Source: Pseudomonadota bacterium (GTDB taxonomy: Bacteria; Pseudomonadota; Alphaproteobacteria; Rhizobiales; Hyphomicrobiaceae). Taken from it: a DNA stretch of 64,000 bases. The DNA lies in the NCBI GenBank assembly GCA_018242255.1, contig JAFECH010000369.1, positions 21,904-85,903 of the forward strand. The letters are read 5' to 3'. Shown one piece after another: positions 1 through 64,000 of the stretch. Position numbers and translations under genes: made by a program. Each line of letters opens with the position of its first letter. The first letter of the stretch is position 1. The notes under the pieces were generated by a model. The model saw nothing but the letters and a program-made list of their open reading frames with translations, was not told the DNA's origin and ran no database searches.

Positions 1-537
1 ATCGATCTTGCGATCAAGAAGGGCGTTCTCGGAGGTCTATCTTTTATCCGGCGTCTTCGCATCCACGACAAGCACACGCCGATCCTTGTGCTGACGATGC
101 ATGAAGATCCGATGATCGCGAGCCAATCACTGCGACTGGGAGCCAATGGCTACATTCTGAAAGACACTTCGTCCGTCGATATCTTGAAGGCATTGCAGGC
201 TGTGCGCCAAGGTAAGACGTTTCTGAGCCACGCGATTGCCTCGGCCATCGCGGTGATGGAAACAAAGGGCCGCACAAATCCGCTCAACGGCATGACGTTG
301 CGCGAATTGCAGACGTTGGAGCTGATAGCGCAAGGTAAGCAGTACGCGGCCATCGCGGAGGAACTGCACGTCAGCTACAAAACGATTGCGAACACGTGCT
401 CACAGATCAAAACAAAACTCGGTGTAAAGTCTCTTCCGGAGCTGATGCGCATCGCCATCGATCACTTGCCCGAGATGTCTGGGCAGAGAATTATCGATCG
501 GTCTACGCCGCCGATGCGGCTCGGGAAAGTGTGGTAG
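1..537 (+). CDS. NarL/FixJ-type response regulator, 5'-truncated by the window edge
   Basis: The reading frame is open from base 1, so the start and the phospho-acceptor Asp lie outside the window. The visible part holds the second half of a receiver domain: the hydrophobic strand PILVLTMHED, then LGANGYILKDTS with the conserved Lys and the Ser/Thr-side signature of NarL-type regulators. A LuxR-type helix-turn-helix follows at about fragment residues 98-150 (MTLRELQTLELIAQG, then HVSYKTIANTCSQIKTKLGV). Family knowledge: such proteins are phosphorylated by a cognate histidine kinase and bind DNA as dimers. The kinase is not in the window. The target genes cannot be deduced from the fragment. 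Confidence 0.9.
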   Translation: MDLAIKKGVLGGLSFIRRLRIHDKHTPILVLTMHEDPMIASQSLRLGANGYILKDTSSVDILKALQAVRQGKTFLSHAIASAIAVMETKGRTNPLNGMTLRELQTLELIAQGKQYAAIAEELHVSYKTIANTCSQIKTKLGVKSLPELMRIAIDHLPEMSGQRIIDRSTPPMRLGKVW

Positions 538-629
538 CGTGAATTGCCGTGACTTGGCACGCCTTCCTGGGCCATCCGTTCAACTTCAAAAATACAATAA
601 CGTCGGAAACGGCTCGGGTAGGATTTCTC

Positions 630-1274
630 ATGCGATTTCTTCTTATCGGATTGTTTGTTCTCGCTTCTGGTTCTGCTTTTGCCGATCAGTCGTGCAAGGA
701 TAAGGTCGACGCAGCGTTCGCGAAGCTGCGGGAGGCGAAAGCGTTCCGCCTTGAAACCACGATTAAGAATGCCGACGGTTCTCTGAAGATGAAGGCAGAC
801 TACGTTTTGCCGGATCGGATGCATCAAATCGTTGAGGTCTCCAATCAGCCGATGCCGATGGAAATGATCGTGATCGGCAAACGCGCGTGGTCTAATCAGC
901 AGGGCGTCTGGGCGGAGCTGCCTCAATCCTTCGCCGATACGGTTGCCAATCAAATCAAGGAGACGGTCGCGCAGCCGCCGAAAATCGGCACCGACTACAA
1001 GTGCGTGGGCGACAAGGATTTCGAAGGCAAGACCTACACTGTGTATCAGGGCACGCTCGCGATGCCACTCGCCCCCGATGCTAAGGACAAGGGACCGCGC
1101 GTCTCCGCAGTATCCGTGCCGAATCTGCAAAGCGTTTACATCGATAAGGCGACAGGCTTGCCCGCACGCAATATCGTAACGCCGGTGACTGATCCAAGTA
1201 AGCGGCTGTTCGACGGCACATTCACGGTCGTTCCCAATCTTACGATCGAACCTCCAGCAGTGACGGCTAACTAA
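630..1274 (+). CDS. secreted LolA/LppX-like protein of unknown role
   Basis: A 214-residue protein starting with a clear signal peptide (MRFLLIGLFVLASGSAFA before DQSC). The frame is open back to 549, but the ATG at 630 is preferred because it begins the signal peptide and has an AGGA about ten bases upstream. After cleavage, the pattern of alternating strands (AFRLETTIKNADGSLKMKAD, then IVIGKRAWSNQQGVWAELP) resembles periplasmic LolA/LppX-fold proteins that bind lipids or lipoproteins. This is a resemblance in length and pattern, not a firm family assignment. It sits alone between the response regulator and another small secreted protein on the same strand. Confidence 0.7.
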   Translation: MRFLLIGLFVLASGSAFADQSCKDKVDAAFAKLREAKAFRLETTIKNADGSLKMKADYVLPDRMHQIVEVSNQPMPMEMIVIGKRAWSNQQGVWAELPQSFADTVANQIKETVAQPPKIGTDYKCVGDKDFEGKTYTVYQGTLAMPLAPDAKDKGPRVSAVSVPNLQSVYIDKATGLPARNIVTPVTDPSKRLFDGTFTVVPNLTIEPPAVTAN

Positions 1275-1387
1275 GCTGCTATCCGGTTTAAGGCATGCGG
1301 CCTCAGTACGAGGCGATGGCAACGCTAAAGCCGCGTTCGCCGACGCATGTCTTGACTGACTCTGCCAGCAAATAGAAAGCGAATACT

Positions 1388-1810
1388 ATGCGAGCGTTGC
1401 ATGCACGGATGGTTGTCTTTTTCCTATGCGTGTCGGTGGCCGCAACCGCTGATGCGTCATCGCTCCTGCCCGTGCGAAAAGCGGGACACTGGCAGCTGAC
1501 GACGGTCGCGGCGACGTTCGGCATGAAGACATTAGACGCGTGCATTTCTGCTTCCGATCCCATCGTGACGGGAATTGGCGATAAGAATTGCACGGCGTCA
1601 GACGTGAGAATCATGGGCGATGAGCGCTATGTTGATGTTATTTGTCGAACGGACTTGGGCAGAGAAACGATAAGCACCGTTCTTACAGGCGATTACAAAA
1701 CCTGGTATCGCGCGATGTCAAAAATAACATTCGATCCACCCCAAAATGGCGTCGCGCATTTAGGCGTGACAGTCGACGGAAAATATATGGGATCCAAATG
1801 TTCATTCTAA
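1388..1810 (+). CDS. secreted DUF3617-like protein
   Basis: A 140-residue protein with a signal peptide (MVVFFLCVSVAATADA region) followed by a short mature domain. The order of features fits the DUF3617 family of small periplasmic proteins: AGHWQLTT near the start, a cysteine in the DACIS segment, later KNCTASD and DVICRTD, a TGDYKTWYRAM stretch and a final MGSKC. The cysteines probably form disulfides. The function of the family is unknown. No strong Shine-Dalgarno sequence is visible. The gene follows the LolA-like gene on the same strand after 113 bases. Confidence 0.65.
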   Translation: MRALHARMVVFFLCVSVAATADASSLLPVRKAGHWQLTTVAATFGMKTLDACISASDPIVTGIGDKNCTASDVRIMGDERYVDVICRTDLGRETISTVLTGDYKTWYRAMSKITFDPPQNGVAHLGVTVDGKYMGSKCSF

Positions 1811-2275
1811 AGCCAGTGCGCGAATACAATTGACGCATTCGCAGTGAATACTCCTGCATTTCCTCATGCAAGGTCGCATTTCCGCCTCGAAAATTGAGTC
1901 AGGAACAGGACGCCAGACATAAAAGAAGTGCGGTATTTGGGCTGGAAGGGCACGTAAACGGCAAAGGAAAGTCGCGCGTAAGACGCAGCCGGGCTTCTAA
2001 CTGGGCGAAATAAAATAAGCGCCAGGAAGAAGATTGTGACTTTTCGAATTATGATGGGAAAAGCTGCTTCGAGAGAAATCAAAACGTTTCTGATAATTAA
2101 ATATCGCCCGAGAGGCCTGACTGAACCACGTATTGGTCTTTAGTTTCAGTCCGATATTTTGGGTGTTAGTCCGAAATTAATATATCCCCCCGATATAATA
2201 CGGCACACGAAATAACGTGCGGGAAATAATTGACCGGGGGCGGAGTTCCGCAAACTGCGTAACTACCGTGACGAA
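1811..2275. other. AT-rich intergenic region upstream of the che operon
   Basis: No gene-like open frame on either strand. It is clearly richer in A and T than its flanks. A TATAAT hexamer lies at 2194-2199 without a good -35 partner. A short inverted repeat CACG-AAATAA-CGTG lies at 2206-2219. It probably carries the promoter for the chemosensory operon that starts at 2276. Confidence 0.6.
2194..2219 (+). promoter_or_regulatory. possible promoter and operator of the che operon
   Basis: TATAAT at 2194-2199 lies 77 bases before the STAS start codon. It is directly followed by the inverted repeat CACG-N6-CGTG (2206-2219), which overlaps where transcription would start. No consensus -35 box is found at 16-18 bases, so an activator or an alternative sigma factor may be needed. 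This is a weak assignment by eye. Confidence 0.3.
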
Positions 2276-2593
2276 ATGAGCGAGAATCGCAAGCCAACGC
2301 TGGATCTTTCTGGTCTGTTAACGATACGGACTATCAGCAACGCGAAAGACGCAATTATAAAGTCTATTGATGAAAGCGAAGCGCTCGACCTAGTCATATC
2401 AGACGAGTCGGACGTGGATATCACCGGTATCCAATTGATCATCGCAGCGCAGCTCTATGCGCAGGGCGCGTCCAAACGCTTGTCACTCGCTGCTCCGATA
2501 TCCGGACGCGCTTTGAACCTCATGGATCGCGCGGGGCTATTTGCCGAAATGTCGGTAGAAAATCGCCAATTCTGGTTGCACGAGGGGGTCTGA
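2276..2593 (+). CDS. STAS-domain protein heading the chemosensory operon
   Basis: A 105-residue single-domain STAS protein (sulfate transporter and anti-sigma factor antagonist fold). It shows an early beta strand (PTLDLSGLLTIRTI), the central loop DVDITGIQLIIAAQLYAQ where the switch Ser/Thr normally sits (here Thr), and the helix-strand end with LMDRAGLFAEM. In other chemosensory operons such small STAS proteins act as phosphorylatable switches or adaptors. That role here is inferred from position as first gene. It is followed one base later by cheY. The Shine-Dalgarno sequence is poor, so the exact start is slightly uncertain. Confidence 0.8.
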   Translation: MSENRKPTLDLSGLLTIRTISNAKDAIIKSIDESEALDLVISDESDVDITGIQLIIAAQLYAQGASKRLSLAAPISGRALNLMDRAGLFAEMSVENRQFWLHEGV

Positions 2594-2594
2594 A

Positions 2595-2963
2595 ATGTCG
2601 GCGTCAATTCTCACGGTGGACGATTCATCAAGTATACGAGTCGCGATCAAGGTGGCGCTGACAGGTGCCGGTTATCAAGTCAGCGAAGCAGTCGACGGGG
2701 CTGATGGCATTAAGAAAGCCAACGCTGGCAAGTTCGACCTTATCATCACAGACTTGAACATGCCCGTGATGGACGGGCTGACGATGATCGAAGAATTGCG
2801 GAAAATACCCGCGCACTGCGGTGTTCCGATCATCTTTCTAACGACGGAATCCGATGCCGCACTCAAGCAGCGGGCCAAGTCCGCGGGCGCAACGGGCTGG
2901 CTGACGAAGCCCTTTCAGGCCGACAACCTTCTGAAGATCGTCAAGAAGGTCCTCGGGCAATGA
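2595..2963 (+). CDS. cheY: CheY-type single-domain response regulator
   Basis: A 122-residue receiver domain without an output domain. The acidic pair is D9-D10, the phospho-acceptor is D53 in IITDLNMPVMDG, the switch Thr is in IIFLTTES, and the conserved Lys is in WLTKPF. Phosphorylation would come from CheA, encoded immediately downstream with a 4-base overlap. No flagellar motor gene is in the window, so the output may not be a flagellum. A second, very similar stand-alone receiver is encoded at 12986-13348. Confidence 0.93.
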   Translation: MSASILTVDDSSSIRVAIKVALTGAGYQVSEAVDGADGIKKANAGKFDLIITDLNMPVMDGLTMIEELRKIPAHCGVPIIFLTTESDAALKQRAKSAGATGWLTKPFQADNLLKIVKKVLGQ

Positions 2964-4936
2964 CATCGAACACGGATGCTGTTGCCACGTTTCGCGCCGA
3001 GGCCGACGAGCTTCTGGAACGAATTGAGCTTGGATTGCTCGATTTATCACGCAAGCCTGGTGATCGCGCGCTCGTCGATGACGTTTTTCGTAGCCTTCAT
3101 ACTCTAAAGGGCTCCGGCGCCATGTTCGGGTTCGATGCACTTGCATCGTTCACGCACCATTGCGAGTCGGCATTCGACCGAGTCCGCAAGGGAGAAGTTA
3201 CGGCCACTGAAAACCTCGTCTCGGTTGTTCTGGCTGCTCAGGATCACATGCGGTCGTTACTCGAGGGAGCCGAAACGATCAACGAGGCGACTGGCCAGGA
3301 ATTGTTGATGCGCCTTGAGCAGGAAGTGAAGATGGCGGGAGACGCGCCGCCGCCGGAAGAGCCGAGAAAAACGTCGTGGGAAATTAGTTTCGCACTGCCG
3401 CCGAATGCGCTCGTCAACGGCTGCAATCCGATGGCGCTTCTCACTGAAATGCGCGATCTTGGAGAGTGCAGCGTCGCCGCTGATATCTCGGAGATCCCGG
3501 CTCTTGACGCGCTTGTAGCGAACGAGTGCTACGTCACCTGGAACGTCAAGCTCCTCACCGCTAAATCGCGGACGGACATCGAAGACGTCTTCATGTTCAT
3601 TATCGATGATATGAAGCTCGATATTCGTCAGGTCGAAACCGACAAAGCTAGCGAGCCGGCTCAGCCAAAAATTTCAGGCGATGCCGCGCCGTCGTCGGAT
3701 GTGTCGCAGACGGACAAACAGCGACCCGCATCGGCCCCGGATGCGCGCCAGGCGGCCAAAAGTTCAGAAAGCGTCCGCGTTCCTGCTGAACGCCTCGATG
3801 AACTCATGGATCGTGTCGGCGAACTCGTCATCGCTCAATCGCGCCTGAGCCAGATAGCGGCCGCCAGTCCGGATCTCAATCTGCGCGCTGTCGCCGAAGA
3901 TATTGAGCGGCTCTCCAACGAGTTGCGCGATACGATGATGGTGCTTCGCATGGTCCCGGTGGGAACCCTGTTCGGGCGCTTCCGTCGCCTCGTCCACGAC
4001 CTCGCACGCGAGACTGGCAAGACGATCGATTTGACGACCGAGGGTGAAGGAACTGAAGTCGATAAGACCGTCATCGAACGGCTGGCGGACCCGCTCGTGC
4101 ATCTCGTCAGAAACTCCGTCGATCATGGCCTTGAAACGCCGGAAAGACGTAAAGCGGCGGGGAAACCGGAAGCCGGTAAAATCAATCTCGCGGCGCGTCA
4201 TGCGGGTGGCGAAGTCGTCATTTCAATCACGGACGACGGCGCCGGCATTGACCGGGCGCGTGTTCGGGCCAAAGCCGAGGCACAGGGTTTGATTATACCG
4301 GGCGCCAATATCGGTGACCAAGATCTATTGCAAATGATATTCCAACCAGGCTTCTCGACCGCTCAAGCCGTGACGAATCTCTCCGGTCGTGGTGTTGGCA
4401 TGGACGTGGTGAAGCGGACCGTGGAGGCTCTACGCGGGTCGATCGATCTCAGCAGTGAGCCTGGCGCGGGCTCGCGAGTCTCGCTGCGCATTCCTTTGAC
4501 GCTTGCGATCATCGACGGGCTATTGGTCCGTGTTGGCACAGGGCGCTACGTCATCCCGCTATCTGCCGTCGAGGAATGCCTCGAATTGCCGGTCGAGCAG
4601 GACCTTCGCTCGCGCGGCAGAAGCTTCATCTCGCTACGTGACACGCTCGTCCCCTTCATCAGACTTCGCGAGATTTTCCAGACCGCGACCCAGCCGGATC
4701 AATTCCAGAAAATTGTGGTCGTCTCGACCGGAGCGGAGCGCGTCGGTTTGGTCGTCGATCAGATCATTGGTGACCATCAGACCGTGATCAAGGCCATGTC
4801 GAAGCTGCACGAAGATGTCGCGATGTTTTCCGGCGCGACAATTCTGGGCGACGGCTCCGTCGCGCTCATTCTCGATATCGCGCATCTGGTCGCGACGGGG
4901 CAAATGAACGAAGCTCTGCTGCGGAAGGCCGGATGA
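2960..4936 (+). CDS. cheA: chemotaxis histidine kinase CheA
   Basis: A 658-residue CheA. Domains in order: an Hpt domain with phospho-His H47 in SLHTLKGSGAMFGF; a second domain at about 125-220 (WEISFALPPNALVNG to MKLDIRQVE) found in many alphaproteobacterial CheAs in place of a standard P2; a flexible linker rich in Ala, Pro and Ser; the dimerisation helices starting VRVPAERLDELMDRVGELV; an ATPase domain with the N box LVRNSVDHGLE, DDGAGID and GRGVGMDVV; and a C-terminal CheW-like domain from about residue 510. It would take signals from the receptor through CheW and phosphorylate CheY and CheB. Its start overlaps the end of cheY and its end overlaps cheW, which indicates translational coupling. 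Confidence 0.97.
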   Translation: MTSNTDAVATFRAEADELLERIELGLLDLSRKPGDRALVDDVFRSLHTLKGSGAMFGFDALASFTHHCESAFDRVRKGEVTATENLVSVVLAAQDHMRSLLEGAETINEATGQELLMRLEQEVKMAGDAPPPEEPRKTSWEISFALPPNALVNGCNPMALLTEMRDLGECSVAADISEIPALDALVANECYVTWNVKLLTAKSRTDIEDVFMFIIDDMKLDIRQVETDKASEPAQPKISGDAAPSSDVSQTDKQRPASAPDARQAAKSSESVRVPAERLDELMDRVGELVIAQSRLSQIAAASPDLNLRAVAEDIERLSNELRDTMMVLRMVPVGTLFGRFRRLVHDLARETGKTIDLTTEGEGTEVDKTVIERLADPLVHLVRNSVDHGLETPERRKAAGKPEAGKINLAARHAGGEVVISITDDGAGIDRARVRAKAEAQGLIIPGANIGDQDLLQMIFQPGFSTAQAVTNLSGRGVGMDVVKRTVEALRGSIDLSSEPGAGSRVSLRIPLTLAIIDGLLVRVGTGRYVIPLSAVEECLELPVEQDLRSRGRSFISLRDTLVPFIRLREIFQTATQPDQFQKIVVVSTGAERVGLVVDQIIGDHQTVIKAMSKLHEDVAMFSGATILGDGSVALILDIAHLVATGQMNEALLRKAG

Positions 4937-5448
4937 GCACTGACGAGCGAAATGACAAGGCGACAGGCCCAATGACACAAACAATCGAAGTTCTGACGTT
5001 CGATCTTCAAGACGAGACGTTTGCATTGGAAGCGGGCATCGTCAGAGAGATATTGGACATGCCGATCGTAACGATCGTACCGACGGCTTCAAAGCTGGTC
5101 GGCGGCGTCATAAATTTTCGCGGCAAAGTCATCCCGCTTGCGAATCTTCATATCGCATTTGGGATGGAGGCGGGACCGCCGACGATCGACACGCGAACAG
5201 TCGTCATCGAACTCGCTATCGCTGGCGTCGCGAGCTTCATCGGACTTCGCACCGATCGCGTGAACGAGGTTACGACACTCGATCTGAGCCGAAGTGAGCC
5301 CCCGCCGAGCGTCGGCATGCGGTGGCGATCCGAATACGTTAAATGCGTGGTGAAGCAGGAGCGCGAGTTCATTGTGCTCCCCGATCTTCAGAATATTTTC
5401 TCCAGCCACTCGGAAACGGCAGGAGGACATCTCAAAGCGGTCGCTTGA
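4933..5448 (+). CDS. cheW: CheW coupling protein (first copy)
   Basis: A 171-residue CheW domain with QTIEVLTFDLQDETFALEAG at the start of the fold, then IVREILDMPIVTIVPTA and the typical GGVINFRGKVIPLANL segment. It links CheA to the receptor array. The ATG lies inside the end of cheA (ATGA overlap). An inner ATG at 4972, just before the CheW fold, is an alternative start. A second cheW follows the receptor gene, so the operon carries two coupling proteins on either side of one receptor. Confidence 0.95.
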   Translation: MSTDERNDKATGPMTQTIEVLTFDLQDETFALEAGIVREILDMPIVTIVPTASKLVGGVINFRGKVIPLANLHIAFGMEAGPPTIDTRTVVIELAIAGVASFIGLRTDRVNEVTTLDLSRSEPPPSVGMRWRSEYVKCVVKQEREFIVLPDLQNIFSSHSETAGGHLKAVA

Positions 5449-5506
5449 GCCGTTTTAGAACGCCCCGCGCATGAAGGCGCTGGCAAGACTCATGAAGAGT
5501 TCCGTT

Positions 5507-5529
5507 CGATAGCAGCGGCGAAGCTATCG
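5507..5529 (+). promoter_or_regulatory. hairpin 1 in the cheW-mcp intergenic region
   Basis: A perfect 7-base-pair inverted repeat, CGATAGC and GCTATCG, separated by nine bases. It lies 59 bases after the cheW stop. There is no T run after it, so it is not a typical intrinsic terminator. An RNA-stability or processing element is possible. Confidence 0.5.
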
Positions 5530-5550
5530 CAATCCGTTCATGAAGTTCTC

Positions 5551-5568
5551 GAGGACCTGTAGGTCCTC
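5551..5568 (+). promoter_or_regulatory. hairpin 2 just before the mcp ribosome binding site
   Basis: GAGGACCTGTAGGTCCTC forms seven to eight perfect base pairs with a 2-4 base loop. It ends about seven bases before the AAGGGG ribosome-binding sequence of the receptor gene. It could set receptor levels against CheA and CheW by protecting the 3' part of the message or affecting ribosome access. The structure is seen directly; the role is inference. Confidence 0.55.
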
Positions 5569-5587
5569 CAAGCCAAGGGGCAGTTCG

Positions 5588-7441
5588 ATGCGATTTACGA
5601 TAAAGACCAAGCTGGCATCTACGTTCGCGGTATTGACCATCCTTTCATGTGTTATGGCTGGATTGTCGATTTACAATCTAAGCTCTCTCAACTCTGCCAT
5701 TACAGACCTGATTGCGGGCCCCGTCCGGGAGACGCAACTTATCGGCGACCTCCAGAACGCCTTCAACGCCATAGCCCGCAGCGAAAAAAACGCCGCGATG
5801 GCCACTGATCCAGCGTTGATCGCGGAGTTTAAGAAAAAAGCAGAGGATGCCGAAAGCAGCGTCGGTTCGCTTCTACCTAAACTATCGTCGGTCGTAAGCG
5901 ACGATGCAAAGGTCTATCTAGCGGACTTGGAGCGAACTTATAACGAATATGCTGTTATGAGCCACGAAATTCTTCGTCTTTCGACGTTGAACACGACTGA
6001 ATCCAATGCACAGGCCGGCGCTCTGTCGATGGGCGATGCGCGAAAGAAGCTTTCTGAACTAACCACTTTGTCGGGACAGGTTCGAGAAGCCGCCGATCGC
6101 AACATGAAAGCGACCGACGAACAAACCAATGCGCTGTACACAACTTCGCGGGCCGTTCTGATCGGCGCAGCCCTTCTTTTAATTGTCGTTTCGGTCGCGG
6201 CAGCCGTCGTGATTTCGCTCAACATTTCTCGTGGCCTGGCCAACGGCGTGTCGTTGGCCGAAGCAGTTGCCATCGGCGATCTCGATCAGCAGATCGCGAC
6301 GAAAAGCAACGACGAGATCAAAGACCTCATCGACGCGATGATGCGCATGACCGCAAACCTCCGCGAAACCGCCAATATCGCGAATCGGATTGCCGGCGGT
6401 GACCTCACGGTTCAACCTAAGCCGTTGTCGGACAAGGACACGCTCGGCCATGCCCTTGAAACGATGGTTGAGCGTCTACGCGGTGTCGTCTCGGACGCGA
6501 TCGTCGCATCAAGAAATGTTTCTGCTGGTAGCCAGCAACTCTCGTCGGCCTCCGAGCAGGTATCTCAGGGCGCCACTGAGCAGGCCTCGGCCGCCGAAGA
6601 GGCATCGGCGTCGATGGAAGAAATGGCGGCGAACATCAAGCAGAATGCTGACAACGCCGCCCAGACCGAGAAGATCGCACGGCAATCGTCGAAAGACGCT
6701 GAAGCAAGCGGCGATGCCGTGAACCGTGCCGTGAACGCAATGCGCACTATCGCTGAAAAGATCAGTATTGTTCAGGAAATTGCGCGCCAGACTGATCTTT
6801 TGGCTCTCAACGCTGCGGTCGAAGCTGCCCGCGCTGGTGAGCACGGAAAGGGTTTCGCTGTCGTCGCATCGGAAGTGCGTAAGCTCGCGGAACGCAGCCA
6901 GACGGCTGCCGCCGAGATCGGCGCCGTGTCTGGCGATACCGTAAAAGCTGCGCAGGAAGCTGGCGATATGCTGACGCGCTTGGTACCGGATATCCGCAAG
7001 ACAGCGGAACTCGTTTCCGAAATCAGCGCCGCGTGCCGCGAGCAGGATATCGGCGCTTCGCAAATCAACGAGGCGATCCAGCAGCTCGATAAGGTTACGC
7101 AGCAAAACGCCGGTGCATCGGAAGAGATGTCTGCAACGTCTGAGGAATTGGCGGCACAGGCTGAAGAACTGCAGCAGAGCATCTCGTTCTTCCGGACGGA
7201 CGACGCGAACCGCTCTTCCGACCCTGCAAGCGTCCGATCGGCGTCCGTTAAGCGGAGCGTATCTGCCAAGCCGTCGACCGCTCAGAAAACGCTCGGCAAG
7301 TCTTCCGCCGACAGGAAAGCTTCCTCGTCTGCGCCGCGCAATACGGTTGCCGACCTTCAGTCGCGTGTGAAGGGTTTTGCACTGGACTTGAGCATGGGCG
7401 GCCCTGACGCCGACGATGCAAACTTCCGGGAGTCGGCGTGA
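5588..7441 (+). CDS. transmembrane methyl-accepting chemotaxis protein
   Basis: A 617-residue receptor. The frame is open to 5540, but the ATG at 5588 has AAGGGG upstream and gives the usual receptor start [16 protein letters not shown]. Membrane segment 1 is at about residues 6-30, a four-helix-type periplasmic domain lies at 31-188, membrane segment 2 at about 189-212, and HAMP-like helices follow ([14 protein letters not shown], then [17 protein letters not shown]). The cytoplasmic hairpin is well conserved: [20 protein letters not shown], then [18 protein letters not shown]. Glutamine and glutamate pairs in flanking helices are likely methylation sites for CheR and CheB. The C-terminal tail is Ser/Ala/Lys-rich. 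The ligand is unknown. The stop overlaps the next gene. Confidence 0.94.
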
Positions 7442-7926
7442 TGATAAGCGCTGGGTCCGAAGCTCAATACGTGACGTTCAGCTTGGCCGACGAAGTTTTT
7501 GCGGTCCCCGTTACGCAAGTTCGCGAGATCCTGGACTACCGAAAGGCATTCAGGATACCGCACGGTCCGGACTATCTCCTTGGCCTCACTGATGTTCGGG
7601 GCCAAGGCGTGCCGACCATAGACCTTCGTCTCCGTCTCGGGCTTGAGCCGACGGAGCCGACGCCGCACACACGCATTCTCGTTTTGGATGTGGCGCTTGC
7701 AGGTCGAGTTCTGTGCCTGGGTCTCGTTGCGGATAGGGTGTTTGAAGTCACGCCCTTCCTCTCCAACCAGATCGAAGCTGCCCCGGACATCGGTGTTAGC
7801 TGGCGCTCGGACTATATCGCCGGCGTGGTCCAGCGCCCCGAGGGCTTTGTCGTACTGATTGATCTGCCCAAACTGTTCTCGTCTTCCGATTCGGCAATGC
7901 TTTCGCAGACGGCGGCTGCCGCCTAA
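7438..7926 (+). CDS. cheW: CheW coupling protein (second copy)
   Basis: A 162-residue CheW domain: [19 protein letters not shown], then [19 protein letters not shown] and [16 protein letters not shown]. It starts with GTG at 7438 overlapping the receptor stop, or with the ATG at 7441 directly after. It differs considerably from the first CheW, so the two may serve different receptors or form different rings in the array. Genes for CheR and CheB follow. Confidence 0.94.
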
Positions 7927-7946
7927 CGACGGCTCTGGAGCTTAGT

Positions 7947-8816
7947 ATGACTTCTCAAAGTCTCGCCATTGACCGGGGGGAAGACTCGAAGCTGCGCGGC
8001 GATAAATTGAGCAAGCGCAACTTCGATCGCCTAGCCCGTTTCATCAACGGATACAGCGGCATCCGAATGCCGCCGACCAAGGCGACGATGCTTGAAGGAC
8101 GGCTCCGACGTCGCTTGCGCATAACCGGACACGCATCGCTCGATAGCTATTGTCAGTACCTTTTTGATGAAAATGGTATCGAGTCCGAAGCGATTCATCT
8201 GATTGATGTTGCGACGACGAATAAAACGGATTTCTTCCGAGAGCCAAATCACTTCAGTTACCTGGTCGAAAATGTCCTGCCAGCCATGACGCAGAGAGAC
8301 AAAGGCGAAGTTCGCGTTTGGAGCGCGGCATGCTCGACAGGCGCCGAGCCCTACACGTTAGCGATGATCCTCCAGGAATTCAGAGAGAACCATCGGCTTG
8401 GATATTCGATCCTCGCGACGGATCTAAGCACAGAGGTGCTCGCGACCGCGGTGCGCGGAGTCTATCCTGAAGAGATGATAGATCCGGTGCCACCGAATAT
8501 GGCACGAAAATATGTGCTGCGCTCGGTTCGCGGTGACCATCAAGTCAGGATCCATCATGCCCTTAGATCGAGGATTGGTTTCGCGCGTTTAAACCTTATG
8601 GACGATAAGTATGCGATCGGCGCGCCCGTCGACGTAATCTTTTGTCGAAACGTGCTCATCTATTTCGAGAGAAAAGTGCAGGAAGCCGTGCTGTCTCGGC
8701 TTTGTGATTGCCTCGCGCCGAACGGCTATTTATTCATTGGTCATTCCGAATCCATCGGCGGATTTTCGCTTCCAGTGAAACAGGTCGCAAACACCGTTTT
8801 TCAGAAGACCCGATAG
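7947..8816 (+). CDS. cheR: chemoreceptor methyltransferase CheR
   Basis: A 289-residue CheR. The N-terminal helical domain contains SKRNFDRLARFINGYSGIRM and the catalytic domain carries the S-adenosylmethionine signature VWSAACSTGAEPYTLAMIL and later VIFCRNVLIYFERK. The TNKTDFFREPNHF segment is the usual CheR loop. It methylates receptor glutamates and sets adaptation with CheB. Its stop codon is directly followed by the cheB start. Confidence 0.96.
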   Translation: MTSQSLAIDRGEDSKLRGDKLSKRNFDRLARFINGYSGIRMPPTKATMLEGRLRRRLRITGHASLDSYCQYLFDENGIESEAIHLIDVATTNKTDFFREPNHFSYLVENVLPAMTQRDKGEVRVWSAACSTGAEPYTLAMILQEFRENHRLGYSILATDLSTEVLATAVRGVYPEEMIDPVPPNMARKYVLRSVRGDHQVRIHHALRSRIGFARLNLMDDKYAIGAPVDVIFCRNVLIYFERKVQEAVLSRLCDCLAPNGYLFIGHSESIGGFSLPVKQVANTVFQKTR

Positions 8817-9911
<1,095 letters not shown>

Positions 9912-9916
9912 TGCGG

Positions 9917-11620
9917 CTAAGCGGCCCGCGCGACGGTAGCCGCGTTGGGCAAGCATTGCGCGTGAATGTCCCGCTCTCTCGCCATAGTATAGGTGGCCGC
10001 GATGGCATCAAAAATGTCTTGCAGCGGACCGAGAATATCTGCGACTTCGATATCTCCTTCCCCTGCGAGCGCATGAAGGGACGTCGCTGATGTCGACAAG
10101 ACATTTCCGAACTCGGCATCGAAATTCAACTCGCTCTCGGCTTGCGAAAGCGAATCGACGACATCCGTTCCGTGTCGCACGACAGTCGCTAGTCCGCTCT
10201 CCGCCAGATCGGCAGCGTCGCGCAAGCGCGCCGCAGCACTTTCAAGCCTGGATTTAGAGCTGGTCTGCGAGCGGTCGCTATTCAAATTTGCTACATCTTC
10301 GCCGAGCGAGCGGAGAGCCGCGAGCGTCACGTCAGCGATCGAACCGAGTTTCTTGGCATAAAGGCGAAGCTCGATCGCGATAACCTGAAGCGGCTTGCCC
10401 GCATCGCCCATGCGCGAGCAACTGACGGTCGTATTGAGCGCCATGAACTGCACGTCTTCGCGGACGCCTTTGATGGCATCGATCCGCCGCAGCAACTCAT
10501 CGACCGTTAGCGCCGTCGCAGAACGGACGTCATTGGCCGTCGCAACGGCTTGCTCCATGTCTGTAACCAGGATCTCGGCGTCACCCACGCTTCGCTCCAG
10601 GGAGCGAAGGTTGTTATGGCTAACCGATGAGCCCTGCGTTTGCTGTAGACGCAAAAGGGATTGCGCATCGGCCGCCATCCCCGACATGTTCGCAAGCATA
10701 CCTCGGGAATCGCGCTCGAAGCCGTCGGCCGTATCGGCAAGTTGAGTAGCAAGCAGCCGGCAGACGAATTTCGCAAATCGCTCGCGCGCATCCTCCGAAA
10801 GCCCGTTTTCGGCCAACCCCGCTTCGGCTCGGGTTAGGAGATTGAGCCCATTCTGAATGTGCTCGATTCGCTGCCGCGATATATCGCCGATCTGGAGCGA
10901 CGATAGCGCATCGACGACCTTGAGCTGGATATTTTGCGCAAGCGCTGAGGCTTGTCCCGTCATGTCGGAGATCTGCTTTTGATGCGCCCGTATTGCGGTC
11001 GCATCGTCCGCCAGACGATTGGGCACGGCGGGCACCATCGCGTGTACGTCTTCGGCGAGGTCAGATTCGAGCTTCAGCGCCGCGCGAACCTGATCAAGCA
11101 GCTCATTGAGCCGCATATCGATGTCATCGAGCTCGGTGACCCCGACCTCGATTCTCGTTCGCATTTCCTGCGAAAAAGCGTGAACTAATTGCGCGTCTTG
11201 CTGATCGTCGGCAGCCGTGATCTTCAAGTTCAGAGCGAAGACGAGAAGATAACGCAGAAGGCTTCGCATATCTTCGATATCGCTCAGCAATCCGACACTT
11301 CGGCATTCCAGATCGCGCAGCTCTTGCCCGCGTTCCCTCAGCATGGTCGGGAGCGATCGCAGTTCTCCAGCGGCGACGGTGAGTTCCCGCGTTGCTTCTC
11401 CGACCGCTTGGCCGTCAAGCAGGCCACTCAGCTGCTGCAGGTATTCGAGTTGTTGACTGATCAAAGAGACGGCGGATTCGAGAATTGTGCCCGCACGCGA
11501 GAATTTTCCCTCGATCTGGCTTCGCGAAGTCTCCAGGTCGCCTAGGATTGCCTCAATCATCGAATGCGGGTGTCCAATTTTGCCATGACGGCCGAAAGTT
11601 TGGGTGTTCGGCACAACCAC
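9917..11620 (-). CDS. soluble receptor-like coiled-coil protein with an eroded signalling tip
   Basis: Up to 567 residues, almost entirely helical, with no membrane segment or signal peptide. Residues 383-425 (DVQFMALNTTVSCSRMGDAG, then LQVIAIELRLYAKKLG) align by eye with the chemoreceptor tip, but the usual NLLALNAAIEAARAGE core is largely replaced: only the ALN part and the following Val-Ile-Ala-x-Glu-x-Arg helix remain. A central LQIGDISRQRIEHIQNGL segment resembles motifs of other soluble chemotaxis-related proteins. The start is uncertain: GTG at 11620 lies 13 bases after the preceding gene, ATG at 11560 gives a cleaner N terminus, and neither has a good ribosome-binding site. It is the third gene of the minus-strand unit after the receiver and the GGDEF-EAL gene. 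It may bind CheA or CheW, or be a decoy or regulator. Confidence 0.7.
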   Translation of the reverse strand: MVVPNTQTFGRHGKIGHPHSMIEAILGDLETSRSQIEGKFSRAGTILESAVSLISQQLEYLQQLSGLLDGQAVGEATRELTVAAGELRSLPTMLRERGQELRDLECRSVGLLSDIEDMRSLLRYLLVFALNLKITAADDQQDAQLVHAFSQEMRTRIEVGVTELDDIDMRLNELLDQVRAALKLESDLAEDVHAMVPAVPNRLADDATAIRAHQKQISDMTGQASALAQNIQLKVVDALSSLQIGDISRQRIEHIQNGLNLLTRAEAGLAENGLSEDARERFAKFVCRLLATQLADTADGFERDSRGMLANMSGMAADAQSLLRLQQTQGSSVSHNNLRSLERSVGDAEILVTDMEQAVATANDVRSATALTVDELLRRIDAIKGVREDVQFMALNTTVSCSRMGDAGKPLQVIAIELRLYAKKLGSIADVTLAALRSLGEDVANLNSDRSQTSSKSRLESAAARLRDAADLAESGLATVVRHGTDVVDSLSQAESELNFDAEFGNVLSTSATSLHALAGEGDIEVADILGPLQDIFDAIAATYTMARERDIHAQCLPNAATVARAA

Positions 11621-11633
11621 TGTTGCGCAGGTG

Positions 11634-12989
11634 TCAAAGCATAGCTCGCGATGTATGTTTGGAGACTTTACCAGTGACAGCGTCGTAGTGTCCCGCCGGC
11701 ATCGGCTTACCGATAAGATAGCCCTGGATCTGCTGGCAACCGAGCATTCGCAGCAGTCTCAGTTGCTCTTCCGTCTCGACGCCTTCAGCAACGACATTCA
11801 ATCCCATCGCACGTCCAAGTCCAAGAACCGAATCGACGATCGCAGCCGCGTCGGAATTGCGAACCATATCGAAGACGAAACTCCGATCGATCTTGATCCG
11901 GTCGAATGGGAAAGCGCGGAGTGTGCCGAGCGACGAATAGCCTGTGCCGAAGTCGTCAAGCGCGACGCTGACACCAAGCGCTTTGACCCCATTGAGAACC
12001 TTCGACGCATAGGCGAGGTTCTGAATGAACAGGCTCTCGGTCACCTCGATTTCAAGACGTTCCGGCGCCAAACCGGTCTCAATGAGCGCGCTTCTGACCA
12101 CTTGGACGAGGTCGCCGCGTTCGATTTGCACCGGCGACACATTGACGGCAACGCGAAGGCCATTTGTCCAAGAGGAAGCTTCGCGGCACGCCTCGCGCAG
12201 GACATATGCTCCGATGGCACCGATAGCTCCGGACGCCTCGGCTGCTGGGATGAAATCAGCCGGCGATACCGCACCGAAATCGGGATGCTGCCAACGGGCT
12301 AGCGCTTCGAATCCGCTGATGGCAGACGTCGATGCGTCCGCTTGCGGCTGAAAGACAAGGGAAAGTTCGCCCCGTTCCAGAGAGAGGCCGACGTCGTGCC
12401 CCAAGATCAGACGTCTGTGCTCCGTAATCAGCATCTCTGGAGAGAAAGCCGAGACCTCGTCGCCGATTTTTTTGGCGTGATGAAGCGCCAACTCGGCAGC
12501 GGCGATTAGATCCTCATCATCGGATCCATGTCTGGGAAAGATTGCAGTACCGACACAAGCCGTGACGCGGATCGTCTTGCCGTTTTCGAGGGCATGGGGT
12601 TCGCGCAGCGTGCCGACGATATGGTGCGCCTTCGCGCTGAAGTCGCAGTCCGGCCTGTCGCTTGGCGAGATGAGCAGAAACTCATCGCCACCCGTGCGCA
12701 CGATCGTGTCGGTTTCGCCGGAGATAGAACGAAGACGGTTGGCGATGCGGCTGATAATGACATCGCCAACTGCCTGGCCGTGAAGCTTGTTGACGGCACT
12801 GAAATCGTCGAGATCGATATGGAAAATTCCGACGGATTGTCGGTTGGTCGTCGCTTGCTGCAGAATTCGAGCGAACAATTCCTTCAGCGTTCCGCGGTTG
12901 TGAAGACCGGTCAGCGGATCGCAAATCGCCAGCTGGCTGAGACGAGAGATAAGTTCGTGCTCGCTCTCTAAACTACCGGACTCAATCAT
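11634..12989 (-). CDS. GGDEF-EAL dual-domain cyclic-di-GMP enzyme
   Basis: A 451-residue cytoplasmic protein with no membrane segments. The ATG at 12989 overlaps the stop of the receiver gene (ATGA), favouring it over the longer frame to 13049. The diguanylate cyclase domain has the intact GGDEF motif at residues 100-104 (RTGGDEFLLI) and lacks the RxxD inhibitory site just before it. The phosphodiesterase domain has EAL at 228-230 (FEALARWQ), NVSPVQ, EVTES, DDFGTGYSS, KIDRSFV and EGVE, all expected catalytic motifs. Both activities are therefore possible. The sequence does not tell which dominates. Coupling to a CheY-like gene suggests control by phosphorylation or by the chemosensory complex next door. 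Confidence 0.92.
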   Translation of the reverse strand: MIESGSLESEHELISRLSQLAICDPLTGLHNRGTLKELFARILQQATTNRQSVGIFHIDLDDFSAVNKLHGQAVGDVIISRIANRLRSISGETDTIVRTGGDEFLLISPSDRPDCDFSAKAHHIVGTLREPHALENGKTIRVTACVGTAIFPRHGSDDEDLIAAAELALHHAKKIGDEVSAFSPEMLITEHRRLILGHDVGLSLERGELSLVFQPQADASTSAISGFEALARWQHPDFGAVSPADFIPAAEASGAIGAIGAYVLREACREASSWTNGLRVAVNVSPVQIERGDLVQVVRSALIETGLAPERLEIEVTESLFIQNLAYASKVLNGVKALGVSVALDDFGTGYSSLGTLRAFPFDRIKIDRSFVFDMVRNSDAAAIVDSVLGLGRAMGLNVVAEGVETEEQLRLLRMLGCQQIQGYLIGKPMPAGHYDAVTGKVSKHTSRAML

Positions 12990-13348
12990 TGCAGCAATCC
13001 GCGCGCGATATCTAAGAGCCCTTGTACATTGAACGGTTTGGTGATCCATGCCGATGCTCCCGCGGCACTAGCTTCTTTCAGCGCCGCCTGATCGGACTCG
13101 GTAGTCAATACGATAATGGGCAGACTATGATAGGTCGGCCTGGCGCGCAAATGCCGAATAAACGCGAGCCCGTTCATTCGCGGCATATTGAGGTCTGTCA
13201 CGACGATATCGATGTGTGTCGACGTCGCCTTCTGTAATCCCTCTAGTCCGTCGGAAGCCTCGATAATTTCGAACCCGGCACTTGCGAATGTTACCCGGAT
13301 CATCTGCCGGACGCTTGGCGAGTCATCGATCGCGAGCAGTATCGGCAT
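12986..13348 (-). CDS. stand-alone CheY-like receiver
   Basis: A 120-residue receiver with D8-D9, phospho-acceptor D52 in VVTDLNMPRMNG, IIVLTTES and the Lys of WITKPF. The start at 13348 is chosen because GAGGAAG precedes that ATG by six bases; the frame is open to 13363. It closely resembles the CheY at 2595-2963 (both have TDLNMP, TTESD, an AGA-Gly/Ser-A-W-TKPF end), which suggests duplication within the locus. It is translationally coupled to the GGDEF-EAL gene, so it probably connects CheA phosphorylation to cyclic-di-GMP turnover. Confidence 0.92.
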   Translation of the reverse strand: MPILLAIDDSPSVRQMIRVTFASAGFEIIEASDGLEGLQKATSTHIDIVVTDLNMPRMNGLAFIRHLRARPTYHSLPIIVLTTESDQAALKEASAAGASAWITKPFNVQGLLDIARGLLQ

Positions 13349-13685
13349 AAGCTTCCTCACCATGACGCATGTTCATACGAGCGATCGCAACGCTGCGGCA
13401 CAACGCGTCATTGCATGCACGAGGTTCAATTATGCGCCACAGGAATGAAAGTTCGCTTAACCAGAAATGCTTCGGTATGGCGCTCGAACGCGAGCGGCGG
13501 CACAAAAAATGAACATCATTCTTTTTTTGCGCCGGCGGTACCTTAAAGCGATGACATCACTAGCTTTTTGGGCCTATAGTCATTTCGCGCCGCCTTGAAC
13601 GGTTACCATCAATAGGGATTGGGCTCGTCGGGCCGCCCCTGAGATCGGTAAATGTTCCATTAAGTTGCTTTTTTGAACAAGCGCC
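13349..13685. other. divergent intergenic region between the receiver and PilZ genes
   Basis: No credible gene. It must contain the promoters of two divergent units. It has A/T-rich patches, including a run of seven T near 13521-13530, but I could not pick out a convincing promoter pair. Confidence 0.5.
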
Positions 13686-13973
13686 ATGCGAAGAGAAGAA
13701 CGAAAACCCGTCAGTCGTCCGGCGAAAATTGAACTCGGCGAAGGTCAGGTTTTATCGTGTCGCATCGCCGATACCTCGCGCGGCGGCGCATTGCTGCTGA
13801 TAGAAAACGCCGAGTGGCTGCCCAAATCGTTTGTCATCAACGACACATTCTCTGGCACCCGCCGTCGCGTTCGCGTTAGATGGACATCCCCCAATCGTGT
13901 CGGGGTTCAATACGTTGATGCCGGCGCGGCGCCAATGGCGCACAGGTCAGTCGGCTTCGGCAAACGAGTATAA
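13686..13973 (+). CDS. PilZ-domain cyclic-di-GMP receptor
   Basis: A 95-residue single PilZ domain. The N-terminal arginine cluster (MRREERKPVSRPAKIEL) provides the RxxxR binding motif, and DTSRGGALL is the second motif (D/N-x-S-x-x-G). A typical barrel follows (VRVRWTSPNRVGVQYVD). Single-domain PilZ proteins bind cyclic-di-GMP and pass the signal to a partner. It lies divergent from the receiver/GGDEF-EAL unit, so synthesis and sensing of the messenger are encoded side by side. No good ribosome-binding site precedes the ATG. Confidence 0.85.
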   Translation: MRREERKPVSRPAKIELGEGQVLSCRIADTSRGGALLLIENAEWLPKSFVINDTFSGTRRRVRVRWTSPNRVGVQYVDAGAAPMAHRSVGFGKRV

Positions 13974-13985
13974 CGAACGTCGGGA

Positions 13986-15377
13986 TCAATGCCGCCGTTC
14001 CGCGGCCGCCCAGCGGCCCAGGATGAGCTTCGCGATCTCCAAGTATTCGCCCCCGAAATGATGGCCGCCAGTTCTTTCAATAAGCGTCGCCCCTTTGAGT
14101 TCGGGCAACGTGCATCCAGTATCGCCGCTGGCCTTTTCTTCAACGCTGAAGATGCACGTCACCTTGTCCTTGGGCAACTCGGCCATGAACGGGCGCAGGC
14201 TGATGTCGGCGGACGATCGAATTCCAAGCCAGCCGGCCATTGACATTTCGAGACGCCCAACGGGCTCCGGCGCCATCAGCACAATCAGTTTTACCTGCTT
14301 TTGAAGATCCGGATCGAGCTTCGTCCAGACCATCGGGATGGTCGCGGCCCCGAACGAATAACCGATCAGTGATACGTCCTTGGTATGCCACGCGGCTCTG
14401 TAATAACGCGCTATGCGATCGAGATCGCTGGCGATGGTTTGCGGATTTTTCTCGCTCCAAAAGTATCGCAGTGTATCGAGACCAATAACGGATATGCCGT
14501 CCTTCGAGAGCGCCTCACCGATTTGCTTGTCGATGTCCCGCCATCCCCCATCACCAGAAAGAAAGATCGCAAGACCCGTCGGGTTATTCGCAGGAAGTTC
14601 CGTCAAAGGCAGATCACCGATCGAAGCTTTCGGCACGACGATCATGTCGAAGACGGCTTTGACCGCCAGCGATAAGACCGAAGCATCTGTCGCATCCCCA
14701 TGTTCGATCAATGTCCCGGGGTTGGCATCGACGAAGGGTTTGAGCCTAGTATCGGCAGGATCATTTGCGAAGATTGCCCATTTGCCGTTGAGCTTGATCG
14801 GTCCGTACTGGAACGCGCCGTCCTTGCTTCCGAGAACCGGTGCGCCACTACAAAATGAAGCGCTTGATGCGAGCGAAGACGAAAATCCGGAACTGAGCGC
14901 CCCGGAAACGCTGTTGGGGGGTGCTTGCGCCAATGTGAGGTACGCGATGGTGCCCGACCGGCCCAGGCCGAAGAAGACGGGCGACTCCCACGCTTGCATG
15001 CCAAGGGCACGTTCGGAGAGGCGAACGAGATCTTCGATATCGCCGAAGAGTTGATTGCAACGCCCCGCTGGCACGCTCGTATCGAGAATACCGCGCATCA
15101 CGCCGGCATCCAGAATTGCAACCGCTGCACCTTGGCTCCCAAGCGCATCGGCGATTGGCTGATACGACGGCGAGGCTTTATCGGAATCCGCCATCAAAAC
15201 AACAAACGCTGAAGGGGCGTTGCCGGACCACTGGACGGGAACATTGCCAAAGCGCTTTTGCGCTATCGTTTCCGTTGCGGCGGACGCTGGCGTCCCAATC
15301 GAGACAATAATGCAGCAAATGCAGAAAGCTGCAGCCAGTAAGCGAGCGATGCTTAGATGGCGCGATCTCTGGACCAT
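13986..15377 (-). CDS. acvB: AcvB/VirJ-family periplasmic hydrolase
   Basis: A 463-residue exported protein with a signal peptide ending near ASAATE (about residue 35). The C-terminal half is the VirJ domain: IFLSGDGGWRDIDKQIG (GDGGWR at 275-280), GLDTLRYFW, and the nucleophile elbow GYSFGA with S341, plus GGHHFGG near the end. The N-terminal half is a related but diverged alpha/beta-hydrolase-like repeat (GLGRSGTIAY, S141). Known of the family: AcvB (AtvA in Rhizobium) hydrolyses lysyl-phosphatidylglycerol and lies downstream of lpiA. Here it overlaps the mprF/lpiA gene by 25 bases, the same arrangement. It would tune lysyl-lipid levels and help acid tolerance. Confidence 0.9.
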   Translation of the reverse strand: MVQRSRHLSIARLLAAAFCICCIIVSIGTPASAATETIAQKRFGNVPVQWSGNAPSAFVVLMADSDKASPSYQPIADALGSQGAAVAILDAGVMRGILDTSVPAGRCNQLFGDIEDLVRLSERALGMQAWESPVFFGLGRSGTIAYLTLAQAPPNSVSGALSSGFSSSLASSASFCSGAPVLGSKDGAFQYGPIKLNGKWAIFANDPADTRLKPFVDANPGTLIEHGDATDASVLSLAVKAVFDMIVVPKASIGDLPLTELPANNPTGLAIFLSGDGGWRDIDKQIGEALSKDGISVIGLDTLRYFWSEKNPQTIASDLDRIARYYRAAWHTKDVSLIGYSFGAATIPMVWTKLDPDLQKQVKLIVLMAPEPVGRLEMSMAGWLGIRSSADISLRPFMAELPKDKVTCIFSVEEKASGDTGCTLPELKGATLIERTGGHHFGGEYLEIAKLILGRWAAAERRH

Positions 15378-17992
15378 TCTTTATTCCCGTCGGATGTTGA
15401 GCGCCGTGCGCTGGCACTGATAAGGGAGGTAACGTCGAAAAGCGTTTGCGGCAGGCGCAAGCCGTGCTCATAGGCGAGGTATTTCGTCCGCCATTCCGGC
15501 TTGAACTTGCTTTTGAAAATACGGACGCCTTCGAAGTGATAGAGCCGGTCGCCGTACCTGAAAAATAACCCGGCGAGACGGGCCCACCGCGACGCGAGCC
15601 TGTGATCGGGAAGGCCTGAGAGCGGCGCCATCCCGAGATTGAACCATTTGTAGCCTTCGGCTTTCGTCTGCTCCAAAAGTTTGAGAACGAGATACTCCAT
15701 CGCTCCTTCCGGAGCACCGGGAATTTGGCGCATTAAATCCAGCGTGCACGCAGATGCCGAATCGTTCCGCCAGAGGTTTGCGAAGGCCACGATGCGGCTG
15801 TCATGACGGAGCACGGCAACGTCGTGGCGTTCGACATACTCGGGGTTCCAGAAGCCGAGCGAAAATCCCTTCTCGCGATGTCCGCGTTGGACGAGCCACG
15901 CGTCCGACACGCGCTTTAATGCCGCAAAAAACTTAGGAACTATCGCCGCCGGCAAAATTTCGAATTCTATATTGGCCTTCTCGGCGCGCGTTTTGGTCTG
16001 ACGAAGCCGCTTTCCAGCCTTGCCATCGAGCGTGAACGTTTCGAGATTGACCCAAGCTTCCTCGCCGAGCTTGATCAGGGAAAAGCCTGCGTCGAGATAG
16101 ACTGGTAGGTGCTCCGCCGTGATCTGATAGAAAACCGGAGCTCCTTTCTGCTCGTCGGCACTTTCCTTGAACCGCCACACAAGATCGATGACATCGGCGC
16201 TGTTATTGGCGATCGGGTCACCCATCGCGACCCACGTCGAACCGCGCACGCCATACATGACGAAACCGTTGCCGCTCTGGGAAAACAGGAAGCGCTTATC
16301 ACCGGTAAACGCCAGCTCCACTGTGACTTGCGAGGAGTGACGTGCGATCTCTTCCGCACGCCGAAGTTCATCGACTGATGCCTTGTGGCTGATGTTCGGC
16401 GCTTTGTGAAGCAACTGGTAAGAGGCGATGATCATCACGATAATCGCTGCGCCGAGTGTGGCGCGCAGAAAACGCGACGCATCCTGATGATAGGCGAACT
16501 CCCACCACAAGGAATTGTCATACGGAACGCCACGATAGATGGCCAAGCCGATCAGGATCGACGCTCCAATGGCAATCAACACAGCAAGAATAGCTGACGT
16601 CGAAAGCCGGCCCGCAAATACGCCACCCTTGCGGTAAAATTCCTGCCGACCAGCGATCAGGACCAAAGCCGCCGCGAGACAAGCGAGTGCTTCGATGAAA
16701 TCGAAACCTTTTGTGATCGAGAAGACTGCACCGCTCAGCAACAGAATGATTGCGAGTTGCCAAGCCGAGCGCAGTCGGTGCGCCAAGCCGTTTGCGATCA
16801 CCAGCAAAACGGTTCCAACGAGGCTCGCGATGAAATGCGAGGCCTCGACAAAGGGCAACGGCAGAAAGTCGCGAATGAGCCAGAGGCGGTGGGCGGGAAG
16901 CGTCCCTGAAATCAACAAAATCAGTCCGCCGAAGAAGGTCACAACAGCCGCGAGTGGAGGAATGATTGGTTCGATGATCGTGGCCGAGGTGCTGTCGTCC
17001 TCATGCGCCAGTCCTCTGCGGCCGCGCATCTCGTGCGCGATCAGCATGGTCAGCGCGATGATCACGGGCGCGATGTAATAAATCAGCCGGAAGAGCAGGA
17101 GTGCGCCAACGAGTTCTCCAGTCGGATGCTGCGTCACGCCGAGCAGGATGACGGCGTCGAATACTCCGAGCCCACCTGGCACGTGGCTGATGACCCCAAG
17201 CACGGTCGCGAGCGCAAAGACGACGAAAAAACCCGGCATTGTGATGTGCAGATCTTGCGGCAACAGAACCCAAAGCGCCGATGCCGCCGCTGCAACGTCG
17301 AGCATGCCAACGAAGATCGCCCCAATCGTTGCACGCGTGCCGGGAAGCGGCAGCCGCCAATTCGCAATTTCGATTCGGATTGGACGGATCGACACGTAGA
17401 CGAGCCAGATGGTGATGACGGCGAGGATCATCGTTCCCAACAGCCGGCACGTCGGGATGCTCAAGTGCACCAGCGCTGAGACAAGCTGCGGATCGACGGC
17501 GAGACAGATTCCCGCAATCGCCGCCAGGCCCGCCCAGAAACTCAGCGCGCAGAGCATCACGATGCCGAGGATGCGATCGGTGTCGACCCCCCAGACGCGA
17601 TAGAGCCGCAATCGAACAGCTCCGCCGGTCAGGACACCGAAGCCAAACGTAAAAGTGACAGCATGGCTGATGAAAGACGTGACTGCTGTGATCCTTAGCG
17701 GGACCCGCCCGGCGCCGACGACCCTGAGCGCGATGAAATCATAGCCGACCAAGGCTGCATAAGAGAGAATCGTAAAAAGCCCAGAGAGCGCCAGATGCGA
17801 AAGCGGGAAGGTCGCTATCGTGTGCCGGACCTGCGGCCACGAAATATCTTCGAGGCTCCGATAAAGGACAGTAGCCGCATACGAGAACGCCGCGAGCGCG
17901 ACGATGGCGCCGACAACGGACCAATCAATGCGTTCGAGAAGCCTTGGGCCGGGCACCGTTGGCTGTGGAGCCTCGTTCTGCGTCTCAGCCAT
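15353..17992 (-). CDS. mprF: bifunctional lysylphosphatidylglycerol flippase/synthetase
   Basis: An 879-residue protein of MprF/LpiA type. The N-terminal two thirds holds many membrane segments, including the flippase domain (VGYDFIALRVVG, GGLGVFDAVILLGV). The C-terminal cytosolic third from about residue 540 is the acyltransferase-like synthase domain (FMAL-type motifs replaced by GNGFVMYGVRGSTWVAMGDP, and YKWFNLGMAPLSGL). The enzyme moves lysine from Lys-tRNA to phosphatidylglycerol and flips the product outward, giving resistance to cationic peptides and acid. In Rhizobiales the gene is called lpiA and pairs with acvB, as here. No clear ribosome-binding site is seen before the ATG at 17992. 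Confidence 0.94.
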   Translation of the reverse strand: MAETQNEAPQPTVPGPRLLERIDWSVVGAIVALAAFSYAATVLYRSLEDISWPQVRHTIATFPLSHLALSGLFTILSYAALVGYDFIALRVVGAGRVPLRITAVTSFISHAVTFTFGFGVLTGGAVRLRLYRVWGVDTDRILGIVMLCALSFWAGLAAIAGICLAVDPQLVSALVHLSIPTCRLLGTMILAVITIWLVYVSIRPIRIEIANWRLPLPGTRATIGAIFVGMLDVAAAASALWVLLPQDLHITMPGFFVVFALATVLGVISHVPGGLGVFDAVILLGVTQHPTGELVGALLLFRLIYYIAPVIIALTMLIAHEMRGRRGLAHEDDSTSATIIEPIIPPLAAVVTFFGGLILLISGTLPAHRLWLIRDFLPLPFVEASHFIASLVGTVLLVIANGLAHRLRSAWQLAIILLLSGAVFSITKGFDFIEALACLAAALVLIAGRQEFYRKGGVFAGRLSTSAILAVLIAIGASILIGLAIYRGVPYDNSLWWEFAYHQDASRFLRATLGAAIIVMIIASYQLLHKAPNISHKASVDELRRAEEIARHSSQVTVELAFTGDKRFLFSQSGNGFVMYGVRGSTWVAMGDPIANNSADVIDLVWRFKESADEQKGAPVFYQITAEHLPVYLDAGFSLIKLGEEAWVNLETFTLDGKAGKRLRQTKTRAEKANIEFEILPAAIVPKFFAALKRVSDAWLVQRGHREKGFSLGFWNPEYVERHDVAVLRHDSRIVAFANLWRNDSASACTLDLMRQIPGAPEGAMEYLVLKLLEQTKAEGYKWFNLGMAPLSGLPDHRLASRWARLAGLFFRYGDRLYHFEGVRIFKSKFKPEWRTKYLAYEHGLRLPQTLFDVTSLISASARRSTSDGNKEWSRDRAI

Positions 17993-18607
17993 TGTAAGTG
18001 TACCGCCCGAAATGAAGATTGATCCGCCCTGGTGCTAGCGCGGCGCGTGGAACCGAAAAAGTTAGCCATTGGTAATCTTGAAGGAAACTACGTTCCCGCG
18101 TTTATCGGCAGTTTCAGAGGCCTATAGGTCGCGGATGTGCGAAAGTTAAAGCGCCACAAGCGCCGCACATTGCGCGTCGAACGATCTACGAAGGTAAGAT
18201 CCCTGCCAGCCAGCAAGCCCAATGCGCCGCCGGGCCATCCGCCTGGCGGGGGAAGCTCCAACCGAATGGTCTGCACGCAAATTATAGGGAGGTACCGGCG
18301 CCGGTCGTGCGTTGCCAACCCATCCGAAGACGGACGATAACTGTCCTCAAACGCAGTGGGACATCTGCCGATGACCTCGGTGATTCGATCCGGAATCAAC
18401 AGCTGACAACAGCATTGAAGTAAACTGCGAGTTTGTCGTTGCGCTTCGGCCCAACAATTTGATTTTTTGCGCAGCTCTGCTTGAGAGCTGGGCGCTTAGA
18501 CATATATCCCTCTTGCGTTCGATCTATTGAGTTGGTGCGGCGCAAGGACGTATCTTTATCGTCGTCGGCCAAGGGCCTTCGACTGCTCTACCGGGGGACA
18601 GGGCGGA
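17993..18607. other. long intergenic region upstream of mprF
   Basis: No credible gene on either strand; the short frames here lack plausible starts and composition. It should contain the mprF promoter (minus) and the promoter of the small secreted protein (plus). A perfect 12-base palindrome ACCGGCGCCGGT lies at 18294-18305. Part of a D-arm-like sequence occurs near 18580, but no tRNA can be folded around it. Confidence 0.5.
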
Positions 18608-18967
18608 ATGCGCAACCGGGATTTGATTTCGGTATTTTTGCTGGCAACGGCGATAGGGGGCATCGCGCAGCCGAGCATCGCCAAGCATCGGCCCAAAAAT
18701 GTTGCCGCAACGAATGGCGATCCCTGCGCGGCGCCGCTTGACTATGTGCGCGAGCGGATCGATAAAATCAAAGCACTTCGTGCATCGGCGCCCGCCACAA
18801 ACGGCAACCTGTTCGATTTGTTCGGCGGCAAGAATGACGTTGATACTCAGAAATCCGCGGAGATATCGAATCTCCGCTACGAAGCCGACGGCGTCAATGC
18901 GCTGCTCGCGGCGGGCGGATGCGAATCCTTCAACCTCGATCAAGAACTTTCGCAGGGATCAAAGTAA
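18608..18967 (+). CDS. small secreted protein of unknown function
   Basis: A 119-residue protein with a signal peptide (LISVFLLATAIGGIAQPSIA) and a short, mostly helical mature part (DYVRERIDKIKALRASAP, later SAEISNLRYEADGVNALL) with two cysteines (DPC and GGCES). The frame is open to 18527, but the ATG at 18608 has a GGGGGA upstream and starts the signal peptide. I do not recognise the family. It stands alone between mprF and a LuxR-type regulator. Confidence 0.6.
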   Translation: MRNRDLISVFLLATAIGGIAQPSIAKHRPKNVAATNGDPCAAPLDYVRERIDKIKALRASAPATNGNLFDLFGGKNDVDTQKSAEISNLRYEADGVNALLAAGGCESFNLDQELSQGSK

Positions 18968-19131
18968 CGCTTCGGCCAGAGTTACGGTCAGAAATTCCGA
19001 CAACGCCCTCATCAACATCCGCCGTTCCATTTCAATGGGCTGTTTCAGTCACATCGTGTTGTCATACTTAAGGAACGGCGCGAAGACTATTGCCAACCGC
19101 GAGTTCGGATGGTCAATCTCTCCCATATTTT

Positions 19132-19149
19132 TTGCTCAAGCCTGAGCAA
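19132..19149 (+). promoter_or_regulatory. palindrome upstream of the LuxR-type gene
   Basis: TTGCTCA-AGCC-TGAGCAA, two perfect 7-base arms around four bases, 33-50 bases before the regulator start codon. Size and position suit an operator for a dimeric HTH protein. The T run lies before, not after, the repeat on the plus strand, so it is unlikely to be a terminator for upstream genes. Confidence 0.45.
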
Positions 19150-19160
19150 TATTTCTTATT

Positions 19161-19176
19161 GTATGTGAAGTCATAC
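19161..19176 (+). promoter_or_regulatory. second inverted repeat at the LuxR-type start
   Basis: GTATG-N6-CATAC ends five bases before the ATG at 19182, where a ribosome-binding site would normally be. It could be a second operator or an mRNA hairpin that limits translation. Confidence 0.35.
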
Positions 19177-19181
19177 TGGCC

Positions 19182-20270
19182 ATGACGATTAGCACCTTCG
19201 TTGCGGAGGAACTACCGGCATTGCTGGATCTCCTCTACGGTGCAGCCTTGGACGGAGATCAGTGGCCGATATTTCTCCAGCGGTTGATGAAGCCCTTCGA
19301 TGGGGCGAACGGCATTCTGCATTTTTTCGATGTCGAGACGCAGACGACGCCTCTGGCATATCCCTTCGGGCTAGAGCTTGAATACCTCATCGGCTATCAG
19401 GAGCACTTCGCGAGCTGCAATCCGTATCCCATTCAGGCGTTCGGCAAAATGCCGCTTTTCGAGGTCGCTCCGGCAACAACCGTTCTGAGCAGGGAAGAAG
19501 CGCTGCGTACCGAATTCTATAATGACTGGATGAAGCCTCAAGGGATTAGTCCGGATCATCTTGGCTGCATGGTCCATAAGGATGCCCAGCAAATGGTGAT
19601 CCTCGCAATCGCTCCAAAGGAAAAAGAGCTGGAGCGGAACAATGACGGCTACATCAAACAGTTTGAAATTCTGGCGCCTCACTTAAAACGCGCGATCGCA
19701 CTTTCGAAAGTAAGCCGCGCGGATCGGGTCACGGATGGTCTGCCCGCACAATTTTCGTGCGGCGCCATGCTGATTTCGCAAACTCGTGCCGTTAAGGCCG
19801 CAAATCCGCCCGCAGAAAGCCTGTTGCGCGAGGAATTGTTTCTTTCGGTGGATCCACTGGGAAAGCTGCGGGGAAGGGACGCAGATGTGCATTCGGCGCT
19901 TGTCGCAGCGATTGATGCCGTGTTTGTCCGCCGCGAGCCGCTTGGTGGCCCTGTTCGTTGCCGGCTTCCCTCGACGGGCGATAGAGTATCACTCGTCATT
20001 TTGAAATTGCCGATGATTGCCGCGCAATTGGCGTTGGTTCTCGTAATTGAACAGCCGACCAAAGGCGCGGTTCGCTTTCCGGGACAGTTCACCGCTGCTG
20101 AGGCGAGATTGGCTGATGCTCTCTTGAATGGTCAATCTCTCGCAGAGTTCTGCGATCATGTCGGTGTATCGATCAACACAGCACGTAAACAGCTCGCAGC
20201 TTTGTTTGCGAAGACCGGAACCAACAGACAGGCAGCCCTTGTGGCTTGGCTTCTGCAACGAATTTCATAG
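19182..20270 (+). CDS. LuxR-type transcriptional regulator with a PAS/GAF-like N-terminal part
   Basis: A 362-residue protein. The C terminus has a LuxR-like helix-turn-helix (FTAAEARLADALLNGQSLAE, then VGVSINTARKQLAALFAKTG). The N-terminal 280 residues look like a sensory domain with no obvious receiver motif or acyl-homoserine-lactone pocket signature. Uncharacterised alphaproteobacterial LuxR proteins of this length are common. Ligand and targets are unknown. No luxI-type gene is in the window. There is no Shine-Dalgarno sequence before the ATG; an inverted repeat occupies that place. Confidence 0.85.
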   Translation: MTISTFVAEELPALLDLLYGAALDGDQWPIFLQRLMKPFDGANGILHFFDVETQTTPLAYPFGLELEYLIGYQEHFASCNPYPIQAFGKMPLFEVAPATTVLSREEALRTEFYNDWMKPQGISPDHLGCMVHKDAQQMVILAIAPKEKELERNNDGYIKQFEILAPHLKRAIALSKVSRADRVTDGLPAQFSCGAMLISQTRAVKAANPPAESLLREELFLSVDPLGKLRGRDADVHSALVAAIDAVFVRREPLGGPVRCRLPSTGDRVSLVILKLPMIAAQLALVLVIEQPTKGAVRFPGQFTAAEARLADALLNGQSLAEFCDHVGVSINTARKQLAALFAKTGTNRQAALVAWLLQRIS

Positions 20271-20507
20271 GTAATTACGCAGAAAGTATAGGGTTCCGAA
20301 TTTCGATTGAGGTGAGATAATTTTATCCGACGGGAGCAGAAAAAAAAAGATAGCGCTGGCTACGGGCCCGTGTGTCTAGCCTGCGTTACGATCAAACACA
20401 TAGAGAAACGTGATTGTTGATCCATAAATGGCCATTCAACGTATTTTTTTCAGTTCTTCTCATTGCCGCATGCGCGCCAGCCTTCTTTACAGTTTGAAGG
20501 AGATATT

Positions 20508-20690
20508 ATGTCAGACGACCGCCTCGACTTTCTCGCACTCTGCCGCACCATAGAAGAAGGTGCGCACACTGATCTTTCTGAGGCCGATCGTGAGCTTTTA
20601 ATCGTTCTTCACAAGGCCCTGAGCGGCTTGAAGGTTGCGGTCGAGAGGGCGCTTTTGAATTCATCGATGGAAGAACATATAATGAATTAA
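20508..20690 (+). CDS. small 60-residue protein with a strong ribosome-binding site
   Basis: MSDDRLDFLALCRTIEEGAH is the start of a 60-residue, mainly helical, acidic protein. The ATG at 20508 is preceded by AAGGAGATATT, one of the best ribosome-binding sites in the window, which is the main reason to accept it. The longer frame to 20463 lacks such a site. I do not recognise it. It follows the LuxR-type regulator after 237 bases and could be one of its targets. Confidence 0.65.
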   Translation: MSDDRLDFLALCRTIEEGAHTDLSEADRELLIVLHKALSGLKVAVERALLNSSMEEHIMN

Positions 20691-21251
20691 CTCGATGCCT
20701 ACGGAAGGCACGGGTTTTGGAATGAGGCGTCGATGAAAGTTGACTCGCCCAGAATCGCACTGCGATCCCTCTAAAGCTGGGCGCGTGGCGTGCCCTGTTC
20801 AGCTCGCGCGACTGCCTTGATGTAGGGCACCCCAGCAACTTACAGTCCGTCCTGTCATTGCTGTACTCAGCACGGCAGCGCTGTCGGCGGCGCGATCACC
20901 GAAATCCCAAAGGTGTTTTTTTACGCCTTCGAATACGAGGGCATGGACGGCAAGGTGTATGCAGTCTCGGACGGTCGGCGTGGGCCGCCACATTTTTGTT
21001 GAAGCTGGTTCGCCGTGTAGAAGGTTATAAACGGCCAAGAAAATGCCATATATATTAATAACTTACGCAGCGATTCTGCTCAATAAATTGTCGGCTGGGA
21101 TGAACTCTTGCGGCGCACCAGCCAACGACCATTGCGGTTGCCGTACAAAGTCTGACCGTCATCATGCATGGGCCGCGAAGACACATCGCACTCAGGCATA
21201 TTATGCCTATCTTCCGCATGGGAATCAGAATCGGAAGAAAAGGGTTGAGCG
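20691..21251. other. intergenic region with a possible gene remnant and an operator palindrome
   Basis: No intact gene. A plus-strand frame without a start codon, at about 20832-21003, has protein-like composition near its end (AITEIPKVFFYAFEYEGMDG then KVYAVSDGRRG) and may be a decayed gene. A perfect palindrome lies at 21192-21206, upstream of the YeeE/YedE genes. Confidence 0.4.
21192..21206 (+). promoter_or_regulatory. operator-like palindrome upstream of yeeE/yedE genes
   Basis: AGGCATATTATGCCT: two 7-base arms, perfect, around one central T. It ends 45 bases before the TTG start of the first transporter gene. AT-centred palindromes of this size are typical of ArsR-type repressors. Repressors of that family (BigR, SqrR) control YeeE/YedE genes in other alphaproteobacteria. 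No regulator gene lies beside it. Confidence 0.5.
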
Positions 21252-21695
21252 TTGCCAATCGAGACGGAGTTCACGCCGATCGCATCGGCTTTAGGCGGAG
21301 CATTGATCGGCTGCTCGGCTGTTATTCTTATGCTTATGGGTGGCCGCATCGCCGGTATCAGCGGAATGCTGAGCCGCATGCTCTTACCAGGGCGCGATAG
21401 CAAGCCGGTTCAAGCACTGGCTTTCGTCGTTGGGTTGATTGTGGCCCCCTTTGTTTGGACAGCGGTATCAGGGAGCGCCATTTCCCAAACGGTCACCGAT
21501 AATCTGCCACTCGCGGCTATCGCAGGTTTGCTCGTTGGTTTCGGCGCGGTGTACGGTGGCGGCTGTACGAGTGGCCATGGCGTTTGCGGGCTGTCGAGGG
21601 TTTCGCCTCGTTCGATCGTAGCGACCACCGTTTTCATGGCGGTGGCGTTCGCCGTCGTTTTCATCGTGCGCCATGTGATCGGAGCCGGCCAATGA
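21252..21695 (+). CDS. YeeE/YedE family transporter, first half
   Basis: A 147-residue membrane protein with about four membrane helices and the signature YGGGCTSGHGVCGLSRVSPR. The start is TTG at 21252 with AAGGG upstream; no in-frame ATG is better. YeeE/YedE proteins import sulfur compounds; the E. coli member TsuA carries thiosulfate through conserved cysteines, and the Cys of the signature here matches that role. It forms a pair with the next gene (PmpA/PmpB arrangement) and overlaps it by four bases. Confidence 0.85.
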   Translation: MPIETEFTPIASALGGALIGCSAVILMLMGGRIAGISGMLSRMLLPGRDSKPVQALAFVVGLIVAPFVWTAVSGSAISQTVTDNLPLAAIAGLLVGFGAVYGGGCTSGHGVCGLSRVSPRSIVATTVFMAVAFAVVFIVRHVIGAGQ

Positions 21696-22102
21696 TCGTT
21701 TTAGTCAATTTGCTCGCCGGTCTCGTTTTTGGCTTCGGCCTACTTCTCTCTGGCATGGCCAACCCTGCAAAGGTTCTGAACTTCCTCGACATCGCCGGCC
21801 ATTGGGATCCGAGCTTGGCGTTTGTCATGGGCGGTGCCGTGATTATCACCGCCATAGGCTACCGCCTGATCTTCCGCCGCCCCAAGCCTCTGCTCGATGA
21901 GAGCTTCCATCTTCCGACGGCGCGGCAGATCGACGGCAAGCTTGTTCTTGGTGCAGCTTTGTTTGGGATTGGCTGGGGATTGGTTGGTCTTTGTCCTGGG
22001 CCCGCACTTGTCTCGATTGCGCTCGCATCTCCGGCTATCTTCATTTTTGTTCCGGCGATGTTGATTGGTGTCGCGCTCGCTTCATGGCTCAAACGCGCAT
22101 GA
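21692..22102 (+). CDS. YeeE/YedE family transporter, second half
   Basis: A 136-residue membrane protein starting at the ATG at 21692, which overlaps the stop of the first half. It has three to four membrane helices and the second signature GIGWGLVGLCPGPALVSIA with a conserved Cys. Together the two proteins equal one full-length YedE transporter, so they probably form a heteromer that imports thiosulfate or a related sulfur compound. No sulfur-oxidation genes lie nearby in the window. Confidence 0.87.
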   Translation: MIVLVNLLAGLVFGFGLLLSGMANPAKVLNFLDIAGHWDPSLAFVMGGAVIITAIGYRLIFRRPKPLLDESFHLPTARQIDGKLVLGAALFGIGWGLVGLCPGPALVSIALASPAIFIFVPAMLIGVALASWLKRA

Positions 22103-22108
22103 TCTCGT

Positions 22109-22174
22109 TCTAAGCCCGCTCCCCGATCAGGCGGAGACGACAAAGCAACGCCAAACATTGAAATGGGGCTTAGA
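22109..22174. repeat. 9-base inverted repeat in a convergent gap
   Basis: TCTAAGCCC at 22109-22117 and its exact complement GGGCTTAGA at 22166-22174, with 48 bases between. It lies between the convergent ends of the YedE half and the RND adaptor gene. No T run follows on either strand. It could be a structured bidirectional terminator. Confidence 0.4.
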
Positions 22175-22206
22175 GCCTTGTAACGCAGCGTCGAACTTGG
22201 CTGACC

Positions 22207-23394
22207 CTAGTTGACGGTCGTGCTGCCGGTCGGAAGCGCAGCTTTGTTAGCTTGCGGTGGTGGTGCCGTGAGTGGCTGCACAGGCGATCCCGGACCGATC
22301 TTCTGAAGATTACCCGTAATCACGAGATCCTTTTCGTCCAAGCCGACAACGCTTACGAGATCACCCTCGGTCGGTCCCAGCTTCACCAGCTTTTGCTCGG
22401 CGACGTTCTTCGGTCCGACAACATAAACGTATTTGCCGAGCTGGCTCGAACCGATCGCCGTTTGTGGAACGAGCAGAGCGTTCGGGTTTTCGCCAGCATG
22501 CACGCGAATGCGGACGTATTGCCCTGGCAGCAGCCCGTAGTCGGCATTTGCAATCGTGGCCCTGGCAGTCAACGTGCCCGTCAGATGGTCGACCGCATTG
22601 TCAACGAATGTGATCTTGCCTTTATGCGGCGGTTTATTCTCACCCGGTACGAACACATCAGCCGCAATAGCTCCGCTCTTGCGTACTTTCTCGATCGTGT
22701 CGAGGTCCGTTTCCGACGGGTTGAAGGTGACATAAATCGGATCGAGTTGAACGAGCGTATTGAGCGGGGCTCCAGCAACGCTGATCAACGTGCCGATAGG
22801 CGCTTGGTTTTTGCCAAGCCTTCCTGAGAACGGCGCACGGATTTGCGTGTACTCCAGATTGAGTTCAGCGGTGCGGATAGCTGCATCGTCGATATTGATC
22901 GCAGCCTCGCTCTGGCGCAGCGAACTCGACCGCTGGTCGAACGTGTCTTTGGCAAGCCAGCCGCTTTTCGTCAGCTCTGTGCCGCGCTGCAGATTCGATT
23001 GAGCGTAATCGCGTGCTGCAATATCCCGCTCCTTCTCGGCCTTCGCTCGGTCGAGCGCGGCCTGATAGTCGCGCGGGTCGATTGTGTAAAGCAGCGTGCC
23101 TTCCTTGACGTCCGAACCGTCAGGCACGTGTTGCGCTTGAAGATAACCGGATACCCGGGCCTGCAGCGTGATGTTATTGATCGACTCTGTCCGGGCCGGA
23201 TAATCGAGATAGATACTGACCGGGCGCTTCACGACCGGCCCAACTGGAACCGGCATGACAAACGCGGCCTGCTGCGGCGGTGCATCCTTGCTTTCAACCT
23301 CGGCGAGGAGCTTTGGCATCTCCGCGCGATAGGCATAGGCCGCGACGCCGCCGATGGCGATCAATCCAAGAAAAGCTACTTTCCAAAGGCGCAT
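22207..23394 (-). CDS. RND efflux periplasmic adaptor (membrane fusion protein)
   Basis: A 395-residue protein with an N-terminal membrane/signal segment (VAFLGLIAIGGVAAYAY), a first lipoyl half (ITLQARVSGYLQAQHVPDGS), a long helical hairpin (about 130-200), the second lipoyl half (IRAPFSGRLGKNQAP), then a beta barrel and membrane-proximal domain. The C terminus has a Pro/Ala-rich tail. It would connect the inner-membrane pump encoded just upstream to an outer-membrane channel of TolC type, which is not in the window. It follows the permease gene after 13 bases, the reverse of the usual adaptor-first order. Confidence 0.94.
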   Translation of the reverse strand: MRLWKVAFLGLIAIGGVAAYAYRAEMPKLLAEVESKDAPPQQAAFVMPVPVGPVVKRPVSIYLDYPARTESINNITLQARVSGYLQAQHVPDGSDVKEGTLLYTIDPRDYQAALDRAKAEKERDIAARDYAQSNLQRGTELTKSGWLAKDTFDQRSSSLRQSEAAINIDDAAIRTAELNLEYTQIRAPFSGRLGKNQAPIGTLISVAGAPLNTLVQLDPIYVTFNPSETDLDTIEKVRKSGAIAADVFVPGENKPPHKGKITFVDNAVDHLTGTLTARATIANADYGLLPGQYVRIRVHAGENPNALLVPQTAIGSSQLGKYVYVVGPKNVAEQKLVKLGPTEGDLVSVVGLDEKDLVITGNLQKIGPGSPVQPLTAPPPQANKAALPTGSTTVN

Positions 23395-23407
23395 CGCGAA
23401 TCCTTAT

Positions 23408-26400
23408 CTATTCGGCAGCGACAGGGGCTGAAGGACCATGTGGGATATGCGTCTCGCCCGGCGCATCTGCGTCGCGGCCCTCACGCCATTTTTCTATGGT
23501 GGCATAGAAGACCGGCACGAAGAGTAATGTGAGCAGTGTCGCCGCCAGCATGCCGCCGAACACGGTTGTCCCGATGGATTGTCGGCTTGCCGCACCCGCG
23601 CCGGAGGCAATCATCAGTGGGACGACACCGAGTATGAAGGCAAAGGCGGTCATCAGGATGGGACGAAGGCGCAGACGTCCCGCTTCCATCGCAGCCTCGA
23701 CGATCGACAGGCCTTCGAGACGCCGTCGCTTGGCGAACTCGACGATCAGAATGGCGTTTTTCGCCGATAGCCCGATCAGCATCACGAAACCGATCTGCGA
23801 ATATACGTCGATCTGCATGTGCCGCACCCAGATCGCAAGCAACGCGCCGAACAGGGCGAGTGGCACGGCCAGCAACACCATGAACGGCATCGACCAGCTC
23901 TCATACTGCGCGGCGAGGATCAGGAAGACGAATACGCTGGCAAGCGCAAACACCATGATCGCGATGGATCCGGCTTTGAGTTCCTGAAACGTAATGCCAG
24001 TCCATTCGTAGCCGAAGTCTCGTGGCAGCGCTGTCGCCGCCGCACGTTCCATCGCCGCGATCGCTTGGCCCGTACTGTAACCTGGTGCCGGTCCACCGTT
24101 GATGAGCGCGGCAGCATAGTTGTTGTAATGTGGAACTGTTTCAGGCCCAACAATGGGTTTTAGAGTGCCTAGCGTGCTGAGAGGAACCATGCCGCCGGTA
24201 TCGTTCCGCACGTACAGCTTTGACAAATCGGACGCGTTCGCCCGCGAAGACTTATCTGCTTGCAACGTAACTCGGAAGGTTCGACCGAACAGATTGAAGT
24301 CGTTTACGTAGAGAGAGCCAAGATAGATCTGCAACGTGTTGAAAACGTCCGGCAGGTTGAGGCCCAAAAGCTTCGCTTTCGAGCGGTCGAGGTCGTACTT
24401 GAATTGCGGCGTTGACGTCGAGAAGGATGAGAACAACTGCTGCGCATCGAGCTCCGGCTGCTTGCGCGCTTCTGCAATCAAAGCCTGTGTCGCATCGTTG
24501 AGCGCCTGACTGCCGCGCCCGGTCAAATCCTCAACCTGGAATTCAAAGCCGCCGGTCGTACCGAGACCCGGGATCGACGGTGGATCGAAGCTGAGTGCAA
24601 TTGCCTCGGGGATCATAAGCAACTTAGGGCGCACCGCAGCCACAAGGTTTGATGCGCTTTGTGACGGTGGCCGCTCGTCCCAAGGCTTCAGGATGGCGAA
24701 CTCGACCGCTGAATTTGACTGCGCCGCATTGGTCAAAAAGTTCAGTCCGCTGATCGAGCCGACGATATCGACGCCAGGTGTCGCCTCCAGAATGTCGCGA
24801 ACTTTCTTCGCGACTTCGTCGGTTCGTTCAAGGGAAGCCCCGTCGGGCAACTGGACGACGACGAAGAAATAACCTTGGTCTTCGACAGGAAGAAACGTCG
24901 AAGGAACACGCTGGGCGATGAAATACGTGGCGGCCAGGATGCCGGCAAACAGCATCAGCATCACCCACCGGATCCGAATGAGGAAGTGCACGAGTCGGGC
25001 GTAGCCGTGCGACATGTGGTCGAAACCAGCGTTGAACCACCGGAACAGAATGAAAGTGGACGCAGGCTTGTGTCGCAGAAACGCGGCGGCAAGCGCCGGG
25101 CTAAGCGTCAGCGAGTTGAATGCTGATAGTCCGACGGAAATCGCAACCGTCAATGCAAACTGATTGTAAAGCCGGCCGGAAACACCTGGAATGAACGCGA
25201 CTGGGATGAATACGGCCATCAACACGCCGGTCGTCGCGATGATGGGGCCGGTCACTTCCGACATTGCCTTCAAGGCGGCATCCATGGGTTTCAGGCCGTT
25301 TTCAAGCTGCCGCTCGACGTTCTCAACCACGACGATGGCGTCGTCGACCACAAGTCCAATGGCAAGCACCATGCCGAGCAAACTCAGCATGTTCAGCGAA
25401 AAGCCGAGCGCCTCCATGATGACGAGCGTCGCTATCAGAGATACCGGAATCGCGATTGTTGGAATGATTGTCGTACGCCAGCTTTGTAGGAAAATGTAGA
25501 CGACGAGCACGACCAGGAACAACGCTTCGAGCAGCGTGAACACCACGTCGTGCATGGCGGCCGAAACGAAGCGCGTCGTGTCGTAGTGCATCGCGTACGA
25601 GATGCCTTTAGGAAACCGCTTTGACAGTTCCTTCATTTTGGCCAGCACGCGTTCCTGCAATTCAAGCGCGTTGGACCCTGGCATCTGAAACACCGCCAGC
25701 ACGACGGATGGGTCTTTGCCGAAGAACGCAGTTGAGGAATATTGCAGCGCGCCTAGCTCGATCCGCGCCACATCTCGAAGCCGAACGATTGCGCCGGTCG
25801 ATGGATTGGCGCGAAGCACGATGTTGCCGAACTCTTCCGGACTACTGAGGCGCCCGGTGGCGTTGATCTGCATCTCGAATGGCGTACCGGGCGGCGCGGG
25901 CGATTGTCCAATCTTGCCAGCCGCGACCTGAATGTTCTGCTCCGCGACGGCATTTTGTACGTCGACTGCTGTAATGCCGAGCTGCGAGAGCTTGTCGGGG
26001 TCGAGCCAGAGCCGCATCGAATAGCGCCGCTCGCCGAAGATCTGCACGTCGCCGACGCCCGCCAATCGCTTCAATGGGTCGACGATCTGGAGATAGGCAT
26101 AATTGCTGAGCGTGACGGGATCGACCGAATGGTCGGGCGACGTCAGGTTGACGATCAGCACGAAGTTCGGATTTTGCTTGCGTATCGTGATGCCGGCCTG
26201 ATTGACGATCGGCGGCAGCTGCGACGACGCTTCCGAAACTCGGTTCTGGACGTCGACCGCAGCGATGCTGAGCGGATAGCCTACGTCAAAAGTGATCGTG
26301 ATCGTCGAGGAGCCGTCGTTCGAACTCGACGACGACATGTAAGTCATGCCTTCGACGCCGTTGATCTGCTGTTCGAGCGGAGTGGTGACAGTATCGGCGA

Positions 26401-26569
26401 CGACCTGTGCGCTGGCGCCAGGATAGATTGCGCTAACGACCACCTGGGGCGGCGTCACGTCCGGAAGCTGCGAGACAGGCAGAAGGAAATAGCAAATGGC
26501 GCCCGCCAGAACCATGATGACGGCGATCGCTGAAGCGAAGATCGGTCGATGTATAAAGAAGTTGACCAT
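23408..26569 (-). CDS. RND multidrug efflux permease (HAE1 family)
   Basis: A 1053-residue AcrB-type pump. The ATG at 26569 (MVNFFIHRPIFASAIAVI) is the usual start; the frame continues upstream to 26602. It has twelve expected membrane segments, two large periplasmic loops, the paired acidic residues in membrane helix 4 (AIGLVVDDAIVVVENVER) and a C-terminal FFVPVF-like end (LLFVPVFYATIEKW). It uses the proton gradient to export drugs or toxic compounds; substrates cannot be read from the sequence. No TetR-type regulator is adjacent. Confidence 0.95.
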   Translation of the reverse strand: MVNFFIHRPIFASAIAVIMVLAGAICYFLLPVSQLPDVTPPQVVVSAIYPGASAQVVADTVTTPLEQQINGVEGMTYMSSSSSNDGSSTITITFDVGYPLSIAAVDVQNRVSEASSQLPPIVNQAGITIRKQNPNFVLIVNLTSPDHSVDPVTLSNYAYLQIVDPLKRLAGVGDVQIFGERRYSMRLWLDPDKLSQLGITAVDVQNAVAEQNIQVAAGKIGQSPAPPGTPFEMQINATGRLSSPEEFGNIVLRANPSTGAIVRLRDVARIELGALQYSSTAFFGKDPSVVLAVFQMPGSNALELQERVLAKMKELSKRFPKGISYAMHYDTTRFVSAAMHDVVFTLLEALFLVVLVVYIFLQSWRTTIIPTIAIPVSLIATLVIMEALGFSLNMLSLLGMVLAIGLVVDDAIVVVENVERQLENGLKPMDAALKAMSEVTGPIIATTGVLMAVFIPVAFIPGVSGRLYNQFALTVAISVGLSAFNSLTLSPALAAAFLRHKPASTFILFRWFNAGFDHMSHGYARLVHFLIRIRWVMLMLFAGILAATYFIAQRVPSTFLPVEDQGYFFVVVQLPDGASLERTDEVAKKVRDILEATPGVDIVGSISGLNFLTNAAQSNSAVEFAILKPWDERPPSQSASNLVAAVRPKLLMIPEAIALSFDPPSIPGLGTTGGFEFQVEDLTGRGSQALNDATQALIAEARKQPELDAQQLFSSFSTSTPQFKYDLDRSKAKLLGLNLPDVFNTLQIYLGSLYVNDFNLFGRTFRVTLQADKSSRANASDLSKLYVRNDTGGMVPLSTLGTLKPIVGPETVPHYNNYAAALINGGPAPGYSTGQAIAAMERAAATALPRDFGYEWTGITFQELKAGSIAIMVFALASVFVFLILAAQYESWSMPFMVLLAVPLALFGALLAIWVRHMQIDVYSQIGFVMLIGLSAKNAILIVEFAKRRRLEGLSIVEAAMEAGRLRLRPILMTAFAFILGVVPLMIASGAGAASRQSIGTTVFGGMLAATLLTLLFVPVFYATIEKWREGRDADAPGETHIPHGPSAPVAAE

Positions 26570-26921
26570 GCGTCGTCCGTGCTGAAGCGCGGGAGCAATC
26601 AATCGCTATTGGTCCGGCCCCTCTCCCCCAAAAGCCCGATGCGCCTTTAAAACCTGAAGTGACCGCTATCTCAAGCGCGGATTCAGCCGATCTTCGGGCA
26701 ACTTTCCCAAGCAAACTATGAGTTTACCGACATTACGGAGGATGGCTCCGGATTTCTCAACAATCTCCGTGGCTTCGAATCGACGCGGAGAAATGAGCCT
26801 TGTCGCCACCGCGACCCTGCGTGGCGAAATGTCATGGGACTACGGTCGATCCTGCAGCCCGTCCTAAACATTCTCGGGTTCGGCCCCGCCGTCGAAATTT
26901 GTCAATACTGCCGACGAGGCT
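26570..26921. other. intergenic region between the RND operon and the NYN gene
   Basis: Nothing gene-like. It should contain the promoter for the RND operon on the minus strand and the end of the NYN gene transcript. No clear hairpin-plus-T terminator was seen. Confidence 0.5.
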
Positions 26922-27473
26922 TCAACGATGGTCGGACACTTCGTTGTTAGCTCGCGCAATCTCTTTTTCGAGATCAGCGAGATCCAGGAACTGGTCCGCC
27001 TGACGGCGCAACTCATCCGCGATCATCGGCGGCTGCGTCTGCAATGTGGAAACGATGCTAACTCTTTTTCCCATCTGCTGGAGAGCCGCAACCAGACTGC
27101 GAAAATCTCCGTCGCCGGAAAATATCACGATGTGATCGAGATTTTCCGCGAGACGCAAGGCGTCGACGGCCAACTCGATATCCATATTGCCCTTGATTTT
27201 GCGGCGGCCCGAACCGTCCACGAATTCTTTCGAAGGCTTGGTGACCATCGAAAACCCATTGTAATCCAACCAATCGACCAGCGGACGGATAGAGGAATAT
27301 TCCTGATCGTCGGCCAGCGCCGTGTAATACAGCGCTCTCACCAAAAGAACCTTGCAGCGGAAAAAGCGGAGCAATTTTTTATAATCAATATCGAAGCCCA
27401 GCGATTTTGCCGTCGCATAAAGATTGGCGCCATCAATAAATAAAGCTACCCGCTCGGTCGGATAGAAATTCAT
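26922..27473 (-). CDS. NYN-domain (LabA/PIN-like) putative nuclease
   Basis: A 183-residue protein consisting of one NYN domain. The ATG at 27473 (MNFYPTERVALFIDGANLY) is preferred over the longer frame to 27500. Conserved acidic residues expected for metal-dependent RNA cleavage are present: D14 in FIDGANLY, the Asp of KGNMDIELAVDAL, and SGDGDFRSLV. Family members cleave RNA or take part in RNA processing; LabA-type proteins have other regulatory roles in cyanobacteria. It is alone, so the target is unknown. Confidence 0.88.
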   Translation of the reverse strand: MNFYPTERVALFIDGANLYATAKSLGFDIDYKKLLRFFRCKVLLVRALYYTALADDQEYSSIRPLVDWLDYNGFSMVTKPSKEFVDGSGRRKIKGNMDIELAVDALRLAENLDHIVIFSGDGDFRSLVAALQQMGKRVSIVSTLQTQPPMIADELRRQADQFLDLADLEKEIARANNEVSDHR

Positions 27474-27991
27474 TCGCGCCTTCCAGATAAAAATGAGCAA
27501 GATCAGGCGTGAGATATTTGATTAGCAGATCAGAATGTCAATCCGTCTGATTAGTCTGCTGGCGATGTATATCAAAATTTGCATCACCTGTGTCTGATAC
27601 CCCCGCCGAGGCACTTGCGAATAATCAGTATGCGTCGTTATTGGTCGACTGCCGGATATCGAGATTTTGACGAAAATAAGAATGAGGCGCACGCAGCCGG
27701 GAAAAAACACATATTGACCCGGACGCTCGGTCGGTCCTTTCAACTCGCAAGGCGCTATGTGCGCTGTTCTCAGGAACTCCCTTTTAAACGCAGGCGTTCG
27801 AGCTTTATGTGCCTGCACGGGGGCGCTCTCATGCTCAAACACCTGGATGACTGAGCCAAACCGGCGTGCTAACGACCCGGCTGTAACCCCGCAATTCGGC
27901 ATCCGTCGATTGTGCCTCGCATTTGGCGCCTCGTCCCGCGTTTGGCGTCTTTGGGCAGGCTCCAGCGGGAAATCATTTCAGGAATCATGCA
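27474..27991. other. long intergenic region between divergent NYN and MFS genes
   Basis: No credible gene. An imperfect hairpin (AGCAGA-TCAGA at 27524-27534 with TCTGA and TCTGCT at 27546-27560, four bases bulged) lies about 50 bases before the NYN start. Promoters for both divergent genes must lie here, but none stands out. Confidence 0.45.
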
Positions 27992-29257
27992 ATGTCCAGA
28001 TCAGAGCGCGGAACGCAGACGCTGGCGTCGCGCCAGGACGAGCCGTCCGAGCCATTGGCGATCTCTTTCGTAGAATTCGTCTGTCTCTGCGCGAGCCTCA
28101 TGGCCATAACGGCGCTCGCGATAGACATCATGCTGCCGGCTCTTCCCGCGATCGCCTCCTCGTTCGGCGTCGCGAGCGAAAATGATCAGCAATTGATCGT
28201 CGTCCTGTATATGGCTGGTTTTGCGGTCGGACAGATTTTTTTTGGTCCGCTTTCGGATCATTACGGCCGCAAGCCGATGCTCCTGCTGGGCCTTGGCGTT
28301 TTTATCCTCGGCACGATCGCGGCCGTATGGGCGAAGTCGTTCGAGATGCTGTTGGTAGCGCGCCTCGTTCAGGGCGTTGGCGCGGCCTCGCCTCGGATCA
28401 TAGCCATCGCGGTGATCCGCGATCTTTACGCCGGACGGCAGATGGCCCGCGTGATGTCATTCGCGATGATCGTCTTCATCACCATTCCGGTTCTCGCCCC
28501 GTCCATCGGGCAGGCGCTGGTTCATGTCGGAAATTGGCATTGGATCTTTGTTGTGCTTTTCGTGATGGCGGTGGGAGCAGCGATCTGGTCCGGTCTGCGG
28601 CTGCCGGAAACCGCGCGCCCGGCGTTGGGCGTCGAGCGGCCGTTGACGTTGGTCCAAGCGCTCCTGGCTGCTCTTCTAAACCCTCTGACGGCTGGGTACG
28701 GCGCGGCCGGCGGCTTCATGTTCGGGTGTCTGCTTGCCTACGTGGCGAGCGCCCAGCAGGTGTTCGTCGACGTATTCAGAATCGGTGATGTGTTTCCAAT
28801 TGTCTTTGGCGCCATCGCGTCAGCGATTGCTGTCGCGTCGTTCGTCAACGCACGGTTGGTCGGGCGCCTCGGTATGCGCCGTGTTTCGCATACGGCGCTG
28901 GTCGGATTCATTGCCGTATCCTTGCTGCTCGCCGCCGCCTCGGCATTCGGCGCTGCAGGCTTCGTGACGTTTGCGGTTGCAGTCGGATTGGGCTTCTTTC
29001 TCTTTGGTCTGATCGCGCCAAACTTCAACGCGATCGCCATGGAGCCGCAGGGGCACAACGCCGGCATGGCCTCATCCGTCGTCGGTGCGCTAGGTACGGC
29101 AATCGGCGCGCTTGCCGGCGGTCTCGTCGCGAGGGGCTTCGACGGCTCGATCTTCCCGATATCCGCGGGGTTCGCCGTCTGCAGCCTCATTGCGGGTAGC
29201 TTGGTGCTGAGCGTCGAAGGGCCGTCCGGAATGTTCGGTCGCAATCGGACAACGTGA
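27992..29257 (+). CDS. Bcr/CflA-type MFS drug exporter
   Basis: A 421-residue protein with twelve membrane segments. The ATG at 27992 follows an AGGA; the frame is open to 27923. Family signs are the first helix with LAIDIMLPALPAIASSFG, the loop 2-3 motif GPLSDHYGRKPML, and motif C-like glycine-rich helix 5. Bcr/CflA transporters export drugs, amino acids or peptides by proton antiport. Substrate unknown. It lies upstream of an OmpR-type two-component pair on the same strand (137-base gap), which may regulate it. Confidence 0.9.
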   Translation: MSRSERGTQTLASRQDEPSEPLAISFVEFVCLCASLMAITALAIDIMLPALPAIASSFGVASENDQQLIVVLYMAGFAVGQIFFGPLSDHYGRKPMLLLGLGVFILGTIAAVWAKSFEMLLVARLVQGVGAASPRIIAIAVIRDLYAGRQMARVMSFAMIVFITIPVLAPSIGQALVHVGNWHWIFVVLFVMAVGAAIWSGLRLPETARPALGVERPLTLVQALLAALLNPLTAGYGAAGGFMFGCLLAYVASAQQVFVDVFRIGDVFPIVFGAIASAIAVASFVNARLVGRLGMRRVSHTALVGFIAVSLLLAAASAFGAAGFVTFAVAVGLGFFLFGLIAPNFNAIAMEPQGHNAGMASSVVGALGTAIGALAGGLVARGFDGSIFPISAGFAVCSLIAGSLVLSVEGPSGMFGRNRTT

Positions 29258-29394
29258 GGACGGGCCTAAAATTTCTGTAACGCGCGCCAGAATGTATCTG
29301 CGGGCTTGGCCTCATATGCCGTCTTGTACTACATGCTGGCGCGAATGAGGTTTATGCTGTTGGCCCAATTCGCTGGCTGCGAGGCGAGACGAGC

Positions 29395-30072
29395 ATGAGA
29401 ATTCTGCTGCTTGAAGACGATCAGAATACTGCAGCGTACATTTTGAAAGGCCTCGAAGAAGAAGGCCATACCGTCGATCATCTGGCGGACGGTCGCGACG
29501 CAGTCGCTCAGGCCGTCGCGGAAAATTACGACGTCATTATTCTTGATCGCATGCTTCCGAGTCTCGATGGCTTGGCGATTATCAAAACTATTCGCAGCGC
29601 CGGTCGCGGCGTGCCGGTTCTGTTTTTGACGGCGCTCGGCGGCGTCGATGACCGCGTTGAAGGCTTGGACGCTGGCGCCGACGATTATCTTGTGAAGCCG
29701 TTTGCGTTCTCGGAGCTTCTCGCGCGAGTCAATGCGCTGGCCCGTCGCCCGCACACCAAGGGCGAGGAAACGCGGCTCAAGGTCGGTGACCTTGAAATAG
29801 ATCTCGTCAGCCGAAAGGTGACGCGCGGCGGCGACCTCATCGACTTGCAGCCGCGAGAATTCCGATTGCTGGAAGTCCTGATGCGCAACCGCGGTCGGGT
29901 CGTGACCCGCACCATGCTGCTCGAACGTGTGTGGAGCTTCCACTTCGATCCGAAGACAAGTGTCGTCGAAACGCACATCTCGCGGCTAAGGGCTAAGATA
30001 GACAAGCCCTATGGCAAGGAATTAATTCATACCATCCGCGGGAGCGGCTACACGGTCAATGACGGCTCGTGA
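29395..30072 (+). CDS. OmpR/PhoB-type response regulator
   Basis: A 225-residue regulator: receiver domain with D51 in IILDRMLPSLDG, FLTALGG and the Lys of YLVKPFAF, followed by a winged-helix DNA-binding domain (LQPREFRLLEVLMRNRGRVV, then TSVVETHISRLRAKID). Its stop lies 14 bases inside the kinase gene, so the pair is translationally coupled. Close relatives include copper, polymyxin and envelope-stress regulators. The signal is not evident. Confidence 0.94.
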   Translation: MRILLLEDDQNTAAYILKGLEEEGHTVDHLADGRDAVAQAVAENYDVIILDRMLPSLDGLAIIKTIRSAGRGVPVLFLTALGGVDDRVEGLDAGADDYLVKPFAFSELLARVNALARRPHTKGEETRLKVGDLEIDLVSRKVTRGGDLIDLQPREFRLLEVLMRNRGRVVTRTMLLERVWSFHFDPKTSVVETHISRLRAKIDKPYGKELIHTIRGSGYTVNDGS

Positions 30073-31435
30073 TCTTTTGAAGCGCACGCCGTTTCGCCTG
30101 GCGGCGACGTTCTCGCTGTTTTTCATCACGACGATCCTGGCGCTTTTCACGGTTTTCTATCTCGTTGCGAGCGCGCGACTAGTCGCCGACATTCGCGATC
30201 GTGTCGAGACGACGCTCGATTCCCTTGCCGCGCTGGACGGCGAGCGCACGTTTGACGATCTCGTCGGCCTTGTCGCAAGCGAAAGTGAATCGGTGCGCGA
30301 TCCCGATTTCATCATGGAGCTTGTCGACAAGAAGGGGAATTTTTTGGCGGGCAATGTTCGCGGCGTTAAAGATTCGAACCAATGGATGACACTGAAGCGG
30401 TCCGACCTTTTTCTGACCCTCGATCGCGGGGAGCCGGACGATGAGTTCCTGGCGATCTGGAGGCCTTTGGTTAAAGGTAAATTGCTGGTGGGCAGCGACA
30501 ACAGCGAAGTCAAGCAGATGAAATCGTTTCTGCAGAAGCTGCTTGGCTATGGTTTGTTAGCAGCTTTTCTGGCGATTGCGCTTTGCGCCACCTATTTCGC
30601 TCGCGAAACGCAACATCGCATCGACGCCTTCGCGCGCCCGCTTGCGCGCGTATCGATGGGTGAGGTCACGGCACGAGTTCCGACATCCGGCCAGCAGGAC
30701 GATATCGATCAGGTCGCGATGCAGGTGAACGGCATGCTGGGAAATCTGCAGCGACTGATCGAAAACGTGAATCAATCCTCGTCCGACATTGCGCACGATT
30801 TGAAAAAGCCGCTCGGGCGATTGCGCCAGCGTCTTGAGGACGCCAGCCGCGGCGCGAATGACAAAACCGAATTTCAAGGCGCAATCGATAGCGCGCTCGA
30901 CGATATCGACTCAATCTCCGAAACGTTCGACGCGCTTTTGCGCATCACGCAGATCGAGGCCGGCGCTCGTAAATCCCGCTTCGTGACGCTCGATCTGGGG
31001 CAGGTGCTCGCCGATGTTCGCGATGTCTACGACATCGTGGCCGAAGATGAGGGCGATCGCCTCTCATACACGTCAGCGTGTTCCGGCCCGGCGGACGTTC
31101 GCGGCGACCGCGAGCTTCTTGTCCAGCTCTTTGCCAATCTCATCGAGAACTCCATCCGCCATTGTCCGCCCGGAACGGAAATTTCGATCCATTTGACGTC
31201 GGAGCCCGGTGCTTTTGTCGTGAAAGTCACTGACACCGGACCCGGTATTCCGGAGCATGAGCGCGAAAATGTTTTCCGCCGGCTCTATCGACTTGAGCGG
31301 GCGAGATCGACCGACGGCAGTGGTCTGGGTCTCAGCCTTGTCGCCGCGATTGTCGAGCTGCACAGCGCAAAAATCGATCTAACGGATAATGAGCCAGGGC
31401 TGAGGGTGGAAGTGCGATTTCCAGTGGCGTCCTGA
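30059..31435 (+). CDS. sensor histidine kinase partner of the OmpR-type regulator
   Basis: A 458-residue inner-membrane kinase: membrane segment 1 at about 13-38, a periplasmic sensor domain of about 120 residues, membrane segment 2 at about 160-180, a HAMP domain, a dimerisation domain with H246 in SSSDIAHDLKKPLGRLRQRL, and an ATPase domain (ANLIENSIRHC N box, VTDTGPGIPE, GSGLGLSLVAAI). It phosphorylates the regulator encoded just upstream. The sensor domain shows no obvious metal-binding motif. Confidence 0.94.
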   Translation: MTARDLLKRTPFRLAATFSLFFITTILALFTVFYLVASARLVADIRDRVETTLDSLAALDGERTFDDLVGLVASESESVRDPDFIMELVDKKGNFLAGNVRGVKDSNQWMTLKRSDLFLTLDRGEPDDEFLAIWRPLVKGKLLVGSDNSEVKQMKSFLQKLLGYGLLAAFLAIALCATYFARETQHRIDAFARPLARVSMGEVTARVPTSGQQDDIDQVAMQVNGMLGNLQRLIENVNQSSSDIAHDLKKPLGRLRQRLEDASRGANDKTEFQGAIDSALDDIDSISETFDALLRITQIEAGARKSRFVTLDLGQVLADVRDVYDIVAEDEGDRLSYTSACSGPADVRGDRELLVQLFANLIENSIRHCPPGTEISIHLTSEPGAFVVKVTDTGPGIPEHERENVFRRLYRLERARSTDGSGLGLSLVAAIVELHSAKIDLTDNEPGLRVEVRFPVAS

Positions 31436-31463
31436 GCGTGGAGATGCGCGAGCCGCAATAAAA

Positions 31464-31495
31464 TCGGACGGCGCATGCGGAAATGCGCCCTCCGA
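31464..31495 (-). terminator. intrinsic terminator of the haem region
   Basis: A hairpin with arms TCGGA/TCCGA and GGCGCAT/ATGCGCC around a six-base loop, with one C-C mismatch. Read on the minus strand it is followed by TTTTATT, as expected for a rho-independent terminator of the hutX transcript, which ends 36 bases before. It may also stop the convergent two-component transcript. Confidence 0.8.
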
Positions 31496-31530
31496 CGTCC
31501 CCCCCGGTTCGTCCCGTTGTCCGATTGTCT

Positions 31531-32052
31531 TCAGGCAGCAAGTTCGGCCTTCAGCGCATCGAATAGCTTTACCTGATCTCCGACCAGCTCGCGCTTTTCA
31601 TCGCGGCGGACGAAGATCTTGAACATCGCTTCTCCCGCAGCATTGAAGAATTGGATCGAGCGGGATTCGCGGCCCATGAAAGGCCGCATGACGAAGGCGA
31701 TAGACGTGCAGTTCTCGGACTTGATGTGGCCGCCGATCGGACTGTCGCCGTGCAGATTGAAGTAACCCCGACCCACAGAACCGGGTGGAATGGGGCCTTC
31801 GCATTCGAGCACGATGTCCGGCGTATGCACGATGAAGACCACAGAACCCCACGAAGTGAGGGCGGCAAGGATCTTCTCGAACGCACTGCCAGGAACGATG
31901 GCGCGATGCTCAACTGGCAGCGCTTCGACGGCATCGAACGTGCTCACGCCGTACTCGCGGGCAATCTGTTCGAGAATACCGTCCGCATTCCTTGCGAGGC
32001 GCTCCCATAGCGGCGACCGCGCCGGGGTGTCTGATGTCAGAGCTTCGCTCAT
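31531..32052 (-). CDS. hutX: HutX/HugX-type haem utilisation protein
   Basis: A 173-residue cytosolic protein of the HutX/HugX/HuvX family, with VEALPVEHRAIVPGSAFEKI, WGSVVFIVHTPDIVLECEGP, then GYFNLHGDSPIGGHI and a FFNAAGEAMFKIFVRRDEKR end. The ATG at 32052 is preferred; the frame runs on to 32235 without a sensible start. Family members bind haem in the cytoplasm and hand it to a haem-degrading enzyme; here the neighbouring monooxygenase gene ends five bases upstream, matching that pairing. Last gene before the terminator. Confidence 0.92.
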   Translation of the reverse strand: MSEALTSDTPARSPLWERLARNADGILEQIAREYGVSTFDAVEALPVEHRAIVPGSAFEKILAALTSWGSVVFIVHTPDIVLECEGPIPPGSVGRGYFNLHGDSPIGGHIKSENCTSIAFVMRPFMGRESRSIQFFNAAGEAMFKIFVRRDEKRELVGDQVKLFDALKAELAA

Positions 32053-32057
32053 GATGT

Positions 32058-32405
32058 CTATTCGGCCGCCGCGAGAACAGACTTTGTTCCGTCGGACGCG
32101 ACTTCCTGAATAACTTCGAAGCCCTCGAATTCCGGGTGCCCGAGATAAAGCTTCTTGGCCGTCCCGGCGCCGGAATGTGATTTCCGGAATGATTCCGATT
32201 TCGTCCAGGCCTCGAAGTCGGCAAACGACCGCCACATCGTGTGCGAGGAATAAAGGACATGATCCTCTTTGGCCGGACCGCGAAGCAGATGGAACGTGAT
32301 GAAGCCCGGCTCTTTGTGCAGGTTTACTTCGCGCGACAGCCAGACTTCTTCGAAATCCTTCTCCGCTCCGTGTTCGACTTTGAAGCGGTTCATTGCGATG
32401 TACAT
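32058..32405 (-). CDS. IsdG-type haem-degrading monooxygenase
   Basis: A 115-residue antibiotic-biosynthesis-monooxygenase-fold protein (MYIAMNRFKVEHGAEKDFEE). Counting from the start it has N6, W67 and H77, which match the Asn-Trp-His catalytic triad of IsdG-type haem oxygenases in both identity and spacing. It would open the haem ring and release iron. In Bradyrhizobium similar enzymes are HmuQ and HmuD. The ATG has AAGGTG upstream. It lies 215 bases after the VOC gene with its own putative promoter and a hairpin-bearing leader. Confidence 0.88.
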   Translation of the reverse strand: MYIAMNRFKVEHGAEKDFEEVWLSREVNLHKEPGFITFHLLRGPAKEDHVLYSSHTMWRSFADFEAWTKSESFRKSHSGAGTAKKLYLGHPEFEGFEVIQEVASDGTKSVLAAAE

Positions 32406-32428
32406 GTGATCACCTTCATTGACATATG

Positions 32429-32475
32429 AACAGCGGGCCGGGAGCTGGGGTTTATTGGCGAACCAGCCCGCTGTT
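32429..32475 (-). promoter_or_regulatory. long hairpin in the leader of the haem monooxygenase gene
   Basis: AACAGCGGGC (32429-32438) and its exact complement GCCCGCTGTT (32466-32475) form a 10-base-pair stem, with a smaller inner pairing GGTT/AACC. Its near edge is 24 bases before the start codon. No T run follows on either strand, so a simple intrinsic terminator is unlikely. A translational control structure, an attenuator or a repeat unit are options. Confidence 0.55.
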
Positions 32476-32573
32476 TATGATCTCAGAGCGGCGAGACGGG
32501 AAGTCAAAAGCTCTAAGACGCATTTTAGATCGAAATCCGTTTGATGCGATAAGCAAGTGCGCACCGCGAGCGA

Positions 32574-32602
32574 ACGCTAAAGTTATATACGCAAAGAGTC
32601 AA
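32574..32602 (-). promoter_or_regulatory. putative promoter for the monooxygenase-hutX unit
   Basis: On the minus strand TTGACT (32602-32597) is followed by CTTTGCGTATATAACTT and TAGCGT. Either TAGCGT is a weak -10 at 17 bases, or TATAAC inside is the -10 with a poor -35. The block TTGACTC-N5-GTATA recurs at the head of the main haem operon (37069-37074 and onward). Confidence 0.45.
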
Positions 32603-32620
32603 CATTATCCGCTTTTCGAT

Positions 32621-33022
32621 TTAGGCATGGTGGGCGATGTGACTGGGCAGCATTTGCCCGATATTGAGAAGATTGCCGTCGTCATCGATGAAGTGAAACT
32701 CACGCATTCCCCACGGCTTGTCTTCGACGGTCGAAAGGCGTTTCGCGCGCCCGTTGTTGAAAGCGATATGCCAATCGTCGACGTCGCTCACGCGAATGTA
32801 AGCCGAAACGCAATGCGGCTCGGGAATGTGCGTGACGCCGGAGATATGAAGTTCAACATTGTGTCGGCGCAGAATGAGATAATTATGTGCAGCGTTCACG
32901 ACGCTGAAGCCCTTGCTGGCGTAAGTCTCGGATGCGCGCACCATATCTATCGAAATGAGAACAGGAATTGCCAACGGCACGGCTACGCTAACGTCACGAA
33001 ATTCGTCCGGCAATGTCATCAT
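32621..33022 (-). CDS. VOC/bleomycin-resistance-like protein in the haem operon
   Basis: A 133-residue vicinal-oxygen-chelate fold protein (VPVLISIDMVRASETYASKG, NYLILRRHNVELHISG, then MREFHFIDDDGNLLNIGQ). The order of strands fits the bleomycin-binding subgroup. Its start overlaps the end of hmuV by four bases, so it is translationally coupled to the haem importer. A role in handling haem, a haem breakdown product or an iron chelate is suggested only by context. Confidence 0.8.
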   Translation of the reverse strand: MMTLPDEFRDVSVAVPLAIPVLISIDMVRASETYASKGFSVVNAAHNYLILRRHNVELHISGVTHIPEPHCVSAYIRVSDVDDWHIAFNNGRAKRLSTVEDKPWGMREFHFIDDDGNLLNIGQMLPSHIAHHA

Positions 33023-33840
33023 TGTGTTGCGGCTCCGGTTCCCAGTCTACGGGCGATCGCTGCTGGCAGAATCACCCGCCTGCCCTCTCCCGATGATACG
33101 ATCTGCAGTCGACACCCGAACGTGTGGCTGAGAAGGTCTTCATTCAAGATGTCATCCGGTGTGCCGTGTCCGACAATTCGGCCGTCGGCCATCAGTACGA
33201 CGTCATCAGCGAACGCTGCGGCAAGATTGAGATCGTGAATGACGAGCAAGATGGCGCGTCCGCTTTGTGCTTGCTTTTTGATAAGGGCTAGCACGTCACT
33301 TTGATGCTTGAGATCAAGACTCGCCGTCGGTTCATCGAGAAGCAGTGCGGCAGTTTCGCCCGGTTGGCGCGGTAACGTGTCCAACTGGCATAAGGCACGC
33401 GCAATGTGGACGCGTTGTTTCTCGCCGCCGGAAAGCTCATGCAGCATACGGGCTTCGAAAGCATGAAGCCCTACGGCGCGAAGTGCTTGGCGCGCAACCG
33501 TCGCAGCTTCGGTGTCGCGAACGCCAAATCCTGGCACCGTCGCACCAAGCATGACGACTTCAAGAACCGTGAAAGGAAACGAGAGGCTGGTCGATTGGGT
33601 CACGACCGAGCGTCGTGTTGCAAGGCGTGCGACGGAAATATGACTGATATCATCCCCATCGAGTAGAACGGCACCTTCCGTCGGGCGCAGTTCGCCCGCC
33701 ATGACGCGCAACAGCGTCGACTTTCCCGCACCGTTCGGACCGATAATCGCCGTCAGTCGACCCGAAGCGATCATTAGCGAGGCATCGGCAAGGAGTGCCT
33801 TTGCACCACGTTTTACCGTGATATTGCGAGCTTCGAGCAT
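33019..33840 (-). CDS. hmuV: haem ABC importer ATPase HmuV
   Basis: A 273-residue ABC ATPase starting at the ATG at 33840, four bases after the permease stop; the frame runs on to 33864. Walker A GPNGAGKST at about 35-43, signature LSGGEKQR, Walker B LLLDEPTASLD and the switch His in VIHDLNLAAAF. It drives haem import through HmuU. Confidence 0.95.
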   Translation of the reverse strand: MLEARNITVKRGAKALLADASLMIASGRLTAIIGPNGAGKSTLLRVMAGELRPTEGAVLLDGDDISHISVARLATRRSVVTQSTSLSFPFTVLEVVMLGATVPGFGVRDTEAATVARQALRAVGLHAFEARMLHELSGGEKQRVHIARALCQLDTLPRQPGETAALLLDEPTASLDLKHQSDVLALIKKQAQSGRAILLVIHDLNLAAAFADDVVLMADGRIVGHGTPDDILNEDLLSHTFGCRLQIVSSGEGRRVILPAAIARRLGTGAATQ

Positions 33841-33844
33841 GTGG

Positions 33845-34930
33845 TCACTCCAATCCCCGCACACCGCGCCGCAAAACGAGATGAAGGAAGACGGGTGCGC
33901 CGATGAATGCCAGGACGATCCCGATTGGAAGTTCGGCGGGCCTCACGATCATCCGCGCGACGATATCGGCGACGATCACGAGTGCCGCGCCAAGTACGGC
34001 ACTACCGGGAAGGACGGCGCGATGGTCCGGGCCAGCGATCAAACGCATGACATGCGGTACCACGAGGCCGACGAAGCCGATCACGCCTGCCACCGCAACC
34101 GACGCGCCGACCGCCGCCGCTGTCGCTGCAATTACGAGCCGTTTGGTGCGCTCGGTGTCGACACCGAGATGCATGGCTTCCGCTTCGCCCAGCAGAAACC
34201 CATTCAGTCCCCGCGCCAACCGCGGCACCAAAAGTGCGAGCACGACAGCAAACGGTGTGACTGCGGACACCTTTTGCCAGCTCGCGCCCGAAAGTGATCC
34301 CATTTGCCAGAGCGTCAAATCGCGAAGCTCGCGATCGTCGCTGACATAGACGATGACACCGCTGATCGACGCCGCGAACGCTCCGACCGCAATGCCCGCA
34401 AGAAGCAGTGTGCCGACTGCAAGCTCGCCGTGACGCGACGCAATGACAACCAGAATGATGGTCGTGAGTAAGCCTCCGAAGAAGGCAGCAATCGGTAAAG
34501 CGTAAATTCCAAGCGGTGCAACGATGGGCGCTGCGATGCCATGCCCGAGCACGATCGCCGAAATGGCGAATAGCGCTGCGCCTGACGACACGCCAATAAG
34601 GCCAGGATCGGCGAGTGGATTACGGAATAGGCCCTGCATCATGGCGCCAGACGTCGCCAACGCCGCTCCGACGAATGCAGCAAGTAGCGTCCGTGGCAGC
34701 CGCAGATCGATCAGCACGAGACGATCGCGGGCGGCAGCGGCATCCGTCGTGAAACCGAGTGAGGCCTCAAACGCACGCGGCAACGCCTGGAGCGAAATCC
34801 CGGTTGGTCCAATGGCAAGCGAAAGTACTGCGACGGTCAGCAGCAGCGCTGCGAGCGCCAAAAAAACTTTTCCGCGTGACGGCCTGACAGTCGCTCCCGC
34901 CCAGGCGAGCTTGGAGTCGAATGTCGTCAC
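33845..34930 (-). CDS. hmuU: haem ABC importer permease HmuU
   Basis: A 361-residue FecCD-type permease with about ten membrane segments; family motifs include LRLPRTLLAAFVGAALATSG and GLFRNPLADPGLIGVSSGA near the N terminus and GFVGLVVPHVMRLIAGPDHR later. It forms the inner-membrane channel with HmuV. Its start overlaps the end of hmuT (ATGA). Confidence 0.95.
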   Translation of the reverse strand: MTTFDSKLAWAGATVRPSRGKVFLALAALLLTVAVLSLAIGPTGISLQALPRAFEASLGFTTDAAAARDRLVLIDLRLPRTLLAAFVGAALATSGAMMQGLFRNPLADPGLIGVSSGAALFAISAIVLGHGIAAPIVAPLGIYALPIAAFFGGLLTTIILVVIASRHGELAVGTLLLAGIAVGAFAASISGVIVYVSDDRELRDLTLWQMGSLSGASWQKVSAVTPFAVVLALLVPRLARGLNGFLLGEAEAMHLGVDTERTKRLVIAATAAAVGASVAVAGVIGFVGLVVPHVMRLIAGPDHRAVLPGSAVLGAALVIVADIVARMIVRPAELPIGIVLAFIGAPVFLHLVLRRGVRGLE

Positions 34931-35832
34931 GGCGCTGCGGTCGCCTGACCGCCCTCTGCGTAAACTGCCTTCATCAGGTCGCGCGCGGCCGAGGGAGCAC
35001 GTGGCCCGAAGCCTAGTAGATAGAGCCCGTCCATAGCGACGAGGCTCTTTGTTTTAGCCGCGGGCGATTGGCTCAATCCCGCGAGTGCCAGCGCTTGGCT
35101 CGCATTATGATCATCTGTCGCGCCCCGGCGCATCATCACGACGACGTCAGGCGCAAATTCCGCTAATTGCTCGTCGCTGACCGGCTTGAATCCGCTCACG
35201 CCTGTCGCCGCGTTGTCGACGCCCGCAAGCTGCAATATGGAATCCGCCGATGTGCCGGACCCAGCCACGGTTGCTCGGCCATTCTGAATGGCGAGAACGA
35301 ACAGCGCCTTCTTGCGGGTTTTGATAAGCTTTCGATCATTTTCAAGCGCCGCGAACTCAGATTCGACCTTCGATGCGAGCGCCTTCGCGGCATCATCGGC
35401 ACCGACCACGCTTCCGACGTGAAGAATCTTGGCAGGCACGCCTTCGGCTGATGGCTTGTCCGCGATATCGACATAACGTACGCCGCTGCTCTTCAGCGCG
35501 TTGACGACTTCCGGCGGCCCCGCGCCATCCGAAGCGATAATCAGCGTCGGATTGACCGATAGCGTGCCTTCCGCGGAAAGCGCGCGCATATAGCCGACCG
35601 ACTTTTTCTCTTTCAGAGCCTGTGGCGGAAACTGACTCGTCACGTCTACGGCAACGATTTTGTCCTGCTGGCCGAGGTCATATAGAATTTCGGTTATATC
35701 GCCGCCAATAGATAAAATGCGCGTCGTCTCGATGGCTGCGTCCGCCGCCGTTGCGCGATGAGAGAAAGACGGCATAGCCATCGCCGCGAGCGCCGCGCCG
35801 GCCATGATGAAAAGTCGTGTTGCCACGCGCAT
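34927..35832 (-). CDS. hmuT: periplasmic haem-binding protein HmuT
   Basis: A 301-residue class III substrate-binding protein with a signal peptide (LFIMAGAALAAMAMPSFS). The mature part begins TTRILSIGGDITEILYDLG, followed by SVGYMRALSAEGTLSVNPTL, as in HmuT/ShuT proteins. It receives haem after outer-membrane transport and delivers it to HmuU-HmuV. Confidence 0.94.
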   Translation of the reverse strand: MRVATRLFIMAGAALAAMAMPSFSHRATAADAAIETTRILSIGGDITEILYDLGQQDKIVAVDVTSQFPPQALKEKKSVGYMRALSAEGTLSVNPTLIIASDGAGPPEVVNALKSSGVRYVDIADKPSAEGVPAKILHVGSVVGADDAAKALASKVESEFAALENDRKLIKTRKKALFVLAIQNGRATVAGSGTSADSILQLAGVDNAATGVSGFKPVSDEQLAEFAPDVVVMMRRGATDDHNASQALALAGLSQSPAAKTKSLVAMDGLYLLGFGPRAPSAARDLMKAVYAEGGQATAAP

Positions 35833-35868
35833 GTGAAAAAAGTCCCGTTGATGTGCAGTTGAGCAGAT

Positions 35869-36132
35869 TTACTTCGTCAGAATGAGCTTGCCTGTCGATG
35901 TGATCCGCAGGCGGTACTCTTGTCCGCGATGGATGAGCACCGCTTCGCGGCCGCCTTTGAGGAGTTCATCCACGCGATAACGGACCGAACTCTCGAAGGC
36001 ATCCCGATGATGGTTGTCGGGCGCGGGCTTGCAGATCTCGGAGCCGGGCTCGCCTTGTTGCAGACGAGGTCCGGCAAGCGGTTTTTGAGGTGGCATTCTC
36101 TCGTTCAACGCGACAAAGTTAGATACAGCCAT
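35869..36132 (-). CDS. hmuP: haem uptake protein HmuP/HemP
   Basis: An 87-residue protein whose last 40 residues are the HemP/HmuP domain (VDELLKGGREAVLIHRGQEY followed by RLRITSTGKLILTK). The N-terminal half is longer than in most relatives and looks unstructured. In Bradyrhizobium HmuP is needed, together with the iron regulator Irr, to activate the haem receptor gene, so it may be a regulator here too. It precedes hmuT by 36 bases. No strong ribosome-binding site is seen; an ATG at 36096 is an alternative start. Confidence 0.9.
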   Translation of the reverse strand: MAVSNFVALNERMPPQKPLAGPRLQQGEPGSEICKPAPDNHHRDAFESSVRYRVDELLKGGREAVLIHRGQEYRLRITSTGKLILTK

Positions 36133-36146
36133 GGCGTTATGGATCT

Positions 36147-36707
36147 TCAGTGCAGGTAGACGGCCTGGACGGTCTGTGCCTGCAATTCCGGAACGTCGGT
36201 TCCGTTAGCGATTTGCGAGCTTGCAAGTTGCAATTGAAGCGTGGCGAGCGAGCGAGCCGCCGACTGTGTCCGCGTCGAGGTCTGAGTTTTGTCGAGTGCC
36301 AACATCAATCCGCGTTGAATGCCGTGTTCGTCGCGCGTGCGCATGGCTTTGAGAAGACCTGCGACCGCAAGTTCGTCCGGCGACACGTGCTGACAGCCGA
36401 CGCTGAGATACGAGAAACCGATCTTTCGCTCGGCGCGAAGTGCCCGAAGCAACGACGTCACGCGCGCCACCAGAAGCGGGCCATCGCCCATTCCGAGATT
36501 TTCCTCCGAGATCTTGACGGCGATCTCCCAAGGCTGCGCTGAGCCACTGGTGTAGATTTCGCAAACGGCGCGAAACACGTCGAGCGTAACATTCTCGACC
36601 GGCGAGAATCCAAGTTCGCTGCGAAGGGGAAATCCGAGCGCATGCCCGGCGCAGACATCTTCGCCGTCCTGAGTGCGGTTGTTGGATTTAGAGGTCTTGT
36701 TCCGCAT
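36147..36707 (-). CDS. unknown protein at the head of the haem operon
   Basis: A 186-residue soluble protein, probably mostly helical in its middle (VENVTLDVFRAVCEIYTSGS, then VARVTSLLRALRAERKIGFS), with three cysteines. I do not recognise a family. It starts 17 bases after the 88-residue gene and ends 14 bases before hmuP, so it is almost certainly cotranscribed with haem uptake. A regulatory or haem-binding role is possible, but nothing in the sequence proves it. Confidence 0.7.
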   Translation of the reverse strand: MRNKTSKSNNRTQDGEDVCAGHALGFPLRSELGFSPVENVTLDVFRAVCEIYTSGSAQPWEIAVKISEENLGMGDGPLLVARVTSLLRALRAERKIGFSYLSVGCQHVSPDELAVAGLLKAMRTRDEHGIQRGLMLALDKTQTSTRTQSAARSLATLQLQLASSQIANGTDVPELQAQTVQAVYLH

Positions 36708-36724
36708 TGTTGTTCATCCGCGGG

Positions 36725-36991
36725 TTATGGAATGGAGGGAAGAGCTTGAATGTCAGCGTCGGCTTCGCCAGCGAAACGCGGCCGCGACGGTGAAACGTCG
36801 CTAGCGGATATGACGCCGTCTCGTCGGACATCTTCCGAGAGATCTGACAGCATGCGATCGAAGGCAGACACGTGACCCGTGGCGAAATCCCAGATCATTC
36901 CGACCGAGGCAGAAAACATTGAAGCGGCGAGCGCGGCGTTGGACGTATCGCATACGTCAAACCGCTCACCGGCGAACTGTGAGCGCTTCAT
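36725..36991 (-). CDS. unknown 88-residue protein, first gene of the haem operon
   Basis: MKRSQFAGERFDVCDTSNAA begins a short protein with a hydrophobic middle (ALAASMFSASVGMIWDF) and an acidic, disordered-looking tail. The ATG at 36991 has GGAGAG upstream and a good promoter before it; the frame to 37021 would need a TTG start. I do not recognise a family. Its position as the first gene under an iron-type promoter suggests a small regulatory or accessory role. Confidence 0.6.
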   Translation of the reverse strand: MKRSQFAGERFDVCDTSNAALAASMFSASVGMIWDFATGHVSAFDRMLSDLSEDVRRDGVISASDVSPSRPRFAGEADADIQALPSIP

Positions 36992-37045
36992 GAGGCTTCT
37001 CTCCAAAGTATCGGGGTTCAAGGCCCCGCAAATGGCAGACGCGCC

Positions 37046-37074
37046 ATTAAGCGAAAGTATACTTATGGAGTCAA
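37046..37074 (-). promoter_or_regulatory. putative promoter and operator of the haem operon
   Basis: On the minus strand TTGACT (37074-37069), 17 bases, then CTTAAT (37051-37046): five and four matches to the sigma-70 consensus at the ideal distance. Between them lies the perfect palindrome AAGTATACTT, a good place for a repressor. Start of transcription would be about 50 bases before the ATG at 36991. The promoter overlaps the end of the metallopeptidase gene. Confidence 0.6.
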
Positions 37075-38163
37075 GTTTAATGTTTGGGCATTTTCCGATG
37101 CGGCCGGCTCTTGCGGCTGCTGCTCCATGCGCTCATGGATCATGCGATGAACGAACGCCAGCTTGTCGTAGGCGGGTTCCGGAATGACGAACGGGTAGAA
37201 ATCGTCATGCCCCATGCTTCGGCTAAGACTGTTCATAGCGATGGTCAGTGGAATCCAGCGCGCCATCAACACGCCGAACGTCACGCTGGAATAAATGTCG
37301 TCGCGGAGATCCAGGCGAAGGCCATGCCCTTGCATGCCTTCAGCGGCTGCGGTGTCGAGTGCATCGACCATGTGGAGATAGTGCGCCCACGTCTCGGCCC
37401 AATCTTCCCATGGGTGCGCGCTGGCGTAGGCCGATACGTATTGCTCTTGCCAATCGGGGACCGGTCCGTTGGCGTGGTGGCGAGCGAGCGCCGCATCGTA
37501 ATCGTCGCGTTCGTCGCCGAAAATTTCGCGAAATTCTTCGAGCCGCCCGGCCTCTTCGACAAGCACCATCCAATAGTAATGTCCGCTTTCGTGGCGAAGA
37601 TGGCCAAGCAGCGAACGATACGGTTCGTCGAATTGCTGGCGCTGCCGTTCGCGTTCAACGGCGTCGGCTTCGCTGACGTCAATGGTCACGACGCCATCGA
37701 GGTGTCCGGTCAGCGCATTGCGAACGAAGTCGAACGTCAGCGGCCCTTTTGTTGAAGCTGAGCCGTCGAACGGCAGACCGAACCGCAGCAGCGAATAGAC
37801 CAGCCGCTTCTTGGCGTGCTCGATCGCGCGCCAAGCCAGGAGACTTCCGGGCTCGGAGAGATTGGGAATGATGCGATTGAGGTCGCAGGCTTTACAAAAG
37901 ATGTTGCTATCGTTCTCGGGCGTCAGCCAGTTGCAGACGCCGAATTCGGCATTGGCACAGTAACGTAGCGCGATGTCGTCCGGAGCGGCACTAAGTTTGC
38001 GGAAGATCGGAATGTCGGGCGTCGTTTCGCTTAAGCCCGCGTCCGTGATGGCAACGATGGCTTGCTCGGCGCTATCAAAGCCAAGCGTGCTAGCGCATTT
38101 CACACACTTCACGTTCTCAAAATAAACGGTATTTCCGCAGTTCGAGCAGGCAAAATTCTTCAT
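37063..38163 (-). CDS. two-zinc-ribbon HExxH metallopeptidase (COG4307-like)
   Basis: A 366-residue protein. The ATG at 38163 has CAGGAG upstream; the frame is open to 38223. The N terminus carries a zinc ribbon (C6, C9, C20, C23) and a second cysteine set (C69, C77, C90, C93). The peptidase part has HESGH at 191-195 within LGHLRHESGHYYWMVL, a zincin active site, and a later Trp-rich segment (PWEDWAETWAHYLHMVDALD) that fits the usual third-ligand region. Family members have no known substrate but are repeatedly found near transglutaminase/ATP-grasp/alpha-E genes, as here where it is divergent from that cluster. Confidence 0.88.
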   Translation of the reverse strand: MKNFACSNCGNTVYFENVKCVKCASTLGFDSAEQAIVAITDAGLSETTPDIPIFRKLSAAPDDIALRYCANAEFGVCNWLTPENDSNIFCKACDLNRIIPNLSEPGSLLAWRAIEHAKKRLVYSLLRFGLPFDGSASTKGPLTFDFVRNALTGHLDGVVTIDVSEADAVERERQRQQFDEPYRSLLGHLRHESGHYYWMVLVEEAGRLEEFREIFGDERDDYDAALARHHANGPVPDWQEQYVSAYASAHPWEDWAETWAHYLHMVDALDTAAAEGMQGHGLRLDLRDDIYSSVTFGVLMARWIPLTIAMNSLSRSMGHDDFYPFVIPEPAYDKLAFVHRMIHERMEQQPQEPAASENAQTLNLTP

Positions 38164-38480
38164 TCTGGCGACCGCCAACTCCTGAAAAGGAAAGTATGCC
38201 TTTCCAGTATGGCCCAAACACACGAGGCGGCGACATCGCAGCTTCCGTTCGAGCGATTTTGCGGATAAGTCACGCAGTTGCCTTCATAAAACGCAAGGGG
38301 CTGCTAATTCTTCAGCATTCTGCCCAAACGTCCAGCAGAAATTTGGGCTGCGCAGTTTTTAGGCTGCGCCACGCTTGTACCACATCTATCGGACCGCTAA
38401 CGCAGGTAGACATATTTCGTTGCTGAGCGCTCGTCTGACGGGCGTCCATCGCGAGATCAAACAGGGATAATGCCTCATCC
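38164..38480. other. divergent intergenic region between the metallopeptidase and transglutaminase genes
   Basis: No gene. It holds the divergent promoters of the metallopeptidase and the transglutaminase operon. An inverted repeat GCGCAG (38350-38355) and CTGCGC (38364-38369) with an eight-base T-rich loop could be an operator or hairpin. No clear promoter boxes. Confidence 0.5.
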
Positions 38481-41400
38481 ATGGCCCTTCATGTCGCGCT
38501 GACCCATAAAACGAGCTACCGGTACGATCGACGTGTCAACATGGGGCCACAAGTCGTCAGGCTGTGGCCGGCGCCGCACTGCCGAACCCCTATCCTCAGC
38601 TATTCGCTGACCATCACCCCCAAGACGCATTTTCTCAATTGGCAACAGGATCCGTTCGGCAATTTCCTGGCGCGCGTCGTGATGCCGGAGGAAACGACGG
38701 AATTTTCCGTCACGGTGGACCTCGTCGCCGACATGGCGGTGATCAATCCGTTCGACTTTTTCATCGAGGAGAGCGCGAAGGACTGGCCGTTCACCTATGA
38801 CGACCACCTGAAGCAGGAGCTTGCGCCGTATCTCGTGCCTGACGCGGTTGGCCCGAACCTCAAGCGCTATCTCAAAAAGGTCAGCACGAAGCCGCAAACG
38901 ACGATCGACTTCATATGCGATCTCAATCGCATGGTGCAGAGCGACGTCGGCTACCTCATCCGCATGGAGCCCGGAGTCCAGACGCCCGAACAGACGCTTT
39001 CAAATGCTTCGGGCTCCTGCCGCGACAGCGCTTGGCTGCTGACGCAGATCATGCGCAACGTTGGCCTCGCTGCGCGTTTCGTATCCGGCTACCTGATCCA
39101 GCTAAAGCCCGACGTGAAACCGCTCGACGGCCCCGCTGGTACCGATACGGATTTCACCGATCTGCATGCTTGGTGCGAAGTCTACATCCCCGGTGCCGGC
39201 TGGATCGGCCTTGACGCAACGTCTGGCCTGCTCGCTGGCGAAGGCCATATCCCGCTGGCTGCCACGCCGCATCCCGTCAGCGCTGCGCCGATCACTGGCA
39301 GCCACACCCAGGCCGAGGTTGAATTCGACTTCGTGATGGCCGTGACGCGCATTCGCGAAACCCCGCGCGTGACAAAGCCCTACGATGACGAAACCTGGAC
39401 GTCGATCGTCGAAACCGGCAAAGCCGTCGATGAGCGCCTCACAAAGGGTGACGTTCGCCTCAGCATGGGTGGCGAGCCGACGTTTGTCTCGGCGGACGAT
39501 ATGGAAGGCGCGGAATGGAATACCGCGGCCGTTGGCCCGACCAAGCGCCGCTATGCTGACGAACTCGTTCGCCGTCTACAGCGCCGTTTCGCGCCGGGCG
39601 CCATGCTGCATTACGGCCAGGGCAAATGGTATCCCGGCGAGCAACTGCCGCGCTGGGCTTTCGCGCTCTACTGGCGCGGTGACGGCCAACCGCTTTGGGA
39701 AAACCAGGATCTGATCGTCAGTGAAAGCGTCGCCCGCCCTGCGACCCCGGAAGACGCCGACAAGCTAATGCGCGGAGTGTGCAAGCAACTTGGTCTCCCC
39801 GATGACAGCGCGATGCCGGCGTACGAGGACCCGGCGCATTTTCTCCTGGTCGAACGAAAGCTGCCGATCAACGTCACGGCCGAAGACAACAAGCTTGAAG
39901 ATCCGGCCGAGCGTGCGCGCATCGCCCGTGTGTTCGATCGCGGCCTCGGTTCTGTCGCAAGCTACGTGCTGCCGATCCAGGCGTGGCAGACCGCTGACCG
40001 AGGTCGTCGCTGGGTCACAGAACGCTGGGCGCTCCGCCGCGATCACCTGTTCCTTATTCCGGGCGATTCGCCTGCTGGGTTCCGGCTGCCCTTGCAGTCG
40101 TTTCCGGTCGTTTCGCCGCTCGACTATCCGCACGTGATCGAGTGCGATCCGATGGGCCCGAACCGGCCGCTTCCCGAACGTACGATCTTGCTACAGCAGC
40201 GCCGGGTCGTGACGCTCGAAGCGCCGCCTGTGAGCCAGCAAGCCAGCGTGGCGCCGGAAATATCCGGCTCCGTTCGCACCGCCTTGGCGATCGAGCCGCG
40301 CGGCAACGCCATCTGCGTGTTCATGCCACCACTTTACGATGCCGAAGACTATGCGGCGCTGATCGCGGCTGTCGAAGAGGCCGCCAAGCAGACCGGAGTG
40401 CCGGTGCAGATCGAAGGCTATAATCCGCCGCCGGACGCACGCCTGAACGTGATCAAGGTGACGCCCGATCCCGGCGTCATCGAAGTCAACATTCACCCTT
40501 CGACAAGCTGGGAAAACTCCGTCGCAATCACGACCGCGCTTTATGAGGAAGCGCATGCCACCCGCCTTAGCGCTGAAAAGTTCATGCTCGACGGTCGTCA
40601 CACCGGAACCGGCGGCGGCAACCATATTGTGCTGGGCGGCATCACGCCTGCCGACAGTCCGTTTCTCCGGCGCCCCGATTTGTTGGCGTCCGTGGTCACC
40701 TACTGGCAGAACCATCCGGCGCTGTCGTACTTTTTCTCCGGCATGTTCATCGGCCCAACAAGCCAGGCGCCGCGTACCGATGAAGCGCGCCACGAGTCGC
40801 TTTACGAGCTTGAGATCGCGCTCTCGCAGGTGCCGAATCCGGGAATGGGCCATATCCCGCCGTGGCTGGTGGATCGTCTGTTCCGCAACTTGCTGATCGA
40901 CGTCACCGGCAACACGCACCGTGCCGAGATCTGCATTGACAAGCTCTATTCGCCCGACGGCCCGACGGGACGCCTTGGGCTCGTGGAATTTCGTTCGTTC
41001 GAGATGCCGCCGCACGCGCGTATGAGCTTGGCGCAGCAGCTACTTCTCCGCGCCTTGGTGGTTATGTTCTGGGAAAAGCCCTACCGCCAAAAGCTCGTGC
41101 GCTGGGGGACCGCGCTCCATGATCGTTTCATGCTGCCGCACTACCTGTGGACCGATCTCGCCGCCGTCGTCGCCGATCTCAAAGAGGCGGGCCTGCCCAT
41201 TGAGCTAGAATGGTTCCGCCCGCATTTCGAGTTCCGCTTCCCGCTTTTCGGCACCATCACCGCCGATAATCTAACCCTTGAGCTGCGTCAGGCTTTGGAG
41301 CCATGGCACGTCCTCGGCGAAGAAAGCACTGCGGGCGGCACGGCCCGATACGTCGATTCTTCGCTTGAACGTGTCGAGGTGAAGGTTAAGGGCCAGACCG

Positions 41401-41783
41401 GCGATCGCTACGTCGTGACCTGCAACGGCCGTCCCTTGCCGCTCGCTGGGACGGGGAACTGGGGCGAAGCGGTCGCGGGGGTCCGCTACCGCGCGTGGTG
41501 GCCACCCTCCGCGCTCCATCCGACCATTCCGCCACATGTGCCGCTGACGTTCGACGTCGTCGATACGTGGTCGGGCCGGTCGGTCGCGGGCTGTCGCTAC
41601 CATGTCGCCCACCCCGGCGGCCGCAACTTCGAGGTGTTCCCGATCAACGCTTACGAAGCCGAAGGCCGCCGTCTGGCCCGATTCGACGCGGAAGGGCATA
41701 CGGCCGGTCCGATGCACGTCAGGCCAGAGAGCGTTAACCCGGATTACCCGGCGACCCTCGACCTTCGGCGCAATCCAGGCTGA
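38481..41783 (+). CDS. transglutaminase-DUF2126 fusion protein
   Basis: A 1100-residue cytosolic protein. Residues 1-270 are a bacterial transglutaminase-like domain with its N-terminal beta domain (HVALTHKTSYRYDRRVNMGP) and an intact triad: C180 in ASGSCRDSAW, H229 in LHAWCEVY, D245 in WIGLDATSG. The rest is the large DUF2126 region (LSMGGEPTFVSADDMEGAEW, GRHTGTGGGNHIVLGG, later LEIALSQVPNPGMG and SPDGPTGRLGLVEFRSFEMP) that resembles amidoligase/glutamine-synthetase-like catalytic folds. It probably makes or breaks an amide bond on an unknown peptide or protein. It heads a three-gene operon. Confidence 0.93.
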   Translation: MALHVALTHKTSYRYDRRVNMGPQVVRLWPAPHCRTPILSYSLTITPKTHFLNWQQDPFGNFLARVVMPEETTEFSVTVDLVADMAVINPFDFFIEESAKDWPFTYDDHLKQELAPYLVPDAVGPNLKRYLKKVSTKPQTTIDFICDLNRMVQSDVGYLIRMEPGVQTPEQTLSNASGSCRDSAWLLTQIMRNVGLAARFVSGYLIQLKPDVKPLDGPAGTDTDFTDLHAWCEVYIPGAGWIGLDATSGLLAGEGHIPLAATPHPVSAAPITGSHTQAEVEFDFVMAVTRIRETPRVTKPYDDETWTSIVETGKAVDERLTKGDVRLSMGGEPTFVSADDMEGAEWNTAAVGPTKRRYADELVRRLQRRFAPGAMLHYGQGKWYPGEQLPRWAFALYWRGDGQPLWENQDLIVSESVARPATPEDADKLMRGVCKQLGLPDDSAMPAYEDPAHFLLVERKLPINVTAEDNKLEDPAERARIARVFDRGLGSVASYVLPIQAWQTADRGRRWVTERWALRRDHLFLIPGDSPAGFRLPLQSFPVVSPLDYPHVIECDPMGPNRPLPERTILLQQRRVVTLEAPPVSQQASVAPEISGSVRTALAIEPRGNAICVFMPPLYDAEDYAALIAAVEEAAKQTGVPVQIEGYNPPPDARLNVIKVTPDPGVIEVNIHPSTSWENSVAITTALYEEAHATRLSAEKFMLDGRHTGTGGGNHIVLGGITPADSPFLRRPDLLASVVTYWQNHPALSYFFSGMFIGPTSQAPRTDEARHESLYELEIALSQVPNPGMGHIPPWLVDRLFRNLLIDVTGNTHRAEICIDKLYSPDGPTGRLGLVEFRSFEMPPHARMSLAQQLLLRALVVMFWEKPYRQKLVRWGTALHDRFMLPHYLWTDLAAVVADLKEAGLPIELEWFRPHFEFRFPLFGTITADNLTLELRQALEPWHVLGEESTAGGTARYVDSSLERVEVKVKGQTGDRYVVTCNGRPLPLAGTGNWGEAVAGVRYRAWWPPSALHPTIPPHVPLTFDVVDTWSGRSVAGCRYHVAHPGGRNFEVFPINAYEAEGRRLARFDAEGHTAGPMHVRPESVNPDYPATLDLRRNPG

Positions 41784-41923
41784 AAATCGCAATCGGAGCG
41801 TTTCCAAAGCGGTTCCCCCCTCTTTTGCCGCAGAGCCTCGCTTGCGGACGGCGATTCGGCACATGATAGTGTGTGTCGTTCAATCGGTGATTTGGGGGAC
41901 CGTCGCGGCGTGGATCAGTCGGA

Positions 41924-44494
41924 ATGACGACAGCAGCGGCAATGAAAGCGGAGCCATTGTTCAGCCTTTTGAGCGCCTATCGGCGTCAGGAGGTGTCGGG
42001 ATTTGACGAACTGCTGGAAAACGGCGGATCGATCCGTGAGCACTGGCGTCCGCTGCTCAGCGACCTAGCGCAGCTGAGCGAAGCCGAGCGCGACTTGCGC
42101 GCCGCTCGTCTTGCCCGCCGGGTCCGCGAAACGGGCATCGCATATGATATTTTCGCCGACCCCAACACGTCGGCGCAGCGCTGGTGTCTCGATCTTCTCC
42201 CCGTTGTCATTTCGGCAAGCGAATGGCGTGGCCTTGAGCGCGCGCTCGTTCAGCGTGCCCGACTGTTCGACGCCATCCTGAACGATGTCTACGGCGATCA
42301 GAATTTGGTGCGCCAGGGCCTCATCCCGGCCGAGCTGCTGTTTTCCGATCCTGCCTATCTCGTTCCCTGCAGAGATGTGCTGCCGAATGCCGGCGGGCTG
42401 AGGTTCTATGCCGCCGATCTTGCCCGCGGCGAGGATGGTCAGTGGCGCGTCATCGACAATCACACCGAAACGTTGGCCGGCATCGGCTTTACTCTCGCCA
42501 ATCGTGTCGTCCACACGCATGTCACGGGCGATATTTTCAAGGACTGCAACGCCCGTCGGTTGGCGCCCTATTTCCAGGAGCTGCAATCGACACTGACGTT
42601 GCACAGCGGCCGTGAAAACGCGCGCATCGCTTTGCTGACGCCAGGCCCCCACCACGAAGACTATTTCTCGCATGCTTATCTCGCGCGTTACCTCGGCTAT
42701 CTGATCGTTGAGGGCCACGATCTCAAAACCCGAAATTCTCAGGTCTATCTCAAGACGCTCGAAGGCCTGAAAGAAATCGATCTGATCGTTCGCTGCATCA
42801 GCGGCAAATCAAGCGATCCGTTGGAACTTGATCCGACGGGCTTCATCGGCCCATCCGGCCTGCTGAGAGTCTGCCGTAAGTCGCCGCATCTCGTCGTCAA
42901 TGCGATCGGCACGGCGCTGGCGCAAAACCGCGGTCTCGGGCCTTATCTGCCGCAACTCGCACAGTATGTTCTAGGCGAAGACCTGCTGCTCCAAGATGCG
43001 CATCGCCGCTGGCTCGGGGATGGCGAGGCCCGTCAAGAGCTGTTCGCAAACCCAGAGCGCTTCACCATCCGGAAGGCTCAGGAAGGAATGGGGCGGCCGG
43101 GCCAGGCGGCGCTGGGCTGGGAGGCGCGAGGGCTCTCGACATCGGAGCGCGAAGAGATTCGGCGCGAGATTGAGCTGCATGGCGCTACGCTCGTTGCCGA
43201 AGAAAAGATCGGATTTAGTTCGTCTCCCGTCTATTCCGACGGCGCGCTCATCCCGAAGCCGTTCGCGATTCGCGTTTATATGTCACGCACGTCCTCCGGC
43301 GATTATCAGGTTATGCCGGGCGGCCTCGCTATGTGCGTCGCGCCGGGCCGCGCCGTCGCTTTGAGTGCACCGGATGGACAGGCGCGCGACGTTTGGGTTA
43401 TCGGCGAAGGCGAGCAGGCGCCGCACATCAGTCTCTGGCGGCCGACGCTCGCCACGGCGCGAGTCGCGAGATCGCAGCGCGTCATTCAAAGCCGCGTAGC
43501 CGACGATCTCTTTTGGCTCGGCCGGTACAGCGAGCGCGCCGATTGGACCATGCGCGTGCTGCGCGGCGCGCTCCGTCGCGTCGAAGAAGATAGCGGCCCA
43601 CATACCGGGCAGCGCGCGGCGCGCAAATGCCTTGAGGTTTTGCTCGGCAAAGACCTGAGTTCTGTCACAGGCACTCGCGAAACTCCGCCCGACGATGTCA
43701 TCGAGCGTCTTTGCCGCCGCCTCATAACGACAGGCCTCGGTTCGCGCACGCTGGAACGCACGCTCGACGGGCTTTATCGCGTTGCCCATCTCGTTCGAGA
43801 CCGCCTCTCGCTGGAAGCCTGGCAGACGCTGAGCAAATTCCGCGGTGGCGAGTCCTGGCGCAAGGCTCTAACTTCCGCCCGCCCCGTCGAGATTCTCGAC
43901 TTGCTCGATGAAGGCATCACCGCCGTTGCCGCGTTCAACGGGTTTATGCACGAAAACATGACGCGCAACTTCGGGTGGTCGTTCCTCGACATGGGTCGGC
44001 GCATCGAACGCGCGCAAAACCTCAGCGAAGCTATTCTGACACTATTCATTCCGGCGTCCGATCCGGAAGAGACGTCGAGCAGCCTTCTGCTGCTGCTCGA
44101 ACTCGCGGACAGCTTCATCACCTATCGCTCCCGCTACCGGCTCGATCCGATGCTGCCGCTGGTCCTGGATTTGCTTTTGCTGGATGAGACAAATCCCCGA
44201 AGTCTCGCCTACCAACTCTCGGCCATCGCGCGCCATCTCGAAAGTTTACCGGACTCCTCGCAAGGGGCGAGCTTGCCTGACGACCGCCGCCTTATTATAG
44301 CCCTGCTAACGTCGATCCGTTTGGCCGACGTCGAAGCAATGGCGAAAGAAGAAACCGTAAAGACACTTGAGAGCCTGCTGATGGATCAGCTCGATATGCT
44401 GCCCGAGCTGTCCAACGAAATCTCGCGCCGCTACTTCAATGTGCTCGACGAAGCGCCCCATCGGACGCACACGAGGGTCGGTCCCTCGATATGA
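41924..44494 (+). CDS. circularly permuted ATP-grasp fused to alpha-E domain
   Basis: An 856-residue fusion. Residues about 60-490 are the circularly permuted ATP-grasp type 2 domain (VFQ-like LVRQGLIPAELLFSDPAYLV, VIDNHTETLAGIGFTLANR, later VAEEKIGFSSSPVYSDGALI and RPFAIR-type KPFAIRVYMS). Residues about 520-840 are the all-helical alpha-E domain, beginning SRVADDLFWLGRYSERADW. The two are usually separate genes. ATP-grasp enzymes ligate a carboxylate to an amine; the alpha-E part is an unexplained partner. An alternative start is the ATG at 41942. The stop overlaps the next gene by four bases. Confidence 0.93.
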   Translation: MTTAAAMKAEPLFSLLSAYRRQEVSGFDELLENGGSIREHWRPLLSDLAQLSEAERDLRAARLARRVRETGIAYDIFADPNTSAQRWCLDLLPVVISASEWRGLERALVQRARLFDAILNDVYGDQNLVRQGLIPAELLFSDPAYLVPCRDVLPNAGGLRFYAADLARGEDGQWRVIDNHTETLAGIGFTLANRVVHTHVTGDIFKDCNARRLAPYFQELQSTLTLHSGRENARIALLTPGPHHEDYFSHAYLARYLGYLIVEGHDLKTRNSQVYLKTLEGLKEIDLIVRCISGKSSDPLELDPTGFIGPSGLLRVCRKSPHLVVNAIGTALAQNRGLGPYLPQLAQYVLGEDLLLQDAHRRWLGDGEARQELFANPERFTIRKAQEGMGRPGQAALGWEARGLSTSEREEIRREIELHGATLVAEEKIGFSSSPVYSDGALIPKPFAIRVYMSRTSSGDYQVMPGGLAMCVAPGRAVALSAPDGQARDVWVIGEGEQAPHISLWRPTLATARVARSQRVIQSRVADDLFWLGRYSERADWTMRVLRGALRRVEEDSGPHTGQRAARKCLEVLLGKDLSSVTGTRETPPDDVIERLCRRLITTGLGSRTLERTLDGLYRVAHLVRDRLSLEAWQTLSKFRGGESWRKALTSARPVEILDLLDEGITAVAAFNGFMHENMTRNFGWSFLDMGRRIERAQNLSEAILTLFIPASDPEETSSSLLLLLELADSFITYRSRYRLDPMLPLVLDLLLLDETNPRSLAYQLSAIARHLESLPDSSQGASLPDDRRLIIALLTSIRLADVEAMAKEETVKTLESLLMDQLDMLPELSNEISRRYFNVLDEAPHRTHTRVGPSI

Positions 44495-45381
44495 TCTTCG
44501 ATATCGTCCATAAGACACACTACCGCTACCGGTCGACAGTGGTGCAATCGTTGCACCTCGTGCACATGTCGCCGCGCACGATGCCAGGACAAATCGTTCG
44601 CAATCACAGTCTGCTTGTCGAACCTGCGCCCGCATCGCGGCAGGAGCGTATCGACGCGTTCGGCAACGTCGAAATCATTCTCGATATCGAAGAACCGCAT
44701 CAAGAGCTTGTGCTGCTTGCGCGCAGCACCGTCGAGAAATCTCTGCCGCCTCCGGTCGATCTGACCGCAACGACGCCGTGGGATGCGCTCGATCTTTGTC
44801 TGAGCAAAGGCCCACAACAACGCGACGTTGACGTGTCAATGTTCCGCTGCGCCTCGCGGCTGACGCCGCCGACAATGGAAATCGCGGACTATGCGGCCTT
44901 CTCGTTCGCACCGATGCGGCCAGTCCTCGAAGGCGCCATGGATTTCGTCATGCGAATTTACAATGATTTTAAGTTCGATCCGCACGCAACCGATGTGTCG
45001 ACGCCGGTTACGCAGGTCTTCGCCATGCGTCGCGGCGTCTGTCAGGACTTCGCGCATCTAGCACTCGCAGGCTTTCGCGCGCTTCGTATTCCGGCGCGCT
45101 ACGTCAGCGGCTATCTCCACACGCACCCGCCGGTTGGGCGGCCGAAGCTGCAGGGCGCCGATGCTTCGCACGCGTGGATCTCAGTCTGGTCGCCGGAATA
45201 CGGTTGGGTCGATCTCGATCCAACAAACGGCATCATTGTCCGCGATGAGCACATCACGGTCGCATTCGGCCGTGATTACGACGACGTCAGCCCGATCAGC
45301 GGCGTCCTGCGCGGTGGGGGCGAGCATGCCGTCAGCGTCGGCGTCGATGTGAACGTGGCTGCCGGCGCAACAGCAGACTGA
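44491..45381 (+). CDS. second transglutaminase-like protease/transferase
   Basis: A 296-residue protein with the beta domain (MIFDIVHKTHYRYRSTVVQS) and a transglutaminase core: C184 in RRGVCQDFAHLAL, H227 in SHAWISVWSP, D243 in GWVDLDPTNG. All three catalytic residues are in place. It is shorter than the first transglutaminase and lacks DUF2126. Being translationally coupled to the ATP-grasp/alpha-E gene it likely acts in the same peptide-modifying pathway, perhaps cutting what the ligase joins. Confidence 0.93.
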   Translation: MIFDIVHKTHYRYRSTVVQSLHLVHMSPRTMPGQIVRNHSLLVEPAPASRQERIDAFGNVEIILDIEEPHQELVLLARSTVEKSLPPPVDLTATTPWDALDLCLSKGPQQRDVDVSMFRCASRLTPPTMEIADYAAFSFAPMRPVLEGAMDFVMRIYNDFKFDPHATDVSTPVTQVFAMRRGVCQDFAHLALAGFRALRIPARYVSGYLHTHPPVGRPKLQGADASHAWISVWSPEYGWVDLDPTNGIIVRDEHITVAFGRDYDDVSPISGVLRGGGEHAVSVGVDVNVAAGATAD

Positions 45382-45492
45382 ACGACGGTCCCCTCGCCCG
45401 GTTCCTTTTTTGTGCCCTCTTGAAAGCTCTCGTGTGTGCTTGCATCTGTCGCCTTGAGGGGCGATGCCGCGCATCGCGCAAGGGAGAGCGCT

Positions 45493-46068
45493 GTGCACAT
45501 TCGCGACACATTGGACGGCTACGGGCTCGTTTCGCGCCTGTTCCATTGGCTTATGGCCGTCGCGATCGTCGCCATGTTCGTCCTCGGCCTATGGATGGTC
45601 GGCCTCGACTATTACAGCCCCTACTACAATTCTGCCCCCGACATTCATCGCAGCGTCGGAATGATTCTATTGTTCACGCTGGCCGTCCGTCTTTTCTGGC
45701 GCATGATCAATGCCAAGCCCTCCGACGCCGAGCTTTCGCCGTTTGAGCGAAAAGCGTCGTTCGCGGTCCATTGGGGCTTCTACCTGCTGCTATTCGCGCT
45801 GCTGATCAGCGGCTACCTGATCTCGACGGCAGACGGCGCGCCTGTCAGCGTCTTCAGCTGGTTCGACGTGCCAGCACTCACGAAGATGCCCGGCCTCGAA
45901 ACGCCGGTCGGCAACGTACATCGCATTCTCGCTTATGCCGTCATCGTGCTCGCAATCGTTCATGCGCTCGCGGCGCTGAAGCATCACGTCATCGACAGAA
46001 GCGCGATCCTGACCCGGATGTGGTCTGGCCCCACGAGTTCTTCACGCACGTTTGAAAAGGGAAATTAG
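45493..46068 (+). CDS. cytochrome b561-type membrane protein
   Basis: A 191-residue protein with four membrane helices. The GTG at 45493 is chosen because AGGGAGAG lies just upstream; the frame is open to 45436. Haem-ligand histidines are expected in RLFHWLMAVAIVAMFVLGLW, in the HRSVGMILLF and AVHWGFYLLLFALLISGYL helices and in the VHRILAYAVIVLAIVHALA helix. Such proteins pass electrons between quinones and other carriers. It is directly followed by a yceI gene, a common pairing. Confidence 0.88.
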   Translation: MHIRDTLDGYGLVSRLFHWLMAVAIVAMFVLGLWMVGLDYYSPYYNSAPDIHRSVGMILLFTLAVRLFWRMINAKPSDAELSPFERKASFAVHWGFYLLLFALLISGYLISTADGAPVSVFSWFDVPALTKMPGLETPVGNVHRILAYAVIVLAIVHALAALKHHVIDRSAILTRMWSGPTSSSRTFEKGN

Positions 46069-46070
46069 CA

Positions 46071-46649
46071 ATGACGTTCAAATATGCAGCGTTCGCCGCA
46101 TCGTTGGCGGCGGTTGTGATGACGACACCGGCGATGGCCGCCGATTATAAAATCGACACCGACAATGCCCACGCGTCGATCACGTTCAAGGTCAACCATC
46201 TGGGCTTCAGTTGGATCATCGGCCGCTTCGACAAATTCTCCGGCACGTTCGCGTTCGACGACAAGAACCCCGACGCTTCGAAAGTGAAAGTCGATATCGA
46301 TACCACCAGCGTCGACACCAACCTCGCGCTGCGCGACAAGCATCTGCGCGGCGCTGACCTTCTCGACACCGACAAGTACCCGACCGCCACGTTCGAAAGC
46401 ACGGGCATCAAATCGACGGGGCCGAATAAGGCAACCGTCACCGGTAATCTCACGCTGCACGGCATCACCAAGGAAGTCGTGATCGACGCTGAGCACGTTG
46501 GCGGCGGCAAGGATCCGTGGGGCGGCTATCGCGATGGTTTCACCGGCACCACGAAAATCACGCTCGCCGATTTTGGCATCTTGCGCAATCTCGGTCCTGC
46601 AACGAAAGACGTCGAGCTGATCCTCAACATCGAAGGTATTCGTCAGTAA
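46071..46649 (+). CDS. YceI-family periplasmic lipid-binding protein
   Basis: A 192-residue protein with a signal peptide (YAAFAASLAAVVMTTPAMA before ADYKID) and the YceI lipocalin-like barrel (ITFKVNHLGFSWIIGRFDKF, then LLDTDKYPTATFESTGIKS, and YRDGFTGTTKITLADFGI). It binds long isoprenoid chains in relatives. Two bases after the cytochrome b561 stop, so cotranscribed with it. It ends convergent to the biotin operon with only ten bases between. Confidence 0.93.
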   Translation: MTFKYAAFAASLAAVVMTTPAMAADYKIDTDNAHASITFKVNHLGFSWIIGRFDKFSGTFAFDDKNPDASKVKVDIDTTSVDTNLALRDKHLRGADLLDTDKYPTATFESTGIKSTGPNKATVTGNLTLHGITKEVVIDAEHVGGGKDPWGGYRDGFTGTTKITLADFGILRNLGPATKDVELILNIEGIRQ

Positions 46650-46659
46650 CGGCGGAAGT

Positions 46660-47640
46660 CTACCAACGAAAGACGGCGGCGCCGCCGATCAATCCCGCGC
46701 CCGCCGCCGTCATCAACAGGACGTCGCCCGGATTATACGGCCGCGCTTCAGCGGTCGCCGACAGCGTAAACGGTATCGTCGCTGCCGAGCTGTTGCCGAA
46801 GTCTTCGATCGTTGAACGCAGGCGGTCGGCCGGAATGTCGAGTTGATGCGCAATGGTATTCATCATCCGCGCATTGGCTTGATGCGGAATGAGATGGGTG
46901 ACTTCCGCCGACGTCATTCCCGCTTTTGCAAGCGAGCGTTCAGCACAATCCGTCATGATCGCAACGGCGCCCTGATAGACGGCCTTGCCATCCTCCATGA
47001 CCATCAGAACGTCTTTCGGATCGGTGATCTGGGAAAACGGCATTCTGCTACCGCCGCCAGGAATCTTGATCAGATCGTAGTGCTGACCTTTCGACGTAAG
47101 ATGCGCGCCGATAATTCCTGCGTCGCGACGCTCGGTCGGCGCTAGCAAGACAGCGCCCGCGGCATCCGCGAACAGAACGCTACTGCCGCGATCGCTCTCA
47201 TTGATGCGCCTGGAAAGAATATTCGCCGCGATGACAAGCACCGGGATGCCCTGCGTGCGCACAAAACTGTCCGCAAGTGTCAGGGCATAAAGAAACCCCG
47301 CGCAAGCCCCCGCCATATCGATCGATCCGGCATTTGCAAGCCCAAGGCGATGCGCAACAAGCGGTGCCGACGGCGGCAGCAAATGATCGGGCGTCGATGT
47401 TGCAAGCAGCAGCAACCCGACGTCGTCGCATGACATCTCGGTCCGCGCCAGCGCCATGTCGCCGGCTTTGACGGCGATATCCGAGAGCGCTTCGCCGTCT
47501 GCCGCATAGCGTCGTGCGTCGATCCCTGTGCGCCGCTTGATCCAGCCCGCTTCGAGGCCGAGCCGCGTCTCGATCTCGTGGTTCGGAACGACGCGATCCG
47601 GCGCGTAATGGCCGTGCCCTACGATGGCAACGCCGCTCAT
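46660..47640 (-). CDS. bioZ: BioZ, 3-oxoacyl-ACP synthase III-like enzyme of pimelate synthesis
   Basis: A 326-residue FabH-fold enzyme with the Cys-His-Asn triad: C113 in AGACAGFLYAL, His in HQANARMM, Asn in EDFGNSSAATIP. Its place as last gene of the biotin operon identifies it as BioZ, which in alphaproteobacteria condenses glutaryl-CoA with malonyl-ACP to start the pimeloyl chain, replacing BioC-BioH. It overlaps bioA by four bases. Confidence 0.92.
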   Translation of the reverse strand: MSGVAIVGHGHYAPDRVVPNHEIETRLGLEAGWIKRRTGIDARRYAADGEALSDIAVKAGDMALARTEMSCDDVGLLLLATSTPDHLLPPSAPLVAHRLGLANAGSIDMAGACAGFLYALTLADSFVRTQGIPVLVIAANILSRRINESDRGSSVLFADAAGAVLLAPTERRDAGIIGAHLTSKGQHYDLIKIPGGGSRMPFSQITDPKDVLMVMEDGKAVYQGAVAIMTDCAERSLAKAGMTSAEVTHLIPHQANARMMNTIAHQLDIPADRLRSTIEDFGNSSAATIPFTLSATAEARPYNPGDVLLMTAAGAGLIGGAAVFRW

Positions 47641-48896
47641 GCCAGCACCTCTTCGACGGCGTCGCTGAGGGCATTGTAGACGAACCGAAGATCGTCCTTC
47701 GTCGTGCAGTAGGGAGGCATGATGTAAACCGTAGAGCCGAGCGGACGAAGCAGAACGCCGCGCTCCAGTAATTGCACTCTAAGCTTCAAGGCAACGTCAG
47801 CTAGGTAGCCGGGTTGAATATCGGCAAGCTCAAACGCCGCAATCGTCCCGAGCTGACGCAGATTCGCAAAGCGCGGATCTGTTTGCAGTTCGTTGAGACA
47901 CAAGGCCTGGTTCTGTGCCAGCGCGAGGATGCGTTCCAGCACCGGCTCTGTCCGCCAGATTTCGAGATTCGCTGCCGCGGCCGCGCAGGCGATCGGATTG
48001 GCCGTATACGAACTGGAATGGAAAAACGTCCGCGAACGATCTTTCGAAAGGTGCGCGTCGTAGATCGCAGTCGTCGAGAGCGTCACTGCCAGTGGTATAG
48101 AGCCACCCGTCAGGCCCTTCGCGACGCACATGACGTCCGGCGAGATGCCAGCCTGTTCGCATGCGAATATGGTGCCGGTTCGCCCGAAGCACGTCATGAC
48201 CTCGTCGGCGATGAACAGCACGCCGTGCGCTTTGCAGATGCGGTGCATCTCTTTCAGAGTATCGGCGTCGTAGAACAGCATGCCGCCTGCGCCGAGCACC
48301 AGTGGCTCGCAGACGAAAGCCGCGACATCGCCTTTGCGGCACGCGATCTCTAGCGCGTCGAACGTCGGCTGAGCGTGATGCGGTTTCGGACAGGGAATGC
48401 GTCCGACTTCGAAAAGCAGCGGCTCGTAGGCCGCATTGAAGACACCCCGCGCGCCGGCCGACATCGTACCGATAGTGTCGCCGTGATAGCCATGCTCGAG
48501 CGCCAGGATCCGCGTGCGGCTCTCGCCGATATTTTTCCAATAGCCGAGCGCCATTTTCAGCGCGACCTCGACCGACGTCGAGCCACTGTCGGAAAAGAAG
48601 ACGTGGGATAAGCCGCGCGGCACGATTTTCAATAGACCCTCAGCAACCTCCTCGGCGGGTGCATGCGTGAATCCTGCGAAAATAACCTGATCGAGTACCG
48701 ACGCCTGCTCTCGTATCGCCGCAATGATTTTCGGATGCCGGTGGCCGTGCGTGATGACCCACCATGACGACACGCCGTCGAAGATCCGCTGGCCGTCGTC
48801 AGCTTCGAGCCATGCGCCCTCGGCCGCCCGAATGCGGCGCATATCGGGTTCGAGCGCATGCTGCGTGAATGGGTGCCAGATCGGTGACGCATTCAT
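47637..48896 (-). CDS. bioA: BioA, adenosylmethionine-8-amino-7-oxononanoate aminotransferase
   Basis: A 419-residue class III aminotransferase. It opens IWHPFTQHALEPDMRRIRA, contains FSDSGSTSVEVALKMALGYW, LALEHGYHGDT, LFIADEVMTCFGRTG and the PLP lysine in CVAKGLTGGSIPLA. It makes 7,8-diaminononanoate. It overlaps bioD and bioZ by four bases on each side. Confidence 0.97.
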   Translation of the reverse strand: MNASPIWHPFTQHALEPDMRRIRAAEGAWLEADDGQRIFDGVSSWWVITHGHRHPKIIAAIREQASVLDQVIFAGFTHAPAEEVAEGLLKIVPRGLSHVFFSDSGSTSVEVALKMALGYWKNIGESRTRILALEHGYHGDTIGTMSAGARGVFNAAYEPLLFEVGRIPCPKPHHAQPTFDALEIACRKGDVAAFVCEPLVLGAGGMLFYDADTLKEMHRICKAHGVLFIADEVMTCFGRTGTIFACEQAGISPDVMCVAKGLTGGSIPLAVTLSTTAIYDAHLSKDRSRTFFHSSSYTANPIACAAAAANLEIWRTEPVLERILALAQNQALCLNELQTDPRFANLRQLGTIAAFELADIQPGYLADVALKLRVQLLERGVLLRPLGSTVYIMPPYCTTKDDLRFVYNALSDAVEEVLA

Positions 48897-49540
48897 GGCC
48901 CGACCGCCCCGATGTCGAGAACGTCGGCGACGGAGAAATTCTCTGCGAATGCGCGTTGCAGGCTGTCGGCTTCGAGCTTCGCAAGGCGCGGCAGTCGGCC
49001 CAAGCGCCTGACGCTGCCGAATGATGTGATTGCCTGTTCGCTGCTGCCGTTTGCGTCACCGATAAACGCGACACCAAGAATGGGAATGGCGCGGCGTTTC
49101 AAAGCTTCGATCGACAGCAGTGAATGGTTGATCGTGCCGAGCTTTGTCGATGCGCATAGTATTACGGGCAGGCGCCACTGCGCCAGCAAATCGACCTGCA
49201 GAAGCCGGCGCGTCAACGGCACCATCAATCCACCCGCCGTCTCGACGACGAGCGGGGTAGGCAGCCCAAACGGCGACAACTGTCGGGCATCGATCTCCAC
49301 GCCGTCGATTTCTGCAGCGAAATGCGGTGATGCGGGCGTGTTGAGCCGATAGACTTCCGGCAGGATGTGCGCTTCCGGAAGGTCGGTCACTCGGCTGACG
49401 ACGTCAGAATCCGTTTCGCCTTGAAGGCCTGACTGGATCGGCTTCCAGTAATAACCATCGAGCGCGCTGGTCAGCGCGGCGGAAAAGACGGTCTTGCCGA
49501 CATCGGTGTCGGTGCCGGCGACGACGATGCGGATGGTCAT
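48893..49540 (-). CDS. bioD: BioD, dethiobiotin synthetase
   Basis: A 215-residue P-loop enzyme with VVAGTDTDVGKTVFSAALT at the N terminus, YYWKPIQSGLQGETDSD and VETAGGLMVPLTRRLLQVDL. It forms the ureido ring of dethiobiotin with CO2 and ATP. It overlaps both neighbours by four bases. Confidence 0.96.
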   Translation of the reverse strand: MTIRIVVAGTDTDVGKTVFSAALTSALDGYYWKPIQSGLQGETDSDVVSRVTDLPEAHILPEVYRLNTPASPHFAAEIDGVEIDARQLSPFGLPTPLVVETAGGLMVPLTRRLLQVDLLAQWRLPVILCASTKLGTINHSLLSIEALKRRAIPILGVAFIGDANGSSEQAITSFGSVRRLGRLPRLAKLEADSLQRAFAENFSVADVLDIGAVGP

Positions 49541-50670
49541 GCTGCATTCTCCGCTTCCGCCGCCGCGAGATCGTCGATGAGGCGCGTAATCTCAAGCTCG
49601 CAAACATTGAGTGTGATCGTGAGCCGAAGTCGCGACGTACCTTCCGGCACGGTGGGCGGACGGATCGCGCGAACGTCATGCCCTCGGGTCTTCATCGCGG
49701 AAGCAAGCGCCATCGCCATGCCGTCATTGCCGATGATGAGAGGTTGGATCTGAGAGCCCGAAGCCGCAAATCGCGTTTTCGTTGTCAACTCCCGCGCGGC
49801 AAACGCAACGAGATCGAGCAAGCGCTGGCGCCGCTGCGGATCCTTTCGACAAATATCGAGCGCCGCACGCACAGCTGCAGCCATCAGCGGGGACGGCGCC
49901 GTCGCGTATATAAAGGCTCGACCACGATTGATCAGAAAGTCGCGGATCGTGCGCGGCGCAATCACGAGCGCACCCATCGCGCCGAGCGCCTTCCCGCACG
50001 TATGCACTGTTATGATGTTTTCGCGACCTTCAAGATCGGCGGCCAAGCCGCCTCCGCCCGGCCCGAGCACACCCGTCGCATGTGCTTCGTCGATGATCAG
50101 CATCGCGTCGTGACGATCTGCGATTGCGGCAAGCTCTGCGATCGGCGCGCGATCGCCGTCCATGCTGTAGAGACTTTCGATCGCGATCCAAGGCTGCCCG
50201 GTGCCGCCCGCAGCGCGCCACGCCTTGATCGCGTCGTCAAAGCCTTGCGCATCATTGTGGCGGATGGCCTTCGCTTCTGCCTTCGACAGCCGCATGCCTT
50301 CATGCGCACTGGCGTGGATCAACTCGTCGTAGACGATAAGGTCGCCGCGCGCAGGCAGGGTCGACAAAAGCGCGGCATTGGCGATGAAGCCGCCGCCGAA
50401 ATAAAGGGCCGTCTCGCCGCCGAAGAAGCGCGCCGCTTCCTGTTCCAAAAGCTCGTGCTCAGGGTGATTGCCGCGCAATAAACGTGATCCGCCAGCGCCG
50501 ACCGGCACGCCCCGCGCGATCGCCGCCTCTATGGCATCGGCAAGCTCGCGCGATTGCGCTAGTCCGAGATAATCGTTCGACGTGAAATCCAATCCGTGCG
50601 CCGGTTCGAGCGTCCTCAGACGCCCGCGGCGGGAGAGCGCGTCGAGCGCACGCTCATGATTGCCTGGCAT
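49537..50670 (-). CDS. bioF: BioF, 8-amino-7-oxononanoate synthase
   Basis: A 377-residue PLP enzyme starting at the ATG at 50670 ([20 protein letters not shown]); the frame is open to 50754 inside bioB. Motifs: [56 protein letters not shown] and the PLP lysine in [14 protein letters not shown]. It condenses pimeloyl-ACP with alanine. It overlaps the bioB end by 17 bases. Confidence 0.96.
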
Positions 50671-51724
50671 CCTGATGTCCCGCGCACGTCGCGGGCTCGT
50701 GCGCCGAAGACGTGTCGATATCGAGTTCGAGCGCTGAAAGCCCGAGCTTGGCAAAAAGCTTGCTGTCCTTGTCTTCGCCGGGATTGTCGGCGGTCAACAG
50801 CGTTTCACCGACGAAGATCGAGTTGGCGCCGGCAAAGAAACACAGCGCCTGCATCTCGTCGCTCATGTCGGTGCGCCCCGCCGAGAGACGGACGAACGAC
50901 TTCGGCATCATGATGCGAGCGACTGCGATGGTGCGCACAAAATCGATCGGATCGATCTGCTTGGTATTTTCGAGCGGCGTTCCTGGAATGGCGATCAGCA
51001 TGTTGATCGGCACGCTCTCGGGATGCTCGTCGAGATTGGCGAGCGTCACCAGCATGTCGACGCGATCCTGGCGATCCTCGCCCATGCCGACGATGCCACC
51101 TGAGCAAACCTTCATGCCTGCATCGCGAACGCGCGCCAGCGTATCGAGCCGGTCGGCGTACGTGCGCGTCGTGATCACCTTGCTGTAGTAGGATTCCGAC
51201 GTATCGACGTTGTGATTGTAGTAGTCGAGGCCCGCGTCGCGCAGTTTGACGATGTCGTCATCGCTCAGCATGCCGAGCGTCATGCACGTTTCCATGCCGA
51301 GCGCCTTGACGCCTTCGACCATCGCAACGACGACGTCCATGTCGCGCGCTTTCGGGCTCCGCCAGGCAGCGCCCATACAATAGCGCGTCGCGCCTGCGGC
51401 CTTGGCTTTCTTCGCTTCCGAAATAACCCGCTCGACTTCCATCAGCTTCGAGGCTTTGAGGCCGGTCTTGTGATGGGCCGACTGGCTGCAGTAGCCGCAG
51501 TCTTCCGCGCAGCCGCCGGTCTTGATCGACAGCAGGCGGCTCATCTGAACTTTGTTGGGATCGAACGACGTCCGGTGCACGCTTTGAGCCCGGAAGAGCA
51601 GATCCATGAATGGCAGCTCGTAGAGCGCCAGCGCTTCTTCACTCGTCCAATCGTGACGGATGGCGGGACCAGCGCGGTTAGCGGCGCGCGCGGACGGATC
51701 GAGTCGGGCAACGGTCGAGGTCAT
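50654..51724 (-). CDS. bioB: BioB, biotin synthase
   Basis: A 356-residue radical SAM enzyme with the CxxxCxxC cluster at C72, C76, C79 ([16 protein letters not shown]), then [16 protein letters not shown] and [19 protein letters not shown]. It inserts sulfur into dethiobiotin. First gene of the bioB-F-D-A-Z operon. No BioR-type TTATCTATAA operator was seen upstream; a short inverted repeat lies there instead. Confidence 0.97.
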
Positions 51725-51740
51725 TCAGGCGTGATCTCCG

Positions 51741-51757
51741 TAGGGCGCATTGCCCTA
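51741..51757 (-). promoter_or_regulatory. inverted repeat just upstream of bioB
   Basis: TAGGGC-GCATT-GCCCTA, two perfect 6-base arms with a 5-base loop, ending 17 bases before the bioB start codon. It overlaps the expected ribosome-binding area and could be an operator or a leader hairpin that responds to biotin status. Confidence 0.4.
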
Positions 51758-51857
51758 TGGGAGAATGTTTGCACCGCTTCCGCCCTGTCTCGCAACCGTC
51801 AAAATGCCTCCCTGATCGGCGAACTGCGCCAGAAAAGAGCAGGTCTCGGCCCGGTGG

Positions 51858-52310
51858 TTAATTTAGTTCCTCCGGAGGCGTCGGCAGAATGCCGAAAGGC
51901 ACGCCATCTTCTACAAGCTCCTGGGCCTCTTCGAGCGTCGAGCTGCCGCGGATTTGGCGCTCTTCCGTCTCTCCGAAGTGCATTTTTCGCGCTTCTTCGG
52001 CAAATCGCGGTCCGACGTCTTCGGTATTGGCAATAACTTTCTGCGTGAAGGCCCTGAGCGCCTCGCGGACTGCGGCGCCGCTGCTGCCACCCCCTGCGGC
52101 GGCCGGAACGGCATCCGGCGTCGGCTGCGCTGGCAATGCGGCGCGCTTGGTGACGACGGAGGGCGCCATCGGCAGCTTGCTCACCTCGGTAGAACCGCAG
52201 TGCGGACACGCGATTTCTCCCGAGCGCGATTGCGTGTCGAAGTCAGCGCTGGCGCGAAACCAGCTCTCGAATTCGTGCCCGGAGGCACACCCTAGAAGAT
52301 ATTTGATCAC
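51858..52310 (-). CDS. DUF1178 family protein
   Basis: A 150-residue protein typical of DUF1178: MIKYLLGCASGHEFESWFRA, a CPHCGSTEVSKLPMAPSV zinc-ribbon-like segment, an Ala/Pro-rich linker and the conserved end GSSTLEEAQELVEDGVPFGI followed by LPTP. Function unknown. It overlaps the amidase gene by four bases, an arrangement common in alphaproteobacteria. Confidence 0.9.
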   Translation of the reverse strand: MIKYLLGCASGHEFESWFRASADFDTQSRSGEIACPHCGSTEVSKLPMAPSVVTKRAALPAQPTPDAVPAAAGGGSSGAAVREALRAFTQKVIANTEDVGPRFAEEARKMHFGETEERQIRGSSTLEEAQELVEDGVPFGILPTPPEELN

Positions 52311-53185
52311 TGCTCGTGTACCAGGTGCGGCGATTTCGAAGGGGTCGCGACGACGACATTGAAATCGCGGTCATGCATCAGCGACGGAATTTTTCGCCGG
52401 ATTTGATCCGCGTAGGCGGCGTCGATGTCCGCAGTAATGACCTGGGGATCGACGCCGGCTTCTGCAAGGATTTCGCCCCATGGCGAGATGATGAGGCTAT
52501 GGCCGAACGTCTCGCGGCCGTTTTCATGCAGGCCGCCCTGGCCCGCTGCCAGGATGAACGTACCCGTCTCGATCGCGCGCGCTTGCAAAAGTGTATGCCA
52601 GTGGGCTTCGCCCGTCGTCCGCGTGAAAGCGGCTGGCCCCGCAATGAACTTCGCCCCCGCCTTCGCCAACGCCCGATGGAGCGCTGGAAAGCGCAAATCG
52701 TAGCAAATCGTCAGGCCAAGCCGGCCCCAGGGCAAATCCGCAAGCATCGCGCTCGGACCCGCCTGATAGTTCGCGCTTTCGCTGTAGACTTCTCCGCCGC
52801 CGAGGTCGACGTCGAACATATGGATTTTGTCGTAGCGCGCCGCGACGTTGCCGTCGGGTGCGATGAGATAGGAGCGGTTTGCCAATCTCCCTTCGGCGAC
52901 CTTGACTGCCATCGAGCCAATGTGCAGCCAGATCTTCTGCTTGCGGGCGGCATCAGTGAAAGCATGAAGAGCAGGGTTGCTCTGTTCCGGCTTCGTCTCC
53001 GCCATGAGGCGCGGTTGCTCGAGTTCCATTAGCGTCGTGCATTCCGGCGTCTGCACGTAGCTCGCACCTTTGTCTGCGGCTTCCTTTATGAGCGAAACTG
53101 CGTCGGCGACGTTGCGTGCGACGTCTCGGCCTGCCCTCATCTGGACGAGTGCCGCACGGAAAGTCGTCCCGGAGCCGGATGCCAT
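52307..53185 (-). CDS. nitrilase-superfamily amidase (Nit1/omega-amidase-like)
   Basis: A 292-residue carbon-nitrogen hydrolase with the Glu-Lys-Cys triad at E48 (VQTPECTTLM), K120 (RYDKIHMFDVDL) and C161 (LTICYDLRFP). Length and motifs fit the Nit1/Nit2 branch, whose members remove deaminated glutathione or omega-amides, rather than true nitrilases. It lies between the glutaredoxin gene and DUF1178 in a tight operon. Confidence 0.9.
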   Translation of the reverse strand: MASGSGTTFRAALVQMRAGRDVARNVADAVSLIKEAADKGASYVQTPECTTLMELEQPRLMAETKPEQSNPALHAFTDAARKQKIWLHIGSMAVKVAEGRLANRSYLIAPDGNVAARYDKIHMFDVDLGGGEVYSESANYQAGPSAMLADLPWGRLGLTICYDLRFPALHRALAKAGAKFIAGPAAFTRTTGEAHWHTLLQARAIETGTFILAAGQGGLHENGRETFGHSLIISPWGEILAEAGVDPQVITADIDAAYADQIRRKIPSLMHDRDFNVVVATPSKSPHLVHEQ

Positions 53186-53186
53186 C

Positions 53187-53447
53187 TCAGGATGCCGTCA
53201 GCAGCGTGTCGAGACGGCCTGACCGATCGAGATCGTAAAGATCGTCGCAACCACCAACGTGCACATCGCCGATCCAGATTTGCGGGACTGTCCGCCTGCC
53301 GCCTGAGCGCGAGGTGAGTTCGGCGCGAAGATCGCTTCGCCCGGTCAGGTCGACCTCTTCGAAAGTAGCGCCTTTCCGGCGCAGTAAGTCTTTCGCCATA
53401 TGGCAAAAACAGCAATTTCCAGCCGTGTAGACCGTCACCTTCGGCAT
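53187..53447 (-). CDS. grxC: glutaredoxin 3 with an unusual CCFC active site
   Basis: An 86-residue GrxC-type glutaredoxin: MPKVTVYTAGNCCFCHMAKD, TVPQIWIGDVHVGGCDDLYD. The redox pair is C12 and C15. The second position, Pro in the usual CPYC site, is Cys here and Tyr is replaced by Phe. It reduces disulfides with glutathione. One base separates it from the amidase gene. Confidence 0.93.
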   Translation of the reverse strand: MPKVTVYTAGNCCFCHMAKDLLRRKGATFEEVDLTGRSDLRAELTSRSGGRRTVPQIWIGDVHVGGCDDLYDLDRSGRLDTLLTAS

Positions 53448-53574
53448 TGCTCGGCGCCTCTCTCTACGCCATTAGAAATCATTCGAATCAAAAGTAGCCT
53501 GTTCGCGAGGTCATGCAACCTTGCTTTGCAGTTTTGCGCCGCTGTGCCGCGCCTATGTCACTCTCTTTGCCGTT

Positions 53575-54384
53575 TCAGGAAAATCGTTCTGAAACAATGG
53601 CAAGTGCGAGGACATCAACGCGCCGTGCACCGGCACGTTTCAGCGCGATGGCGGCTGCGGAAGCCGTTGCGCCGCTCGTGATCACATCGTCGATCAGAAC
53701 TATGGCTTTTCCTGAGACATTCGGCAATTCGTTCGCCGGGACACGGAAAACACCGGATACGTTTTTGAGGCGCTGAGTACGCGTCAGGCCAACTTGGTGC
53801 CCCGTCGAGCGGCGGCGCACAAGCGCGAAAGGATTGATTGGCTTGCCAGCGAGGCGGCCAGTTTCCGCCGCCAGGATCTGAGCCTGGTTGAACCGTCGCG
53901 ACAGCAGCCGCCAGCGCGCCAGCGGCACGGGAACGAGGAGATCGGCATCCGCGAGCAATTCTTCGCCCGCGACCGCCAGCCAGCGTCCGAACAAACGGCG
54001 GGCGTTATGGCTATCGTGGAATTTGAACCCATGAATGAGCCGCCGCACCATCCCATCAAAGCGCGCTACGGCCCGAGCGCGGTCATAATCCGGCGGATCG
54101 GCGATGGCAGCCGCCGACAGCATCGGTCCGCCGGTGTCGATGGCGAGCGGTACGCCGAGCCGGTCACAGAGCGGCGGCCGGATGAACGCCACTTGCCGCC
54201 AGCAGGCAGGGCAAAGAGCATCGTGATCCATGATCCGCGTTTGGCAGCCGAGGCACAGAGGCGGCAGCAGGACATCGAGAGCAGAGCGTCCGAGGTGCTT
54301 CAGACCACGCGCGAACGCCCGGCGATCGCGGCGGCGCGATGCCTCCTCCGGGTCCACAAACGCAACCGGCAGACTGTTCGACAT
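53575..54384 (-). CDS. ComF-family phosphoribosyltransferase-like protein
   Basis: A 269-residue ComF family protein: an N-terminal four-cysteine zinc site (PLCLGCQTRIMDHDALCPAC) and a C-terminal phosphoribosyltransferase motif (AIVLIDDVITSGATASAAAI). Relatives help DNA uptake or processing in competence. It is the last gene of the minus-strand group, separated from grxC by about 130 bases, and divergent from a methyltransferase. Confidence 0.92.
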   Translation of the reverse strand: MSNSLPVAFVDPEEASRRRDRRAFARGLKHLGRSALDVLLPPLCLGCQTRIMDHDALCPACWRQVAFIRPPLCDRLGVPLAIDTGGPMLSAAAIADPPDYDRARAVARFDGMVRRLIHGFKFHDSHNARRLFGRWLAVAGEELLADADLLVPVPLARWRLLSRRFNQAQILAAETGRLAGKPINPFALVRRRSTGHQVGLTRTQRLKNVSGVFRVPANELPNVSGKAIVLIDDVITSGATASAAAIALKRAGARRVDVLALAIVSERFS

Positions 54385-54462
54385 TGCGCAACTCTATCCC
54401 AACGCGCTAACGCGGGCGAGAGGAACGCCGCCGCAGATCGTCTGCCGCCGCGGTAAGAGACA

Positions 54463-55374
54463 ATGATGGCTTTAGCGCCCCGCATATTCGACCGGACTTT
54501 GCTCCGAGCCCGACGCGATCGTATCGCGAGATCGCTCGGCGGCCAGTCTCTGCCCGATTTCCTGCTCGAGCGCGTCGCCGACGACTTTGCCGAAAGGCTT
54601 GTCTTCGTGCGCCGGGAGTTCCCCATGGCGGCTAGCATTGGAGCTTATCACGGGCTGTTGGCGGCGCGGCTTCGGTCGCTTCCGACCATCGGCCGGATCG
54701 TCGACGTCGAACCGGCCTACGATGCCATTTCGCTCGGGAAGGGTTGGAAAGTTGTCGCCGAAGAGGAAGTGCTGCCGTTCGCTCCGGCTTCTCTCGACCT
54801 TGTCGTTTCCGGACTGTCACTGCAATTCGTCAACGATCTGCCGGGCGCCCTCGTCCAGATCAATCGCGCCTTGAAGGCTGACGGCATGTTTCTCGGCGCC
54901 CTGCTTGGAGGCGAGACGCTAAAGGAGCTACGCGAAGCCTGGATCATGGCTGAAGACGAGGTACTCGGCGGCGCCTCTCCCCGCGTCGCGCCGTTTGCCG
55001 ATGTCCGCGAACTGGGCGGCCTCTTGCAGCGCGCGGGCTTCGCGCTGCCCGTCGCCGACAACGACATTATCGAGGTGACATACGCCTCACCTCTGGCCCT
55101 GATGCAGGAACTCAAAGCCATGGCCGCGAGCAATCCGTTGCTCGAACGTCGCCGCGCGCCGGTAACGCGAAGCCTGCTTCTGCGGGCCGCCGAAATTTAT
55201 CAGGACCGCTTCGGCCTGCCCAACGGCCGCATCCCGGCGACCTTCGAGATCGTCACGTTGACCGGCTGGGTGCCGCACGAAAGCCAGCAGAAGCCGCTGC
55301 AACCCGGCTCGGCCAAAGTCAGCCTGACCGATTTCCTGAAACCTCGGCCAAAAGATCCCGGAGCCACGGAATAA
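54463..55374 (+). CDS. SAM-dependent methyltransferase (BioC/NDUFAF5-like)
   Basis: A 303-residue methyltransferase. It begins RIFDRTLLRARRDRIARSLG and has IVDVEPAYDAISLGKGWKVV and DLVVSGLSLQFVNDLPGALV, in which the SAM-binding and post-motif segments match the NDUFAF5/BioC-like group. The classical GxGxG loop is weak, replaced by residues around IGRIVDVEP, so activity may be reduced or the protein may be a hydroxylase-like relative as NDUFAF5 is. Its 3' end overlaps the convergent mutT gene by 56 bases. Confidence 0.87.
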   Translation: MMALAPRIFDRTLLRARRDRIARSLGGQSLPDFLLERVADDFAERLVFVRREFPMAASIGAYHGLLAARLRSLPTIGRIVDVEPAYDAISLGKGWKVVAEEEVLPFAPASLDLVVSGLSLQFVNDLPGALVQINRALKADGMFLGALLGGETLKELREAWIMAEDEVLGGASPRVAPFADVRELGGLLQRAGFALPVADNDIIEVTYASPLALMQELKAMAASNPLLERRRAPVTRSLLLRAAEIYQDRFGLPNGRIPATFEIVTLTGWVPHESQQKPLQPGSAKVSLTDFLKPRPKDPGATE

Positions 55375-55750
55375 GAGGCTCGTCCGCCGGCGGCATCTGA
55401 TAGCGGCTCAACTCGATGCCGCGGACCCATTTGACGGTCTGGCCCTCGCGAGGGCTGATCTCGCCGTCCCATGTCCGGCAGAGATAGAGCGGCATCAGCA
55501 GGTGAAATTTTTCGTAGGCGTAGCTCGCGAAATTGAACGGCGCGAGGCAGGTCCGACAAAGCTCGATGTCGAGCTCTTCTTTGAGTTCCCGGCACAGCGC
55601 GTCCTCGGGCGTCTCTCCGGATTCCACCTTACCGCCCGGAAACTCCCACAGCCCGGCCATCGACTTGCCGTTGGGGCGCTGGGCGATCAGAACGCGATTG
55701 TCGTCGTCGATAAGGGCGACGGCTGCAACGAGCAGCAGCGGTTTCGTCAT
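55319..55750 (-). CDS. mutT: MutT-type 8-oxo-dGTP diphosphatase
   Basis: A 143-residue Nudix protein: VAAVALIDDDNRVLIAQRPN, then the Nudix box GGKVESGETPEDALCRELKE followed by ELDIEL, in which the usual Gly near the end is Asp. It would clear oxidised nucleotides. It overlaps the tpm gene by four bases and the end of the methyltransferase gene on the other strand. Confidence 0.92.
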   Translation of the reverse strand: MTKPLLLVAAVALIDDDNRVLIAQRPNGKSMAGLWEFPGGKVESGETPEDALCRELKEELDIELCRTCLAPFNFASYAYEKFHLLMPLYLCRTWDGEISPREGQTVKWVRGIELSRYQMPPADEPLIPWLRDLLAEVSGNRSG

Positions 55751-56406
55751 GCCCGCCGCCTGAGCAGGTAAGCGACTTCTTCAAGCCGCGTCACGCCGCG
55801 CTTTTTTAGATTGTCGCTGGCCGCGAGGCCATCGCGCACTTCGAGAACGTCGATGTCGTATAGCTTGTCATAAAGCGCGCGCACCTCATCCTGTGTCACG
55901 GCAAATGGCGGGCCTTTGATCTCGCCTTCAGGATATTCGAGGGAGATAACGAAAATCGATGCCTGCGGCGGCAAGGCGTTCGCGAGCTTTTCTGCATATC
56001 GCGGCCGCATGTCGGGCGGCAGCGCAATCATCGCGGCACGGTCATAACAAGCGGCAACGCCCTGAAGGGCATCCACGGGTAGGGCGAAGAAATCGCCCTG
56101 ATAGATTTTGTACGGGCCGGCCTCGAACACGTGAAACGGCCCGCTGGGGCTGACCATGGGTGTCAACGCGGATTCTTTGAAGAAGTCGCGAACAGCCAGT
56201 TCGGAAAGCTCCGCACCAATGACTTTGTGGCCCTGTTCGGCAAGCCAAATCATATCACGCGTTTTGCCTGAAAGCGGCACGAATACGGTGCAGCCTTTAG
56301 GCAACAACAGCCCCGACCAGAACTGCAGCAGCTGAGCGTGGATATGCGGTTGGTGAAACCCGATTTCGCCGCGCTGCCAGCGCTCCTCCCAGAAACTGTG
56401 TTCCAT
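55747..56406 (-). CDS. tpm: thiopurine S-methyltransferase-like enzyme
   Basis: A 219-residue TPMT family methyltransferase: FWEERWQRGEIGFHQPHIHA near the start, VFVPLSGKTRDMIWLAEQGH, then VIGAELSELAVRDFF and AACYDRAAMIALPPDMRPRY. Bacterial members methylate selenite, tellurite or thiol compounds. Cotranscribed with mutT. Confidence 0.92.
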   Translation of the reverse strand: MEHSFWEERWQRGEIGFHQPHIHAQLLQFWSGLLLPKGCTVFVPLSGKTRDMIWLAEQGHKVIGAELSELAVRDFFKESALTPMVSPSGPFHVFEAGPYKIYQGDFFALPVDALQGVAACYDRAAMIALPPDMRPRYAEKLANALPPQASIFVISLEYPEGEIKGPPFAVTQDEVRALYDKLYDIDVLEVRDGLAASDNLKKRGVTRLEEVAYLLRRRA

Positions 56407-56466
56407 CGTGCGATTGATCCCTTCATCTGACGCTACCGTCAGGCTTGGCCTGCCCGGTTTTGGGCC

Positions 56467-57714
56467 TCAGCTCCGGTAGTCGGCGTTGATCGACACGTAT
56501 TCGTGCGTCAGGTCGCACGTCCATACGCGCGCCGCCGCCTTGCCGACGCCGACGTCAGCGCGAATGACGATCTCGGCATTCTTCATGTAAGCCGCAACCG
56601 TCTTTTCGTCATAGTCCTCGGCGCGCTCGCCGTCGCGCGCGACGCAATGCGGACCAAACCAGATGGTCAGCTTATCCCGGTCCGCAGCTTCGCCCGACTT
56701 ACCGACCGCCATGACGACGCGGCCCCAGTTCGGGTCTTCACCCGCAATCGCTGTCTTGAGGATTGGTGAGTTGGCGCAGGACAGAGCAATGGTACGGGCC
56801 GCGTGCCAGGATTTCGCTCCGGTAATCTCGAACGTCACGAACTTCGAGACGCCCTCGCCGTCTTTCGCCACCTGGATCGCGAGATCCCGCATCAAATCGT
56901 GAAGCGCCTCCGAGAACGCCTCCAGTTTTTTCGATTTCGCCTTCGTCACAGGCTTCTGCCCGCGCGTTTCTGCGGCGCCGGTCGCAAACATCAAGCAGGT
57001 ATCGCTGGTCGACGTATCGCCGTCGACCGTCATGCAGTTGAACGTCGTCTGGACGTGCTCTGCCAGGAGTTCCTGCAATGCATCGGAGGAAATGGCGGCA
57101 TCCGTGAAAATGAAGCACAGCATCGTCGCCATGTCGGGCGCGATCATGCCCGCGCCCTTGCAGAAGCCGTTGATCGTCACTTCGACGTCGCCGATGAGGG
57201 CTGTGCGCGTCGCGAGCTTCGGAAAGGTGTCCGTCGTCATGATCGCGCGCGCGGCAGCTTCGAAGGCGTCGGGCTCGGCACGCTTCGCAAGATCGGCGAG
57301 AAGATGCGCGAACTTTTCTGCATCCAGCGGCTCGCCGATAACGCCTGTCGATGCCACGAAAACTTCGTGCGGCTTGCACGCGACCGCTTCGGCGGCATGC
57401 GTGACGGTGATGTCGACGGCGTCGGCGCCCTTCTTACCGGTGAAGGCATTGGCATTGCCAGAGTTGACGACCAGCGCCCGGGCCGCACCTTTCTTCAGAT
57501 GCTTGCGGCAGGCAAGGACCGGCGCCGATGCCGTTTTCGATTGCGTCAGCACGCCTGCGACCGAGGTTCCCTCGGCGAGCACGGTGAGGAGGAGATCAGT
57601 ACGGTTCCAATAGCGAATGCCGGCCTCGGCGGTCGCGAACGCAACCCCCTCGATGACCGGCAATTTAACGAGACTTGCGGGCGCGAACGGCGAAACGCTC
57701 GTGACTTTGCCCAT
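56467..57714 (-). CDS. argJ: ArgJ, glutamate N-acetyltransferase/ornithine acetyltransferase
   Basis: A 415-residue ArgJ. The ATG at 57714 is preceded by CTGGAGGTTTCCC; the frame is open to 57771. Self-cleavage takes place before T197 in [17 protein letters not shown], giving the alpha and beta chains. Other signs are [20 protein letters not shown] and [20 protein letters not shown]. It recycles acetyl groups in arginine synthesis. Confidence 0.96.
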
Positions 57715-57807
57715 GGGAAACCTCCAGCTGAGTAAGAGGCTCCCTGAAACAGATCGGGCCGCCATAATCAAGCGGCCCGGCTGAATTCTTTTCGGTGAAC
57801 GAAGCGG

Positions 57808-58728
57808 TTAAGGCTTCGGTGCATCCTGCGGCGGGGTATCGACGGCCTTTGGCTGCGATTGCTTCTGGATCATGGCCTGACGATCGTCGATCGCCTTCTT
57901 GATCTCTGGGTCGACGACATCGACTTTTGCGTTGGCCCGCAGCCCGACGGCCGTCTGCTGCGCTTTGCGAAGCAGCAGCGACTGGACGATGCGATCCTTG
58001 ACGATTTCGAATGCCGGCGGTTGCTTGGCGCGGCGATCCTCAAGCTTGACGAGATGCCAGCCGAACTGCGTCTTGACCGGGTCCGAAACCTCGCCCTTCT
58101 TGAGTTTGAAGACAACTTCCTCGAACTGCGGCACCATTTGGCCGTGTCCAAAGTAACCGAGGTTTCCGCCGTCATCCTTCGAACCGGGATCTTTTGAGTT
58201 TTCTTTGGCGAGCTGGGCGAAGTCGGCGCCCTTGTCGATCTTTTCCTTCAAAGACTTAGCTTCTGCTTCAGTGTCGACAAGAATGTGGCGTGCCGATACT
58301 TCTTCTTCCGGCTTCAAAAGCTTCACTTGCTCGTCGTAGATCTTGCGCGCGTCGGCGTCGGTAACGCCTGCTTTGATGACTTTTTCGAAATAAAGCTCAC
58401 GAAGCGCTCGGCGCTTCAGGTAGGCAAGACGGGTTTGGAAATCTGCCGACTGGTCGAGCTTTTGCTTCTCGGCAGCCTCGGCAAAGAGCTGATTATCGAT
58501 CAGAAATTCAAGCAGCGAAGCCCGCTTCTGCGGCCCGGGCATCGTACCCATATCGGAGCCGATTTCGCTCTCCGCGACCGCCAGATCACCTTCCGTGATC
58601 GGTTTTCCGTCGATCGTCGCAATGACTTTATCAGGCGCTGATGCCGCTTTGTCGTCGGCAGCGGCTGCCAGCGGCAAAGCCGCACTTGCAAGCGCAAATG
58701 TCAAAATAGCCAGGGCAATACGCTTCAT
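57808..58728 (-). CDS. periplasmic PpiC/SurA-like peptidyl-prolyl isomerase
   Basis: A 306-residue protein with a signal peptide (LAILTFALASAALPLAAAAD), an N-terminal SurA-like chaperone helix region (LLEFLIDNQLFAEAAEKQKL), a parvulin domain (VSARHILVDTEAEAKSLKEK, GNLGYFGHGQMVPQFEEVVF, GWHLVKLEDRR) and a Gln/Pro/Lys-rich tail. It helps fold exported proteins. It lies divergently next to secA. Confidence 0.92.
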   Translation of the reverse strand: MKRIALAILTFALASAALPLAAAADDKAASAPDKVIATIDGKPITEGDLAVAESEIGSDMGTMPGPQKRASLLEFLIDNQLFAEAAEKQKLDQSADFQTRLAYLKRRALRELYFEKVIKAGVTDADARKIYDEQVKLLKPEEEVSARHILVDTEAEAKSLKEKIDKGADFAQLAKENSKDPGSKDDGGNLGYFGHGQMVPQFEEVVFKLKKGEVSDPVKTQFGWHLVKLEDRRAKQPPAFEIVKDRIVQSLLLRKAQQTAVGLRANAKVDVVDPEIKKAIDDRQAMIQKQSQPKAVDTPPQDAPKP

Positions 58729-59137
58729 CGGCGTTGGGCTCCGCTGTGGTTTGAGGTCGAATAATGGGCCGTCTTACAAGCTCATTCAGGCACGACGGCG
58801 TAACCGCACGCGGGCGGCCAATAAGCGCGCCTCGATAGCGGTCCGGGGCACGAAAACCAAGTTAAAAGTTGGGAGGGTAGCTGGAAATCGCCATCCTCTG
58901 CCCTCGCGCACAGAACATTGACAGTCAGGGGGGCGAGTTCTTATGTCTCCCGCTAATCGGATCGGGTCTTGGGCCCGTCTCGACCGCGCGTTTAGCAGCG
59001 CCGAGGGAATGTTGACGCAGGCGTGGCGGGGCACCCCTTGCCGCGCATTTTTTGCTGAATGCTGCCCGGTGCTTGAAACTGAGCCTGGTCGCGTGCACGC
59101 GTGGCCGACACCAATTTTGTAGGGACGGAACTTAAAG
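58729..59137. other. divergent intergenic region upstream of secA
   Basis: No gene. It carries the secA promoter (plus strand, described separately) and the promoter of the isomerase gene on the minus strand, which I could not place. Confidence 0.55.
58918..58947 (+). promoter_or_regulatory. putative secA promoter
   Basis: A perfect TTGACA at 58918-58923 is followed after 18 bases by TATGTC at 58942-58947 (TTATGT at 17 bases is an alternative). The predicted leader of the secA message would be about 185 bases. Confidence 0.5.
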
Positions 59138-62089
59138 ATGCTCTCGTTCGGTGGTCTCGCTTCGAAGATTTTTGGCTCTTCCAACGAGCGGAGGGTCAAA
59201 GGCTTTCGCTCGCGGGTCGAGGCGATCAACGCCCTCGAACCGGAGGTACAGAATCTTTCCGACGAAGAGCTTCGCGCCAGGACCGAAACGTTCCGTAAGC
59301 AGCTGGCCGAGGGTGCCTCGCTCGATGATCTTTTAGTGCCGGCATTTGCAACGGTTCGCGAAGCCGCAAAGCGCACGCTTGGCCAACGCCACTTCGACGT
59401 CCAGCTGATCGGCGGCATGGTGCTTCATCAGGGCGACATCGCCGAAATGAAGACGGGCGAAGGTAAAACGCTCGTCGCCACGGCCCCGGTTTACCTCAAC
59501 GCCTTGGCGGGAAAAGGCGTCCACGTCGTCACCGTCAACGACTACCTCGCCAAGCGCGACGCCGAATGGATGGGGCAGGTCTATCGCTTCCTCGGGCTTA
59601 CCGTTGGCGTCATCATCCACGACATGTCGGACGAAGATCGCAAGGCCGCTTACGCTTGCGACGTGACCTACGCCACCAACAATGAACTCGGCTTCGATTA
59701 TCTTCGTGACAACATGAAGATGGATTATTCCGAGATGGTGCAGCGAGGCCATGCCTACGCGATCGTCGACGAAGTCGACTCGATCCTGATCGACGAAGCG
59801 CGCACGCCGCTGATCATCTCCGGTCCGCTCGAAGACCGCGCCGACCTTTATCAATCGATCGACGAGCTGATGAAACACCTCGTCCCCGAAGACTTCGAGC
59901 TTGATGAGAAACAGCGCCAAGTCTCCTTCACGGAGGCCGGCAATGAAAAGATGGAGCGTGCACTCGAAGATGCAGGCCTTCTCAAGGGCTCGCTCTACGA
60001 CATCGATAACGTCACGCTCGTCCACCATCTCACGCAGGCGCTGAAGGCGCACAAGCTTTTCCAGCGCGACAAGGATTACATCGTCAAAGGCGGCCAGGTC
60101 GTCATCATTGACGAATTCACCGGCCGCATGATGCCGGGCCGGCGTTATTCGGAAGGCCTGCACCAGGCGCTCGAAGCCAAGGAGCATGTCGAGGTTCAGC
60201 CCGAGAACCAGACGCTGGCATCGGTGACATTCCAGAATTACTTCCGCCTCTACAAGAAGCTCGCCGGCATGACCGGTACGGCGATGACGGAAGCCTCCGA
60301 ATTCCTCGACATCTACGGCCTCGAAGTCATCGAGATCCCGACCAACCTTCCCGTCAGCCGCATCGACGAGGACGACGAAATCTACCGCACGCAGCGCGAG
60401 AAGCTCGCTGCGATCGTTCAGTCCATAGCGGAAGCCGCCAGCCGCGGTCAGCCGATCCTCGTCGGCACGACGTCGATCGAGCGTTCCGAGCAGCTTTCCG
60501 AGCTTCTGAAAGACAAGAAATACATCAAGGATCTCGCCAAACAGCTCGAAGAGCAGGCCGCGAGCTTGAAGCCGGGCAAGGAAGAAGAGCTCCGAAAGCA
60601 TTTCACTGACATGGCGGCACTGCTGACGAAGTTCGCCAACGAAGCTAAGGGCAACGCTTATCCCATTCCGCATCAGGTTTTGAACGCGCGCTATCACGAG
60701 CAGGAAGCCAACATCGTTGCGCAGGCGGGTCAGCCCGGCGCCGTGACGATCGCCACCAACATGGCCGGCCGCGGTACCGACATTCAGCTCGGCGGCAACG
60801 CCGAGTATCGCCTCCGCGATTGGATCGCGGACGAGACGAGCAAGGGGACGCCCCCCGACGAGTCTGCGATTTCCGCTAAGCGTGACGAACTCGTTGCAGA
60901 CGTCGCCGACAAAAAGAGGAAGGCGCTCGAAGCCGGCGGTCTTTACGTCCTCGCAACCGAGCGGCACGAAAGCCGCCGTATCGACAATCAGCTTCGCGGC
61001 CGCTCAGGCCGTCAAGGTGACCCGGGACGCTCGAAGTTCTACCTCGCGCTCGATGACGATCTGATGCGCATCTTCGGCTCGCAGCGCATGGACAAGGTGC
61101 TGCAAACGCTTGGCCTGAAGGAAGGCGAAGCGATCACGCATCCGTGGATGAATAAGTCGCTTGAGACCGCGCAAAAGAAGGTCGAAGAGCGCAACTTCGA
61201 TATCCGCAAACAGATCCTGAAATACGACGACGTGATGAATGACCAGCGCAAGGTCATCTTCGAGCAGCGCCTCGATATCATGGGTCAGGAAGACGTTTCG
61301 GAAACGGTCCACGAGCTGCGCAACGAGCTGATCGACGAACTCGTCACGCGTTTCATCCCCCCCGCCGCCTATGCCGAACAATGGGACGTCAAGGGCCTCG
61401 CCGAGCAGGTCAATAACCTCTACGGTCTCGAGCTTCCAATCGATGCCTGGGCCGCCGAGGAAGGCATCGCCGACGAAGAGATCCGCGAGCGGATCAAAGC
61501 CGCAGTCGACGCCAAGGTTGAGGTCAAGACCCAGGAGCTTGGACCGGATCTTTATCGTCAAATCGAAAAGATGGTTCTGCTGCAGACGCTCGATCATCTC
61601 TGGCGCGAGCATCTTGTGACACTCGAACATTTGCGCCAGGTCATCGGCTTCCGCGCCTACGGCCAGCGCGACCCGTTGAACGAATACAAGTCCGAAGCGT
61701 TCATCCTGTTCGAGAACATGCTCGGACGTCTGCGCGAAAACGTGACGGGCCAGCTCATGCACGTCGAGCTGGCGCCGCCGGAAGACCAGCCGATGCTGCA
61801 ACCCGTCGAATTGCCGCCGATGGAAGCCCATCACGTGGACGCCACAACTGGCTATGACGAATTCGAGCGCGATCCCGAGCTGGCGATGGCAGATGCAGCG
61901 ATTGCAGGTGCCCGCGCCCGTCGCGACGCGCTGCCCGAGCCTGAGAAGCGTGCGCCGCTTCAAAGTCGCCGCACCGATGGCGCCGTCGATCCGAACGATC
62001 CCGCCACCTGGGGTCGCGTCTCGCGCAATGCACTCTGCCCGTGCGGCTCAGGCAAGAAATACAAGCACTGCCACGGCAAGATGGACTGA
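59138..62089 (+). CDS. secA: SecA preprotein translocase ATPase
   Basis: A 983-residue SecA: Walker [21 protein letters not shown], Walker [21 protein letters not shown], the preprotein-crosslinking region, [47 protein letters not shown], and the C-terminal SecB/lipid-binding zinc motif [18 protein letters not shown]. It powers Sec export. All expected domains are present and it stands as a single-gene unit. Confidence 0.98.
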
Positions 62090-62098
62090 CGTCTCTGG

Positions 62099-62143
62099 CT
62101 CGTGCGGGAACCGGTCGCTGAAACAGCGGCGATCTCGCACGAG
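62099..62143 (+). terminator. hairpin after secA
   Basis: CTCGTGCG (62099-62106) pairs perfectly with CGCACGAG (62136-62143), and an inner CGCTG-AAA-CAGCG hairpin sits in the loop. It starts nine bases after the secA stop. No long T run follows, so termination may rely on Rho or the structure may serve both strands. Confidence 0.6.
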
Positions 62144-62154
62144 TCCTATCGCGC

Positions 62155-62319
62155 TCAGTCTACGAATGTCCGATCGACTGCTGGCCGCGGAACGGACTGC
62201 TTCGACTTTTCGACACGCAGCGAGCCATCGCCGTCGTCGCCTTTCATGAGCTGAATCAGGATCACGACGGCGGCGGCAACCTGGAAGCCCAGAACGATCT
62301 GCAGGGGAAGCAAATTCAT
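62155..62319 (-). CDS. 54-residue single-pass membrane miniprotein
   Basis: MNLLPLQIVLGFQVAAAVVI starts a 54-residue protein: one membrane helix (about 7-24) and a charged, Lys/Asp-rich tail. The ATG at 62319 has GGAGAG upstream. The larger frame to 62562 is not supported. I do not recognise it. It is convergent with secA. Confidence 0.55.
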   Translation of the reverse strand: MNLLPLQIVLGFQVAAAVVILIQLMKGDDGDGSLRVEKSKQSVPRPAVDRTFVD

Positions 62320-62488
62320 TGGCGTCTCTCCGTTTGTGTCAAACAAACGGCGCGAGAGGCACCCTGTTCCGCCGACGGCGCCGAATGGCTGTGGACAAAC
62401 GTCTGCGTGAATTGGCCAGCGCCGCACCCATATTTTGGGCGGCGCCGACGCTGTTATGTAATCGTCTGACCTTCGTCCTCTAGCCGAT

Positions 62489-63073
62489 TCAGTGCTGGCC
62501 GTTCGTCTTGGTTCCGGCCTTCTCTGGCGCCTCGCTGGCCTCGCCGTGATGGCCGCCCGCAATGCGGTCGGAAAGGGCGAGCAGAACGCTCGAGACGACG
62601 AACACCAAATGGATGATGACCAGCCACATCAGTTCCTTCTCGCGCTCGGGTGTGACGGTGCCGAGCGACATGAACTGACGCAGAAGCTGGACCGCAGAAA
62701 TTGCGACGATCGACGACAGCATTTTGAGTTTCAACGCTGAGAAGTCGATCGTGCCCATCCATTCCGGGCGATCGTCGTGGTTGGAGTGGTCCATCCGGGA
62801 CACGAAGTTCTCATAGCCGGAAAAGATCACGATAATCAGCAGCGATCCCGTCAGGGTCAGATCGACGAGTGTCAGAAGCCCAAGAATGACATCGGATTCC
62901 GTAGAGGTGAATGCGGTCCCGGCGAGGTGCAACAGCTCCATAAGGAATTTGATGAGCAGCACGAACAGCGAGACGGCCAGGCCGAAATAGAACGGTGCGA
63001 GCAGCCAGCGTGCGCTGAACAGCAAGTTCTCCATGAATATTTCGATGCGCTTCGCGACGGTCTTTTCGGCCAT
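62489..63073 (-). CDS. YqhA/UPF0114-type membrane protein
   Basis: A 194-residue membrane protein: MENLLFSARWLLAPFYFGLA, VILGLLTLVDLTLTGSLLII, then VIFSGYENFVSRMDHSNHDD and LKLKMLSSIVAISAVQLLRQ. About four membrane helices. The ATG at 63073 is chosen over the frame to 63133. Function unknown; members are widespread in proteobacteria. Confidence 0.88.
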   Translation of the reverse strand: MAEKTVAKRIEIFMENLLFSARWLLAPFYFGLAVSLFVLLIKFLMELLHLAGTAFTSTESDVILGLLTLVDLTLTGSLLIIVIFSGYENFVSRMDHSNHDDRPEWMGTIDFSALKLKMLSSIVAISAVQLLRQFMSLGTVTPEREKELMWLVIIHLVFVVSSVLLALSDRIAGGHHGEASEAPEKAGTKTNGQH

Positions 63074-63214
63074 GCGTATAGTCCTCGCTCCTATGTCATC
63101 CGATGCTAAACGAGTGCGAACCCAACTGCTCACCGCAACGCTTATGCGCCGGTTATAACGGCCAAGTAAGGCTTTGGAATAAAGGGTGCAAGCATCGTTG
63201 GTCCACGGAGCTGA

Positions 63215-64000
63215 TTAGCGGACGAGCGGCCAAGAGAACAGCGGCCTCGGGGCGTCGCTTTCCAGACTGGTCTGGATCTGCGGAATGGGCGCCGACTTCG
63301 CGGCAGCAGCCTGCGTCACGAGTTTTGGCATCACGGCGGTCGGCGGTGGCACGCTGTTGAGCCATTGGTCCTGCTCGCGGATTGACGCGAGCGTTGGTTC
63401 GCAGACGTCAAGCGAACCCGGCAGAGCGCCGGGCGGTGTCTCGCTGAAGATATAGCGCCCGCTGCACACGCCGACCGATGGCGGCCGATGGGTCCGCTCG
63501 AAGAGGTCGTACCCCTCCTTCAGGTTATTCCAGAAGGATTTCCACGGCGAACCGCTTTGCGCGATCATGTTCTCGTTCGTCATGCGAAACGGCAGCACCT
63601 GTACGGGCACGAGTGTTTCTCCGGCGTCGATCGCCGCCAGCGTCAACTGATGTATTTCTTCCGACACCGGGTTTGTCATCGCAAAGCAGCCAATCGACGA
63701 GCATCCCCCATGAATGAGGATGTCGGACCCCGTGCGCGCCTGCGATTGGTCGAGAATATTCGGATAACCGATGTCGATGGAAATCGGCCAGCGACCGACG
63801 TGGCGGGCTTGCGCGCGAGAGACGGTATAGAACCCTTCCGGCGCCTGCCGGTCGCCATCGCTCAATTTAGGCCCCAGCGTTCCCGACCAATGGCAGATGG
63901 GATAGGTCGCAAACAGGATGAAAGGGCTGTCTCTACCGGTCTGCTTCCAAATCTCGAGTTCAGACTCGGCTTTGAAGATGCGGATCATGATGGGCGACGC
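63215..64000 (-). CDS. YafK-type murein L,D-transpeptidase, 5'-truncated by the window edge
   Basis: The frame stays open through the window end, so the signal peptide and true start are outside; the ATG at 63988 is probably internal. Typical YafK segments: IRIFKAESELEIWKQTGRDS, LFATYPICHWSGTLGPKLSD, GDRQAPEGFYTVSRAQ and the catalytic ILIHGGCSSIGCFAMTNP. The C-terminal tail past about 235 residues is Pro/Ala-rich. Relatives such as DpaA (YafK) act on Lpp-peptidoglycan links. Confidence 0.9.
   Translation of the reverse strand, partial: ASPIMIRIFKAESELEIWKQTGRDSPFILFATYPICHWSGTLGPKLSDGDRQAPEGFYTVSRAQARHVGRWPISIDIGYPNILDQSQARTGSDILIHGGCSSIGCFAMTNPVSEEIHQLTLAAIDAGETLVPVQVLPFRMTNENMIAQSGSPWKSFWNNLKEGYDLFERTHRPPSVGVCSGRYIFSETPPGALPGSLDVCEPTLASIREQDQWLNSVPPPTAVMPKLVTQAAAAKSAPIPQIQTSLESDAPRPLFSWPLVR

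Follow-up and report, generated by a model that had tools for sequence, protein, structure and literature searches.

The zinc metallopeptidase Peptidase_Mx (Mx) repeatedly accompanies circularly permuted ATP-grasp/alpha-E sets of both kinds; in a phylum sample of 398 genomes, DUF2126 was found in 55 of the 69 genomes with Mx as against 65 of the 329 others (odds ratio 16). The cluster studied here lies in a stretch of 64,000 nucleotides (the window) from a Hyphomicrobium-like genome that also carries Anbu with a ligase set of its own, and Mx did not replace Anbu across genomes. At a probability of about 0.5, we read the cluster as a second amidoligase module alongside Anbu, whose product would be processed by transglutaminase-fold enzymes and Mx.

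All four open reading frames of the cluster were confirmed at the positions given in the table, the peptidase having been listed at 37063-38223 on the minus strand. Similarity of the listed peptidase to most of its homologues begins at about residue 21, where a methionine is nearly invariant; the start is therefore probably at 38163, not 38223, which makes the divergent spacer 317 bases long. The start of the second transglutaminase gene overlaps the stop of the ATP-grasp-alpha-E gene by 4 bases. Pfam assigned Zn_ribbon_DZR_6 and Peptidase_Mx to the peptidase gene and, in operon order, Bact_transglu_N, Transglut_core and DUF2126 to the first ligase-operon gene, CP_ATPgrasp and Alpha-E to the second, and Bact_transglu_N and Transglut_core to the third, with every match scoring far above its curated cut-off; these Pfam names are used here for the peptidase previously labelled COG4307. 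Six window proteins gave no match to NCBIfam, and a search of five proteins against defence-system models gave none.

Table. Features of the cluster, in window coordinates
Feature	Position	Strand	Basis
Peptidase_Mx, two zinc ribbons (4 + 4 Cys) and HExxH domain	37063..38163	-	Pfam PF10005, PF15887
Divergent spacer between peptidase and ligase operon	38164..38480		weak conservation among 5 loci
Transglutaminase-fold domain fused to DUF2126, putative glutamine-synthetase-like amidoligase	38481..41783	+	Pfam; alignment n=17; Foldseek
Circularly permuted ATP-grasp ligase fused to alpha-E	41924..44494	+	Pfam PF14403/PF04174/PF04168; 3n6x; alignment n=15
Second transglutaminase-fold enzyme	44491..45381	+	Pfam; solved relatives 3isr, 6g49; triad 16/16

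The catalytic residues of the cluster proteins were intact. C180, H229 and D245 of the transglutaminase-DUF2126 protein were invariant in 17/17 aligned proteins, as were C184, H227 and D243 of the second transglutaminase in 16/16, and in the alpha-E ER motif E537 was invariant and R538 nearly so among 15 aligned sequences. The ATP-grasp-alpha-E protein scored 362, 223 and 232 bits against PF14403, PF04174 and PF04168, respectively, and its ATP-grasp part has a solved relative, 3n6x (E 2.9e-54). DUF2126 (PF09899) scored 1333 bits; in Foldseek, the model of this protein (mean pLDDT 68.8) retrieved transglutaminases, with numerous glutamine synthetase chains as weak matches at E 0.02 and above (best 9n4x, probability 0.98, E 0.02), so that a glutamine-synthetase likeness, as modelled, is weakly supported. 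The cluster carries every sequence feature of a circularly permuted ATP-grasp/alpha-E amidoligase set (ATP-grasp, alpha-E ER motif, transglutaminase triad and DUF2126), a kind of gene set that is already known. The original prediction of a peptidase gene divergent from a three-gene operon of known amidoligase type, with its placed catalytic residues intact, was borne out by the reading frames, the Pfam families and the alignments, respectively.

Numbered from the start at 38163, the HExxH motif, H250, E253, D254 and E257 were invariant in 109/109 Peptidase_Mx sequences, and the window protein retains both Pfam domains, HExxH and all eight zinc-ribbon cysteines. Its AlphaFold2 model was of high mean pLDDT (90.4) and matched no fold among solved structures in Foldseek (best E 0.21); the assignment to a zincin fold, of gluzincin type, therefore rests on the motif, on weak profile similarity and on a published prediction, given in an excerpt of PMC3650047, that PF10005 (DUF2248) is a zincin with an intact HExxH. 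Profile similarity to Peptidase_Mx1 was obtained for 36 of 40 Mx members with E values no higher than 1 (lowest 1.5e-05), and the second motif gave a weak profile match (E 0.033) to 9urd, a solved zinc metallohydrolase lipoprotein that we infer to be a Peptidase_Mx1 member and from which Mx differs by its two zinc ribbons. A distant, ribbon-less relative of Mx carried HETGH plus HPVEDFAET, and 50 plasmid records held an Mx match.

The search of the 398 genomes matched Mx in 72, of which 69 genomes with 77 genes were kept; three genomes with only partial or broken matches (G330, G346 and G415) and partial second matches in seven others (G000, G170, G243, G290, G463, G491 and G509) were left out, and two Mx pieces in G514 were counted as one gene by their coordinates. 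DUF2126 was counted in 120 genomes, including an edge fragment in G229 and leaving out a match below cut-off (G143:C95) and a second fragment in G284; 65 of the 120 lacked Mx. Alpha-E was present in 67 of the 69 Mx genomes, only 2 having Mx without it, as against 35 of 80 control genomes and 32 of the 61 near-complete ones among them. The controls, some of them incomplete, were taken in name order, up to the 80th, from 100 randomly drawn genomes that lacked Mx. In the class, alpha-E was found in 48 of 142 genomes. Mx and DUF2126 lay within 15 kb of each other in 19 genomes of 11 families, where 0.4-0.7 were expected. These counts tie the metallopeptidase to the ligases above chance; P values in this sample are too small because the genomes are related. 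A literature search did not find the link between Mx and the ligases; the founding paper, Iyer et al. 2009, lay outside that search.

Gene neighbourhoods were surveyed at the best 80 of 585 Mx loci, a choice biased towards relatives of the window, with neighbours assigned by tblastn of eight proteins from the window's own genome and profiles run on 9 proteins of 4 loci; three large neighbour groups offset over Mx itself are probably out-of-frame reading frames. Ligase genes stood beside Mx at 21 of these 80 loci. These 21 come from Pseudomonadota, Bacteroidota and Myxococcota, and in them Mx is variously divergent from, convergent to, co-directional with or placed between the ligase genes; Methylorubrum or Methylobacterium loci (L070 and L080) are among those with the linked arrangement. 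A contig end near Mx, with no ligase visible, was met at 17; of the 63 loci uncut by contig ends, 42 had no ligase gene within 10 kb. Since most Mx loci lack ligase neighbours and more than half of the DUF2126 genomes lack Mx, Mx is an optional partner. In Paracoccus chinensis (locus L030), the Mx-ATP-grasp-alpha-E unit was duplicated. On a quick Mx tree, linkage must by parsimony have changed at least 16 times, and it was grouped by clade (none of 500 shuffles gave a value as low); well-supported branches forced 8 of the 16 changes for the DUF2126 label, a count in which L034 still figured as linked. That locus was subsequently rejected as DUF2126-linked, its match being a stand-alone transglutaminase 8.7 kb away, and the other linkage numbers given here take this into account.

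Under the reading we favour, the fusion of ATP-grasp with alpha-E and the glutamine-synthetase-like DUF2126 domain would be the two ligases that form an amide-linked peptide or conjugate, and the two transglutaminase-fold cysteine enzymes together with the divergent zinc peptidase would trim, transfer or release it. The enzymes presumably catalyse these steps, each in the direction given here, in the cytoplasm, and ligases and hydrolases would share a substrate; that a product is built and then cut is plausible. By analogy with other bacteria, the module would probably be part of nitrogen or amino-acid economy. Mx would act as a further hydrolase rather than in Anbu's stead: the window's own genome also holds another set, one that includes Anbu, and a second Peptidase_Mx.

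The original prediction had instead suggested that Mx may take the place of Anbu and erase a tag made by the cluster. Its observation that Anbu is missing holds for the locus, where reading frames and Pfam revealed none, and fails for the genome: the genome-wide search set beforehand as the refuting test found Anbu on another contig (G000:C273:18938-19669), immediately preceded by upstream genes for ATP-grasp, alpha-E and transglutaminase. The same genome holds its second Peptidase_Mx at C309:6458-7201, without a ligase neighbour; it was rejected as a recent duplicate, sitting in another clade of the Mx tree. Anbu searches used one query protein at E 1e-10, so divergent Anbu may be missed. On that basis, Anbu occurred about as often in genomes with Mx-linked DUF2126 (13/19) as in other DUF2126 genomes (63/101), being missing from 6/19 and 38/101, respectively, and over all 398 genomes it was positively associated with Mx (49/69 versus 95/329). 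Mx and Anbu were neighbours in 3 of the 398 genomes (loci L099-L101; the L100 Anbu had no Pfam match at E 1e-05), and stood within one cluster in L030. Some findings speak for replacement. None of the DUF2126 loci with Mx (19) or Anbu (17) within 15 kb had both (P 0.04, kinship ignored), and a locally exclusive "peptidase slot" is therefore possible. Nor was an Anbu match obtained in the six Mx-linked genomes just counted (G184, G293, G442, G472, G494 and G520), in two genomes of the class sample with the window's arrangement (G004 and G140), or within two Hymenobacter loci that have separate ATP-grasp and alpha-E genes beside Mx (L024 and L043). Genome-wide, replacement of Anbu by Mx is absent, and we rejected Mx as an Anbu stand-in on the own-genome set and these counts; that it nonetheless substitutes as the eraser of a cluster-made tag is very improbable.

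Two further accounts bear on what the association means. Mx might have its own function and merely be a frequent neighbour of the ligases through a shared promoter region or hitch-hiking, as the many ligase-free loci, among them the own-genome Mx at C309, and the poorly conserved spacer would suggest; this is improbable in view of the excess of linked genomes over expectation, the recurrence of linkage in different gene orders and phyla, the duplication as a unit in L030 and the rarity of Mx in genomes without alpha-E. Alternatively, the ligases could attach a short peptide to proteins, with transglutaminases, Mx and Anbu removing or editing that tag. This hypothesis about the gene set is already in the literature, cited in excerpts of PMC5666114 and PMC6376114, and several hydrolases of unrelated folds do accompany the ligases; however, the groups of genes recurring within 5 kb of Mx (groups without profile annotation) included no obvious tag protein or unfoldase, and the excerpt of PMC6376114 reports that Anbu did not interact specifically with the other proteins of its operon, such that we regard tagging as a tentative and rather unlikely explanation. 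A broader version of the amidoligase-module reading, which we hold to be doubtful, makes Mx-type zinc proteins the general hydrolase half of bacterial amide-ligase systems, a shared processing enzyme serving here a nitrogen or amino-acid store. Were it true, Mx would pair with circularly permuted ATP-grasp/alpha-E/DUF2126 sets and its ribbon-less relative with a D-Ala-D-Ala-ligase-like ATP-grasp gene, and the two ligase sets, Anbu and three Mx-type proteins of the window's own genome would build and recycle amide-linked products.

Sigma-54 promoters have the consensus TGGC-N7-TTGC. No site of this form with one mismatch or fewer was present in the divergent spacer. Sigma-70 and terminator scans scored below shuffled means; among five Hyphomicrobium-type loci, mean column identity of the spacer was 52% and no conserved operator was seen. 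Related clusters elsewhere have been connected with nitrogen control. In Pseudomonas putida, excerpts of PMC7801951 tie the Anbu operon PP_2685-2688 to NtrC, and with those of PMC3325844 describe it as encoding a proteasome-beta-like protein, a transglutaminase and two hypothetical proteins, with expression mostly raised when nitrogen was limiting; in one study the Anbu gene itself, PP_2685, was up 1.1 to 4.8 and its neighbours 11 to 37 (PMC7801951). In Burkholderia cenocepacia, I35_5080-83, comprising DUF404/DUF407, DUF403, a transglutaminase-like and a large transglutaminase-like protein, was lower in an ntrC mutant (excerpt of PMC5491218). The excerpt of PMC8665760 did not mention the operon. 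Unlike the window cluster, neither PP_2685-2688 nor I35_5080-83 has, in these excerpts, an Mx-type metallopeptidase named as part of it, and in the window no such sigma-54 site was found upstream. The missing site and the small rise of PP_2685 weigh against the amidoligase-module reading that we prefer, as do the optional presence of Mx, the clustering of linkage in clades with fewer changes on well-supported branches, the relatedness of the genomes, the tested peptides left uncut by Anbu proteins and the lack of a solved fold matching the Mx model.

Anbu/alpha-E/ATP-grasp genes are widespread, and their product is not given in the excerpts of PMC5666114 and PMC6376114. Mx, a second peptidase that nearly always comes with alpha-E, offers a new handle on that product: a catalytically dead Mx could trap it, and organisms with Mx and without Anbu would be a simpler background in which to look for it. 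The wrong simplification that Mx replaces Anbu is cleared away.

The amidoligase system predicted by Iyer et al. 2009 is said to combine a circularly permuted ATP-grasp, a glutamine-synthetase-like ligase, alpha-E and an Ntn-hydrolase peptidase; the first three of these would be common to the window cluster. The Rv2566-Rv2569c region is one that we take to be an actinobacterial relative with the same gene set. HvyA of Caulobacter gave no lead; it is a periplasmic enzyme with a signal sequence and, in our view, of a different subfamily. The Anbu operon, described in excerpts of PMC5666114 and PMC6376114 as ATP-grasp, alpha-E, transglutaminase and Anbu, encodes Anbu proteins that cleaved no tested peptide (PMC6376114). 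With it the window cluster shares the circularly permuted ATP-grasp, alpha-E and transglutaminase families, but it differs in its DUF2126-transglutaminase fusion, its ATP-grasp-alpha-E fusion, its second transglutaminase, its Peptidase_Mx and the absence of an adjacent Anbu gene.

ORF calling bore out the positions of the four cluster genes, and the catalytic residues held to be intact were confirmed on alignment, the first triad being invariant in 17 of 17 sequences, the second in 16 of 16 and the HExxH motif in 109 of 109. The ATP-grasp-alpha-E and second transglutaminase genes overlap by four bases. The true start of Mx, the two-zinc-ribbon putative zinc peptidase, is probably at 38163, because likeness to most homologues sets in at about residue 21; the divergent spacer would then be 317 bases. 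Counted from that start, H250, E253, D254 and E257 of Mx were also invariant (109/109 sequences), and may include the third zinc ligand and residues around it.

Principal features (window numbering unless a contig or locus is named; G, genome, G000 being the window's own; C, contig; L, locus)
Feature	Location	Strand	Length	Basis
Four-gene cluster	37063-45381			
Zn_ribbon_DZR_6 + Peptidase_Mx (Mx)		-	386 aa as listed	Pfam
Transglutaminase fused to DUF2126		+	1100 aa	Pfam
Circularly permuted ATP-grasp fused to alpha-E		+	856 aa	Pfam
Second transglutaminase		+	296 aa	Pfam
Anbu	G000:C273:18938-19669			
Distant Mx relative and D-Ala-D-Ala-ligase-like gene	L008:5099-7170 (G000:C66, about 11098-13169)			
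Tandem units, Paracoccus chinensis	L030:10001-20188			
Long open frame ending in Mx	L010:5869-8013		714 aa	
Long open frame ending in Mx	L011:6302-8443		713 aa	
DUF2126 <1 kb from Anbu	G143, G149, G156, G162, G166, G171, G187, G191, G195, G197, G208, G257, G295, G307, G341			

The predicted model of Mx is confident (mean pLDDT 90.4) but yielded no solved relative in a Foldseek search (best E 0.21). Likeness to Peptidase_Mx1 was weak: 36 of the 40 members matched at an E of 1 or lower, the strongest at 1.5e-05. The second motif region aligned (E 0.033) with the zinc metallohydrolase lipoprotein 9urd; a zincin fold is predicted for DUF2248/PF10005 in an excerpt of PMC3650047. The DUF2126 model was moderate (mean pLDDT 68.8) and matched transglutaminases and, weakly, many glutamine synthetase chains (best E 0.02, probability 0.98), a bifunctional glutathione synthetase and unrelated folds; this agrees with the amidoligase name, short of proof.

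One flank of the cluster carries a Peripla_BP_2 binding protein and ORFs that by eye resemble heme uptake genes; the other carries cytochrome b561, YceI and a FabH-like gene. Among the loci searched, the tested flanking genes, bioD excepted, recur beside the cluster only in Hyphomicrobium sp. AWTP1-2 (L019), the nearest relative, whose Mx is 83% identical and whose locus ends within bioA. The source of the window is therefore probably a Hyphomicrobium-like organism.

In order to gauge the association of Mx with the ligase genes, 398 genomes of the phylum were tallied after partial and broken Mx matches had been dropped; Mx was present in 69, DUF2126 in 120 and Anbu in 144. DUF2126 occurred in 55 of the 69 Mx genomes versus 65 of the 329 others, and alpha-E in 67/69 versus 35/80 controls. 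Mx and DUF2126 lay no more than 15 kb apart in 19 genomes of 11 families, where random placement expects 0.4-0.7. In a second and smaller set, 142 genomes of the class that overlap in part with the first, DUF2126 was present in 21 genomes and an over-cut-off Mx match in 9, with divergent adjacency of the two in three, two of these from one genus.

Among the best 80 of 585 Mx loci, 21 had ligase genes no more than 10 kb away. The neighbour was DUF2126 at 16 of them, the ATP-grasp-alpha-E fusion together with a transglutaminase at two, and ATP-grasp and alpha-E as separate genes at two; one further locus of this last type also had Anbu. The 21 loci reach into Bacteroidota (L024, L035, L043, L074) and Myxococcota (L064). 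Mx and DUF2126 are divergent, the orientation seen in the window, at L019-L022, L053, L064, L070, L076, L080 and L096, convergent at L083 and L102 (the latter outside the best 80), and co-directional at L035, L052 and L059; at L068 and L074 Mx sits between DUF2126 and the ATP-grasp fusion. Clustering of neighbours at the remaining 59 loci gave groups mostly of one clade (Bradyrhizobium-like or Rhizobium-like) and one group spanning 21 loci that reads by eye as sensor kinases; some groups lying over Mx were taken as out-of-frame ORFs. When 109 Mx proteins were placed on a quick tree, parsimony over the 92 rows with a locus not cut short required at least 16 shifts in ligase linkage, which is also clustered by clade; well-supported branches force fewer (with the DUF2126 label, and before one locus was relabelled, 8 of 16).

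In Paracoccus chinensis a unit of Mx, ATP-grasp and alpha-E stands twice in tandem (copy-to-copy identity 74, 88 and 58%, respectively), with an Anbu match at the locus end. At L105 (G184) and L108 (G293) one cluster combines Mx with both ligase sets, namely separate ATP-grasp and alpha-E, and DUF2126 with the fused ATP-grasp-alpha-E and transglutaminase; neither genome has an Anbu match. Matches in G330 and G346 (Mx) and G514 (Mx and DUF2126) are stop-broken or in pieces, possibly through gene decay or sequencing error, and the unusually long frames ending in Mx at L010 and L011 may be fusions or merely open upstream sequence.

The original prediction saw no Anbu and proposed that Mx may take its place. 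A proteasome-family search of the whole genome returned two genes, one within an ORF read by eye as HslV (L001); the other, Anbu, is the final gene of a circularly permuted ATP-grasp, alpha-E and transglutaminase run on contig C273. The absence thus holds for the cluster locus, not for the organism, which has an Anbu elsewhere with its own complete set, an outcome that the original prediction itself had named as refuting it. The genome encodes two alpha-E genes and one DUF2126 gene.

At the level of whole genomes, substitution of Anbu by Mx is, in our estimate, unlikely. Across the phylum sample the two are positively associated (Anbu in 49/69 Mx genomes versus 95/329 others), and among DUF2126 genomes Anbu is equally frequent with Mx linked (13/19) or otherwise (63/101). 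Mx even adjoins Anbu directly, beside separate ATP-grasp and alpha-E genes, in three genomes (L099, L100, L101; Pfam check on the first two). In favour of substitution, no DUF2126 locus has both Mx and Anbu nearby (19 and 17 loci, P 0.04 with kinship ignored), and G004 and G140, two class genomes that share the arrangement of the window, have no Anbu match, although both carry ATP-grasp and alpha-E sets of the separate kind. In 15 of the 398 genomes DUF2126 and Anbu are no more than 1 kb apart, and hence DUF2126 occurs in Anbu clusters too.

By-eye inspection of the cluster proteins revealed no export signal. This, together with the enzyme set of two ATP-using ligases, two cysteine hydrolases or transferases and one putative zinc peptidase, suggests that the cluster most likely encodes a cytoplasmic pathway that builds and trims an amide-linked product. 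In other bacteria, regulation points to a possible role in nitrogen economy. In excerpts of PMC7801951, P. putida PP_2686-2688 are up 11 to 37 under nitrogen limitation, the Anbu gene PP_2685 has values of 1.1 to 4.8, and PP_2685-2688 are labelled NtrB/NtrC; a portion of another study gives 11.1 and 4.0 for PP_2685 (PMC3325844). Further excerpts report that NtrC and sigma-54 are needed for the B. cenocepacia cluster I35_5080-83 (PMC5491218), and that the same domains are tied to urea metabolism in marine metagenomes (PMC3597751). No sigma-54 site was found upstream of the operon in the window, so regulation of its cluster may differ. Excerpts of PMC6376114 describe phosphate release from ATP by the Yersinia ATP-grasp protein; Anbu cleaved none of the peptides tested in that work.

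A second full-length Peptidase_Mx of the window's genome, on contig C309, falls in a different clade of the Mx tree and has no ligase gene in the surrounding 17 kb. On contig C66, a distant Mx relative of 342 aa, with HETGH and HPVEDFAET and no zinc ribbons, overlaps by four bases a D-Ala-D-Ala-ligase-like ATP-grasp gene that scores under the cut-offs of all 25 NCBIfam families listed. The pair is present in 10 of 11 genomes searched, as neighbours in all 10, which span three genera with 8/10 from one genus; G346, the eleventh, shows just a broken piece of an Mx gene, from another stretch. The ligase set of the cluster is of a known kind. Its link to Mx was not found in the literature searched, the founding 2009 paper lying outside that search, and we claim no priority; the pair on C66 suggests a wider partnership between amide ligases and peptidases of the Mx type.
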